Made by a program: the position numbers and the translations under genes. 64,000 nt of DNA from assembly GCA_019671135.1 (NCBI GenBank), contig JAHRHY010000005.1, positions 372,001 to 436,000 of the forward strand. Reading direction: 5' to 3'. The stretch is from Linnemannia hyalina. Lineage: Eukaryota > Mortierellomycota > Mortierellomycetes > Mortierellales > Mortierellaceae. The notes under the pieces were generated by a model that made no database searches, was not told the DNA's origin, and saw only the letters and a program-made list of their open reading frames with translations. Of this stretch, positions 1-64,000 are shown piece after piece (positions within the stretch are counted from its first letter, which is position 1; each line of letters starts with the position of its first letter).

Positions 1-1632
1 GATTCATGCTGATGAGGCTTTTGTCTTTCCTACTCCTCCATTTGGTGGGGGGTTTTTTTTTCATTTCTCTCACGTTTTTTGTTCCTCTCGCTTCTTCGGA
101 AAATAATTTGGCAAACCAAAAAATTGATCGCTCTCGATTTTGTCTGTTATTGCTTGAATTACTTGAACTCAAAAAACAACAACAACGGCTCGGAAGGGTT
201 CTCTTCCAGTCCGTTCGTCATTCGCCATTCGCCACTCATCCAGGGACACCCAATTGCCTCACTCACTCACTCTCTCTCGTTCTCTCTCCGTCTCTTTCTC
301 TCTCCACCTATCACATTTGCCATTGTCGAAAATCAATACAATACTAGATCTACTTGCTTTGCCTTTGCCTAGGTGAAGATTCGATTCACGGCCTAGACTC
401 CATTGCTCTCCTTGTACGCCATCGTCGTCGCCGTCGTGTAATAGTACTTTCCTAGATGAAAAGCGACAAACTTACTCAACAACGAACGGCAGGGCATCGT
501 TCCTTTTCGACAGTCAGTGCTTATGTATGTTCATCAAACGGACGACACACACAAACACACACCTCTGATTGAATTCAAGTACGGCACAAAAAAGAGAGTG
601 GTGGTACAGTTACAGTAACTCTTCCCCTTGCGAAACCCTCTCCCCTTCTCTCCAATATTTTCACCCAACGTCTTCTCTTTGTCCATTTTTTTTTCAGTTT
701 CCCCCCCTCCAGAAATTCGGGGAGTTCTGTACAGCAGGCGCAAACAATCAAAGGGACAATTTCCCTTTAAACAGCCCAGAGTCGAACCACTCTCATCGTA
801 CTTTCCTGCGTTTTGACCCCTTTCATGTCTTTCCTTTCTACCATCATCCCTCAAAAGCCAACCTACGATTAACCATAGAATTAGTTCAGAACCATAGCTG
901 AACCCAGCGTACACCATATTTTTGAATGAAAAAAGGGGGCCAGGGGAGAGAGAGAGAGAGACATGCTAACGAGCTTGTTGGGCTCTCATTAGGCGCCAAC
1001 TTTTTTTTCCCCATAAAATTAATCTGATCTCTCACATCCACGTCTCGTATCGGCTTGTCTACACCTACCCGTCTTTTTTCGTTTGTGAACACCTCAAACG
1101 CCCTCCCCCGCATCAATTGACAATAAAAGAAGAAAAAAAAAAAGGAATGATGGTCGACAAAAGCAAAACAGCCAATGCCCCGCCTTCAATTATTATTTTC
1201 TTTTTGGCCTCTTATTGTATATAATAAAAGCTCGTCAATGTCGATCCCGCAAAAATGATGACGAGAAAAAAGAGTGGCGCGTCATCTTTGTTCATCACTT
1301 CGCTTCGCCTCTACAGGAACGCTTGAGACCCCCCCCTCTTTCTCTCTCTTTCTTGGCCACAAAAAAATGACGTACAAGCATAGGGTGGCCCGGGCCAGCC
1401 AAAGGGTCCAAAAGGCGGGATCTGTATCCCTCAGTTTCACGTACAAACAAGATTTGTCGGGTCCAAAAACGCGTTTTTCTTTGTTTACTGTAATTACTTT
1501 TTTTTTCTGACGTCATAGCGTGATTCAGGGATGGTGGACAAGACAATGAAAAAATGCAAGCTAACTACTAGTGGTTGAGTGACAAAAAAGGAGGGTAAAG
1601 TGGGTTCAGAAGCACATGCATGTTCTGCATGT
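1..1632. other. Intergenic, no gene seen
   Basis: I see no supportable gene here. The stretch is rich in pyrimidine tracts (CTCTCT and poly-T runs), with a GA-repeat near 945–962. Open frames are short, overlap on both strands and have low-complexity translations. It lies downstream of the thioesterase gene that ends at 1633 on the minus strand, so its right end holds that gene's 3' region. Confidence 0.6.
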
Positions 1633-4180
1633 TCAAAGACCCAAATTCTTGCGGTTGAGATGTGCCAACTTGGCGCCCTCCATCCTCCTTCTCTTACCCT
1701 CCAAATACAACATCGACTCTGCGTACGTCCTAGGCATGATCCTGGGTGTCACATACCCCTTGCCAGCATCGCCACCTTCTTCCTGACTCCGCTGGGGATC
1801 CGTAAACGTGAACCAGAAGTGATTCGTCGTCTCCCGGGTTCCGTTTCGGACATTAAGCACATCAGCTTTGACCATGACCTGGAACGAATGGTGGTCACCA
1901 CCTTCAGCAAAGACGATCTGGGAGTCGAGGGCAAGGAATGTGCCGATGGGAACGGGCTTGCGGAAGGAGATCTCGTCGAGGGCGAGGAAGGTGGGTCGGT
2001 ATTTAATGAACACCGAGGCGTTGCAAAATGCTAGTTCGTAGGCCAAGCGCATCAAGTATCCACCAAAGATCTATTTTAGAACAAAAATGATAGAAAAGGG
2101 TGAGAAACGTGCGCCGTGAGAAGAGCCCATTCGTATATTACATGCAGTACAGAAATAAAAGAGAGGCATACCTTGTCGTGAATGTTGCGGTCCTGGGGCT
2201 GCATGATCTGGATGGCGCTCATCTTGGTATCAGCCATCCACTCGACATCATCAGGCTTCTTAACCTTGAGCTGAGGGTTGTCGTACTTGGAGTACTCCAG
2301 GTACAAATCGTGGATCAAGAAACGCTCGTCTTGAGTTGGAGGCCGCTTTGTCAACGCCGTATCCGCCGCCAGGCGCTTTCTCGCCTTGTGATCTATTGTG
2401 TTACAATTGAAGGATAGAGCAGCCAATGGTCAACGCTCTGTCTTGACAAGACGTTTGATAACGAAGCTTTCGTGTGTTAAAAAACCAAAAGCATATCAAA
2501 TTACCTTCTCCCATTTGGAAGAGCTTCTTTTCGGCATCGTTCTGGAGGAGCAATGGGTTGATCTGGCCTGCCTTGCCTGTCAGGGAATCTCGAGCGACCA
2601 TGGTGAATCGCGCCACCAAAATGGTATCTCCGTGCTCACCAGGCTTGTCCTTGTTAATCTCCTCCATCTTCATGAACACTAATATCAAATCAAACAGTAG
2701 TGGTGAGTACACAATTTCTTCTCGTTCTCGTTTCTATTTCCAACATAAACAAATTGAAGGATACCCGTTTCTTACCTTCCATGGAACTGTATCCGACATA
2801 AGTGACATGTCCAGAGAGACGCAAGTCGCTGACGCCAAAGGGCTTCAAGAAATCGATACGATCGACTGAGGCAGTGACAATGGTCAGCGGCGAGCTCTCA
2901 AGGTTGCCGTCATCGCAGTGCTTGTAAGAGATGGCACCTGCCAGCGCATCCAAATCCTCCATGATCTTTCCATGCCTGACGGTGCCTCCATAGTTGATGT
3001 ACTCTTCCAGAAGAGCGTTATCGGTCGCAAAGGGAAGGATAATCTCGGTATAAGACTGCTGCATGGTCTTGAGGACGAGTTCGCGCTTGGAGTACTTTTT
3101 GTTGGGGTCTCCATTTCCATGGGCGGAGGTTGAGGCGGGTGAGCCGTGGCGTTGAGCGAGTTTGTCGATCCAGGAAGTGATGGGGCGGACGGTGAAGACC
3201 TTGTTGCTGGGGTTGTTGGCCTCTGCTGCTGCGGCTGCCGACAGGGGTGAGATGAATGTCGACGACGGCGAGCCTAATTCCAATTGATATTTTTAGTGGC
3301 GTCAGAAAGATTAGATGTTGTTTCTGGGAATGAAGGTACTGAAAGATAAGCGAATCTTCCATATATGGATCATCAATCATCCATCATCACTCAAAAAATT
3401 TGGGGCGCTTCTATAATATTATTTGAAGCACCGCACGACAGGGCCAACAAGGATGCAAAGCGACGATATGACAAAGGCGTCATCGTCAGGGGAACCAAGG
3501 GTAAGAGACAACGTGGCAGCAGACAGCCAGCCAAAAAGTCCCTGCTGAGGTGTGCCTGGCAGACTGAGAATCAAATAGCCATTGATAGAGAATGCGTACA
3601 CAATAACAATACCAAACCCAGCAGAGCAGACCCCCAACCCAGCCAATACACACTCTTGCACAGATACCAGATATACAGATACACAGATACAGAAAGATAA
3701 TAAACTCATCGATACGCCGATACACATGCACACAGAGCACAAAGGATTGACTCCGCCCAAAAGGCTGGTTCTCGACGTTCTTTTTGAATCCCTGTCTTCT
3801 ACCCTCCCGTTCTCACCCGCATAAGAGGTGGGAAAATTCTGTCCCAACGCTACACCTCTGCTGCATGCGTTATTAGATTGTCAGAGTGATCGAACGCCCA
3901 CCCAGTAGACTTCATTCTTACCATTAATGGTGATCACGGTAGATCCAGCCTTGTTAGAAGCACCCAACTTGTCAAGAAGCTCGCTCCCCTTCTTGTCGGC
4001 AGAGAGGTGCTTGGAGATGATCTGCTCCTTGGGCGTAGCAGGTTCCTTCGCGGACGACTTTGCGACTGAAAAGTAAAGCGGCTTCTCTGTGTTCAGGTGT
4101 CTCTTGGTGTTGACGCATGGGAAGCGGGATGCTCGAGAGAAAAAGGGTCGAGAAGCGGTGGAGAATGTAATGCGCTGCAT
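1633..4180 (-). CDS. ACOT9-like: Mitochondrial acyl-CoA thioesterase, ACOT9-like (double hotdog)
   Basis: Five exons read on the minus strand: 4180–3922, 3273–2776, 2678–2505, 2392–2172 and 2070–1633. They close in frame to 529 residues. The product should hydrolyse acyl-CoA to free fatty acid and CoA. It has an arginine- and serine-rich N-terminus (MQRITFSTASRPF...) typical of mitochondrial import. The first hotdog half is in exons 2–3. The second half carries the ACOT9-family stretch QPQDRNIHDK followed directly across an intron by IFGGYLMRLAYELAF. The C-terminal half ends with an acyl-CoA-thioesterase-like block containing NHFWFTF. An upstream in-frame ATG at 4255 would add 25 residues; I prefer 4180 because the presequence then starts at once. 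Intron 1 is unusually long (about 650 bp), so a small missed exon is possible. Family call is firm; substrate chain length is unknown. Confidence 0.88.
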
Positions 4181-4632
4181 TGTAATATGACGATGTTGGG
4201 TGCGGCTACAGTGTGGGACGAGAAAGTGAAAAATTGAGTTTGCGTGATGTAACACAAAGAAACAGAAGGGTGTGTCTGTGCGTGTTGTTGGGACGGAGAA
4301 GGATGGGGAGGAGGGGTAGGGTAAGAATTATTTGGTGGACAAGATGGAGGAAAGAGATGGTGATGGAATGAAAAAAGGAGAAAGAAAGAGGAATGAGGAT
4401 TGTGAAGGAGGAATAAAGAAAGGAAAGAAGTCTAAAGCGAAAACTCTTTTTACGCTTCCTTGTCTTTTCCTTTTCAACTCACGCGTGCTGAGACTGAAAA
4501 ATTGAATGTCTCTGAGATCGGTAATAGGGCAAAGCAAAATCCTTGTTGCTACTGTGTTATCATGATGATATGATACGGCATGATAACAGAGGGTTATCTC
4601 TTGCGTAAAGAGTACCTTGCTGTTTATTATTT
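4181..4632. other. Intergenic between thioesterase and ZUP1-like gene
   Basis: Purine-rich on the plus strand (AGGAGG/GAAAGA runs), which on the minus strand gives a pyrimidine-rich leader for the thioesterase gene. No gene or RNA recognised. Confidence 0.6.
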
Positions 4633-6480
4633 TTACGGGACTCGTGTGCTGGTGACAGACTTGCTGCTCTCGTGCTCATCCTCAGTCCATCCCACAGACA
4701 GCGATGGATACCTCGTAAGCAACTGCAGCGACGGTGATGGCAACGATCGATGACTGGGCCAACCAGCACTACCACCGCCATGACGGTCTTCATTGTAGAG
4801 CCCAGATATACCAAGCAGCTGGTACTGGGCCTTGGCAATACCCGATCCCACTTGTCGAAATGCCTTGAGCAAGTACTGCGCATCCAGCTTCTTGTCTCCT
4901 GCCACAACCGCCTTGGATCCCGACGAATGTGAAAGTGAAACGGCATCTCGTCTGAGAGTGGGGATAGCACTGTGGAGCCAACGACCAGGATCAAACACCA
5001 GCAGATTCATTCCCTGATTCTCCTTCAAGATCTCAATCCCAACAATCGTGCGAGAGTGACCCTGGTGCTGAATGTAGAGTGGTGGCTTGGCTGTCTGGAT
5101 GATCTGACCTTGTCCTTGACCTTCTTTCCCATTCTGTCGCGAGTTGTCAACCTGGCGAGACAATGGCCCAGACAAGGGTGACCAATTCGGCGAGCAAAAG
5201 TATTCGTAGACGGCCGCAAACATAGCTGGGTGTGTTCCATTGGCTCCACTTGGCATATGAAAGTCGAGGATGCTGCAGCGGACGCCAAGAGAGCACAACA
5301 CAGACCATGCCTCGGTAGTCCCGATCCATTTCTTGGTACCCTCGACCTTGTAGCTCAACTGTGCTGCTCCCTGCGCGTCGAATCCATTAGTCCATGCGTA
5401 CTCCAATTGACGCTGCAATTCCAGGATCGTTGGGATATTAGATGTGGTAGCGGCGGCAGAGGTGGCGCTTGTGGTTGATGTGGCGTATGTTTGACCGACA
5501 ACATACGAAAGCAACATCTGAATATTCCTGTAGCCGCATCCCCATCCTCGGTCCGACTTGTCGCTCTGGAAAAACATCACAGAGGGATCGGCCAGATAGG
5601 CCTGTTCTGTGGCTCCCTGAGCGAGTGAGGTTTCCAGCAAAATCCTAACCTTGTCGATCAGTCCTGTAATACCCGTAGTAGATGGAGAAGCAGGTTTCTG
5701 TACAAAAGGCAATCGGCTCTGTGTTGGTGATGATGGTCCACTTGATGGCGTTCTCGGCTCGCGAGGGGAATGCGTCAGGAATCCATCCATGGTTGTTTGT
5801 CCTGTTCTCCTCTCATCCTTGGCTGGTTCTGGATTGGGTGTCGGGGTATCCGTTGAGTTGGCCTTGGCGCGTTTGCTGGAGGGGATATCTTTTGAATTGT
5901 AAGCGCGCTAAGGATCAGTCAATACGATAACTGATTGTCAGCACGCGAGCTATTCTCAGAGCGTGTAGTTGATCCCTGGATCGCCTAAATAATTAATTAC
6001 CTTGGGGTTGTGATCGCCCTGGATTTGTTCAGCAAAGTGCATGTCCATGTGCTCCGCCATATACCTGATGTGGACTAGTATGATTGCAATAGAGAAGGAA
6101 CATTGTAAGTGCAGCGCTCGATGACAGCAAAAAATTCAGAGCGCAGTAAGTAAGAGTATCATACCCATCATGTTGCAATTCTGTGCCTCGCAGGGGATCT
6201 TGAAGTCATCCTCAGTGTCATGTGCTGATGGGGCGGTGCTTGCATGATTCGGCACATCAAAGAGTTTACTGTGACAATGTTGTGCGGGCTCTTCTTGGAA
6301 CTGGTGAGGATGTATGATCAAGACGGGAGTTTGGTCCAGAGGAGGACCCTCATCTGTAAAGTGCGAGTTGACGTGGCTTTCGAATGCAGCGTGGTCGCCA
6401 TGGAATGGGTCGTGACAGATTGGACAGAAGTGGATGTCACTGGTGTCTGTTGTTCTTGTCCTGGTGTTGCTGTCCGCCAT
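4633..6480 (-). CDS. ZUP1: ZUP1/ZUFSP-type deubiquitinase (peptidase C78)
   Basis: Three exons (6480–6165, 6074–6001, 5907–4633) close in frame to 554 residues, similar to the usual size of ZUFSP proteins. The N-terminus has a C2H2-type finger (FCPICHDPFHGDHAAFESHV), then a second Cys/His ubiquitin-binding-like finger that spans intron 1 (CEAQNC ... HIRYMAEHMDMHF). The C-terminal papain-like peptidase C78 domain begins after a Ser/Pro linker. Its nucleophile is the Cys of DRGWGCGYRN (about residue 254), followed by a candidate His in QHQGHSRTIVG and Asp in LLVFDPGRW. Characterised ZUP1 enzymes cleave K63-linked ubiquitin chains and act in genome maintenance; that role is known for the family, not shown here. 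An ATG at 6552 would add 24 residues. The gene shares a 400-bp divergent promoter with calnexin. Confidence 0.9.
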
Positions 6481-6879
6481 TGAGTTTGACCCTGCCTTCC
6501 TTGGTTGGCTGTGCTCCGTTTGCTGGGAGTGGGAGAAGGGCAAGAACAGCACAACAAAAAAGTTATTTTGGTACTTGGTGATTGTTATTTTGGTGGCGGA
6601 GAATATTCAATGAATGAAAGAGAGCCATGGTTCAAGCCTCATTCTCTGTCCCTATTGGCTGCATCGACGCAAATCGAGCCTTTGACACGTCAGCGACACA
6701 GACAGGACGAGAGAACACACACCCTTCACCCTTCGCGCCCACACTTACCCCCTTGATCAACTTTTTTTTTTTCGTCTTCATTCCCTTCTTCCTTTTCTTT
6801 CCTTTCTTTCACTTCGTTCTTTCACTCTTCATTCAAATCCTCCCCTCTCCTTCACCCACACAACCGCACTTATTCCCAA
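6481..6879. promoter_or_regulatory. Divergent promoter, ZUP1-like gene / calnexin
   Basis: This 399-bp space separates two divergent start codons. The calnexin-proximal half is a long C/T tract (6750–6850) with a poly-T run near 6762, a common layout of fungal core promoters. I saw no clear TATA box. Confidence 0.5.
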
Positions 6880-8971
6880 ATGACTCGCATCTCCCTGGGC
6901 CTCGTCACTCTCTTGGCATTGTCCTCAGCCGTGAGCATCGTCAACGCTCACGAAGGACACGACCATGCCCAGCAAAAGTTCAACATCCCCGGTGACGAAG
7001 ACTACTCAGCCGACGCCCTTGGACTTCAGGACTTCAAGGTAATAAAACGCAACACCAAACGCGAGTGTGAAGTGTCAACGAGAATAGTCGTGGTGTTCAT
7101 TCACCCAACCCCGACGCGTGAAAAAATAACACTTCTTTTTGTTATGTTACGTGAATAAATGATAGGTCACCTCGATCAAGGCCCCCTTCTTGGAGCAGTT
7201 TGCTGACAACTGGTCGGCACGCTGGACTGCCAGCGAGGCCACCAAGGAGACCACTGCCGAGGGCGAGGTCTTTAGCTATGTTGGTCAGTGGAGCGTCGAG
7301 GAGCCTACTGTCTACCCCGGTATGAAGGGCGACAAGGGTTTGGTCGCCAAGAGCCCCGCTGCCCACCACGCCATCTCTGCCTCCTTGCCTGAGGTTGTCG
7401 ACAACAAGGACAAGACCCTCGTCGTCCAGTAAGTCTTATTGTCATCAACAAACCTGTTGACCAACACGCTAAACCTTGTAACAATAGCTCTACTTTGAAC
7501 CGAATCGACTCATCGCGCGTTATATTGATTCATATATCTCCATAGGTATGAAGTCAAGGCTCAGACTGGATTGGAGTGCGGTGGTGCCTACATGAAGCTC
7601 TTGACGGATTCCCCTGAGGGCATCAAGTTCAAGGAGTTCTCCAACGACACCCCCTACACCATCATGTTTGGACCCGACAAGTGTGGAAGCACCAACAAGG
7701 TCCATTTTATCTTCCGTCACAAGAACCCTATCACTGGAGTCTACGAGGAGAAGCACCTTCAGTCTGCTCCTTTGGCCAAGTTGGGCGCCCTCACCAACCT
7801 CTACACCTTGATCGTCAAGTAAGCATTTTCTGGATTGACATTCATGTTTTGTAGCTGTTATCAAGAAGTTGAATCAATTGTTAACGCGACACGCGTTTCT
7901 CATTGTTAATATAGGCCTGATCAGACTTATGAGATCAAGATCAACGGAGAGAGTTCTTCTTCTGGATCGCTCTTGGAGGACTTCCAGCCCCCAGTCAACC
8001 CACCTAAGGAGATCGACGACCCCACCGACAGTAAGCCCGCCGACTGGGTCGAGGTTGCCCAGATCCCAGACCCCAAGGCCACTAAGCCCGAGGACTGGGA
8101 CGAGGATGCACCCGCCCGTATTCTCGACGAGAAGGCTGTTAAGCCTAGCGACTGGCTCGAGGACGAGTTGGCAGAGATCCCCGACCCTGATGCCGTCAAG
8201 CCCGAGGACTGGGATGATGAAGAGGATGGCGACTGGGTCCCCGTTTCAGTTCCTAACCCCAAGTGCGCGAGCAATGGCTGTGGCAAGTGGGTCCGCCCTT
8301 ACATCTCCAACCCCGCCTACAAGGGCAAGTGGTCTGCTCCTTTGATCGACAACCCTGATTACAAGGGAGTCTGGGCTCCACGCAAGATTCCCAACCCTGG
8401 GTTCTTTGAGGACTTGCATCCTTCAGACTTTGAGAAGATTGGCGCTGTCGGTTTCGAAATCTGGACGATGCAGAAGGATATCCTCTTTGACAACATCTAT
8501 ATTGGTCACTCTGTTGCCGACGCCGAGGCTTTGGCCGCTGAGAGCTGGGAGATCAAGCACGCCGCCGAGAAGAGGCAGGAGGAGCTCGCCAACCCCAAGC
8601 CCAAGAGCCTTGAGGGACCCCCTTCGTTCAAGGAGGACCCCGTTGGCTTCCTTGTCGGTCACTTGCGCGAATTTATCGAGTTGGCGCGTGAGGACCCCAT
8701 GAATGCGATCCACAGCAGGCCCATGGTTTCGGCAGTGTTGGCAGCGATCATTGGAGTCACTCTTGGATTGGGCTTGATCTTGGTCGGTCTCTTGACGGCA
8801 GCGCCTCGTACCGGTACCCCCCGTGCTGCATCCAAGGCCAAGAAGACTGATGAGGTGACTGCTGACGATGATGACAAGGAGGTCAAGCCCGAGGCCGAGG
8901 GCAAGAGCGGTTCCAAGGAAGACGCTGCCCTTCGCAAGCGCACCACCGTTGTTGAGGAGACTGACGAATAA
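6880..8971 (+). CDS. CNX1: Calnexin, ER lectin chaperone
   Basis: Four exons (6880–7038, 7166–7428, 7546–7818, 7915–8971) close in frame to 583 residues. A signal peptide ([19 protein letters not shown]) precedes a His/Asp-rich start of the mature protein. The lectin domain contains [17 protein letters not shown] and, after the P-domain, [19 protein letters not shown]. The proline-rich arm has motif-1 repeats such as [14 protein letters not shown] and motif-2 repeats such as [20 protein letters not shown], between about residues 265 and 395. One transmembrane helix lies at about residues 502–528, followed by an acidic and lysine-rich cytosolic tail. The protein binds monoglucosylated N-glycoproteins during folding. 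The tail ends VVEETDE, without an obvious C-terminal dilysine retrieval signal. Three introns sit in the first third. Confidence 0.97.
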
Positions 8972-9357
8972 GGCTCTGTCACCTCTTCTCTGTCTCTATT
9001 TGTAGCCTGTTTTTTTTCTTTTTATCTTGCAAACCAAACCAACTCATTAAACATATTCATTATCAAATGCATTCACAATCATTGCATTTAGTCAGGTGCT
9101 GAGGAGTGGCTTAGCACTCAATGCTCAGCCAAGTCTATTTTTTCTGAGCGACCCCTTTGACCTACTGTCTCTCTCTTGTCCATCACCCACAACCCCGCAA
9201 GTCAACATTCGACCAGCAGGAATCAGAGACCTCAGCAATCAAGGAGAGACCCTTCATCAGCAGTAGTTCACCTCAACTCGACATCAGCCTCAGCCTCCAA
9301 AACAACCTCAACAACAAACAACCAACCAACCAACCAACCCAACAAAGCCAAAACGCA
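8972..9357. other. Intergenic, calnexin 3' end to SDE2 leader
   Basis: The left part is the calnexin 3' UTR region with an AT-rich stretch around 9045–9070. The right part is the SDE2 leader, with a CAAC/CCAACCAAC-rich tract just before the ATG. No other gene seen. Confidence 0.6.
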
Positions 9358-10475
9358 ATGATGGAAGCGATTGTGTCTATCTTTGGGTCCAACTCTGTGG
9401 CCATCTCCTTCCCCGAGGACTCTACCCCTCGTCTGCACGACCTCAAGCAGCAGCTCTGCGACCTCTATCAGATCCCTGTTGACGAACAACGTATCCAGAC
9501 CGCTGGTGGACTGCCCCTCAGCCCTTCTTCTGAGCAAGAGGATGTGGACCAGGTGCTGTTGTTTGAGGATGCCGAGCTGAAGTACTTTACGCTGTCGATG
9601 CGGATGGCGGGAGGCAAGGGAGGCTTCGGAAGCATGTTGCGTGCACAAGGAGGCAGGATGAATTCTCAAAAGACGACTAATACTGAGGCCTGTCGGGATC
9701 TGAGTGGGCGACGTATCAAGACTGTCAATGAGGCCAAGAAGTAAGTGTTGTATTAGTAATCCAACCCCCATGAGGAAGTGAGATTTGTTTTTGTGCAGAA
9801 TGAGCATTGTTATTTGCAAAGTACTATTTCAATGTAATAACTGTTATCTTTCTTTTCGAATGACCTTTTTTTGTAGGATGGCGGAATATGTTCGTGGAGA
9901 GCCAGAGAGGAAAAAGGCCAGGAAGGAGGAACTGAAGCGCAAGATTGAGGAGAAACTGGAGTTAGCAGATCGCCCTGCACGGAAACACCGGTTTGAGGAT
10001 GCAAAGTTCTTTGACGAGTCCGAGGAGCAGGTTGAGGAGGTCAAGAGTGCTGTTGCGGCTGCTATCAAGGAGAGTCTGAAGGCTGGATCGACATCACCTA
10101 CTGGAGCATCATCGTCATCGTCGTCGGGATCGGATTCGAAGGGCAAGGGGAAGGCCAAGAAACAGGGCAGTGATGATGAGGATGCTGTTGTCAAGAAGAA
10201 GGCTGTCAAGTCCTTGGGCATGTGGTAAGAACTCTTTTTTGTTTCGATAGCGACATGTGCCATGTGCTTTTGAAGTGGCAGAGCGTTGAACTTTCTTACT
10301 AACATATCTTGTATCGTTTGCAACCGATAGGGATGATATGTCTGACTACGAGTCATCAGAGGGCGAAAACGAGGACGAGGACGAGGAGGACGAAGAAGAA
10401 GAAGAGGAAGAGGAGAAGGTTGAGGAGGTCAAGATCCCAAGTGTCGGATCTTCGACTCGCAAACGAAAAGCCTAA
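9358..10475 (+). CDS. SDE2: SDE2, ubiquitin-fold splicing/genome-stability factor
   Basis: Three exons (9358–9740, 9877–10224, 10331–10475) close to 291 residues. The first 86 residues form the N-terminal ubiquitin-like fold and end in a Gly-Gly, followed by the family signature (A)[17 protein letters not shown] at about residues 84–100. In characterised SDE2 proteins the chain is cut after this GG by deubiquitinases, and the C-terminal part starting with Lys joins the spliceosome. The middle carries the helix [20 protein letters not shown] and a charged coiled segment. The C-terminus is an acidic tract rich in Glu/Asp ending in GSSTRKRKA. The first of two adjacent ATGs was taken as start; an ATG-less upstream frame extends into the leader but is CAAC-repeat derived. 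Confidence 0.93.
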
Positions 10476-11015
10476 TTTTGTTCATCGACTCCATCGACCA
10501 CTTCTCTCTTAGGAACAGCGCGGAGACCATTTGTATAATAGTATAATTCGAAGGCATTAAAGGGTCGGTACCCAACGATCACTCTTTTTTACTTCACATG
10601 GCCGGAAAAGAAGGGCTTTGTTTGCTAGGACACTGTTCTACAGTGAGGCTCAGAACTATCAAAACTGAAACGCGACATTACAGCACTTTGAACCGTTTGC
10701 TATGGTTGTTGCACTGCCGTATTCAGGAGGACATTTTATGAATTTGGTTTAGTTACTGCAAGTGTACGCCTCATGTCTGCCCTTGATTTTGGAGTGCCCA
10801 TGTACCACAAGCTGGCCTGTCTCGTCAGTGTGGGAAAATCCTAGGAGAAGGTGAAGGCTTGGGGACAATCTCTCGGTGTTCTCTTTATCCCTCTTTGTTT
10901 ATTTTTTCGGTCCTGGTATGTGGGGGCTGGAAGATTGACGACAAATGGTAACAATAAAAAAAGAGGAGCAACCGGCGTTTGGGTGCGTGAGGGGAACTGG
11001 AGGGGGTTTTCATTT
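10476..11015. other. Intergenic between SDE2 and the Cys-rich peptide array
   Basis: No gene recognised. A TACGCCTCATG string at 10764 resembles the TACGCCTCRTC element found upstream of the first three array genes, so the array's upstream sequence may begin near here. Confidence 0.5.
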
Positions 11016-11026
11016 TACGCCTCGTC
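11016..11026 (+). promoter_or_regulatory. Shared upstream element TACGCCTCRTC (copy 1)
   Basis: TACGCCTCGTC followed by a C/T tract, about 360 bp before the TATA box of the first peptide gene. Matching copies lie at 13199 and 14748. The function is inferred only from the recurrence. Confidence 0.4.
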
Positions 11027-11375
11027 CCTCTCTTTCGCTTGATGTCCTTGTTTTCATTTGGTGAATTCGAGGTTACGGCTTTGCTGTGCGTCTGGTGTTT
11101 GAACACTGGGATGCAAAACCGTGCCTTCATTCATGCTCTGGGACCAAGAAAATAGAGGCTAGCATGACTGGTGCGATAGGCTCTAATTCTGGAGACATGG
11201 GTAGCCAAGCCGAGGGTGATGGTACGGGTGATGACTTTGTCTCCTTTCGTTTTTCCTTGCTCCCGGTGGAGAAAAAAACCTGCGCCCTCTCCTTCGATGG
11301 TTTGCGTTTACGGACCAGCGATGATGATGGTGTCTGTTCTATGTCCTTTGGCATCTCAACAATGTTTCGCGAAGG

Positions 11376-11383
11376 TATATAAA
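11376..11383 (+). promoter_or_regulatory. TATA box of peptide gene 1
   Basis: TATATAAA lies just upstream of a CAAG-rich leader (AGCAAGCAAACTCAAGCCAA) and the leader intron that ends at about 11568. Confidence 0.6.
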
Positions 11384-11614
11384 CCAGTCGACAACTCTCT
11401 CATTTTTCAAAACAACATCAGCAAGCAAACTCAAGCCAAGCAACCTCCACAAAAACACCACCTCCCTCCACGGTATCTACCTACTTTCCAAGTATCTCAC
11501 ACATATCTCAGCTCTACGCGTTTCCTTCAACTGAAACTAACAACCCTTTCCACTTTGTAAATCATTAGACACTCTCACTCTCACTTTCCAACCCCAAACA
11601 CCTCTCAAGCAACA

Positions 11615-11815
11615 ATGGCCCGTTTCTTCTCCTCTCTCCTCGTCATCGTCGTCTCCATCGCTGCGATGGGCTCGTTGTCGACAACCGTGGTCGCGGACCT
11701 CGGCTGTGAGTGTCATTCGACCAGCCGTGACGGCAATAAATTGTCCGGCCTCAGTTGTGGCCCGTGCTCCGAGCAGCAGTTTAGCGGGGGTTGTTTTGAG
11801 TCGAACAACTGTTAA
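11615..11815 (+). CDS. Small secreted Cys-rich peptide, array member 1
   Basis: A 66-residue precursor. Residues 1–27 form a signal peptide (MARFFSS, hydrophobic core, cleavage near VVA|DLG). The mature part of about 39 residues carries six Cys in the array pattern: CEC, 14 residues, CGPC, 8 residues, Cys, 5 residues, C-terminal Cys. I do not recognise a named family; secretion and disulfide bonding are inferred from the signal peptide and paired Cys. The gene has its own TATA box and a leader intron from about 11477 (GTATCTACC) to the ATTAG near 11568. The even Cys number and lack of any enzyme motif would fit an effector, antimicrobial or signalling peptide, but nothing in the sequence decides between these. 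Confidence 0.75.
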   Translation: MARFFSSLLVIVVSIAAMGSLSTTVVADLGCECHSTSRDGNKLSGLSCGPCSEQQFSGGCFESNNC

Positions 11816-12114
11816 AACACACAAGCAGATAACAACAAGTACTCAAGAGATGCACTTTGCAGCGATATGGATGACTGTTTGAAAGAAAAGAGGTTAGTGT
11901 TTAGTTTTCTTTGTAGGGTTTGTCCTTTAACTTACGTTTAGGAAACCCAAATAAACACATGCTCGCCTGAATCCTTTTTGTGCACTGTACAATGCTGCAT
12001 GTCTATCAACCATTGATTCTTTAATTTGTTCGCTCCGACTCTCACCCTTGTGCTATGTCGTACAAGGCGTAGCCAGCTATAGCTTATACGTCGACAGAAG
12101 TGGTTCTCTTTTTT

Positions 12115-12270
12115 GATTTGAGATGCTCTGCCTTTACTGCTCCACTGCGCTGAGGTATGTGTTTACAACCGCGGCAAAAACCTGGTCAGCGAACATTGTG
12201 GAACCTGATACAATTATGAGCGAAACCGGGACTGCAGCTTCAAGCTGACTGGCACAAGTGTCCCAGGGAC
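12115..12270 (+). pseudogene. Probable decayed Cys-rich peptide copy
   Basis: The frame starting at about 12122 reads ALPLLLHCAEVCVYNRG, then SEHCGT, a TGA stop, then YNYERNRDC. The order and spacing match the array scaffold (C-x-C, CGxC, Cys). The second Cys of the CxC pair is Tyr, and the second Cys of CGxC is replaced by a TGA codon. No intact signal peptide or start remains. The match is short, so this is a moderate-confidence relic. Confidence 0.4.
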
Positions 12271-13198
12271 AGAGCGGCGCGTTGTTCGTCTTCATTACCC
12301 TTGGGCCGGTATTATTCTTTTGTATTGCATATCATTTTGAATAAACCTACTCAGATACTATTTAGCATAATATCGAATACCACTTGTTGAACGTCATGGG
12401 TGTGAACGGTGGATGCTGGACCCCCATTCATCTGCAACTTGGTAACCCCAAGGGAGTAGAGACTTGTGATAGGGGAGAAGCCATGGTCCCACTCGTTTGT
12501 GCCAACGATTGGCTTGTTCGTGATTGTTTTGATACACACATAACGACTAGTCCTCCTCAGGGTGAAGAGACATAGTGGTAGGGCGAAGAAACACGGTTGT
12601 AAGGTCAGGAAAGACCGTTTGTTCGTCAAGAAACACACCTTTTTCGTTCGACTGCCTTTTTTCGTGCAAATGCACCTTTTCAGCGTGCCAGGGAACCATT
12701 TTTCAATAAAACACTCTTTTGCTTTCAGGCCTTTCTCTTACAAGATAGTGACTATGAGAAGATGCGCTTTTACATACAATGGTGCCCCTCTTTCGCCTAG
12801 AGATGAGAAGTGCAGGACAAGACGGAACAATGAGCAGAGCGGGATGAGGTTGATGTCATCCCTATAGGTGGCAGGCAGGTTTGCCTCACACCAATTTACT
12901 GCAACTTTTTTTTTCTGGGATCTTGCGAAATGGATATACTTTGATCCTCGCCCGATTGGCATTGAGAATATATGTTGTTACTGCTGTGTCACACCAGTTG
13001 CTCTTGCCATCAGAGCTTGTATGTCCATTGAATTATGTTGTTTACTCGCTCTCGCGACGAAGGAAAGAAAGTACGGTCCATGGGCAATCATCAGTCGCGT
13101 TGACTCTGTGCTAAATATTATCTATCTGCGTCGGACCTACCAGACTCTCCCTTGCGCATTATAGGCGGTGCGACGACTTTGGATAGGATGCCGACGTC

Positions 13199-13209
13199 TA
13201 CGCCTCATC
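13199..13209 (+). promoter_or_regulatory. Shared upstream element TACGCCTCRTC (copy 2)
   Basis: TACGCCTCATC followed by a C/T tract. A second shared string, CACCTCCTACTCTTAG, lies at 13424–13439 and has a counterpart (CACCTCCTAACTTAAG) at 14885–14900 before the next copy. Confidence 0.4.
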
Positions 13210-13691
13210 TCTTTCTCATTCCTTTTCTTTCCCCCTTAGGTTTGTACTGATCTTACCATTCTATTATGCGGTGGAATAGTCTCGGATGCAAGGGTGTCTT
13301 TGGTTTGCAACATTCATTTGAATGAACCCACTCGCAAAAAAAAAGTAAGGGTTACATTTTCTCGCGTTTTGAATGAGGGAGGGAAAAGGCAACTGCAATG
13401 TGTGCAGGCGTGGGGCTGGTGATCACCTCCTACTCTTAGTGGATCATTATTTTCGGTCCATTTGTATGCCGAACAAGAAAAAGACAAGGTAAGATGAGGG
13501 GACAATACGGGCGTAGAAGACAGGGGAAGGGAATGGGTGATATTTGCTTTCAGTGGTGTGTAGTGTTCGTGCACCGCTTCGCGTTTTTTTTTGGAGGTAG
13601 TTATCAAGGGACGATTCTGACGTCTCATTTGTTCTAGAGAGAAAAGTATAGATCACAGTCCGGAAAGCAAAGCAAGAAGTGGGTGGCCAGG

Positions 13692-13698
13692 TATAAAA
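13692..13698 (+). promoter_or_regulatory. TATA box of peptide gene 2
   Basis: TATAAAA precedes the leader ACTAACTCAAGACAAGCCAA and a leader intron (donor TTCAAG|GTACACC at about 13802, acceptor TTCCTTAG at about 13932). Confidence 0.6.
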
Positions 13699-13950
13699 CC
13701 ATAACAGGTTCCCACTCAAATACGGTCAACTAACTCAAGACAAGCCAACTCCAGTCTACCACATCAAGCAAACGTCCTCCCTCTCAACGCTCTTTCCCTT
13801 CAAGGTACACCGCCCCATCCTTTGTACGCGGGGTCAGACCAAATGGTCAATATTGCACAGACCGCTAACCAACACATGCCTCCATCCTCCCCAAACCTAC
13901 TTTCCACCTAACCAACGGTCGCCATTTCCTTAGTCCGATCAAGAACCTCC

Positions 13951-14142
13951 ATGGCCCGCTCTACACTTCTTTTCGTCGTCTTTGTCGCCGTTGCTACGAT
14001 GATATCGTCCATGCTGCACGTCGTCCAGGCCGGCTATGAATGTGAATGCTTCTCTCCAGGGGCGTCTAGCATTCGTTGCGGACCTTGCAATGACCTCACC
14101 AATTGTGTCGAAAGACGTCAGGATGCCTGTCCCGATAACTAG
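13951..14142 (+). CDS. Small secreted Cys-rich peptide, array member 2
   Basis: A 63-residue precursor. The signal peptide (MARSTLLFVVFVAVATM...VVQA) is followed by a mature part of about 36 residues with six Cys: CEC, 9 residues, CGPC, 5 residues, Cys, 7 residues, Cys. It is a paralogue of the genes at 11615, 17463, 18672 and 21870; MAR/MTR/MVR at the start and the CGxC core are conserved while the loops differ. It has a leader intron whose acceptor lies about 20 bases before the ATG. A polyadenylation-like AATAAA is at about 14235. Function unknown. Confidence 0.77.
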   Translation: MARSTLLFVVFVAVATMISSMLHVVQAGYECECFSPGASSIRCGPCNDLTNCVERRQDACPDN

Positions 14143-14388
14143 AGTCTGGTGGTCTGCCGTGTTTTTGTCTCAGGTGTCCTCATAATTGAACACGTTTTTT
14201 TTTTGTTCATTCGCGCAACGCCTCTTGTAGTGCAAATAAATTAATTTTTTTTGTGCATTTGCTATTGTATTTCTCCAATGCAATGAAGAGGGATGTACCA
14301 CAATTAGTATCCGTAATTTTGGGAGACTCCTCAGTTAAAGAACTGATAGAAGGGGCTTTGCGGGCTCTCCTTGGAGAAGACAAAACTC

Positions 14389-14415
14389 TTTTTTTTTTTT
14401 TTTTTTTTTTTTTTT
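14389..14415. repeat. Poly-T run
   Basis: About 27 consecutive T in the space after peptide gene 2. Similar runs of about 22 C (17757–17778) and about 22 T (20020–20041) interrupt the array. Confidence 0.9.
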
Positions 14416-14747
14416 GGGGCTATGCTCTTTCTCCTGACAAATGGTTGTTACACCAGAAAATAAAACGAAGGATGGAGATGACGACGGATGGTACCACCGA
14501 AAAGTGAATGCGAAAAGACCCATGTCTGTGTTCATCATCGAAACATGTTTTTTTATCACAACCTTTGGTCATAGGGCGTTTTCGTAAGAGGGTGACAACC
14601 ATAGTTCACATTGTGCATAGTTGTCAAAGTCATCGTTCTATTTCCTGCTCTCATTTTTTTGAGGCTATGGATAACTCGGTGTGAATGGTGGGATCATTTC
14701 TCCTTGTCTAACTTGTCGCGAAGGATGAACGAATAGGAGCTGCATGC

Positions 14748-14758
14748 TACGCCTCGTC
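14748..14758 (+). promoter_or_regulatory. Shared upstream element TACGCCTCRTC (copy 3)
   Basis: TACGCCTCGTC followed by a T/C tract, about 415 bp before the TATA box of the pseudogene at 15390. CACCTCCTAACTTAAG follows at 14885. Confidence 0.4.
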
Positions 14759-15163
14759 TTTTCTTTTTCCATCCTTTTCCCTCCATCCATCGCCTATTCT
14801 CCTTGTTATAATGCTCTGTGTTAGGGATGGAGAGGGGAAAAGGAAAGGGCGATTCTCATTGGATTAAAGCATGGGCTGTGCACGCACCTCCTAACTTAAG
14901 TCTCTCCTACTGTGAGAAAAGGTGAAAAGAATAGGTGGATATGCTACTGCTCATTCTATACTCCAAATGCCTAAGGAGGTTTACTCAAACACCAAAGGGA
15001 ATACTAGTTTCCTTGGTTGCTTGATTGGCAGACGGAAATACTCATCGTTTTCATGTTTCCCAGATGAAGGGGAGTTCAGCCCCCTCTCTCCTTGACTTGC
15101 ATTCTACACAAAAGATGAATGCGAAAAAGGTCAAGAAGTGCAATGGTCCACATATTATTCGTG

Positions 15164-15171
15164 TATAAAAA
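15164..15171 (+). promoter_or_regulatory. TATA box of pseudogene copy 3
   Basis: TATAAAAA precedes a CAAG-rich leader (AACCAAGCTTAAGCAACC) and a leader intron ending in ATATCTAG shortly before the ATG. The promoter looks intact although the reading frame is broken. Confidence 0.55.
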
Positions 15172-15389
15172 GCCTGTGCTCGCCCTTTCTCTGAACTCAT
15201 CGAACCAAGCTTAAGCAACCAGGCTAAATCCAATTCAAGTCTACTATATTCAAGCACCTTTCTTGTCCCAGGTAACTCATGGCGTCTAGATACGTTGACA
15301 TACACATGTTCAACCCTTCAATCTGCTCCCTCACACCCACATCCAACTCCGTTTTTCATGTCTCAATATCTAGAAACTAAAGTCCAACA

Positions 15390-15563
15390 ATGGCCCGCAC
15401 TTCGTTTTTCCTTGCCGTCCTTGCCGTCATCGTTGCGATGACATCGTTCTTGATGCCAGCTGAAGCGGTCAATTGTGTCTGAAGAGCTGCCAGCGATGAC
15501 GCTTTCAGCGCAACTAGCGGCCCCTGCTCACCCGAAACTGCCGAATGCAGGAACGAACCTTAA
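15390..15563 (+). pseudogene. Cys-rich peptide copy 3, nonsense at a Cys position
   Basis: Starts MARTSFFLAVLAVIVAMTS with a good signal peptide and continues VNCV, then TGA at 15480 exactly where the second Cys of the CxC pair is expected. The same frame stays open past the stop (RAASDD ... TSGPC ... ECRNEP) to TAA at 15561. The first Cys of the CGxC motif is Ser (TSGPC). Two scaffold Cys are therefore lost, which favours a pseudogene over read-through. Promoter and leader intron are retained. Confidence 0.7.
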
Positions 15564-16494
15564 CCTCCTGGTTGATAAATAATCCCTAAGTTCCGCGAAA
15601 CGTTCCAACACAAACAAAACAGGATCCATCATTTTAGTCCCTTTTTTTACTTTTATCGCGCTCTGACCTCAAGCGTAGTGTGTGAGCGTGTGAAAATAAA
15701 AGGCGATCGTCAAATTTCAATTATGTTGTAGAAAGGAGTTGTGAAGACGGACCGTGGTGGCAGATGGCGGTACCCTACAGAACAAAGGATGCCTGTGCGA
15801 TAATTTGATTTCTTTTGCTTTTGAGCTCTAGAACAACGAACAAGGAGATCTGTACGTGAAAGGGAAGGACCTTCTAGAAGTTGGCATGCTTTTTTTTTGA
15901 CAGTCGTCCTTAGACCCCCTTTTTTTCCCTGTTTACCACTGCTTTCCATTTGTCTATCTGTATGCTCCCCCGTCTGTCTCACAGCTCTCCTGCCTTTTGT
16001 TGCGGTTGAGGGAACAGTATGTGTGCATTCATCCTATTTAACCCCACACATTGAAAGAGGTAAAAAAAAACAAAGGATGCCCATCCTCAGAGAGTGTGGA
16101 CCCTTGTCTTCGAGTTGCATGTCTCTACCCCAACCAGCGGTGACCCTCCTCTTGAGGTTCAGTTGCGCTTCTACCAAGGTGGTCTATTTCTCATCAATTT
16201 TGTGGGTGTAGTGTGACGGAAACTACCAAAAAAAATATGCAGTTAGAGGTGTGAACATCTCGAGAACCTCTTTCTTTGACTCGTACCTCAACCCAAGCAA
16301 CCAACTCAAGCCATGCACGTCCAACCAAGCCAAGCCAAACTTTCTCCCTTTCTCCCTCTCTCAAGGTAATCCTCGACCTTCTTTCACCGATGGTTTATGC
16401 ACACCCCTTTCTGTTTCTTTCGACACATGTATTCTCATTCAAAATACTAAGGCCATCTTGTGATCCTCATTGGAACCCCTTTGTTCAGACCAAG

Positions 16495-16711
16495 ATGGCC
16501 CGAACAAGCGCCCTTGTCACGATGTTTACTATTGTTATTACAAAGGTGGCGTCGTTATAGATCCTACTTACTATACAGGCCGAGATTGCGTGTCTCTGCG
16601 TTGGCGACAATAGTGACCTCAATTCTGGTCTTTGTACCAGCGAGGGATGAAAAATCGAGCTCTTGCTTCAATATTGGCGAGAAGGAGGCCTGTAAGGGAC
16701 CTACTAGCTAA
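16495..16711 (+). pseudogene. Cys-rich peptide copy 4, nonsense and frameshift
   Basis: Begins MARTSALVTMFTIVITKVASL and meets TAG at 16558 inside the signal region. The same frame then reads EIACLCVGDN ... GLCTSEG up to a TGA at 16648. The +1 frame carries the expected C-terminal part (SSSCFNIGEKEACKGPTS, stop at 16709). The C-x-C pair and the late Cys are recognisable. A leader intron (CTCAAG|GTAATCC to TTGTTCAG) ends six bases before the ATG. No clear TATA box is seen upstream. Confidence 0.65.
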
Positions 16712-17462
16712 GTACAACAGCACTCGATGGCTGCTAGACAGGGAGTAGTTGTCTCATAATACACTTAGTACGACCAATGAGGAAATGGAGAATCAAGTTG
16801 TTAGCGATGGTTGCAGGGAGGATATGATTCTAGACTTGCAGACGAATGAGACTGGCCTAGACAAGAGCTGCTAGATCGAACGAGATCGGAGGCATGAATA
16901 GGCAAGGGAATCATTCTTGGAGTGTCCAATGGCCACCTTCGACATGGTCTGTTCGCCACTGTTGAGTGGACGCTACGTGTATTATATCTGAGTAGCCCAT
17001 ACAAGATGGTAGGCGCCAGGTGATACCCGAGCTTAATTCCTTGCTACAATTTTCCTACTGGCGAAGAGGCATGCACCGTGGAGACATTGAACCAATTGCG
17101 TTTGGGCCACATTCCAATTGGACCCTAGTCCTTTTTCATTATTTTTTTTGGATGCGTTCTAGACAAACAAGGGTGCAGAAGTCGATATATTTAAGAAGCT
17201 CATGAATCCAGGTTGGTACCCAAAAACATTCATCAACGTAGTCATCGACAACAACAAACCAAGCTTACAAAACTCCATTACCTTACTATCTCAAGCATCC
17301 CTCCCAAAAGGTACACCCTTCTTGTGACTTACTGCATCTCCTACTATCCCTTTTAGCACTTAAATGAAGGCCTTGTTCTTTCTTTCTGCTCTTGGTCACA
17401 TATGCATCAGTTTCTCACCCTCTCCATTCCTCAGTTCTCTTAAATCCTCTTTTTAAGTCATC

Positions 17463-17738
17463 ATGACCCGCTTGAACTTCTTTATCGTAGTTATCATCGC
17501 TGTTGCTGCCTTGACATCGTCGGTGTCGGCATTGCCAGTCGAAGATCCCACCGCACCAGTCGAAGATCCCACCGCGCCAGTCGAACCCGCCCGCGGTCCA
17601 GGGCCTGGCCATGGTCCAGAGCATGGCGCTTTCTGTGCCTGTAACAACAGGTACAGGTATAGCAGCCACTGCGGCAGCTGCAGCAGAGAAGAGCTCCATG
17701 GGGGCTGCCACTTTGAGTGGAGCCCACGTTGTCACTAA
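17463..17738 (+). CDS. Small secreted Cys-rich peptide with repeat pro-region, array member 5
   Basis: A 91-residue precursor, the longest of the array. The signal peptide (MTRLNFFIVVIIAVAAL...VSA) is followed by an acidic, proline-rich pro-region with a tandem copy of VEDPTAP and a Gly/Pro/His stretch (RGPGPGHGPEHG). The C-terminal domain has the array scaffold: CAC, 9 residues, CGSC, 8 residues, Cys, 7 residues, Cys. It has a TATA-like ATATATTTAAG at about 17185 and a leader intron (AAAAG|GTACACC to TTTTTAAG) ending five bases before the ATG. A run of about 22 C follows the stop within 20 bases. Function unknown; the pro-region is absent or shorter in the other copies. Confidence 0.75.
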   Translation: MTRLNFFIVVIIAVAALTSSVSALPVEDPTAPVEDPTAPVEPARGPGPGHGPEHGAFCACNNRYRYSSHCGSCSREELHGGCHFEWSPRCH

Positions 17739-17756
17739 AAGAGGGCAACACGCCGT

Positions 17757-17778
17757 CCCCCCCCCCCCCCCCCCCCCC
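17757..17778. repeat. Poly-C run
   Basis: About 22 consecutive C directly downstream of the peptide gene ending at 17738. Confidence 0.9.
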
Positions 17779-18671
17779 AAGCACACAAAAAAAAATCAAT
17801 TTTTCGATTCCGTCTATTGAGCAATCCATGTTGCCCAACAATGTATATAGCGCAAATAAAAATAAACATCTCGTTCTGTTTTCTGAGGGTGTTTTGGTTG
17901 TGATGCAGTGATATTTGTTCCTCTCGTTTCCTTTCTTTGTGTGTTCATGAGGGATGGTAGTATTGTGAGGATGTGAGGGTGTTTGTTCGTGCACCTTTCA
18001 TTCAAAGGATATATGCAACGAGAAGAAGAAAGTGGAAAATGAAATGGGATGTGATTTAGGGGCTCTGCTCCGTTGGTCGTGAACTCGTGTATCAACCATA
18101 ACGAGCGCGGTTTCTCATCTGACCAGAAACGAATATTGGGCGACAGGAATGATAAAGATACAAGGCGCACAAACACGTAGCATCTTCTCTTTATCCGAAT
18201 GCATATTTTGTATTCATAGTGTCAAATGGCACTGCGAATCCTTTGCGACCCCCTACTTTTAGCGCAGTTCATGCCTGGTACACGAAGGAGATTGACCCTT
18301 TTCCATTCACTTGTTAACTCGCAAAAGGTTGTTTGAGATGTACGCCGCTTGTGAAATGGCGACAACGAATCGGCCATTGGATGCCTGTCTTGTTCAAATC
18401 CCTCATTGCGCTTTGTTCTTTTCACAACCTTGTATTTAAATAGTAAGAGGGCGTCAGGTTCGGCAACCAAACAACTACAGAAAGCAAACAGGTCAACCAA
18501 AGTCAGGTCTGATAGCTCCTTTGCGCTCCAAGCAACACCTCAGAAAAAAAGTACATCGTTGCCCTATAGTCATCGTGCACTGTAACTAGGGCCCTAACTG
18601 CAACCCTCTTTTTCCTACTTTGTTAATCTCGCCGCTCACCCTAATTTCCTCCACTGCACAATCTAGTTCCT

Positions 18672-18887
18672 ATGGTTCGTATTTGCTCTCTTACACTTCT
18701 CGTCGTCATTGCTACCATAATGCCGTTGTCGTTGGCAAAGCCACTGCCAACGGACCTTTCCACTGTGCAGACAGGAATTATATGTGCATGCGACTTGGCC
18801 GGATGGGACCATCATTGCGGTTGCTGCACTAGTGATGAAATTTTGATAGGCTGCCAGCCGCAACAAAGCAGGGCCTGTGCAAATTAG
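18672..18887 (+). CDS. Small secreted Cys-rich peptide, array member 6
   Basis: A 71-residue precursor. The signal peptide MVRICSLTLLVVIATIMPLSLA is followed by a short spacer (KPLPTDLSTVQTG) and the scaffold CAC, 8 residues, CGCC, 8 residues, Cys, 7 residues, Cys. It has seven Cys because the CGxC core is CGCC, so one may be unpaired or support a dimer. A TATA-like TATTTAAAT lies at about 18433 and the leader intron acceptor AATCTAG lies five bases before the ATG. An AATAAAG signal occurs at about 18982. Function unknown. Confidence 0.75.
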   Translation: MVRICSLTLLVVIATIMPLSLAKPLPTDLSTVQTGIICACDLAGWDHHCGCCTSDEILIGCQPQQSRACAN

Positions 18888-19349
18888 ACACAATCAGTAC
18901 ATGCCTCAAACTGCAGCATCCTTTTTTTTTTTTCTTTCATCCGCTCTCTCTTTCCCTCTCCGCAACAAAATATATACCCGCAATAAAGTATCTCTTCTGT
19001 ATGATTCGATTCATCTCCAACTCCTCTTGTAGTGAAGGTCGTGTTTGTTGCGTGGACAAAGCAGATTCGATGCATACAAATTCTTTGTCTCATCTCTCCC
19101 GCTTAATCCCTCTTGCTTGTTTTTTTTCCAATGGGAAAGGAGAAATCGAGGCAACGCTTGTGCGGATCTCTTTTCATTGGTAGCCATCAAACCCCATCGC
19201 ACCGCAAATAAAAAAATGAAGAGCAAACTCCGATAAGTTATCACCAACGATGATCAATCGGCAAATTAAAAAAACCCTCCCTCGCCCCCGAATGATCAAA
19301 TCCTCTTCGCCCCAATTGATCCGCCTATTGGTGTTCTTGTCGCTTCGGG

Positions 19350-19620
19350 TATATAACCTCGATCCGCATCTTTTTTTTTTATCTACACCATCCAGAACCG
19401 AGTCAACACGAGTAACACCACCATCTCCTCCCCCTCCTCCTCCTTCTCCTTCTCTTCAAACATTTCTTCAAGGTAACCACATTTCTTCCTCTATCTCCTT
19501 CCGCACCCTCAAGCATGCAAACAGGTGCACTTTTACTTCCTTAATAATCAGACCTGCCTTTTTCTTCAGTGCACTCGTACGTCAAATCTCCTATATGTAT
19601 CAACCCGTTCGCATGTAAAT
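19350..19620 (+). promoter_or_regulatory. Orphan array-type promoter, leader and leader intron
   Basis: TATATAA at 19350 is followed by a leader, a donor TTCAAG|GTAACCAC at about 19471 and an acceptor TTTCTTCAG at about 19569, the same layout as the peptide genes. No MAR/MTR start or Cys scaffold follows; the first ATG reads seven codons. I read it as an array unit that lost its coding part. A frame from 19914 with a good signal peptide (MDFTTIFLLLLVPTC) runs into the poly-T tract at 20020 and is not supported as a gene. Confidence 0.4.
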
Positions 19621-20628
19621 GTGTGCCTCTGTGTGTGTGTGAGCCGTAGTTTATCTACCCAATCTTTGGAACAGGTAGAGGATGCGCGTTCTTGTTCCTT
19701 CATCATCTTGCATCCGCCCTTTGGTTTAGAACATCCACACTCCCTTGCACTTTTTCCCACTTTGCATTTTGCATTTTGCCTAGCTCTATTTGACCCCCTA
19801 TCTTGTCCTCTGTCTTCTCTCTCTCTCTCTCTCTCTCAGTATTTGCTTTTATTGAGGGAGTGAAGGGAAAAGGAAGACGAGGGATCCACTTTAGACACAA
19901 AGCACATTCAGCCATGGATTTCACTACTATATTTCTTTTATTATTGGTCCCCACGTGCTTGTTGAACGCAAGGGCGGGAGAGATCCAGCGCAGGCACTGC
20001 TTCTTGTCAGCTCCCTTCCTTTTTTTTTTTTTTTTTTTTTTAGATCAATGGATAGTTACATCCCGGGAGCAACGGAATGTGAACAAGAGTGAAGACATGG
20101 GCGAGGAATATGCACGTATACGAAAACTCAAAGGGACACCAGACTGATGGGGCACAGTAGGTAAAACGTTCAAAAAATTGCCTGCCAAGTGTTATGCAAC
20201 CCAAAAGCATTCTTGTGCATTGTGTTCCTTTCATGCTCACCTTTGGGAGGGGTCAGAAGGTACGACTGGGTCGTGTATACATCTCACTCACTCTTTCTTT
20301 GTTTCCTTTTTGACAATCATTTTTGAGGAGTCAAGAGGGTACACATGAAGGTGTTCTAACTATCATCGCGACCACTCATCTTAGGGTATTTGCATGCATT
20401 TAACCCGTTCTTTTTTCTATAGGAAATCGTATCTGTTGTCTAGGGGAGATAGCCAAACCAAGTTACGCAAATGCTTGGTTCCTCCCATTTACCCCCCTCC
20501 CTTGTCACCCCCATTTGTTAGCTGTACTCTAAGGTTCATATTGTCGATCCCCATTCACTTGGACATATCTGAACCAAACATCAAAGAAAAAACTTAAGAG
20601 CAAAATGAAACCCATCTCCTCCGTAATG

Positions 20629-20635
20629 TATAAAG
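20629..20635 (+). promoter_or_regulatory. TATA box of pseudogene copy 8
   Basis: TATAAAG precedes a CAACCACAATCAACC-type leader; an acceptor-like AACTAACTAG lies six bases before the ATG at 20886. Confidence 0.45.
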
Positions 20636-20885
20636 AAGAGCGATTTATATCGATTCCACCACATTCAACCACAATCAACCACAACGGCAATAAGCATTAC
20701 TTCTCCACAAAGGCAGAACTAAAAGGAAAGCTCACCTCATAGCGCCATTGGCCTCTCCTACACACCGCACATTTGCCTCACACATTTTTTTTTCGATACG
20801 AACGCGCCACTGTTTCGTGCGCTGCCCTATCATAGAACGCTATGGGCTCTCACAATCCACATCAACAACAACTAACTAGCAAAAA

Positions 20886-21103
20886 ATGGGTCGAGCAACG
20901 TATATCTCCGCCAGGTGCTTTGCCTTCGTCGCCGCCGATGGATTGTTGGAATTGTCGACCCTGATGCCAGCCACGGTAGACGCGGAGACAGAATGTATAT
21001 GTCCCCTTGGCATTTGACAAATTATACTGACCATTGTAGCTATTGTAAGGCCACGGACAAGTTTCATGGCTGCAAGGATGGCAACACAGAGACATGTTCT
21101 TGA
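20886..21103 (+). pseudogene. Cys-rich peptide copy, frameshifted
   Basis: Starts MGRATYISARC, continues through a signal-like region to DAETECICPLGI (the C-x-C pair) and stops at TGA 21015. The +2 frame supplies the rest of the scaffold: HCSYC, 8 residues, Cys, 7 residues, Cys, ending CS at 21103. A small indel between the C-x-C pair and the CxxC core explains both frames. Alternatively an unrecognised mini-intron could join them. It sits in line with the other copies, on the same strand. Confidence 0.6.
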
Positions 21104-21869
21104 ACAAGTAGGGAATGCCATGGATCCATTTGGGCAACACATTTTTTTTTCACCCATTGTGCGCACTCTCCTTTACTTTTACATTTCTTTTCCTCGCCCC
21201 TACCTCCAATAAACATTGAACAGAAAGACGAAAGTGTTTGTGACTGAGGGGCTAGGGTGGCAGAATGGGTCTGTCGCTCTTGCCTTTTGTCCTCAACAAA
21301 ACCTTGTTCCTGTGGCGAGTCTCTTTGTCTCATTAATCGCCAATATGCCTCACTCCCCTTTTTCTTTTCTTACAGGTCGCGAGCAGTACCCAATTGGCCA
21401 TCTCTTCCTCTGTTCCATTTTTCTTAGTTATCATGTTGAACAAACGTCATAGGCACTGTTATCTTGTGGTTGTTCAAAGGGGAGGGAGATGTAGGAAAAG
21501 GTAGAAGGGAGAGAGAAGGTGATCGAACCGGTCCCTGAATCTTTCTTGTAAGATGAAAGCAAAACACGAGAGGAAAAAAAAATCCTCGTGCCAGACTGGT
21601 GTCTTGGTTTGACCGATCCTCATCCCACGTTAGACGAGAACGGAGGAAGAAAAAAAAAAGATATACTTAAAAATACGAAGTAAACGCTTTCTTGACCTTC
21701 AATCCTTTCAACAACAACCAACCCAAATCGAACATTTACCTTGCTCAAGGTACCGTTTTACCTCGCTACACTCGCTCGCTTCGAACAATACCCCTCCGCA
21801 GTGTCTATTTGGCCATTTGCTTATTGAGGATGTCGCCTATTCCCTCAAATCTTTAGGGCATTGTACAAA

Positions 21870-22088
21870 ATGACAAGAACGAAGTCCTTCTCTATAAGTT
21901 TCATCGTTCTCGTCGCAGCAGCAATGGCCGTACTGTCTCTGATATGGTTGCCGATGGGTGTGATGGGGGACAACTGGGCATGTGTTTGCTTTTCAAAAGG
22001 AGCCAAAAGGGTCGCCCATTGTGGCAGGTGCAGCGACTGTGATCCAAGCAACTGTTATAGTCAAGCGGCAGAGTCCAGGTGTAGCTGA
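21870..22088 (+). CDS. Small secreted Cys-rich peptide, array member 9
   Basis: About 72 residues from the ATG (MTRTKSFSISFIVLVAAAM...). The signal peptide ends near GVMG|DNWAC. The scaffold is CVC, 10 residues, CGRC, then an extra Cys in SDC, then Cys and a near-terminal Cys, seven in total. The leader intron runs from CTCAAG|GTACCG (about 21749) to ATCTTTAG, about 14 bases before the ATG. This is the last recognisable unit of the array; the mobile-element region follows. Function unknown. Confidence 0.75.
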   Translation: MTRTKSFSISFIVLVAAAMAVLSLIWLPMGVMGDNWACVCFSKGAKRVAHCGRCSDCDPSNCYSQAAESRCS

Positions 22089-23063
22089 GTACAAAATGGG
22101 GGAAGATGAGAGATGAGGAGAGGCAATATCCAGGAATCGACTGGCCATTTCCTTTTTTTGCTCTGCAGTCTCTCTTATCGTCTACTTCAAAGTATTAGAC
22201 CTTTAGAATACCAGCAAAGAAATGGAATGCTACTTTACTACTATCGATGAACGCTGTCTGCTCTATGCTGTATCCTCAATGTATTTTGTCAATGCAGAAT
22301 AGGTCGAGAGGGAGGTGGTGAAGGGCAACGCTCGTTCTCTTCTGAGACTCCGATGTGATCTTTTGTTGTTGATTGGGAGTGTGTGTTGAGACGCTTGTGC
22401 CAAGATCAAAAGAAATGCTCCATGTCACCTTCCTTCGCCATTTTCTCACATTTTCTGGGCTGTAATCACGTGTCGCTCCATATGTTAACAATGTGAAAAT
22501 GAGGGTGACTTTAAGACGGTTTCAGGCGCCGGGTACCGGGTCTAGAGTCTTTTTTTTAAAAAAAATTGTTCATCGTGTACATTCATATCTTTTATTCTAG
22601 TCAAAGCATGACAGAAGATCGGAGGGTTGTGAACAATGGGCTATGGAATACCATGATACTCGTTGGGGTCTTGAAGTCCTCGTCCTTCAACTTGGTGGCC
22701 TTGTAGCAGAGACAAACCCTTAATTTCAAAAAAATCTGGAACTGATCAGTTCCAGAATCCATCCGAGGGATAATTTTTTTGGTGGCGGCAAAAGTTGAAC
22801 TATCACAAACCGCTGCTTTCCCTTCTCTTTTTCCCCCTCATGCTCATTTCCCCGCACTTTTTTTTTCTTGACTTGAGCATTCCTTTTGGAGAAAGGCGGG
22901 GGCAAAGAGGAAAGAGAAAAGAGACTGGGTGTTCGTATGGCATCCATGAGGGACGTGTCAGTTCTCTGGGGGCGCCTGGTTGTCTCAATCTCGCGTGGGG
23001 GTGGTGATGATTGCGTATATCCCTTAATCCGTAGAAGGGGATAATGTAAACTATAGTTTCTAT
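22089..23063. other. Intergenic; 3' flank of the XPG–Fanzor gene
   Basis: No protein gene recognised. It contains a 22-bp perfect palindrome at 22735–22756 and TCTATAGA-type short repeats at about 23050–23070. Because guide RNAs of characterised Fanzor/TnpB systems come from sequence next to the 3' end of the nuclease gene, 22700–23063 (minus strand) is the candidate place to look for one; the sequence alone does not show it. Confidence 0.4.
22735..22756. repeat. 22-bp perfect palindrome
   Basis: TCTGGAACTGATCAGTTCCA + GA is its own reverse complement. It lies 308 bp beyond the stop of the XPG–Fanzor gene and could be a protein-binding site, an element end or an RNA hairpin. Confidence 0.85.
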
Positions 23064-26000
23064 CTATAGAGGTTTGGTTTGTTTGGGGGGTCTTGCAAGG
23101 GGCTCGGGCCGTCCTAGAGACTTGAGGTACTGTTCTCCGATCAAAGCGATGTTGTGCGCCCCCACTCCATCTCGGTGAATCCACCGAGTGCACTCAACAC
23201 AGGCGCATGTCCTCATCGACGGCTTGGCGAGGCGGGTGGCTCGGTTCTCAACCACACATGTTGGACACATGGTGGAAGTAAGATACTCGTCGACCAGGGC
23301 AGCCTTGTATCCGAGCGCAGCACTCTATCGGTGCAGGAATAATAAAATTGTGTTCCATAGATTTGCCATGGCATCATGAGTGCACACAATCAAGACAAAA
23401 AGATACAACCATGCCTTTCACAATTTTTTTTTGCCTTTCGTACCTGCTGTAAAAGACGTCTGAGAAACGTGGTGTGCACCGAAGAGAGATTAAAGCCAGA
23501 CCGGAAGGTTCCATTCCCCAGGGCAAAAAAAACTTTTCTTTGGTGGACGGGTACGCCCTCACATGCCTCATCCACCATCCGCAAAACGCCAGCGACGGCC
23601 AGATCCAACTCCGACATTTTCGCCATTCTGTGCTCGTGAACCGCTACCTTCCATTCTCTTGACGCGTAAATCCCGTGGATCAGCGGTTCCTGCTCGTAGT
23701 ACTTCTTGTGAGCTGCCGTCAAAGCATCCAACGAGGTGTCGTAGTTTGTTGAGGGGAGAGAATTCTCTAGGTCGTGGACAGACGGGAGAGTGGTGAGCTT
23801 GTCCAGGTCGGTAATCCGTGTCCAAAGGGATGAGTCGACAACATCGCCTGGACCAGCTGTTGGGTGTCGCCTTTTCCAATGCTGTTCCCAATCTCGGAAG
23901 GCCAGAGTAGGCTGGTATAGGGAGGCCCTCTTGATCAGCAGATTGATGACTTTTCCACCGGGAAGTGTCAAACAAAATGCACCACTCACTACCTCTCCGG
24001 GATCAATACCGACGACAATGACTGAATCCAGGTCGTCGCCAAACGCGTCGATAAGATGCTGCCGCGTTGGATAACGCTTCTCGATCCTAGAAAGAAACTC
24101 ACTGTAATTTGGGGATTGGCGGGGTTTTGTAAGGTCATACGCGAGAATCTGCAGCTGGTGGCCATCCGTCCTGATATAGTTGTTGAGGGCGTAGCGGTAA
24201 GAACGCGGCTGCTGACGTGGGGTGGGAAGAGGCGGTGGGGTGGAGGTCGTCGATGACGATGACGTTGATGATGGCAACGGTGGTGTCGGGGCCGTGAGGG
24301 AGGCGTTGTGCCGTTCTCGGAAAAAATTGACCTTATTCGTCAAATACCGTGCGAGCTCTAACTGTCCGTAGATGTGTGGATGGGCCTCCTCACGCTCAGC
24401 CATGGTTGTTGTCCTCTTCCCGTATGTCGTCTGCTGCTTATTCCTGGCTTCCTTGATGACATCTCGGTCACCGATGAATAGTTCTTTGATCACATCTCCG
24501 TACGAAGAACGCTGTTTTGCCGCTGCCCAGTTGTGAGTGTAGCGGGTGTCCTCCCATACGTTGTCCAACTGAACTGCCTTCTCTCCCCAGAGAAGCGCAA
24601 CCAACGCTTCCTCGTTGATGTCGATGAAGGAATCGCTCATTTTGGCCTGGGTGCAGAACCGGGGCCGCTTGGATGATGGTAAGAGGAGGAAATATCGCCA
24701 GCAGAGTTGAATATGACCCGGCTTGAAAATGATCTTCTTGGATCGCTTGAGGGCGTCGTCGTCGTCCACACCCTCGTTAACGTCAGCAGCCCCGGCATCA
24801 CCACCAGCGTCGGTGCCATCTTGATCTATTTCAGGAAGACCATCGCAATCAATGGACAGCTTGGAGAGCTGGCATTGCATAAACAAAAGGAGTGTTAAAA
24901 TATGTTTTACACCCCATTGAAAATATTTGACAAACTGAATGGATATGGATAGATGGTACCTTTGTTCTAAGAGTCTCCGGTATTCTCCTGTAATGCAGTT
25001 TCTGATCTAGGCAGATCTTGGGTGCAAGTTCCGCGATGATATTACTCAAAGCCAGATCCGTTGAGTTGAGGGCTTTGAACCCTGGGCACAGCGTCTTCTT
25101 GAACTCGTTAAACGTCGAGATTGCTTCAGCGACAGCATCCTTGCTCTTGTCCGACGCGGGTGGACGTCCTTGGGGGACAATGGAATTCCTCAAGACGAAG
25201 GACAGTAGGTTTTGGACAAACCTTTCCGCCCAATCGGAATCCAGGATCTTCTCTAGGAAGCTCTCGTCCGGTCCATCCTCTGCCTGGTTCAGTCCAGTCT
25301 CGATCAGCGGCTGTAGAATGCGCATCTCGATAAGCTTGTACACAATGTGTTTGGCGCTATTGACGGTAGAGACTGCCGAACTCACGTGTTGGGTTAGCTG
25401 CGCAACCTCTGCTTTCGACAGATTGGTTGATCTTCCTAGGCAGCCTTGCAGGGATCCAGTCGTGAGCGTGACCGTTGCGAAAACAGACTGGAACGCTCTC
25501 TTCAAGGCCTTGGGTCCAGCTATTCCTTTAGGTTCGCCAAGGAGTTTTTTCTTTTTCTTCTTGGCAGCGGGGGCAGGCACTTGGTCGATACGGGGGGATT
25601 GCTCCTTGGGCTTTGAAGGACGGGGGGTCGACGGCTTCAATCCTGAAAGTTCCACGACATCAACAGGGCTGGCCTTTTCTAGGAAAACAGTGTCCGGCAC
25701 ATAGCGATCTTGCACGTCTGTGCGCGAGCGGAATCTAGATGCGATTTTGCAATGAGTTGTGTTAAGGTGGAAATATATGTATATAGCTGGACAAGGCGGA
25801 GAAAAATACCAGGAGAAAAGATATACCTGGAACGACGCCACTTCTGTCGTCGCCGCTGGAGGGCACGTGAACCATGTCGGCGTTGTTTTTTAATCTTTTG
25901 CTTGTGCGATGGTGGATGTTCGGCTGGGCCATGCGTCTGCCTGATGGAAGGTGATCCCGCTGATGTAGCTTGCGGATATGGTGCTGATCCTGCCTTGGGT

Positions 26001-27704
26001 GCCGTTGGGAGTGGTGGTGGCGTTGCCTCTGCGTCTGTCGCCGCCCCCTGAGAAGCTGGATCTACTAGCAGCCCAGGCGGCAACGATCCCGTCCGACTCG
26101 CGGAAAAGCGACGCCAATCATTGTAGGCTTTGTTGAATTCTGTTTCCTTAATTATGGCCATCAGTCGTGTGTGTGTATCGGCCGCCGGGCTGATCCTGTT
26201 GTTGTCCAGAGTGGTTTCCTCGCAAAGCACGAATGTCTTGAGAGCATGGCCGAATTCTGTCACATCTACACGCAGCTGTCGATCGGCCGTTTCGATCCTC
26301 CTCAGATCCTTGTCGTGTGCCTTCACCGTTGGGTTAGGATTGCATCGCAGTCGACGACGTGCGCTTTGGGTGGCTGAGTCCTTGATTGTACGGGCCTTTT
26401 GGTGTATTATGTCAAGGTAGCGCCTAACATAGATCCGAACCACCTCCACTCGATCTTGGCCAACCGTTCCATCAAGACCTGTCATCTTGAACTGACGGAT
26501 CGTATCGACATTGGATGTCAAGCCATAGGAAAAAACTCCGTTGGTGTAGTCGTTGTTCGATACCAGAGCGGCAAGCGTTAGATGTACAGGGGTCGGAAGG
26601 CCATGCTCGTTCAGAAGCTCATCTTTGTGGAAAGTAGTCCAAGTGTTCTTGACTGGCATGGTGACGGACATGATTGACTCGAATGCCATGAGATCGGAGT
26701 CCTTGGTGATAACTCGGATATCTCCGGGTACGGCAGCGTTGTTGACTGTCCGCGCAATGCACGTGTCGCTTTGGTTGAGACATTGGCAAATCGTCCATCC
26801 ACTCTGACGCAGTACTTCCGAAACGGCGCGCAATGCCTCCGGTGGTGCTCGGTACGACGCCTTCAGGCGTTTGTATAGCTGTCTTTTGTTGTGCAGCTTG
26901 CCCTCCGTGTAATCTCGTTCAAGTGTTTCCAACTGCTTGGACAGCGCCTGATCTCGTTTGCCGTGCGCCCATTCCTTCTCCATTGATCGTAGACCATCCA
27001 TATGGAGCATTGTGATGTCCTTAGACAATCGTGAGGAGAGAATCTTCTCAATTGCGGCTCCGACAGATCGAAAATCCTATTGGAAACAGCGAATTATTAT
27101 TTTGGTCACAGCAATTTAGCTTTTCTCCAGATAGCATGAATCATTTAACTTTTTTCCAGATCAGTACAATCCATTTAGCTTTTCTCCAGATGGTATGATT
27201 TATGGTACTTACAATGACCTTTTCCTGGGCGCAGATTGTGGTCAGAGCGCCGCTCTCGTCGAACCGAATCTGGGATGGCTGTGTTGCCAGCAATCGCTGC
27301 ATGTCTTCAACGAGAGTCGACGACCCGGAGCTGATTTGGAGGGGTCGGAGGCGTTTGTTAGAGGAAGCAGTGTCGGCGGTGTCCGCATCGTCGACGTCGG
27401 CTGCTCGTTTTGGGCTGGATGAAGCCTGCCGTGTAGATGTTGTTGTGTGAGTAGACATGCCCGCGCCATCGACGTCGGCTGCTCGCTCTGGGCCGGATGA
27501 AGTCTGCTGTGTCGATGTTGTTGTGTGAGTAGATAATTGACATCGGGCGGACTTTGCAGCGAACTGCACTGTTTTATGGAAACTCAGCGAGTTCACCAAC
27601 GCAAAAAACATCGACGCAAAATCTACTTCACATCTCTTCTTGGTTAGATCTTCCTCCACTCCGTCTGTCGCCTTGATCCACCCGGTGAGATTTGTGATGC
27701 CCAT
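23064..27704 (-). CDS. XPG/FEN1-like nuclease fused to Fanzor/TnpB-like RuvC nuclease
   Basis: Five exons (27704–27213, 27076–25827, 25734–24960, 24868–23444, 23324–23064) close in frame to 1400 residues. The N-terminal third looks like an XPG/FEN1 nuclease: MGITNLTGWI start, VDFAS (Asp 28), HMDG (Asp 191), NQSDTCIA (Asp 268), ITKDSD (Asp 290/292) and NNDYTNGV with a helix-turn-helix-like region (Asp 340). A variable, Lys- and Pro-rich middle follows. The C-terminus has the RuvC-type pattern of Fanzor/TnpB proteins: VVGIDPG (Asp 1128), FALGNGTF (about 1288–1295), VDEYLTSTMCPTC (Glu 1327 and first zinc Cys pair), CACVEC (second pair) and HRDGVGAHNI (Asp 1366). Known Fanzors are RNA-guided DNA nucleases carried by eukaryotic transposons. 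Fusion to an XPG module is read directly from frame-consistent introns but needs a transcript. No stop or frameshift is seen. The alternative is two adjacent genes. Confidence 0.72.
27114..27201. repeat. Three tandem ~29-bp repeats inside intron 1
   Basis: Units beginning ATTTAGCTTTTCTCCAGAT recur at about 27114, 27143 (with ATTTAACTTTTTTCCAGAT) and 27173. They fill most of intron 1 of the XPG–Fanzor gene. Confidence 0.8.
27395..27545. repeat. In-frame duplication in exon 1 of the XPG–Fanzor gene
   Basis: Two imperfect copies of a segment encoding STHTTTST(Q/R)Q...RAADVD follow each other. They lie in the low-complexity region after the first nuclease motif and keep the frame open. Confidence 0.8.
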
Positions 27705-28319
27705 TGCTGTAATTCTAAGTAATTCACAATTGAAGGTTGATGGTTAGCGCGAGTCTGATTTCATAGATTCTCTCAATAGCACGGGTCGCAATCACTTTCA
27801 ACATCGGCCTTACATAGGTCTGTTGAAGCTCAATTGAGAAGGGGGGCAGTTTAGGAGAAGGGGGAGAAGGGGGTAGTTTAAAAGAAAGGGACACGAGGCG
27901 ATGCAGAACGGTGAAAAAGAAGCTGGTGGTCTTCATTCACTCAGCCTCAGCCGCTCAGTCACCGTGAACGTCAGTGAGCGAATTAAGGGGTAGGATGGTT
28001 CTTTCGCACCAATCCCATGCATTTCAGCCTCAGTGGACAGACACTGAGATGCAACGCTATCGGCGCGGGCACAGGACCCTTTCTAAAACTCAGGGCGCGT
28101 ATGATACTCCTAAATCATTCTTGGTGCAAAGAAGACCTTGCAGAGAGAGCAGATTCGCTGGGTGGGTTGAGGATATGCTTGTGTTATGCCTTCTCGTTTA
28201 TTTTATCTGCACAGGATGCAGCCAGTCATGAGTAGTTCAGTAATTCATCGTTTGGTCCCTTGAATTTTTTCGAGACATAAGGGGATACTTAGGTAGGGGT
28301 GTCGCGACATTTGGCGGAC
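27705..28319. other. Intergenic between XPG–Fanzor gene and piggyBac relic
   Basis: Putative promoter side of the XPG–Fanzor gene. Two small hairpins occur: CGCTCA...TGAGCG (about 27952–27980) and CTCAGTG-GACAGA-CACTGAG (about 28027–28046). No gene seen; element ends could not be fixed by eye. Confidence 0.45.
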
Positions 28320-29563
28320 ACTATCAGATCCTTAGCCAGGAACTATCGGAACTCCCTTTGATGCATGGAAGAGCCGAAGAGTTTGTTGATAAGGTACGCA
28401 TTGATGATTGTTGTATCCAGTAATCAGAAGAAGATCGGAGCCCATGCGCGATAAGTCCTGAGCTGAGTCGAATAGTAGCTGCATAACTGGTCGGCAATGT
28501 CGACTCCGTTCATGTGGTGGTTGTTGTCATCGATGATTTTGGGATGGGAAGTAACGCCATGGAACGTCCTTTATGAGCAGCCCGCACTGACTTTGCGCTG
28601 GCGCTTGTCTCTCGAGGGCGTCTGCGATCTTGGACAACGGATCAGTCGTTGTCGCCGAGGCTGAGGGCATGGACGGTGAAGAGTATGGAGACAGGTCTAT
28701 TGTCCATCCAGAACACGGTAAGAACCTGAAGTGGGTCTGGCGATTGTCGCAGTTAGCTTTTATAGCCTAGCAGAGGGCAAGAGTGGTAACTCTCTTCGTT
28801 AAATAAAAGAAAAGGAAGCGAAGCACCTATCTATCACAGGCTCTACTTTTGAGAACCAATGTTGCTCAGGCTCGTTGGGGTTGGAGACATGAAAAAAACG
28901 CTTCAGTTGTTCGAAGCGGACGAGGGACATGAAGGTAGTGATGTTGTGTTGAGGACATTCAGGGAAGGTTGACCAATACTCAGAGACAGAGTTCTGCCTG
29001 AACACGCCCATGTAGACAATGATGCCGAGGAATGTGCGCAGTTCGTCAGGTGTGGTCTTTACCCATTGGCGCGATCCCTCTCCTGTGCCGGCTCCTTTTG
29101 ATGCTGCATATGCGTTAGTGTTGTCTGCCAAATCCGTCAATACTGGGTCGGAGAAGAAGAGTGTGAAAATTGTCAATGGTGATAGTTCACTGTCGAGTCG
29201 AAGTGCACGGGGAAGGTTGGATTGTGCTGGGTGTCCATCCTTGTAGTGGCGAAAGATATTGTCGAAATCTAGTACAGGCGGGAGTTCTCTAGTCTCACGA
29301 ACGGGCTTCTTAGCAGCCTTCTTGGCAGCCTTCATTTTCTTTGTCGGTGGAGCTGTAGCATCTATCACCCCTTCATCTCCTGCCTTCTCCTCCTCCTCCT
29401 CGTCCCCAGAGCTATCTGTACCAGGCGTTGGTCGAGTACGACAACGGACCGAAAACAACTCCTCCTCCTCCTGTGCCTCGTCAACCTCCTCCGCAGATGC
29501 TACTACGGTGCCTTGAGAGTCAGAAACGTCAAAGGAACCGAGGAACTCGAGACTGGAGTCCAT
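28320..29563 (-). pseudogene. piggyBac-type transposase relic
   Basis: The start is at 29563 (MDSSLEFLGSFDV). An acidic N-terminus and a Lys-rich patch (KKMKAAKKAAKK) lead into the piggyBac N-terminal domain: SPLTIFTLFFSDPVL, WVKTTPDELRTFLGIIVYMG, EYWSTFPECP and RFEQLKRFFHVSNP, then a stop at 28799. The central DDE catalytic part is mostly missing. Downstream, in shifting frames and with several stops, come a VFWMDNRPVSILFT-like block (about 28700) and the hallmark NHHMNGVDIADQL ... YRAWAPIFF (about 28525–28430), where an expected Trp codon is TGA. The element is therefore dead: internal deletion, frameshift and nonsense codons. It sits about 0.6 kb upstream of the XPG–Fanzor gene on the same strand. 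Confidence 0.8.
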
Positions 29564-30125
29564 GAGTGAGTAGGGTGAAGTCGATGTGTGAGAAAAAAAA
29601 GGTAATGGGTTGCGGGATGATGATGAGAAAAAAAGAGCTGAATTCGAGAGTGATGAATGTAATGTGACGAAGACGACAAGGACACTCCCACGATGTAGTC
29701 TTCTAACCCGTTTTATTGGAAACCTGGATAAATCGAAAAAAATGTGGTGCAAATTTGCACCACAAACAAACTAGGGGATAAGGCAAACAACGAGGGATTA
29801 TGACGGCGGGATTTGTATTGTTTAGCGCGATTGGTGAAATGCAGTTAGTTTGTCTGAGATAATGTCTGATGAACGGGGATGGTGTGTGTACTGGATGCAA
29901 GTAGCCGTCCGCGTCCTGTTTGTAGATGTGCACTTTGGCGTTCTTCCCCGCAGTCTCGAATGACTTTATCGCGATAGGGCGCATAGGCAGGGAATTGAGA
30001 AAGGAGGAGGGTGTAAAGAAGTAAAGTAACAGAAGGAAATACACGGAGATGAGAGGGTAGGTCATTCCGGATCCTCTCCTTTGTGTTCGTGTTCGCGTTG
30101 TTTGTGCATTATCTGATAATGGTAT

Positions 30126-30172
30126 GTTCCATCGTTCCATCGTTCCATCGTTGCATCGTTCCATCGTTCCAT
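30126..30172. repeat. Decamer tandem repeat ATCGTTCC(AT)
   Basis: About five copies of a 9–10-bp unit (TTCCATCGTTCCATCG), one with TTGC instead of TTCC. Confidence 0.85.
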
Positions 30173-33100
30173 TCCCTTTCATTATCTTGGAGTAGCATCG
30201 CCCACGATTATATTCAAGGGCATATTGATTTTATGTGTGAGGATGTACTCTTCTTGCTATCATGCAGGAAAAATGAGGGGAATCAATTGTCGAACAAAAG
30301 AGGGCATGATCGAATAGAACTGACATGCCAGTTGCCCTTGGACCACCAACTGGTCAAGGCAGGGCGAAGGAAAGGGACTAAACTCGACTCACAGCACATT
30401 ACAGCACATCTTTTGAATACTTCCCCGCAAAAAACAAAAAACCATATCGCACACCTATCGGGACGCACTCTCTCCCCCTTGCTCTCTTCTAAAATCATGA
30501 TCGTAAACGTAAAGTGGTAACACCCCAGACGATCCTTTTATGTCTGTGCGGAGGGGAGGAATGGGAGAGAAAAATCGACATGATTGAAAGAGCAAGATGG
30601 AAGGAAGAGGATGAGTGGGGGTAAGAAAATGAGGAACACGTATTATGCCGAAGATTGCAACAAGGGGTAGGGAGCGTGTCCTTTTCCAAGTGGGGCTGAC
30701 AGTTTCTTTGCGCTCTCGACTGGGTTGTTCTGACTGACGCGTCCGTCCGCATGTCCCCTGAACAGGAGTGGAAGTCGTACTGGGGAATCAACGCTGAACA
30801 GTGGGTACCGTTGATAAATATGGCATATTCAACGAGGATCCGAACACATGGGTGGGGACGAAAAAAGCTAAACTTCGAGAAGAATGAAGGGGCGTATGAC
30901 ATTGTCATATCCAGCAGTTAACAGTCTAGGCGGCCACTGTTGTGTTTTATTCCACTCCTCTGTCGGAGAGGGTTTCGTTATTGTTTTGTGCTTTTGCGTT
31001 GCTTAGAATGGCAAAAACATACAAGGGGCAAGAATGTGATTCTGGGGTGCGTTCGAGAGTGCGATTGAGTGTCTGTGAGCTCACTCACCTGTTTGAAATT
31101 GAAAGAAATATTGCACATGCAGAATGCATGTTTGCATGTCTGTCCATTGTCTTGCTTTCATTCGCACTCATGCGCAATGAAACATACCGGCATTGAGATA
31201 GCCCTCCATCCTTCAACACATGAAGCGCGATAGGCAAGACACCAAGATTGGGTATTTTCTATGTATTCATCATGGTGCTCTCCTGCAATGTCTCATGATC
31301 ATAACAATTGTCCCTCAATTGCTTCCTTTTGCTTGAGACATGATCTTTGAATGCCCTTGGATGTGGAGAGAAAGGCGGGGTACGATAAAACAATAAGTCG
31401 GAGCTAACAATTGAGGGAACGTCCTAAGAGAGAACACCCTGTTAACAGGGCAATCACCTGTCCGTTGCCGTTTGGCTTGACTCTGCTCGGCAAGAAGAAA
31501 GGAACAATGCATGAAAAGGGCTACACAACACATCGTGCCGCCCAACAGAAGACAAATTGAATCATGCAACAGATGCACCAAATGCTCTCTTTTTTTTTTG
31601 CACCCATCCTCTCATCTTTACTTTTTTGTTCGATCGTGTTCTATGTCCCATGCCCTTGAATGCAATCTCCCTCCTTTTGTAACAAACATGCGGGTGTGGT
31701 CCCGAAGCATTGCCATTTCGATGGGTACATCAGATATCTGAAGTGGGCGAAAGGCGAAAGTGGGATGAAAAAAAGATGAACAGAGAGAATCGTTTTCGAT
31801 CAAATATCCATTTTTTGGAGCCATTTCTCACGCCGGTTTTTGTCCTACTCACAACGCTGCTCCATTCCTTAGTTTTATTTGAAGATTGGTATTTGAGTGA
31901 GGGTACAAGCGAGGAAGGGAGATGATAGAAATAAAGAGTGGGTGAATTGAGCAACAGGACGATGTTCCCCCTTCTGTCTCTCCCATTTGTTACTACAACC
32001 ATTATTTGATGCACAGCAGGCTGGCTTGAGCAATTGGACCGAATGTGAAAGGCAACGCACCCATGTTGCTACTTCTTTTGTGCTGGAGATAGCCAAACGG
32101 TTGTTGAAGGCACACATGTCCCCAAAAAGCAGAAAGAGGAAAACGCCCATGGTATGATTAGGCAACACGTTTTGTCTTCTTGGGGATGATAGTAAATGAA
32201 GACAAGTCATTCGCATTCACGCGCGCGTTCAATTGTCTCCGTCGTCAAATACATGTTGATTCTTTGCTAAACATGTGAGTGCCTCCTGTCCTTTGTGCTC
32301 AAGGAGATTGTTTTCTGATCCTGCTGGACTCAAACTGAACCCTTGCGCATTTTTGTGTTCCTTCGGGTCATGTCATGTATGATGCTCGACTGTTCAAGTG
32401 AGAGGATTCTTATGATTCATTACGTACATGCTGTCCTTTCGACTCTAGTAGGATACTGGCCAGTGAGGAGAAAGGAGGGAGTGAAAGAGGAGGAAGAATA
32501 AAAGGTATGTCTGGTGTCGGCGATACTTTTTATCTCGACTTTTTCCGATGATTGCTATTGTTTTTTGTGCCGGTTCCAAAGAAGGAAAAAAGGGTCAAGG
32601 AAGAACAAGGAACAGGAAAGAATAGGAGCTGAAGAACGAAAGAAGGGAGGGGCAGAAAGCAAAGGAAGGAGGGAGGGTTTATCGTTCTCCATCATCGACT
32701 CTTAGTGGCGACATTCAAGAACGAGTGAGAGAGAGTTGAAAAATCAAAGTGAACAGAGCAAGCTGGAGGCAGGATCCGGAAGGGCGTGCAAGTATCATGT
32801 GCAGGAATAAAGGGATGAGAGGAAGACATGGTTCAGAGTAGGTTACCGAGTGGACTGTGACACCCGTCAAACGTGGGAGAGAAGGTGAGAAGTGAGTGTT
32901 ATGACCCTTGTTCGTATTAGTGTATGACTATTTTGCGGGCAAGCATGAATGATCGTAATGCAACAAGTGTGAGTATGAGGAAAGAATTTTTTTTTTTGCA
33001 AGGGGATTATTCAACACGAATTGAGAAGGAAGGAGAAGGAGGGGACCTACACGGGTTGCGATAAGATTATCGAGTGCAAGAGGAGAGCGTGGATCGGACA

Positions 33101-33380
33101 AGGCCGTGTGAGTGAGAGGAAGGAGGGAGGGTCATTGGGCAAGAAAAATAAACAAATGTACAGGCGGAGTGTACTCAATATAGATTTTTAAGCAGGGTTT
33201 TCGATTGAATAAAACTGAATGAATGGCGACAAAAGATGGTGTCTGGCGGCCTGCTATCTCTCAGCACTCGGAGGATATGATTGGCTGCTCGTCCTTTTGT
33301 TGTTGTTGTGTTGCTGCCAGTCTGTCCGTGTGCAACCGAAGGAGGAGAGAAAAAAAAAAAGACTATGGAGAAAAGAGCGA

Positions 33381-33416
33381 CGAACGGACGGACAGGACGG
33401 ACGGACAGGACGGACA
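33381..33416. repeat. GGACGGACA tandem repeat
   Basis: Short direct repeats of GGACGGACAGGAC, a likely microsatellite-like expansion. Confidence 0.8.
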
Positions 33417-33952
33417 ACGGAATTCCGTGGTGAACAAAAGGCATAAAAGATGGCGTTCTTTTGCTATCCCCACCCGGCCGGGTTCTTTTTTTCTTTTATT
33501 GTTATTTCCCTTTTGTTTTCTTTTTCTTTATCTTTCTTTCCCTCCGTCCTTTCTCTTTGGTCAATCCCTCAACTCATTCAATCATCTCTCATTCACTCAC
33601 TCATTCACTCTCGCATACACTCTCACATTCACTCCTTGGCTCTTCTTTTTCTTCGTCTTGTCTTCTCTCCACTTTTTCAAAGATACCTAATTCCATTTTG
33701 CTATTCCTTGACCTTGAACGACCATCCCACTTTTCCTTACAGTCTTTGTAGCTCCCTCCCCCTTCACTCTCACTGCATATACACACATTCCACCCAACCC
33801 TCATATCATCCTCTCCATAAGTGATTGATTGCCCTGACACCATCACTTCCAAACAAGCTCATCCATCACTCGTCACCTGTTATTATTAAACACATCCAAT
33901 ATCCCCTCTCCCTTCGATCACTACTTTACCCCACACACATTCATCACAACTA

Positions 33953-36900
33953 ATGCAGGTCCACACGACCCTCAACCGTCTGCCCTCGGCATCAAAGTCT
34001 GCTTCTCCCTCGCCTTCAACTTCTTCAACACCAGCTATCCTCCCCGAGTACGATCCCCACCCCTCCTGGACATTCTTCCACCCCTCTGCTACCTACATCC
34101 CCCACACGCCTTGCTCTCCTCCCTCCCCCCTGTTGTCCTCTGCGTCAACTGCAGCTACCTCTCCACGCTCTTCGCCCACGCTCTCACCCAACCTTCATCG
34201 TCAACAACAATCTTCTACTCCTATCAACAACAACAGCAATAATAACAAGAACATTCCCTCATCCACTCCATCGACACACCACCGTATCCTCGACCACTGT
34301 TTCCATGTCTCCATCGAGACGCGTCTCAAGCAGGCAGAGGCCCAGTACCTCGCCTCAACCCAAGAACAGGCAGTCGAGCAGCAGATCAAGAAGCTTGAGG
34401 AACTTCACCAGCCTCCCATGTCTGCCCTCAAGCAGGATGACTGGCGCCGTCGCCAGCGCACCCTTGTTGACGAGGCTGTTGTCCTCGGCCGCAAGGGCTC
34501 CAACGTCGAGGCCATCGTTGACGGTAAGCTTCATTTCCTTTTCCTCCATTTCCCTTTTCTCTATCTTTGTGCATGGATGGAGATAAATGTGCATGAGATG
34601 TGTCCTCTCTCCCTTCCTCCCTCCCTCCCCGTTTGTCTCTCATCCATCTCTAAAAAAAAGTCTCCTGCCTTGTCAACGTTTTCCTCTTTTTTCCCCCTTC
34701 TCCACACGGATTTTTTTTGTTGCTCCGCTCTACCCAGTCTTTTCCGTTCTTCACCCGAAGCGCTCTCTATTTTTTTTTCTTTTCTCTCGCATACTGTCTT
34801 CCTGCTGGAAATCTTGACCGTTCGTTTATACTTTCTGCCTATCTTCGTTGCGTTTTCTTCCGAACAAGAACTCCCAACGCGTGTTAAAAATGCTGAAAGG
34901 CGCCTCTTCATACCTTCTCGCCCTCATCTATAAAAGGCAACTTCCGCGTTTGGTTCTTATTTTCTTTATTCTCCTGGGTTTGAAGCACGCAAAAGGATAT
35001 ACCCCTACACGAGTACCTTGACCGGAGAAGAGGAGTGTAGCAGATTACATGGCAAAGGATAAAAAGGAGATGGATTTGCGCGTGTGCGTGTGTGTGTCCG
35101 TGGCGATGTCTTAAATGTGCTTACACCCTTGTGTGCAATTGGGTAGAAATGATCCCTTATGCATCTGTATTTGCATATGGTGGGGACACGGAGGAAAACC
35201 AAACAATCTTGTCATCCGCAAGAAGGACTCAACTGACTCATCTTCTATCCCATCTGCCTCATCCACCCCATCCCATCCCTACCCTCCTCTCCCATACCTA
35301 TTGCATATTATTAGGCATCCTCAAATCACACCGTTCCAGCGGCCCGCTGCAGACACTGCCCAGACATCTGAAGCATCGTTTGCACCTCTGTCAGCTGACC
35401 TCGATGGTCTTTGGTCGTTTCGACGTTGCCTCCTCGACCAACAACACTGCAGGCCTCAACATCTACTCGGCCTTCCAGTCCCGTCATGGGGCCTCTCGGG
35501 CTGCTATCCAGCAACACCTTGCCAACAGTCCCCAGGGACAAAAAACCCGCTCCTTCTTTGCTCAACCTGTCTCTTCGGCCTCGTATTGCCGTCGTCACCA
35601 TCGCAAGGACTGCCAGCGTACCTGTTGTACGTTGGCCAAGATGCAACAGCAGCAACACAAGGCATTGGAGCAGAAGAAGAGGGTTGCCACTGCCAACGCG
35701 AACACCAACGCCAACAGCAACAACAGCAACACCAACACTCGCCAGCAGCGCGTCGCAGGACTTGTGGATGCCATCCCCGCCTTCTTGAAGTGCTCCGCCA
35801 TGAGCTACCGGGATATTGCGCAATGTCTAGCTGAGAAGCATGGCGCCAAGGACGAGAGCGAAGGCCGTGTTCTGGAGGGTTGGTACCGTCTCTTGCTGGA
35901 GATGATGACTCAGGCAGTAATCGAGTCGTACCTCTGTGATGGCACCACTGGAGTGGACACTTTGCTGGACGTCTTTTCGTATGGTGATTTGGCGGAGGAC
36001 GAGGAGGAGCCTGCCAAGGATGGTAACAACGACGAAGGCAATAGCAGCAACAGCAGTGCGACCGAGGGTACCCTCAATGGTCGTCGGGCTTCCTTCCAGG
36101 GCCAGACTAACAGCAACGAGGCCACTGGCATCACTACTCAGGATCGTCAGGATGACATTCTGTTTGTTAAGACTGCCGAGTACGAAGCCTTCAAGAAAGC
36201 CAAGGATGATCGCCTCCAAGAGGTATGCTATGGTCTTTGAAATGTGTTTCCTGTGCACCTTGAGAATAATAGCTTGGAATGGATTTTAACATGGCGTTTT
36301 GTCCTCCTTCCCTTTTCACTATGTAGTTCTTGACGATGAATGGCACATCAGTTGAGCAGCACTTTGTCGATGTCGCGTCCAAGTACCCTCTCATTGTTTT
36401 GGAGCGCCAAATGACTCATTACATTGCTCGTTCTCAGAAGCTTCTCGTCGACCCTAAGCTCTCTAGGGTAAGCACCACATCTGCTCATTTTTATCTCCTG
36501 GTTCACACTCGTTGTTTATTTTTTGGGGCACAATATTTACAACCGGCTAACGATGACTTCTTGAATGTGAATATATAGAGCGCGGAGGATATTGGACTCT
36601 TGATCCCACCTGCAACGTCGGCGTACGCTGACGGATCGTTGTCGATGCCCGTGAGTGATGATGAGGACGACGAGGAGATGGAAGAGGTGACGCGGTTGGA
36701 GGAGATCAAGGAGGAGGAGGAGGATGTCTCCCCCACCCCCGCTGTCAAGGCAGTCGAGCAACAACAAGTTCGTGTTCGTCATGAGAAGATGAAGTTAGCT
36801 ACGATCACCTCTTCCATTGATGATGATACACCCCTCGGTCTCCACCACCACCATAATGCCGACAACTGGAGCTACCACAACCACAACCATAATCAAAGCC

Positions 36901-37181
36901 ATGGTCACGGACATGCAAGACAGCACCTGCCCTCGCCCCCACCTTCAGAAGTCGCAAGCCGTTCAAGCACAGTCTCGCCTCAGACGTCGACGGCGTCCTT
37001 GTCAGAGGAGGAAGAGTCTTCGATTACTGAGGCAGCTAAGATTCTGGTGTCCAACAAGAAGCACCAACGCCACTCGTCTTCCTCCTCGAATGAGATGAGT
37101 GAGAAGGCGAAGATGGAGTCGTTTGAGGATCGTCAGCCGGAAATGAAGTTGGGCCGTGCTGTGAAGAAGATGAGGGTCTAG
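33953..37181 (+). CDS. Uncharacterised 740-residue protein
   Basis: Four exons (33953–34523, 35315–36222, 36327–36467, 36579–37181) close in frame to 740 residues. I do not recognise the family. The N-terminus is Ser/Pro/Asn-rich and disordered. A helical segment follows (SIETRLKQAEAQYLASTQEQAVEQQIKKLEELHQ; read to confirm helix, about residues 122–155). The second exon has a Cys/His-rich patch (SYCRRHHRKDCQRTCC), an Asn-repeat, then an ordered block beginning FLKCSAMSYRDIAQCLAEKHG and EGWYRLLLEMMTQAVIESYL. The small third exon (FLTMNGTSVEQHFVDVASKY) looks conserved. The C-terminus is acidic, then His-rich, and ends with RAVKKMRV. The acceptor at 35314 was chosen because the nearby CCAG at 35339 leads quickly to a stop. 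Intron 1 is long (about 790 bp), so exon 1 could instead belong to another transcript. A nuclear regulatory role is possible but not shown. Confidence 0.6.
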
Positions 37182-38264
37182 AGGAAGAGTTTCCTCTAGG
37201 GCGTCGACTGTTTATATAGCTTTTTATTATTATTTACCCCCCTTACATCTCACTTAGCTATTTGGCTACCTTACCTATTGTACTTTTAGAAACCCAAAAC
37301 AAATGTAATTATTTCTTTTATTCTCATTAACCAAATTGATGAAAGGAAAAAATCAGACCTGACTTTGACAACCTTAGAAGGTGAAGTAAAAAAGTGGGAA
37401 CAAACACGGGCAAAGTTACAGCAGGAGATGAAAAAGGATACAAATAAAAAAAGGGGATGAATGATGTTCAATGGTATGCTTGTGTGTGTGTGTCACTGCT
37501 ACCCCCTTACATGTGGTGTGAATTGCGCCAAGCTTGAAGGCATTCATACTTGTTCTTGAGAAAAAGGAGAAAGTGCCTTGATTGTTTTAATATGTTGTAG
37601 AGAAAGAGAAAGAAGAGCACTGAGCAGCAGGTGAATTAGGGCGGTGGTTGAATCGGGGATGATGGATGTGCGAGAGGAGGACCCAGACAGATGGACGGAC
37701 GAGTGAGGTGCTGGATTCATCGATAAAGAAACATATCCGCCACCCATTCCCATGTGAATGTCCAGATGTGTATGATCCATGGCTTATATGCTTCTTCTTT
37801 CAGCCATCCACCCCATCGCCAGTCTTGCTCGGTCAAAATTAGTCCGAGTGATATAAGCGTGTGTTCCGTTCACCTTTTCTGCCATACTCTCTCTTTCCTT
37901 CCTTGACATCCTTTCTGTAAGATACGCCACCACGTTCTCTCATTCTTTTTTTATCTTTTCTTGACTTTCATCGACTCTTCTTTAACCCTTTTAACCTCTT
38001 AGCCTTCCTTCCTTCTCCTTTCTCTCTTCGATCAACCTCACCGCCCAGAAAAGACTCGCACCCTTGTTCTTCAAACACTCACTCATACCACAGCCCTCGG
38101 AGGTGCAACACCCCCTCTTTTCACCTTCTATCTCTCTCCTTCATTCAACACTTTCTCTCAGGACATACAATTAAACTAAAAGGCCATAGACGAGAACACC
38201 AACGCCAACACCTACAGCAACAAAAAGAGAAACTTAAACCCGATCATCCTTCCTTTTTCTTTTC
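37182..38264. other. Intergenic, 3' end of the 740-residue gene to dolichol kinase leader
   Basis: No gene recognised. A C/T-rich stretch from about 37890 to 38260 is probably the dolichol kinase promoter and leader. Confidence 0.6.
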
Positions 38265-41200
38265 ATGATGACACAGGATTCCGCTTCAACCCAACAAGAA
38301 GGAACAATCCTCCTCGACACCACCCAACACTCTGCTTTCTCCTCAACCGCCTCTTCTCCCTCTTCTTCATCATCCACCGCAACCCTCCAGGGTTCATTCT
38401 CTCCATCTTACCCAAAAGAACCCACACCACCACAGCCACCACTTTCGGCAGGAGCAACAAAAGAACGACAACTCTTAATGATGCAGGACTCGCAAAAGTC
38501 ATCAGAGTACTGTTCAAAGGATGACAGCAGCAGCAAGGGTGCCAGATACTTGAGTGGAGGAGGAGGAGGGAAGGGCCATGGCAGTAGCGGAGGAGGAATT
38601 GGAGGACTAAGAGATGGTGGCGTTCAGGGATTGACGATGCGCCACCACACAACTACATCTCAACAGCAGCAGCACTACACCCGGACTCATAGTCGTCAGG
38701 ACAGCCTTGATACCACCACTGGTAGGAGGGCAGGAGGAGGACTAGGCGGCGGTCGGTATGCTCCTGGCCACCAAAGGTCATCCTCGATGCCTCACACCGG
38801 ATCAACAGCACTTCTAGGAGGTGGTGCATCGTCGTCTGCAAGGATGAATGGTTCCACAGGAGCATCTTCAACAACTCCACGGGGACTAACCTCTTTCTTC
38901 CAGCTCGGAGGAGGATTAAGCAGCGGCAGCAGGGCCACGTCTGGTGGTCCTAACCCAGCACAGAGGAGGAGGCGGGCCAATTTGCTGCGAGTCCGGATCG
39001 AGCGTGCATTGATGGTTGGGATGGGCCTCTTGGCAGGATACCGCATGATGACGCTAGATTATAGTCAGGTTCAGGACGATGGGGCTACTTCATTTCGCGA
39101 GGGCAAGAGTAGCCTTTCGTACGAGGATCGACATCGAGGAGGAGCCGGAGCACGAGTAAACCAAAACCCACAATACCATCATACCGTCATGCCAACACTG
39201 GCCAAGGATGCCTGGGCACTAGGCGCAGGTGAGACCAAGTTATCCATTCTTGTATTTTACTTGGAGTGATGATTTTCTTTGGATCCCAAAACAACAACCG
39301 ATGGCGGTGTGCACATGCCATGCTCTGCCCCAATAGCCCAACAAAAAAAAAATAGTCCACAAGAGCGAGGACTGTTGTTTGTTTTTTGTACCTGTGTACA
39401 CCTTTGTGTTGGCGATTGATAGTTGGTTCTATTGGAATGTGGATGTACTTTGATCCTCTTGATTGCGTAAATATACTAATTACCCACTCCTTTTTACCTT
39501 TTTCGACGATTATTCAGGATTTGTCCTGTTGGCTTTCGTCCACGCTTTGTTCTTGACGGCACATGATCGTCGACTTCAGTTCCCTGTTCACAAGAATGTG
39601 CCATTACAACCTCTCAAGAAGCGATCGAGTCGGTACCTTAATATGACGGTGCCCCAGACTATTGCCACTGCAGCAGCCGCCGCCGCTGATACGGACGAGG
39701 AGAGCGAAGATGACGAGGCCTTGTATCGGGAACGGGCAGCGGACTTGCATGAAGAGAATCTATTGTTGAACCAGGAGAGCGCACATGGGACGAGTGGGAC
39801 TGGAAATGGAGCTGGAATCATGGATCCCGTCTTTGGAAGTTTACAGAGTCGTTTTTGTCGAACAAGCGAGGGTGCTGCACCCCAGTGGAGAGTCTGGGGA
39901 TCAGAAGCTCACTGGTATAGGTACGTTTCCGTTGGCAGAGGACAGTCAGCTTTATTTGTAGCGCGTGTTTATCTACTTGGATTCAATTGGGCTGACGGAT
40001 TTTCGACTGTGTTATCAAAACTACAAACACGTTTTTAGAAAGGGAGCAGACAATGGATCGATCTTTGCAACGGTGCTGGTCCCCGTTGTGTTGGCCGCCA
40101 AGTTTGTTCAGACAGTGACGGACGAAAAGTTCTCATCGACAGGAATCTCAGGAATCAAAACAGCAGAAACGGTCTTGTCGAGTATGGCCTTGTCGATGAC
40201 CTTTGGAGCTTCCATCTTGATCCATATGTTGTTGTTGAAGGTCTTTGAAGAGCCATCAGGACCCAGGAATGGCAAGGTCTATCAGCAACAGTATGGGAAA
40301 CGACCATCCAGTGGTGTCTTCAATAGCACAGTCCTCGACAGCATTGTTCTACCCCCACCTATATCCATGACACCAGTACCAGCTTCGTCAACGACTATTT
40401 CAGCTTCGACCTCGACCAACAACTTGAGCACAGCCAGCGGCGGTTTATACCCCAAGAATTTGTATCCTCCACATCACACCGCGAATGCCATCTCGTCACC
40501 GTCGTCACCGTCATCGCCTTCACTCTCTGCCGCCTCCTCTGCTCCTTCGTCCATTGCCCTGACTCAGCCTTATCGACAGACCCCACAGCACCAGCAACAA
40601 CAGCAGCACCAGCAGCAGCAACAGGATATTCAGGATGTTTTCATGTTTTCCGCGGATCAGATGCACCACCCAAGTCTTTTGATAGGATCGTCCGAGGCCG
40701 AGAAGACAAGCGATCGGGAAGAGATCTGGATCATCGCATTAGGATTTGGTGGAGCATACACTTGCATGATCACGCTCTTGGCACGGTTCAAATGGATTCC
40801 GGGCCTGGAGAACACTGGAGCGGGGATGGTGATGTTGAACCAGAATGTGTTCCAGTTGTTGATGATTGGATTTGCGTACTTTTACCGCCGCTCGTTTACG
40901 TTCGGCGAGTTGACGATCTTGGCGCAGGTGGTGACATTGTTGATCAACGAGACCCTGAGGATGAACTTTATGACGAGCCCGCCATCGCCGCCTGGGGCTG
41001 TTCTGGAGAACCCGCAGTTCTTGTTCCTGCTGACGTTAGTTGTCGGGATGCTGTTGATTGGAGTCCTGTTGACCCCTGTGTTGATGTATTGCCGACGATT
41101 GGCGCAGATGCCGACCAAGGGAGCCAAGGCTGCTGATCTTCAGAAGCGGGAGTTCAAGAAGAAGGTCGCTGCTGGAATCGTGTATTCGGGACTGCTGGTG

Positions 41201-42432
41201 ATTGTCCTGGGACTAATCATGCCCCGGTGTGAGCGTGTGTTGGGCCAGAACCCGTTCCTGTGGCTGATCGAGTTTATGCTGATGACACGGATCTTTACGC
41301 CCGAGTTGGTCGCGTCGTTGTCGTCGTCGAGAGGTCAGTCGTCGCTTGTGATGGATCCCCTGACTAAGCCGGCCGAGAGTGGTGAGGGCTTTGGAAGCAG
41401 CTTCCTCGGTGGCAGTCTTCAGACGTTGATGGGGATCCAGATTGGATGGAGCCGTTTGGGTTTGTGTCTGTATTGGGTCTTAGCGGTCGGGTGCTCGATT
41501 GGCTTCTTTTACTGGATGAACTCGACGATCCGCCGGCGGTCGATTATGGGCTCGCTGAACAACCGCCGCAAGTACTACCATGCCCTTGCCGTCCTCATGT
41601 TCGTCCCTGGATACCTCACCGACGTAAGTTTGGTTGAATTTGGTGGCGGTTTTTTCTATTTGGTTTGAGTTATTTCTGACAACTCACGATTGTCTTTGCT
41701 TGCAATTTGTAGGAACCGTTTATGCATATCGCGTTCTCTGTGGGTTTAGCAGCATTGATCTTCTTGGAGTACATCCGATACTTTGCAGTGGTTCCATTCG
41801 GTAAAGAGATCCACCTGTTCCTGGTCGGGTTCTTAGACGGCCGTGATGGCGGACCTATCATCCTGAGCCATTTGTACCTGCTTATGGGCTGCGCGGTACC
41901 CGTCTGGTTGGCAGAACATCACATCCTGGCAGGACTTTCGGGAATCTTTGCCCTGGGCGTTGGAGATGCGATGGCGTCGATTGTTGGCAAGCGGTTTGGA
42001 CGACACCGGTGGCCGGGGACAATCAAGACCGTCGAGGGCACTGTTGCGTTTGTCGGATCTGTCATGGTAGCGGCGGGAGCTATTTTCGTCGGGATGTGGT
42101 TGATGAGCTTTGTATTTGGTGATTCTGCGTCCAGCTTGCTGTTACAGAAGGCTTCTTCTCTTGCTGGTGGTGTCGCTGATGCTACGGGCTCGGCTGGAGG
42201 AGGAGGAGGAACAAAGACGTCGCCACCGAGGGCAATGCCATCGAGTTTGCCGCCCGCGGCGTTGTTGTCGTTCTCGACTTGGAATGATTGGTCGGCGGTG
42301 TCGTGGACGCTTTGGGGTGTGATCCGGTACGGGATTGCGGTCTCTGTTGCGGCGATGCTGGAGGCTGTCTCGGAGCAGAATGATAATCTGGTCATTCCTG
42401 TGCTTATGCTTGCTATGGTCTGGTTGATCTGA
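38265..42432 (+). CDS. SEC59: Dolichol kinase, with long N-terminal extension
   Basis: Four exons (38265–39228, 39518–39920, 40039–41623, 41713–42432) close to 1223 residues, more than twice the roughly 520–540 residues of yeast and human enzymes. The enzyme phosphorylates dolichol with CTP in the ER membrane, giving dolichyl phosphate for N-glycosylation and O-mannosylation. The signature is C-terminal: RRKYYHALAVLMFVPGYLTD, EPFMHIAFSVGLAALIFLEY, LFLVGFLDGRDGGPIILSHL and the CTP-binding-type loop GVGDAMASIVGKRFGRHRWPG followed by KTVEGT. Many transmembrane segments precede it. About 310 N-terminal residues are Ser/Gly/Gln/His-rich, and a further Ser/Gln-rich loop (about residues 530–680) splits the membrane part. 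The first of two adjacent Met codons is given as start. The extension is inferred from an uninterrupted frame and could be shortened if translation starts internally. Confidence 0.92.
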
Positions 42433-45046
42433 GCGTTGCGGAGTGAGGGTCCAGGGAGTGGGGTGGTGGGAGGATGGATAGAAGGAAGGAGCAATAAAAT
42501 ATAGATGTTGGACTCTTTTTTTTTTGAATCGTTTGCAAAGTAAGGAATTACAATGCCAAAAACCAATTCAATCAGCCATGGTAGATGTGCGGGCACTAAG
42601 AGATTGCGATACCTGCACCTTGGCCCCTCTGCTTTCTGCAGTAAGTTTTGTGAGAGTGTGACTGCACAATGGCGCATGTTGGTGGCACTCGACCATAAAC
42701 CGGTTATTATTGACCCCCTTGAATTTTATTTGGATCGTCGGTGGGCCGTTGTCTTGGTCTCGATTGATGGTCCAAGTTGTTTTTCGCCTTTTGCCTTTTG
42801 CCTTTTGCTTTTTTTTTTTTTTTTTTCTTTTTCATCGCGTCCCATATGCTCCAAGTAGCATGCAAGTCAGTTTCTTTGGTGCTTTTTTTGTTGAATCGAT
42901 CTTTTATTTGTGTGAAGAGATAATATGAAGGAAAAATGACGTGTAAATAAGTTGGTTCTCTAACTATAAGCTTGTTCCTGAGCAACATTTATAGTGCCCG
43001 AGTCGGGAAGCAAAAAAGGAAAGGAAGTGAATCCTCTAGTAGGATTCACACCAATCCATAAAAATTGTGAAAAGAAAATAGGGAGGGGGGGGGGATAGAG
43101 GAAAAACAAATAAAGGAAAGTAGCCGCTACAGGACGCTGACGAGCACGTCGCGACTTGTTGCTTTCCCAATTCCCCGAATCTCCCATTCAGCATTGTGTT
43201 TGCGGGTTTTTTTTGTGAATCGACGCGCGTTTGTCGATAAAAATAACAAAGAAGAGGAGGTGGGGGGTGGGTTAAACATGTGAAATAAGTGGAGAGTTTT
43301 TCGCCGAGGACGATCCGAGAGGGGATCAAATATAAAATGGAAAACATCCCTGTACTTCTGCAAGGACGACGATGATTGTCGATGCAGAAAACCGGGAGAG
43401 AGGAGTAGGTGAGGAAAGGGAGCGGGGCGCGCTATGATTGAAGGCCGTAAATAGGGAGAATAGGAATTATATAAAAAAAAAGTGGAAAAAATGGCATCTC
43501 AAGTGCCACCAAAAAATAGAAAACGGCCGCCCCTGCGAATGGCATACTAAACGAAAATAAAAAAAAGATCATAAGGCTTGGACTTGATGCTGACTGAGAA
43601 TGAGGTAGTATGGAAACATAAAAAAAATGGGAGACGTAGTGTGTCAAGACGAGCTTGGCGACGGAAATAGGTAGGCGGGCTGTGAATGAGGAATGTAGGG
43701 AAGGAGGAGGCGGAGGAGAAGAAGAGAGGAGAGGGGGGGGGGGGGGGTTGATCTCCGTTAGGAGGACCGAAAAATAAGGTGATCGTACATGGCTCATTCG
43801 CCATGCAAGCGATTGATAGGAAGATTTTGTAGATAAGAAATCACAAATAAGTAGGACGTCCTTCGCAAACCTCGCCTATCCACACGACGAGGAGGACGTG
43901 GTGGCTGCAGCGCAGCCAAGGCACATGGATAAGGCGAAGGAGGTGGCAGAGGGGCAGCTGATCCATGCCGAGACGGACTTTTCGAAATCCAGGTCCAGAT
44001 GTGGTGAGGGTGAGGGGAGCTGCAGTGCCTTTTCAGGCTGTCGGATCAGAAGGACGTCAAGAGGCCTGAGAAAGAGGATAGAGGGGATGGGGTGGCAGCA
44101 GAAGGTGCTTGTGGGTTGTTGTTGACGACGTGGAGGTTTGCTCCAGATACTTGGAGTTGGGCGTCGACGCGCCCGTAGTTGGTGGGTCGGTGTCACTTTC
44201 GATAGAGGAGAATGGGTGGTGTGTGTGGTGTGGGGAGTGTGTGCAGGTATTTGGGAAAAGTGAAGGTAGAGAGAAGAGAATAAAGAATGGCGAAGGAGGA
44301 AAAGATGAAGAATGGAAGGTGCTTTAGTGTTTGTGATAAACAGTCGAACGGGAGGATGACGTGAAACCAACCTGGAGAGGGAGCGTTCTTCCTCTCTCGA
44401 GGACGAGGGTGGGTGGCTTGTGAGTGAAAGGACGGATTGGAGAGAGGGGGAACTCGGCCTTATGCTAGGCCCATCTGTCCGAAATCCATGCTGCCCTCTT
44501 GTAGGGGTCTGACTTCCATCCATTTCATGATCCAAATTATTTCACCGCCCTTGTCTTTTGGACCAGTGGAAAATTGCTTTACATGCACTGCACGGAAAAT
44601 CACTTCTTTCACCCCTATACCGTACTTCATTTCAACGAGGACCATGACTCTGCAGGTTGTTAACAGAATCCTGTAAAATAAGGTGTAAAACACACATCCA
44701 GAGATCAAGAGGTGTTTGACAAAGCATAGCTCCATCACCTCCCCATGCATATATGCACATCAATCCAAAGCCTATCAAGAGTGGACTTGCAGAAAAATGG
44801 CCAACACTCAATACAACCGTAAATGAAGAAGCAGGACGAGAAGTACAATCAATCAATCCCGTCTTCTCATTCTATTCATGACAGCAAGGGTCAATTTTTG
44901 GAGGGAGAGCATGCATAATAGAGATGAATGAGTAAAATAAGAAATGCTGTCTTTATTGCATCCATCCAAGGGTTGAAACAGAAGCGAAAGACAAAGAGGA
45001 CAATGGCCAAGGGTGAATGGAGGATGGACCAGAAAATGTGAATTAA

Positions 45047-45077
<31 letters not shown>

Positions 45078-45634
45078 CTCGCTACTCTGTCCCTCTCTGT
45101 CCGACAAAGTAACGAAGTCTCGGCCGCCTTGACCATCATCAGTACGTCCATTTTCGAGCGTCCTTATAAACCAAAAACCTTGTAAACCTTAAGAATTTCG
45201 CCTCCATAAGGGATATCCCATTTTCTCTCAACTGTTATATCTTCTCTATCCCTGAAAAATAATGCACCAAGGAAGATAGGTGTGTGAGATAGAGAGAAAA
45301 GGGGTGACTAATCATTTCAACGAAATGCGAGCAAGGAAAGGAAAGGAAGTGAGAGTGGGAGTGAGAGGAGGAGCAGAGAGAGGATAGACTTTTCTCTTTC
45401 CTTTTCTTTTTCATTTCTTTCTACTCGAGAACTGGCTGCGTGACAGGAGAGCACAGACCAATGACGACAAAAGTTCAACTGAATGGACGCTGTGATTGTA
45501 TGAACGTCGAGATGGGTACGATAGCGAAAATGGTTTTATTATGCAAATGAGTATGTATGATGTGATGGAATGAATAAAAGTGCAGGGTGTGTGTCTGTGG
45601 GTGTTTTGCTTTCCTGCCCCCCTTTGTCGAACAC
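42433..45634. other. Intergenic between dolichol kinase and bZIP gene
   Basis: About 3.2 kb without a supportable gene. It has long homopolymers: poly-T at about 42809–42827, poly-G at about 43734–43748, and a CT repeat at about 45049–45080. A minus-strand frame at 43876–44535 is mostly low-complexity and matches nothing I know. The two flanking genes are convergent, so much of this may be 3' region. Confidence 0.5.
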
Positions 45635-47716
45635 CTAGTTGGAAGGTGGCGCAGGTTTGGCAGCAAGAGGCGGTGGGACCTTCCGTGGCCTCCTCGCTGC
45701 GGCCGCTGCGGCTTTCGAACTCCCCGCAAACGAATCTGGTCCCAAAAACGACGACGAATTCGGCAACGAGCTCGACAACAACCCCACCCCTCCTGGCCCA
45801 ACGCCTCCAGATATTACAACACCACCTGGCAACACCGCCGGCCCCACACCCTGCAACCCAACCGAGGCACTCCCTTTTTCGACAATTAGCCCCCGTAACC
45901 ACTTGATTTCCATTTCGAGTTCTCTCGCACGGGCCTCGAGGATTTCGGATTTTACGGTCATCTCCTTGGCGGTCTTTTCGAGGATTTGTTCGCGGAGACG
46001 TTTCTTTTGACGGAATCGGGCGGATGCTGCGGTGTTGCGGCGACGTTTGTCTTCTTCTGCGTCGGCTGCCTGGCGGGCCGCTTCTTCTGGGTCCAAGGAA
46101 AGAGGTTGGTTCTGGTATAGGTTTGGGTCGTCGTCGTCGTCGTTCATGGCGTCGTCGCCTTGTGGGGATTGGACCGCGCTGTGTATGGCGCTGAAGGTCA
46201 TGTCGTCCATCATATCATCCTGGTCTTGGTCCTGGTAATACCCTCTTTGGTGGTGAATCTGTTGTTGCTGTTGCTGGTGGGGATGAAACTGGTTCGATGC
46301 AGAAGTAGTAGAGGACGCAGATGAAGAGGACGATGCACGTTCCTTTTGCTGAAGACGACGTTCCTCCGCCAATTCGTTCTCATACTCTTCCAGCTCACTC
46401 TCGAGTTGTTGGAGCTTCTCTTGGTGCGAAAAGTAACCGAGAGAGGGATTGGAAGGCTGTGTGTGACTGGGCGAGAGGAGTGAGAGTGACGACAGAGCAC
46501 TGACGCTATTTACACGACCCCTGTTCCCCGTCGTTCCTGCTGTCGTTTCTGCTGTCGTTCTAGAGCTGCTTGTTGAAGGGTCGTCCGACCCAGACGTAGT
46601 CACATGACCCAAAAACTGCTGTGCACTTCCGCCTCCTTGCTGAGGGATAGCGACACCAGCCAACTGAGAGGGTAGAGAGGACGGTAGTGAAGATGGGAAA
46701 CCTCCTGTAGGGGGGTATGCCTGAAACTGTTGCTGCTGTTGGATTAGGTAAGCCTGTTGTTGTTGTTGTTGTTGTTGAGCGTAGATGGGTTGTTGAACAC
46801 GAGGATCGTAGTGTACACGGAGCTGTCCTCCCGCTTGCTGTTGTTGCTTTTGAGGGTTCCGTTGCCTTGGCCGCTCGACTAGAGATAAGTCTGTCCGTGA
46901 ATCTAAAATAGAGTGAATTGAGCATAAGAAGCGAGAGTGTATGTGTTAGTTTCAGTCGGGACCCTGAACTGCTGAAACTGTCCCAAAGAACAAAAGCGCC
47001 GAAGAGGTGCATAGTGAAGTAATGCAGAGGAGGAGAGGGGTACCAAAACACCAAGTATGGGATACGGCATTGACGAAGCATAAAGCCAAAAAAAAAAAAG
47101 GGGGGGGGGGGGGGAAGGTGTTGGTTGTGGCAAAAACTATCCATGCGTGTAGAGGCATATGTCGTTGTGTGGTGTACATGTGTACACTGCTGTTTTCCAT
47201 CATCCTTTGTCTTGTCTGTCTCTCTGTCATACCTTGTCCGGATGCCGAATCAATATATCCGCTATGCATAGTACCATCGATCGCCTGGAACTGCCTCTGT
47301 CCCTGACCTAACTGCTGCTGCTGCTGCTGGTGAAGCAAAGCAGCCTGTTGCTGCTGAGCATGATACTGCTGCCGCTGCGAATGCGCAATCTTGAGCGCAA
47401 GCTCGTCCTCATAAGAATGGACACCCGGTTGATAGTCGACCGTGAATTGAGCATTCGCCCACCGGATCAGATCGTCGTCCGGCAGATGTTCTGGATCATC
47501 GTTGTTGTCGTTGTTGTTCTCGCCACTGCCTCCCGTTGAAGGCGCGTCCTGGCCATGATCGGTATCCTTGCCGTTACTGCTCCTACTCCGGGAAGAAGTG
47601 ATAAGGATATGCTGTGTGTGGTGATGTTGTTGCGGGTGATGAGGGTGCGCGTGTTGATGCTGGTTGTAGGTCGCTGCGGCTGTTGCGGCGGGGTATTGGT
47701 TTATGTGGCCGTTCAT
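45635..47716 (-). CDS. bZIP transcription factor, CYS3/METR-like basic region
   Basis: Two exons (47716–47233, 46902–45635) close to 583 residues. The bZIP lies near the C-terminus: basic region DKRRRNTAASARFRQKKRLR at about residues 446–465, followed by EQILEKTAKEM and leucine-zipper heptads to WLRGLIVEKG at about residue 504. The NTAASARFR core followed by a K/R cluster and EIKWLRGLI is typical of fungal CYS3/METR sulfur regulators and of related early-fungal bZIP families; the exact regulon cannot be told. The N-terminus is His- and Gln-rich with several poly-Q tracts, and contains an ordered block DDDLIRWANAQFTVDYQPGV at about residues 82–101. The tail after the zipper is Gly/Ser-rich. 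The 330-bp intron is longer than most here and contains an A-run next to a G-run. Confidence 0.88.
47086..47115. repeat. Adjacent poly-A and poly-G runs in the bZIP intron
   Basis: About 12 A followed by about 15 G inside the intron between 46903 and 47232. Confidence 0.85.
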
Positions 47717-50700
47717 TTTTGTTGGTTTATGGTTGAGCTGTGGACGTTTTGTGGCCTGGTTTGATTTTTTTCCACAGTTTGAGCGGATGAGGACCAGGAC
47801 AGAGGGCCAGGGCGGCTAATGGTTATCGGCGGTTGTCTCGGATCACTGGCGACGAAAGTAATGGTGAGAATAATAAGAGCTTTGGAGGGTAGGACGAAGA
47901 GAAGACAAGAAAAGGCTGATCTGAAATCGAGGCAAGGGGTAACGTCTTGTGGACTGACCACAGGGTATAAAGTACAAGCAAGGGTCGATTGCTGAATCAG
48001 AGAAAAAGAAAGAGCTGAAACAAAAAAAGAGAAGAAAGTAAACGTAAGTGGATGCAGCGGCAGATCGAATGTTTAAATACAACGATGTGAAGAGTAAGAA
48101 AAAGAAAAGAAAAAGGAAGAGAAAGAGGAGGATGAACAAAAGGAAGAAAGGGAAAAATAGAAATAAGAAAAATGAGGCACACAAAAGGGGTTTGTCATTG
48201 AGGATTCAATTGGACAGGGCCAAATATCATCGGCGATTGCGCTGGTGAAGTGTCCGATGATGCTATCCTGGAAACAAAAGTCGTCTCTTTCTGTTCTTTT
48301 CAAGGTTATCTCTTTCCTTTACAAAGGAGGAAAAGGGAAAGGAAAAGGGAACGCAACGGTAAGAAGTTGAAATGTTGCCATTTGCAGTTACATATCGGAC
48401 ATCCAGGATCCGAGAGGGACAGGGAAGGTCAATGAATAAGGAAAGTGAGCCCTGTTTTTTGAGTTCGTCACGGACATAACACATCGTCAATCGCCAGCAG
48501 AAACAAACTGAATGATTGACTGAATGACTGACTGACTGAATGGCAGAGACACAGAAAGAAGGATAATGGATGGCATAGTTTCTCTTGTCATCCATTGGTT
48601 GGGCGCAAGTACAACAACAACACAGAGAGAAGCAAATGCAAACAGGGAGAAAATAAGGAGCACAAAAAACACACCTTGCACAAGTGGATGATGATGATGA
48701 TGTACGCAACCACCACTCATAACAACAAACAACAAACAACTACAAACAAACAGAACGGTATATTTGAAAGTGTGTGAACACAAGCAGGATTTGGCCATGG
48801 ACAATGGACACGGGCATGGACAGGAGAGGGGAAAAAAATTGGGTGGTCCACAGCAAAAGCTTCACGCGATGACACGATATCGGAAGGTTCTTCGTCAATT
48901 GCTTAAAATCCAACCCACCATGGGGCGGCGCACACAGTTACACATGAACGCTTCTTTTTGTCTTTATCCGCTTCTTTGCTTGCTACTACCGATGCTGCTG
49001 GACAACGACATTTGACTGTCAGCCCCTCTCACGGGAAAAAAGGGGAAGGTCAAAGAGCTTTCTGTTGACAAATGTTGAATTAGGGAAAAGGGTGCAAGGG
49101 CTCCAAGAAGGCAATGAGTGGAGGAACTTCAATGTCAAAGGGGTGGAATGACGCTTGTCTTTCGATAACCCACTTTCCTCGCACTTTCTCTCCTTTTCTT
49201 CGTTTGCATCCATGCCTCTTATCCCACGCTACTTCTGAAACTGCGGCGATGATCCACTGGGCCGATTGACAAATAAAGAAAAGGACGCGTCCTCCTTACG
49301 CAAATGGAGTACTTTTAACCTTTCTTCAAGGAACGAAAAGAACCCTCTTTGTTTTTATGAACGAAGGATACTTTTGATGGAACCCATGAGCATGACCGTG
49401 GCTGAATGAAAGGTAAAGAAAGGGTGCTGAAAAAGCGTGGTGTATCTTCGGAGAAACGCGTGAATAGAAGTCATTGGAAGCTGAATGAAAAGCGAATGAA
49501 CAAATGAATCTTCCAGTTGGACGAAAGGTAGTACCACAACCACGCCTTTCTCCTTGTTTTTTGTTCTTTGTTCAAACTGTGTTCTGACCATGAAGAAAAA
49601 AAATAGAAAACAAGGGAGGCATCACCCTTCCTTTCCCTTCCCATCCAGTTCCTTCCCCCCTTGTTAAACTGTGTTTGGACCACACTTTAGCATGTGCATA
49701 TTTTTGTTGCCGGCACAACAACAATCAACAATAAAAAAATATTATACGTGGATGGGTGAGGTGTATGAGAAATCGATCGCGTCGTTTTGTCTTGAAGTCT
49801 TGATAACGCAAAGAACGGGCGTGTATAATGGAGCAAGTAAGAAAAGGCGATGATTCAATAAAAAAAACTGTAAAGGTAATGATAAACAAAAAAAAAAAAA
49901 GGTATAGCCGCACGGCAACGCTGTACACATTACGAACGGCGGTCCAAAATTCGTCATCACAGCTGCCTGTTCTCCATGGATGGACAACAAAAGTAACAAC
50001 AACGCCCGTCCTTCAATTGAGTTTCAGCGATTGAAGGAGGAGAAGTAGGGATCGATCGCTGAACACGATTTGGCCAGTTAAGCACAACATGCAACCAGAC
50101 AGTTGGTTGTACCTACACACCACACCACACCACTACTTTCAGCAAACGAGCTCCACCTTGAAGAAAAGGCAGAAATGTTTGATGATAACAGCAGCATGCG
50201 GCGGGAGATAAGAGCAAAAGCTGAAGTAAACACGCAAAGAGACATACACAAACAGAAGGGACGTTGGGAAATTGGGGAGAGGCTTCCAAGAAGAGAGAGG
50301 GAGAGAGAAAAAGAAAGGGATCGAGCGAGAGAAGGGAGAAGGAGAGGGCTGTTGATGGGAAGAGGGTGAAAATCATTCAACTTTGCGAAAAATGGCGTGC
50401 TGCGACCCCTCTTTTCTGATTTCAAATAGGACAGAGAAACGGGTCACAATTTACCTACGGCGCGGACGAACTGTTGGTAGTAGATGTCACGTGTGTTGGG
50501 CACCTCCCTAGGGCGGTGCAAAGTAAACATCCCTGTGGTGTTTATCCCCGCTTTGTTTGTTCTGTGCTGGGGCAGAGACCAAGGGGCTGGGAAAAATGAC
50601 AAGCTCGAGGGATATGAAGTGAGGTGAGAGTTGGTTTTTAATGATGGATATGCAAATGCAAACGGAAAAAAAAGGTAACAGAATGAATATGAGGGAAGAT

Positions 50701-50735
50701 TGCGCATGAAAAAGTGTGTCCTTGAATGGACATCT
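47717..50735. other. Upstream region of the bZIP gene; no gene seen
   Basis: About 3 kb. Several open frames exist but all are low-complexity or Lys/Arg-rich translations of purine tracts (for example 48048–48190). The right end holds the NOB1 3' region. A long upstream region is common for regulator genes, but no specific site was recognised. Confidence 0.5.
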
Positions 50736-52281
50736 TTATCTTCTCCTCCTGAGGGTCTGGTTCTTCTTGACAGCGTTTGGGTTCCGTTTGCCATATCCAA
50801 TGACAGGTGCTCCAAAGGGGTTCCTGACATCGATCTGGCCCTCAAGCAGACGGGGCACGTAATCCGGGTCAAAAGCATCAATCTTCTTCTGGCGTCTCTG
50901 GAACTTCATCGACAACTCAAACTCGCGCTGGTCCTCCCTCAGAATCAAATCGTTGTTCTTGCGACCTCCCTTGGGGGCCGGGATTGAGTATTTGGTGCCG
51001 CGGAGGTTGTAGACCATGTTCTTCTTGAGGTAGTACTTGACGTTGCCGTTCTGGTCTGTGCTAGTCGAGGTCCTCATCAACGTCGAGTTTCCACAGCTGG
51101 GGCAGAACTTCTTCTCCATGTCGTGGGTCACCTTGGTGCAGGCATGGCACCTCAGGACCCAATTCTTGACTTTGCTGATCCGAAGTCCGTCGATCGACAA
51201 CAGGTTGAGACCCATCTGGAGGAGAACATTCTGCATCGCGTAATCGGCCGTCGTACAGGCAACCTGCATCAACAGCGTCTTGCGGGCCTTCTTCTTGGGC
51301 TTCAATGTGCCGTGGCGCTTGAACTTTTTGACGTTCTCGGGTGTGATCCACTCACCATCATCATCATCGTCCTCGTTGTTCTCCTCTGTTGCTGCTGGAG
51401 TCGACTCTGAAGCATCCTTGGTCTCCTTCTGCTCTGCAGACTCGGTCTTTCCCTCCACTGTCGTCAAGTTCTCGAGCTTTCCTGAAATCTCCTGAACATC
51501 CTGATCCTCAGCTGCAACTGCCTCCTCCTCATCATCATCAGACTCCTCCTCCTCCTCCAACACAGTGTTTCCTTGCTCTTGCTGTTGGCTGTCCTCAGCG
51601 GTAGTTGTGGGCTCCTCATCCTCGAAATCGCCAGTAATTTCCTTTGCAGAGTTCTTGGTGCGTCTGGGGGTTGCTGGGGGCTTGTTGCCAGTGGGCTGGA
51701 CGTTAGCGCGGACGGGTTCGGCACGGATACGCTTCATGCCACAGTTCTCGAATTCCAGCTGGTAAGTCAGGGCCAAGACACGAAGATCGGTTGCGGACAG
51801 AACAGCAGAATCTCCTGTCTTCCTGGCAAAGGCAGCAACTAATAAAATTGTTTCATATAAAGAGCACAAGGGTAAATAAACGATTCACACCACAGGCACT
51901 GGTCATATACAAATGCATATGGGCATGCGCTTTGCAAAGTCGCAGATGATAACTTGAAAGAGAAGAGAACTAACCAGCGCGGACAGAGGACTCGTTGGGG
52001 TTGATGACCTGGATATCAAAAGGGAGCATGTCGAGATCCTTGCGCGCCTGCTTGTCTCTAATTTCGTTCAGGACCTCGGGGATGGTATAGAACTTGTCCG
52101 CCAGGGCTCTCAGCTTGGAGGCTCCACCGCGCAGGAAAGGCGAGGTATCGAGGACGAGGCTGATGGCTCTGTCGTGGGTCTCATCGGTAGTTAAGAAGGG
52201 GTTGCTGCTGCTGCTGCCAGCCTCGGTAGTGTTCTCGGTGGCGACAATGTCGGGGGTGATGGTCTTCTCGGGTGTGGTCAT
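50736..52281 (-). CDS. NOB1: NOB1, pre-18S rRNA site-D endonuclease
   Basis: Two exons (52281–51975, 51838–50736) close to 469 residues. The protein cuts 20S pre-rRNA at site D to make mature 18S rRNA in the pre-40S particle. The PIN domain spans the intron: VLDTSPFL (Asp 45), PEVLNEIRDKQAR and, in exon 2, KTGDSAVLSATDLRVLAL. A long acidic linker follows, then GEWITPENVKKFKRHG and the NOB1 zinc ribbon LRCHACTKV ... FCPSCGNSTL. The C-terminus has the conserved KYYLKKNMVYNLRGTKYSIP and the Arg-rich end (KKNQTLRRRR). An in-frame ATG at 52314 would add 11 residues; I chose 52281 (MTTPEK). Confidence 0.95.
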
Positions 52282-52440
52282 TATGTCGAGTGTGGTGTGA
52301 AGAAGGTGTTGCAATGAGAAAGACTGAGAGTGAATAGTTGCGTGCAGTGATGCCTTGTCTGCCTCAAGGGACCAAAAGAAAAAAAAGAAAAAAAGTAAAC
52401 ACCTTTTTCGACAGTCACAAAACTTTATTTTTCAAGTGCC

Positions 52441-55400
52441 CTACATAAGCCCAAACCCTTCAGCGTTGCCTATGGCCGTCATGAGACGTTCCTGTAACCT
52501 CTCTTTGGACGAGTAGGCGCAGAGCATGAGCGTGTTGTAACATGTATGGGACGTCGGCAGGCGCATCGAATCGGGTCCGTTCTTGGATATCGTAAATGAG
52601 AGATGGCCAAGTCCTCCTATTGGCACTCGATCCGACCCTGTTGCAAAGAACAGTAACCGCTTCTTGTCCTTATCCTCGTACGCATGCACAGTCTCCCAGA
52701 ACCACCGAATGATCCTTGACTTAGCGTGGAACCCTCCCTCGTACTGCGTGATCTGCTCAAGCGCATTGAAGTCGAGGTCCGGCGAACCACAGATCAATTG
52801 TTCGACTTCTTCAGGCCTAAAGAGCTATATGTAACAAGGAAAAGGACAAGGGACGAATTAGTGACTGAGTGTCGCTCAAATCTTAAGAAAAGTACCAGCA
52901 AGAGCTATTGTTGATACCTGAATGGCGCTTCCAAGTGTGACGAGGTGGAATCCCTCGCTAAAAGCGTTGAACTGTTTGGCGATGGATGTTGTGAAGTAGA
53001 ACTTGAGGTACTCCTTTACAAACTCGGTTCGGTTCGCGTTTGTCAAAGGAATATTTACTCCGTCAGGGATGAGATCGTGCTGGAACGTCTGGCCAAATGA
53101 TTCGTACTCGACTTGGAATGTCCGGTCGTAAGCCTCCAGAACATCACCTTCAAAGGTCTCTAGTTGCCGAAGACCTTTTGCCAAAGTCTAGAAACAAACA
53201 AACACATCTTGGTTAGTATGCAATGCAAGGCTCACGCTGATCATGCACACAAGAAAGCAAGCAAATAAGCTGGCTTGCATATATACAAGCATGCGAAAAA
53301 AGGACAAACAAACAAGCAATGCAGCGTGACTCGTACTGGATCTATTTCCATGAGATCATCAAGGTCCCACTGCTCGTCTAGACGGCTCAGATCTCCTTGA
53401 GACTCGGCCGCAAGGGCCAGCTTCTTGTAGAGGGCCAGCGGGAAGTGGATGTCCAAGATGATCCCGTTGTAGATGGCCAGACCTATTAGACGGCCCACCA
53501 TGTTGTACTCATCCAAGGCCAGCTCATCCTCCAACGGGCTTTGAGCGAACCAACACAGCCGAGACTCGTCGTTCAAGGTAAACATCCCTATAATTTTGAA
53601 TACATTTCACGGGGTCAAACAGAGGACGAAGTAAAAAAGATCAGATGTGGTCCACTGTAGGTCGTAGCCATCTTCCAGCACACAATCCGATCAAGGTTTG
53701 ACAAAGACAAAATTTGATCCGCAAAAAACGCACCATACTTGGGATCGATGAGCTCACGCATGGCCAGCTGGAAGAATTCCTTTTGGACTCCGCCCTCATC
53801 GATCCCCTCCTCGTTGACAAACTTGACCTTGAGCTGCTTCTTGAGGTCCTCGTGCGACTTGTGCTGAAGCTGGACAAGAGCATCCTCGATGATGTAGTCT
53901 CGTCGAATGGTGAGCAAAAGGTAAGGAGGGTTCACTCCAGCAAATAATGCTCTAAAAAAAGCCAGCTGTAAAAGAAAACATAGTCGTGTGAGTGATTTAA
54001 CTCTGTTTTCCCCGTCGTTCCCGCTCATGACCCTTGCTCTCCTTTCAACGCTTTTACCTGTAACTTTTCCCGCATCAGCACTGACGACTCAAGTTTCAGG
54101 ATGTTGGCCTTGGTTGTCACAGTCAACACGAATGGGAAGTTGCAGAGGGCAAACACCTTTTCGCGGAACCGCTTGAAATCGTCCATAAAGTCGATGAACC
54201 CATTCAGCGATTCATTGTAGAACTCCGTGTACTTGATCAACTTTGCCTCTTGATTGACATGGTCTACATATTCAGGTTCAAAACATAAGTGAGTGCGTTA
54301 GTACAACCACACACAAAGCACCTTTAACATATCAATGAGCGACCGATACGACATTGTTACTAACAGAAAAAGTGCAGGCACTGTAAGGCGGATATCACAT
54401 TGTCATCCAAATTTGCGGTGCTAGAGGGGAGACCAGCTCTTGTGACATATCCTTCGATCATCTCGACCCTCATGTTTATGAATCGATGAACCAACCACAC
54501 AAGCCAGGCCATGGTCTCTTCAAGAGACGCCACTCCATCGCCAGAGCTAGGTCTTGGTGTAACAAGGTAGTACTTGAGCACTCGTTGACATGCTGATGAG
54601 GATCTCCACACGATCTGACACAAGTTCGCGACAAGACTGCTCTGCCATGGCCGTTCTTTCAGTATCGGATACTATCAGTAGCAAGACATATAAGTAGCGG
54701 TCGTTAGCCTTTTCTGCCAACTTGCAGCTTCTCACAAACAAAATTCGCCCCGCACCGATATCCAGAGAAGTGTACGGTACCATGAAGATAATGAGGATGC
54801 CTTTCATCAGTCTTGGAGTGACCAAGTTGGGCATGGCGGAGACTGAGCTCATGATCCGTTCTGCTGCCGACGCAATCAATATTTGTGCCTCAGGAGGGCA
54901 CTCACGCAACAGCCAGTACGCCTGTTGAACATCCGACAGCAGCAGCGATAGTGGGTTCTTTGCATCCATGTTGGGCTAGTTGAGGAGAACAATGTTGGAA
55001 TTGAGGTCAGCTACTGATGAACATTATTTCTAAATATCCCCGCCATTCCGCTGTAGAAACTTTGAAAGATGATCGCGACCTACATCCGCAAAGCTCATTG
55101 ACAGTCTAGAGAGCGAAGAGAAGACGATCTGAAGGCGGGCAAGAAGTGCGTCGTACGACTGATCCCGTTTACACTGTTCGATGAGCGCCTTGAACGTGAC
55201 GATATCCAAGTCAATAGTTGGATCTACGATCGCCAAACATACTCCTATGTTAGCGTTTGAGCCCTCTCCTAACACGTTCCTGTTGCAATGGCGATGATTT
55301 GAAAAAAGAAGAAAACGTACCTGCGACAATCTCACGCTGGGTCGTTGCTGATGCGGGTCTGGTCTCAAGTCGTGGACACAAGTCTCCAGTTCCTTTTGCT

Positions 55401-56353
55401 GCCATCTCAACAGCCTTTACTGCAATCTCGCTTGGGTCTTTGAGTGGAAATCCTGGATTTGAAGCACAGAGAGGCGTGCTGCAAGAAGCGACTCCGCAGC
55501 CCTGGAGGAACTGACGCAGATATCTAAATGCGTGTCCAATAAAGACATGTGTGAGCTCCTTCATGTCTGTCTCCCCGCAGCATGTTTATCTCCCTTCCCT
55601 GTAGATATGATACATACATGGACATCAATTGCTGGTTTGGTGAGGGCGTCACTGACGAAGTGTGAATTCCTGTGGATGAAGCCGATCTTGTCACATCTGC
55701 ATCATGCATGGATAATTCTTCGCCTCGCCCTCGTGTTGTCAATGCGCCTGCAAACTGTGTGTTGGAGTCCGAGTATGTATGATTCCGTGAATGTCGAATG
55801 ACTGACGACTGCTGCATTCTGGGATTCCTGTTGGCGTGGAGCGACTGGGTCCTTTGATGAGGATAGGGCTATACGATTGAAACATATGTTTTTTTACGGT
55901 TAGGAGTTGTACTGGTTGTACTGATGCTCAAGGATCGAAGCAGTCATGTCGACGGTTGAAGGAGCAGGTGATAAGAAGAGTAATGATGGCTTACCAGACC
56001 AGGAGTGAGGGTTGTAGGATGGTGCCTCCGACTTGGCGACTGAAGGACACTAGAAAGAACCAATTGGGCGAAAGCAAAAGCATACAGTTGAGTCATCTTG
56101 AATGTGCACTGGTCGCCAATTTGGTACGTCCACCTGATGCCCCACGGCCCCCTTTTGCATACACTGAACCGGTCCTTGGAGTAGTCTGTCCTGAGGATGA
56201 TGTTCCGCACTCTGCTGCTAGAGTATCGATTGTCAGACCCACTCGAGCTGTCGTTTCACACGTCTCCGCCTCGGTTCTTGTTGTGGAGGCAGAGGGAGCG
56301 GTGAGGGCTGGTGCGATTCCGTTTTGTGGGACATGGTCAGGGGAGGTGTCCAT
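52441..56353 (-). CDS. UBE3A-like: UBE3A/E6AP-type HECT E3 ubiquitin ligase with AZUL finger
   Basis: About twelve exons. From the 3' end they are 52441–52824, 52918–53187, 53337–53587, 53734–53965, 54058–54263, 54365–54614, 54673–54975, 55084–55223, 55321–55523, 55618–55868, about 55995–56049 and a first exon from 56353. The AZUL zinc finger is clear: YLRQFLQGCGVASC...CASNPGF...LCPR (exon at 55321–55523). The HECT domain begins near FPFVLTVTTKANILKLE, passes FVNEEGIDEGGVQKEFFQL and NMVGRLIGLAIYNGIILDIH, and ends with the catalytic Cys in LPTSHTCYNTLMLCAYSS. It takes ubiquitin from an E2 onto this Cys and passes it to substrates. The first exon (MDTSPDHVPQNG) is low-complexity. Its join to the short exon near 56049 does not close cleanly with the sites I tried, so the N-terminus is uncertain. 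AZUL plus HECT distinguishes it from most fungal HECT ligases. Confidence 0.88.
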
Positions 56354-56758
56354 GGAACCCTCGCAAGGGGTTGCTGTGCCTTGGTTGTCCGCCAGTTTGA
56401 ATGTCGATGTGGAGTGGAAGATTGGAGTGCGTTGAGAGTGAATGAAGTTGTGGCGCACGGTGTTGTGGAGAAGAAGAAGAGGAAGAAGAGAAAGACGAAG
56501 AGGCAGAGACAATGGGTGGTGGTCAGAAGGGTGAACTGGAGTGAGTACAAGAAGAGGGCAAGCCACTTTCCGGCGCTGGCCAATTGCCTGTCGGCAGTCC
56601 GCTTGTTGCCACCATTTTTTAGCTCCTTCAAAAAGGCGGGAGGGGTGTTGATCCCTTTCTTTCCCTCACACACGCCTTGCCTCCATTCTTCTCTCATTCA
56701 CCAACCTTCACCCGTCTTTCACTCTACATCACTAATTCAACAACCAACACTCTCTTCC
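56354..56758. promoter_or_regulatory. Divergent promoter, HECT ligase / RAD1
   Basis: 405 bp between two divergent start codons. It contains a GAAGAAGAAGA-rich tract (about 56470–56510) and a C/T-rich leader before RAD1. No TATA box recognised. Confidence 0.5.
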
Positions 56759-58257
56759 ATGGCACACAACAACATCCAAGGGTAACGGCCCTCTCTCCCC
56801 CTTACGAGCCCCTTTTATTTTCCCTTTATTGCACTGTACACTCCTTCACTCCTAGCTGTTTCCAGCCACTCACCTCTCCTTTTTTTTATGACATTTTACG
56901 TGCCCTTCTTGGCCTGCACATAGCCGCTTCTCCGGGCGTCTCCAAGATGCGCGTCATCTGGCGACAATGATCAAGACCGTGAACTTTAAAGATGTATGAG
57001 CCCCACGCCCTTATTTCAAAGCCTTTCGTCTCTTACTTTCTCCTCCTACCAGTTCCATTGATGCTGATGCCATTCTCATATTGATATAATAGACGGCAAT
57101 CTGCAACATTGGTCCTGACGGGATATTCTTTAACCTGGAAGAATCACGTTGTATCTTTTCACGATGTCTGGTTCCAAAGTCGCTCTTTGACGACTTCAAA
57201 TACGTCTATCCCGCAAAGGAACAGGAACACCTCGATCTGCGCTCACAACAAGGCTCCCAGTTTGATCCATCAGAATACACCGAAAAGTGGCCAGAGGGCT
57301 ATGATAACGAAGGGAGGGCCATCTTTGGGATCAGTCTCTCGACCCTGTTGAACTGCTTGAACATGTTTGGAACTGCTGGCGGATTTGGTATTAATAGTGG
57401 TGGATCCGGACGTTATGGTGGTTATGGAGGCGGCAGTGGTGGTGCAAGTGGCTCAAAGTACAACGCATCACAAAGCACGCAAGCAGGAGGAAAGGATAAC
57501 CAGGCACCGACATCCCTTGTAGCCGTGACAGCCGTCAAAATGATTTATAACGGCCCTGGGTCCAAATTGTACCTGACGTAAGTTGTCCACCTGGACGCGG
57601 CACCGTTGAACACCATGCTCTCGCATATGTTCCTATTCGACTCTGGCCATTCTTTCTCATCAGAATTCCTCGTTTTCAATTTTGTCCGCAGGATGGAGGA
57701 TCACGGAGTAATCACCACGTGCGGCATCCCAACTCTTGACCCAGAGGTGCCTGTTGTCCACGACTTCAACGAAGAGGTCATCTCAACTGTTTCAATGAAG
57801 GTATGCTATGTGTGTTACGATTAGATGTGGTCTTTGTGCCTCAGTTCACCTTCTCTACCTGACAACGGCCTGCTTCTGTGTATATCTGCGCTAGTCAAAG
57901 TGGCTGGATGAAGGTCTTCGGGATCTGGATGCCACGAGCCCGAGCGTGATCTTGCGCCTCTCGCCTGACACCCCCAATTTCCGGATTTCCAGCCTGGGAA
58001 CAGTCGAGGCCTTGGATATCAACTACTCTCTTGGCGATGTCCTCGACTCGTGCCAACTGGCCTACGAGCATGATATCCAGGTGAGCTACAACTTTACACA
58101 TGTCTTGCACATGCTGCGGGCATGCGCTCTGTCAACAAGCGCCTACATCGCCATCAACCAAGAAGGGTTTCTGAGAGTCCAGTTCCTCCACCCTGTCACA
58201 GAGAATCGCTACATGTACTCAGAATACACCTTCTCTCCCCTGGAGACGTACGAGTGA
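56759..58257 (+). CDS. RAD1: RAD1, subunit of the 9-1-1 checkpoint clamp
   Basis: Five exons (56759–56781, 56924–56993, 57093–57577, 57692–57800, 57895–58257) close to 349 residues. RAD1 forms the PCNA-like 9-1-1 ring with RAD9 and HUS1, loaded at damaged DNA to activate checkpoint kinases. Family features are GRFSGRLQDARHLATMIKTV at the N-terminus, NIGPDGIFFNLEESRCI, FKYVYPAKEQEHLDL, a Gly/Ser-rich insert after FGISLSTLLNCLNMFGTAGG, then VTAVKMIYNGPGSKLYLT and, near the end, SAYIAINQEGFLRVQFL. The first exon encodes only about eight residues (MAHNNIQ), which matches the small first exons of neighbouring genes. A GT within the last exon (58080) is not used because the frame across it is conserved. 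Human RAD1 is about 280 residues; the Gly/Ser insert accounts for part of the difference. Confidence 0.9.
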
Positions 58258-58400
58258 ATGCGAATAAAGAAGCATGCAAACATTTTTGATGTCCCCAGTT
58301 GGTCACGTGGGAGCCGACTAATTTCATATAAAAAGTCCCACCTTGCTGCAAAAAAAAATCTCTTCTGTTCGTTTCACTCATCTTCGCCGCCACTACCACC

Positions 58401-60085
58401 ATGAAAGACATTTCAACGAGTGAAGGCATGGAGCACTCTCTTGTCAACGAATGCTTGAGCTTTGTTGCTCTATACATTAAAAACACTCTGAGAGACTAAC
58501 CATGCATTGCTATTCTTTCATTCTCTAGACGACTCGAACCTGTTGGTCATGGTCATTGACACCAACCCATTTGAATGGGAGCACCCCTCAGCTCCACTGA
58601 AGCTCAACGAGGCCCTCCAGCATATCCTCGCCTTCATGAACGCCCACCTTGCCGGGAGACACGACAACAAGTTAGCCGTCATTGCCAGTCATGTCGGCGT
58701 CAGGTACAACGGGTTTTACTTCTCAAATGATGCACAATTTTTTGCGTGGCCTGAGTGAATTTACCATGTAGGCAATCTAACTCGGAAGCTCTTCGACTTC
58801 TGAAAATCATAGTAAATTCCTTTATCCAACACCAAACGAGCCGATTCCAGGAGGCAAGGTTCCGACCAAGAAGGACGCTAATGCGTATCAGAGCTTCAAG
58901 GTTGTCAACGAAGCTGTCCTTGAAGGAGTCGAACGGTTACTTCGGGATCCCAAACCGACATTGGAAGAGAAGGATTTGGGGTCGTCCAAAATCGCAGCTT
59001 CGCTTTCACTCGGATTGTGCTGTAAGTGCTTTTTGTGGCGTCCGAGTGGGCTTTGGTTGATTTCGCAGTAGGCGATAATTGCACAAGAGACTTACGATGT
59101 ATTATGAACTGTAGATATCAATCAAACTCTCAAACTGGACGCGTTGGGACATATCAAGCCCAGGATACTCGTCTTGACGGTCTCGCCAGACTCTTCTTCC
59201 GATTACATCCCCATCATGAACTGCATCTTTTCCGCGCAGAAAGCAGTAAGTAGCCGATCTGAGAGTGTTTTTTTTGGCATGTTTTGCCACCAAATGGATA
59301 GGTTAATTTAACCACGCTGATACTTCCGTTCACTTCGCATAGAATATCCCTATCGATGTGTGCAAAATTTGGGGCGAGGATGCAGTCTTCTTACAGCAAG
59401 CTGCGCACATCACTGAGGGCATCTACATGCGTCCAAACGATCCCCGTGGTCTCTTGCAGGTCTTGATGGTAAGCTACGACTGACCTTGTTTATCGCAGGA
59501 TGAAAATAAAACAGAATGCCAATCATTTAATGGATGCGGAGCTAAATATTTCTCTTCCTCTACGCGTTTTAGTTCTCCTTCTTGCCGGATATGTTTGCAA
59601 GGAGCTACCTATACCTGCCAGGACAAGATCAAGTCGATTTTCGTGCGGCGTGCTTCTGCCACAAGAAAATTGTCGATATTGGTTTCGTGTGTTCTGTGTG
59701 CCTCTCAAGTACGTATCATATCTTCAACTTTTTGATGCGTTGGGCAACAATTGTTTGTTGGGGTGCGACGTGGTCACTAATGCCTCCTTTTTTTGGCACC
59801 ATTGACACTTCTGACGCTATAGTCTTCTGCAGCTTCTCTCCTGTTTGCTCAACGTGCAGGTAAGCGTCGCGTTTCGTGTTGCTGCTTATGTTTCATAGAA
59901 CAATGAACGGGTGGCGTTGGAAGGCACAAAATACTAACTTGATACCTCTCTTAACTTATCTGACCGATAGAACGAAATTCGCGTTCCAGCCTCTTCTCAA
60001 TCCTGCAAGAAGATTGGGAGCAAAGGCTGGTGTCTCCAACCCTGGATCGCCAAGGCCGAGCACTCCAACTACACCTTCGCAATAG
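58401..60085 (+). CDS. TFB4: TFB4/GTF2H3, p34 subunit of TFIIH
   Basis: Eight exons (58401–58419, 58529–58703, 58813–59021, 59115–59245, 59343–59468, 59573–59708, 59823–59859, 59971–60085) close to 315 residues, the usual family size. It is a core TFIIH subunit used in transcription initiation and nucleotide excision repair. The N-terminal von Willebrand A-like domain starts DSNLLVMVIDTNPFEW, with LQHILAFMNAHLAG and KFLYPTPNEPIPGG across intron 2, then ILVLTVSPDSSSDYIPIMNC and VCKIWGEDAVFLQQAAHITEG. A C-terminal C4-type zinc finger spans exons 6–8: FCHKKIVDIGFVCSVCLS, then IFCSFSPVCSTCR. The gene begins only 143 bp after RAD1 and exon 1 is 19 bases long. Confidence 0.92.
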
Positions 60086-60270
60086 CTTTAGGCCGTGGAA
60101 GGCGAAATAAAATAAAAATCGAAGAAACGACACTTTTTTGATTTTGGTGGCGCTATTTGACCAGTCACGCCTCCCTTTGAACACGAGATGTACAAAGCCA
60201 AGCTTTCTGTTGGCGTGTTCTGATGTAACAACCTTCTACACACACAACAGCAACAGCAACAAGAATCAGG

Positions 60271-62269
60271 ATGCTCGATGAACAAGCACAGAGTCACTCG
60301 ACGGACATGGACATGGATGTCGGATCGCGCTCTGTCTTGGCCACCCAGAATGAAAAGATTGTAAGCGGCATGCAAAGGAATTCAAAGCAATACCGTGCCA
60401 CGACACGAACGCCGACCTTTTCAGCACCGTTCGACAGGCGAGCTGACTCACTTCTATGACGTTCTTTCGCTGGGGCTTATAGATCTTCTGTATCGACTTG
60501 GACCTCTCGATGGACGAGCACTTCATGATTGGCGAAAAGTTGAAGTAAGCAGGAACTGTGCGCCAAAATCACCACCTCTTCACCTGCTCTTCATGGGGAG
60601 GACGCTTGTTAATATATTGCCGTATTTGCTTTTGGACCTCTGACTGTCATAGCGATACGAGAATCAACAGGACTAAGCAAGTGCTGAAATGGTTTATTGC
60701 GCAAAAGTCAAAGTGGAACGCTGAACACGAGTTTGCAGTCATCATCTTGGGAGAGAAGGCCGTCTGGGTATGTTCTCTTATGTCCTTAAACTGAGGGGCG
60801 TCGTGAGCTGCGTACTTGATAGTGACGTGAAGGCTGGACTGACGCATAGTTCTATGCTTCTCTTTATCTCTAGCATGTGGATTTTACAACGGATACTGTT
60901 CTTCTTGAACATGCAGTCGATGAGCTCTACACGATGGGAAAGTTTCCCAGCTTTGGTGAGTACACGTGTGGCATGCTGACGTTGTTTGCTTGTTCCGTAA
61001 AACGCCTAATAGGTCATAGTCGTACTGACGTTTTGTTCCTTGTTTTCTTGTCACCTTAGATTCGACCAGCTTATTCGAGTTGATGTAAGAATTCAACAAT
61101 GGACTCAGGAGTCGTGCCTTGTACCTCGCCCACCCTACTTGACCTAACAACACCACTTTTTTCTTTATTCGGTTTTTTGTTGTTGCATAGTTTGCAGAAA
61201 GTGGATATCAGCGCAAATGATTGTCCAACAGTTCGAGCTATCATGATCTACACGCGGTCCGACGTCCTACCAACCCTTCCAGACAAAGAGGTGCTTGAAA
61301 GTCGAATCGCCATATGAAATCTGTGGACGAATTAATGTCAGAGACAAGGATTAACCTCCGCAAGTCTTACTCTTTTTTTTTTCTCTCTCTTGGATGCTGG
61401 TACGTTTGCTCCTCTTAGTATCTGGAGGCTTTACATGTCACAAGGAAGTTCTTCTTTGATTGCGTTTACATCCACAACAAAGCAAGCGAGGTCACAGGCG
61501 ATATCAAGCCCCAGGTATGTCTCTTGCCCATGAACCCGCCTCTGACAAGTCATAAACCACACCTGGCAGGATAACAATGCTAATTACCCTTTTATTTGCC
61601 GGCGAATAGGAAATTTACGATCGATTGACAGAAATGGAGGACACCCGTTCACCAGGATACTTTTACGAGCTCACCCGGGTGCTCAAAAAGTTCAGTGTGG
61701 CGATGGGAGAGCTGCTTGCGAACCCAGCCGTTCGGGCGGCTCAAGAAGACGGATTCCCCAGGATGGCATCCCCTCCTAGTGTCAGGGCGACCCTGGAAAT
61801 GATGGAACAACAGCAACAGCAGCAAGCACAAAAGCAAGCACCATCGCCAAACGCCAAACGACCAGAGATTCCAGTCAGGTACAAGAGTCCAGAGATGACG
61901 GGTGCGTTATCATCGTCCACGTTCTTTGGAGGGGCTGCTGGTGCTGCATCACAGCTTCCAACCACAGCAACGGGCGGCAATGGCACCAATGCCCCTCGTA
62001 CGCCTCCCCCTCCACCTTCTTCTCACACTGCGGCTGCAAGATCGACTTCCCCGTTTGGAGCCGCGAGTCCTTCGAGAGGCGCCAGGCTAGAGCTGTCGCA
62101 AGTAAGCAGTCGTCCTGGATCTGTGACTGGGACGAGATCACCCCCTTCTGGACCTGGTGGACCTGGTGGAGCGGCTGGAGGTGGCAATGGATCAGGAACT
62201 GGAGCTGGACCAGGAGCGGGGGGCAACTCTGGCGCTGGTACGGGTATGGATGATGCGATCCTCATTTAA
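60271..62269 (+). CDS. BABAM1-like: MERIT40/BABAM1-like scaffold of K63 deubiquitinase complexes
   Basis: Eight exons (60271–60360, 60483–60544, 60653–60767, 60874–60955, 61060–61084, 61191–61290, 61419–61514, 61610–62269) close to 409 residues. Residues 29–260 follow the von Willebrand A-like fold of MERIT40: EKIIFCIDLDLSMDEHFMIG, RTKQVLKWFIAQKSKWNAEHEFAVII, CPTVRAIMIYTRSDVLP and FFFDCVYIHNKASEV, the last very like the human VVYIHNGTEE region, then FYELTRVLKKFSVAMGELLANP. The C-terminus is a Gln/Pro/Gly-rich tail ending GTGMDDAILI. In animals and plants this protein scaffolds the BRCC36 complexes (BRCA1-A and BRISC) that cut K63-linked ubiquitin chains. The gene starts 185 bp after TFB4. Identification rests on motif order, not on a search. 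Confidence 0.82.
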
Positions 62270-63698
62270 CTCCAGTCACCTTGCTTACTGAGAAAAGCAG
62301 TCTATTGGACGCAAAATCCATTGCTTTACAGGAAATAAAACAAGTTTGAACCATGCGATTGGAAGCTCTCTCTCTCTCTCTCACGCACACGCAGACGCAC
62401 ACGACATACACATACACATACATACACACACACATTCACATACACATACACATACACATACACATATAAATACACATATACATACATATCTGCCCGTACT
62501 TAAATATGTAACTTTTGTCTGCGCAATCCACCCCCTCTGTTTGAACGCGGCCTTTGACAGTGACGACTGAAAAAAATCTGTTTGCTCGTTGACCCTGTAA
62601 AACAATACCAAATAACCTAGTGGGTTGGAACAATTTGGTTATCAGATCGAAATAAAAGTGGGACGAGGGGGAAGTGAGGAGGTCGGGATGTGAAATGAAT
62701 GATGCGACAGTCTCTATTTTTGTTGGCTGCCCTCGTGCAATTTTTTATCTACAGCTGTGGTGGTGGTGGTGGGAAAGAGAGTGGGGAAGGGAGGGCTTGG
62801 AAGCAGTCCAACAGAAGTTGCAGAACTGTGTGTCCTGTGCTGAGATATGTGCAGCACTAGAGTCCAAAAAAAAACTCAAGGGACACGAGGACACAGGGAC
62901 GTGCCTGTGTTGATTCTCGTTTTAATGAAGGACAGGGTCATGAGGTATAAGAAAAGTGAGGTGATGGAGGTGCATGAGCTGAGAAGAAGTGAGGCTGCAA
63001 AAAACCATAGTGAGAGCAAACATAACAGCTGAGTACAATGGGTAAATAAGGAAGCGGGGATGAATGGTCTGATACTTGAAAGCAAGAAGGAAAAGAGGAA
63101 GGAAGGAACAAGTCGGGTAAGAGATAAAATGATGAAAAGTAGGCTCTTTTCTTTGGTCGATTGGCAAGATATGGGTGCATGTACATATGCTAGTGCTTGA
63201 AACCTTTTTTTTTCTGTTTCGAGGTCAGCTCAGGTTCAATGGGCGCAAAGAAGCCAGAACGAGGCCCTCAAACTCAAAAGTACAGTTGCGCATGGGGAGG
63301 AAACACCTCTGTCTTATCAGATTGAATAAGAAAACTGGTTTTTGGAGGTGTGAGCTTATCAGATCCCAAGCCACCCGTATGATTTTCGTGGTCACGTTCT
63401 TCTTCTGGTCTGATACCATTTTTTTTTCTTCTGCCTGAACCCACCCGTGAGCGTGTGTGTCGAATGAATGAAAAAGAGCACCCGTTCCTCAGTCGCCCAT
63501 TATCGATTGCCCTTCTTTTTTATATCTTCCACTTCCTTCCCTTTCTCTTCTTTTCGTTCCTTAACTTACCTTCTCCCTGTCCCACGCCCACTTCCTCACT
63601 TCTTTGCTTTCTTCTCTCCTCCTTCACTCATACATCTCTACCTTCTCTTCGCATCCGCGACACCCGTCTCACCTTATACGTACCCAATCTAATCCACA
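62270..63698. other. Intergenic, MERIT40-like 3' region to next gene
   Basis: Contains AATAAAA signals near 62334, the TACACA microsatellite, and a C/T-rich leader from about 63500 to 63690 before the last gene. No other gene recognised. Confidence 0.6.
62375..62490. repeat. CT then CA/TACACA microsatellite
   Basis: CTCTCTCTCTCT followed by CACGCACACGC and a long ACATACACATACACATA-type tract. Confidence 0.92.
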
Positions 63699-64000
63699 AT
63701 GGCAACGAATCGCACTTTGATCGCCACAAAGAACCGTCTCCTCCATTCCCTCAACAACACTCGTCTCACCCCCTCCACCCGCCCATCCTGCCCCTGCCAC
63801 CAATCATACCGTCACCTTCACTTTCACCAACACCGCAATCCCACTCTCCCGTCTGTGGCAGTAGTAGGCGGTGGTGCCCGCTTCTCGACAAGCTCAATCG
63901 CATCTAAGCCTACCGTTAGCGCGCCTGTCGCCTCACCCGCCGTCCCCTCGACTCCTTGCTCAGCACCTGCTGTCTCTGTTCGTAAGGGTGGCCCAGCCTC
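63699..64000 (+). CDS. 5' partial gene with mitochondrial-type presequence
   Basis: The ATG at 63699 (AATCCACAATGG) opens a frame that stays open to the window end, about 100 residues. The N-terminus MATNRTLIATKNRLLHSLNN is basic and hydroxylated, lacks acidic residues, and is followed by GGGARFSTSSIASKP, which resembles a mitochondrial presequence with a cleavage region (ARFSTSS). A Pro/Ala/Ser-rich linker follows. No domain is reached before the edge, so the function cannot be told. A C/T-rich leader precedes the start. Confidence 0.6.
   Translation, partial: MATNRTLIATKNRLLHSLNNTRLTPSTRPSCPCHQSYRHLHFHQHRNPTLPSVAVVGGGARFSTSSIASKPTVSAPVASPAVPSTPCSAPAVSVRKGGPA

What the first reader, a model, noticed from the sequence alone, without database searches (positions are those of the whole stretch)
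23064..27704. Predicted single protein joining an XPG/FEN1-type nuclease to a Fanzor/TnpB-type RuvC nuclease
Seen: five frame-consistent exons give 1400 residues with the XPG acidic set (Asp 28, 191, 268, 290, 292, 340) and, at the C-terminus, VVGIDPG, VDEYLTSTMCPTC, CACVEC and HRDGVGAHNI. Known: Fanzor and TnpB are RNA-guided nucleases of transposons; XPG/FEN1 enzymes cut branched or flapped DNA. A fused flap-type nuclease could process the ends or nicks made by the RuvC module. I know of no described protein with this order.
Basis: partly seen in the sequence, partly recalled or inferred. Interest (0 to 1): 0.9.

Follow-up and report, generated by a model that had tools for sequence, protein, structure and literature searches.

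The report
Fanzor fused to a flap nuclease
A fungal transposon gene encodes one long protein whose front half folds like the DNA-repair nucleases EXO1/FEN1 and whose back half is a complete Fanzor, the eukaryotic relative of CRISPR nucleases, a two-nuclease design that I did not find described.

The parts
27213..27704 (-). Exon 1: start codon, XPG N-region with D28, and a variable Ser/Thr-rich insert
   Evidence: the same start MGI/MGV in family 2, P0003, P0004 and P0006, the same exon boundary in family 2
25827..27076 (-). Exon 2: rest of the XPG/EXO1/FEN1-like nuclease (D191, K198, R205, D268, D290, D292, D340), helical extension and basic linker
24960..25734 (-). Exon 3: end of linker and start of the Fanzor1 WED/REC region
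23444..24868 (-). Exon 4: REC/WED and RuvC-I (GIDPG, D1128)
23064..23324 (-). Exon 5: alternative Glu (E1327), C4 zinc ribbon/TNB, RuvC-III (HRD, D1366), stop
   Evidence: (PF07282 at residues 1305-1373)
26234..27704 (-). XPG/EXO1/FEN1-like domain, about residues 1-445 (interrupted by intron 1); limits carried over from the orthologue P0003
23091..25490 (-). Fanzor1 core, about residues 663-1392 (interrupted by introns 3 and 4); limits carried over from the relative P0004
   Evidence: AlphaFold2 of P0004 533-1363; first 7 PDB matches all Fanzor1
23020..29778 (-). Mobile element, ends TCCCC...GGGA, TA on both sides
   Evidence: 12 family-1 copies fetched (window copy included), left end read in 6 of them, right end in 12
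28799..29560 (-). Truncated piggyBac-type transposase remnant (PF13843, profile positions 1-115 of 349)
   Evidence: (E 6.5e-24)
23051..23069 (-). Hairpin CTATAG-ATAGAAA-CTATAG, candidate omega-RNA stem-loop 1 (its 5' arm overlaps the last codon and the stop)
23018..23043 (-). Terminal hairpin TATCCC...GGGATA, candidate omega-RNA stem 2; a guide would start directly after it in flanking DNA
   Evidence: 56-nt stretch with both hairpins: window copy z -0.68, not better than shuffles; 71-nt stretch of family 2: z -4.18

Best explanation
It is a Fanzor1 with an XPG/EXO1/FEN1-type nuclease fused to its N-terminus through a basic linker, encoded by a multicopy DNA transposon of Linnemannia hyalina (identity about 0.95 likely). 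Shown here: one conserved open frame, both folds (in models of close relatives), joint conservation, and position at the element's right end. Inferred: the 3' end of the gene/element gives an omega-RNA (two hairpins) whose guide is the genomic DNA just beyond the right end. The Fanzor half binds it, recognises a TTA-like motif at the insertion site, opens an R-loop on the allele without the element and cuts. The XPG half then cuts the displaced strand at the R-loop edge or trims/resects the new 5' end, steering repair to homologous copying of the element into the break (mechanism about 0.45 likely).
Against: No cDNA, RNA-seq or enzyme data. The window lineage alone gives only E 0.024 to an XPG/FEN1 chain (5 of 6 hits at E<=10 are XPG-type, one is a myotonin kinase) and no Pfam XPG hit; of 14 relatives scanned XPG_I passes its cut-off in 3. 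Q266 stands at the position of FEN1 Glu158 (numbering recalled). By sequence the RuvC-TNB part finds Fanzor/TnpB structures only at E about 0.035, with unrelated SET-protein chains at 0.31. 29 of 91 TNB matches have no XPG match upstream and 22 of 84 XPG loci no TNB downstream. Half of the splits of the two trees disagree. The window copy's 3' fold is no better than shuffles. Only 3 of 12 family-1 copies keep an essentially full frame under the window's splice sites.
Confidence: 0.6

Rival explanations
1. The XPG half is catalytically dead or weak in the window's lineage and serves as a structure-specific DNA-binding module that docks on the R-loop or flap; only RuvC cuts.
For: Q266 replaces the Glu kept in the three lineage-2 rows (TEAD) and is invariant in the 4 rows of the lineage-1 alignment; no Pfam XPG hit in the window protein.
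Against: D191, D268, D290, D292, D340 and Lys/Arg at 198/205 are invariant in 8 of 8 rows and D28 in the 4 lineage-1 rows; residues 1-400 look to be under purifying selection between families 1 and 2 (dN/dS about 0.20, but dS 2.7 is near saturation).
Confidence: 0.3
2. The XPG half acts in transposition itself (for example trimming element ends or gaps), and the RNA-guided half is used only afterwards.
For: The gene lies in a TA-flanked element with many near-identical copies; the piggyBac-type transposase ORF beside it is interrupted in the window, so another activity may be needed.
Against: The two halves travel together in 62 of 84 XPG-like loci and their trees share the deepest split. This weighs little: a protein used in both steps would look the same. 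Family 2 shows no transposase domain in five ORFs upstream of the gene in L028, though its left end was not reached.
Confidence: 0.15
3. Gene-model artefact: two neighbouring genes, or a piggyBac-Fanzor fusion as the database models P0001 and P0002 say.
For: P0001 and P0002 join a piggyBac start to the Fanzor frame and skip the start of exon 1.
Against: P0003, P0004, P0006 and family 2 start at the same MGI/MGV; 8 of 8 family-2 copies (L028 being the template) keep the whole 1351-residue frame with the same introns; two folds recovered.
Confidence: 0.03

Closest known systems
Fanzor1 (SpuFz1, GtFz1, PpFz1)
   Same: DPG RuvC-I, alternative Glu near the C4 finger, RD motif, overall fold, place at the right end of a TE, SL1 + SL2 hairpins before the guide position
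   Different: Most Fz1 proteins are 600-700 residues with conserved organisation (PMC11423790 passage); this one has 1400 with a second nuclease in front
EXO1 / FEN1 / XPG (Rad2) 5' nucleases
   Different: About 100-residue variable insert in the window lineage; Gln for one Glu; fused to an RNA-guided nuclease; not among the four loci of this genome that match XPG_N
PpFz1 FRI domain (Parasitella)
   Same: An extra domain acquired by a Fanzor1 of an early-diverging fungus (passages)
   Different: FRI is about 100 residues inside RuvC and binds cyclophilin; described as a small domain of three helices and three sheets, not as a nuclease
'Fanzor flap endonuclease homologs (Fendons)', PMC11071296
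   Same: One sentence uses Fanzor and flap endonuclease together for genes of animal DNA viruses (passages)
   Different: No domain description, no fungal element and no fusion is stated in the passages seen
Academ transposons with an XPG nuclease (recalled; one search found no held paper)
   Same: XPG domain inside a eukaryotic DNA transposon protein
   Different: Not Fanzor, as far as I recall

Membership tests
Fanzor1 | RuvC-I DPG motif | tested here: met
   GIDPGE, D1128; definition from PMC10711439 section 23. Lineage-2 relatives have DGG/DAG instead
Fanzor1 | Alternative Glu about six residues before the C4 finger | tested here: met
   E1327, first Cys 1334 (definition)
Fanzor1 | D-X(125,275)-[TS][TS]XX-C4-X(5,50)-RD | tested here: met
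   D1128, T1330-S1331, C1334/C1337/C1356/C1359, R1365-D1366; motif from PMC3627910 passage
Fanzor1 | WED-REC-RuvC-TNB fold | tested here: met
   Ranks 1-7 are Fanzor1; the model is of relative P0004, mean pLDDT 62.6
Fanzor1 | Bound omega-RNA with guide from the flank of the right end | not testable with these tools
   Only predicted hairpins
Fanzor1 | Located in a eukaryotic transposable element | tested here: met
   12 family-1 copies with a common right end and different flanks; left end common in the 6 read
XPG/FEN1/EXO1 5' nucleases | PIN/FEN-like fold | tested here: met
   (model of orthologue P0003 1-480)
XPG/FEN1/EXO1 5' nucleases | Pfam XPG_N / XPG_I over cut-off | tested here: inconclusive
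   Window protein: no hit. XPG_I over cut-off in 3 of 14 relatives scanned (P0016, P0021, P0030), under it in 9 more, absent in P0004 and P0020 at E<=0.5; XPG_N in none of the 7 rows of A1
XPG/FEN1/EXO1 5' nucleases | Seven metal-site acids (FEN1 numbering recalled) | tested here: inconclusive
   Six acids present; the Glu158 position is Q266 in the window lineage, Glu in lineage 2
XPG/FEN1/EXO1 5' nucleases | Structure-specific 5' nuclease activity | not testable with these tools
   No assay possible
piggyBac element | Complete DDE_Tnp_1_7 transposase and TTAA duplication | tested here: not met
   The window ORF covers profile positions 1-115 of 349 and then meets a stop; ends flanked by TA, not TTAA

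The most novel reading that the evidence does not exclude
In Mortierellaceae a whole branch of Fanzor1 works as a two-nuclease machine: an RNA-guided RuvC nuclease with a built-in EXO1/FEN1-type 5' nuclease that turns each guided cut into a resected, recombination-ready break, so that transposons home by copying. It would be a natural counterpart of engineered RNA-guided-nuclease/exonuclease fusions (recalled).
Probability: 0.45. Interest if true: 0.95.

Novelty: new variant of a known kind. Interest (0 to 1): 0.88.

Why it matters
All Fanzors and TnpBs known to me use a single RuvC site. A natural branch that carries a second, repair-type nuclease in the same chain would show how a selfish RNA-guided element can control the fate of its own cut, would bear directly on the open question of what Fanzors do for transposons, and could offer an editor that cuts and resects. 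The architecture is already testable: full-length frames exist (8 of 8 family-2 copies fetched).

Tried and rejected
Pfam on the window protein for XPG: nothing at E<=1; the homology became clear only with relatives. PDB profile of the window lineage alone: E 0.024. Full-length profile A2 against PDB: 22 hits at E<=1, all XPG-type, no Fanzor; RuvC-TNB alone gave E about 0.035. Viral contigs with A3: 91 pattern matches, none confirmed as a relative. Database search with A2: 8 hits, 6 named and all from genera that I place in Mortierellaceae, 2 short ones without a name (P0008, P0009); only the 7991 candidates sharing most words were scored, so fusions elsewhere are not excluded. I looked up the taxonomy of two species; the rest is recalled. 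Two more XPG-half queries in the own genome: one search adds one locus to those (C8:482346, where my hand-typed list held 61 of the 62 linked loci), and none beyond that by eye. Trees: the first try failed on P0020. In one search, 13 of 15 proteins went in (P0019 and P0027 fell out because a boundary motif was missing); P0020 and P0021, tried, were left out beforehand; P0003 and P0005 are partial. A piggyBac-Fanzor fusion as in P0001/P0002 was rejected as a gene-model artefact. Calling the element a piggyBac was rejected (TA, not TTAA). Empty-site proof of the TA duplication was not attempted. Literature: ten searches; Fanzor+XPG 0 papers, Fanzor+Mortierell 0, Fanzor+FEN1 1 (listing only), Fanzor+flap endonuclease 2 (passages of one seen), TnpB+XPG 1 (one passage seen). 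Jiang et al. 2023 (recalled) was not looked for by name, supplements could not be read, and most subscription papers are not held, so absence from print is not proven.

Full report
1. What is there. On the minus strand, exons 27704-27213, 27076-25827, 25734-24960, 24868-23444 and 23324-23064 join to one frame of 1400 residues with four GT-AG introns. The genome is very probably Linnemannia hyalina: database proteins KI688_003228 and KI688_007005 sit on contigs of 1,824,220 and 843,840 bases, the lengths of G000 contigs C6 and C15 (taxonomy).

4. One protein, not two. Family 2 in the same genome (59% identical in exon 4) has the same start, the same four introns and a 1351-residue frame, intact in 8 of 8 copies, L028 being the template. 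Conserved residues run across the intron that separates the halves. Between the families, third codon positions differ at 0.66 against 0.41 and 0.35 in residues 1-400, and 0.62 against 0.33 and 0.22 in residues 581-1400 (dS near or past saturation). P0004 was annotated by others as one 1363-residue protein matching 100% of the query. In lineage 2, P0021 (L. gamsii) carries XPG_I above its cut-off and TNB in one protein, and P0015 (Podila verticillata) TNB plus XPG_I just under the cut-off. Of 14 relatives scanned, 12 show XPG_I at E<=0.5 and 3 above the cut-off. Of 28 database hits, 10 have TNB, 4 XPG_I and 2 both in the precomputed Pfam column.

5. It is the commoner arrangement in this genome. 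PF07282 has 91 matches. Matches of two XPG-half queries (100, 68) merge to 84 loci; 62 of 84 have a TNB match 2.2-5.3 kb downstream on the same strand, against 3 of 84 with a TNB within 7 kb upstream on the same strand and 2 of 84 on the opposite strand. These loci are not independent: by my reading about half of the 62 are copies of three repeated families. 29 of 91 TNB matches have no XPG match upstream, and 22 of 84 XPG loci no TNB downstream. PF00867 alone, a curated model made without my alignments, finds 13 matches; four lie in genes that also match XPG_N, and 6 of the other 9 (4 of these 6 over the cut-off) lie about 3.4-4.2 kb upstream of a TNB match on the same strand. Trees of the two halves share 5 of 10 splits, including the deepest one (label shuffles: mean 0.1, maximum 3 in 2000). 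The other five differ, among them the place of family 2. This fits one old fusion and mostly joint descent, but does not prove it.

6. The element. Family-1 copies share sequence from 29781 to 23018 and then diverge. In the six copies whose left end was read the element is preceded by TTA; in 12 of 12 family-1 and 8 of 8 family-2 right ends it is followed by TA. That fits a TA duplication and a TTA-like target motif, as the CATA motif of SpuFz1 ends in TA (PMC10432273 passages). A piggyBac-type ORF near the left end is truncated in the window; five ORFs upstream of family 2 in L028 show no transposase domain. Of 12 family-1 copies, judged with the window's splice sites, the window copy keeps the full frame, two more stop three residues early, and nine are broken (in two of the nine, L015 and L017, one end anchor was not found).

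7. A candidate guide RNA. At the stop codon lies CTATAGATAGAAACTATAG; family 2 has the same sequence with one change although there it is wholly after the stop. In the genome, the motif (23 nt, up to 2 mismatches) has 24 matches (reversed control 0), and 23 of them lie beside TNB matches of families 1 and 2. A second hairpin ends at the element's end, with different inner sequence in the two families. The stretch with both hairpins folds better than shuffles in family 2 (71 nt, z -4.18) but not in the window copy (56 nt, z -0.68), and with 76-86 more bases upstream neither does (z 0.49 for the window, -0.82 for family 2). SpuFz1 and PpFz1 RNAs have the same order SL1, SL2, guide (PMC11423790 section 5).

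8. How it most likely works. Inferred: RNA-guided cutting of the empty allele by the Fanzor half, as proposed for TnpB and held possible for Fanzor (PMC10432273 passages), with 5' strand processing by the XPG half, favouring copying by homologous recombination. XPG is reported to cut one R-loop flank in vitro (PMC7286691 passage). The main doubt is whether the XPG site is active in the window's lineage.

9. Novelty. In the passages and sections that I saw, most Fanzor1 proteins are described as 600-700 residues, and the held library has no paper with both Fanzor and XPG. One preprint sentence speaks of 'Fanzor flap endonuclease homologs' in animal viruses. I file the protein as a Fanzor1 of new architecture: a new variant of a known kind.

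Noticed in passing
L046, L047, L049; P0010-P0037: A second, deeply diverged XPG-Fanzor lineage with DGG/DAG in place of DPG at RuvC-I (where that part is present), TEAD at the FEN1 Glu158/Glu160 position in the XPG halves aligned, and no long insert after the XPG N-region.
   Followed up: partly
window 28799-29560 and P0001, P0002: Database gene models join a piggyBac transposase remnant to the Fanzor frame and skip the start of exon 1, which hides the XPG start and gives a 'PiggyBac transposable element' label.
   Followed up: yes
window 29157-29334: 9 of 12 family-1 copies lack about 176 bases that the window copy, L014 and L015 have inside the piggyBac-type ORF.
   Followed up: no
window 27380-27533: Two direct copies of a 76-base unit (about 87% identical) within the variable insert of exon 1.
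   Followed up: no
L012, right end: Several hundred bases of other sequence lie between the two 3' hairpins of this copy, a probable nested insertion.
   Followed up: no
G000:C8:536465-536487: The one match (of 24) to the 3' hairpin motif that is not beside a family-1 or family-2 TNB match; perhaps a remnant or a gene-less element.
   Followed up: no
G000, 29 TNB matches and 22 XPG loci: TNB matches without XPG upstream and XPG loci without TNB downstream; whether they are decayed copies, losses or separate genes is open.
   Followed up: no
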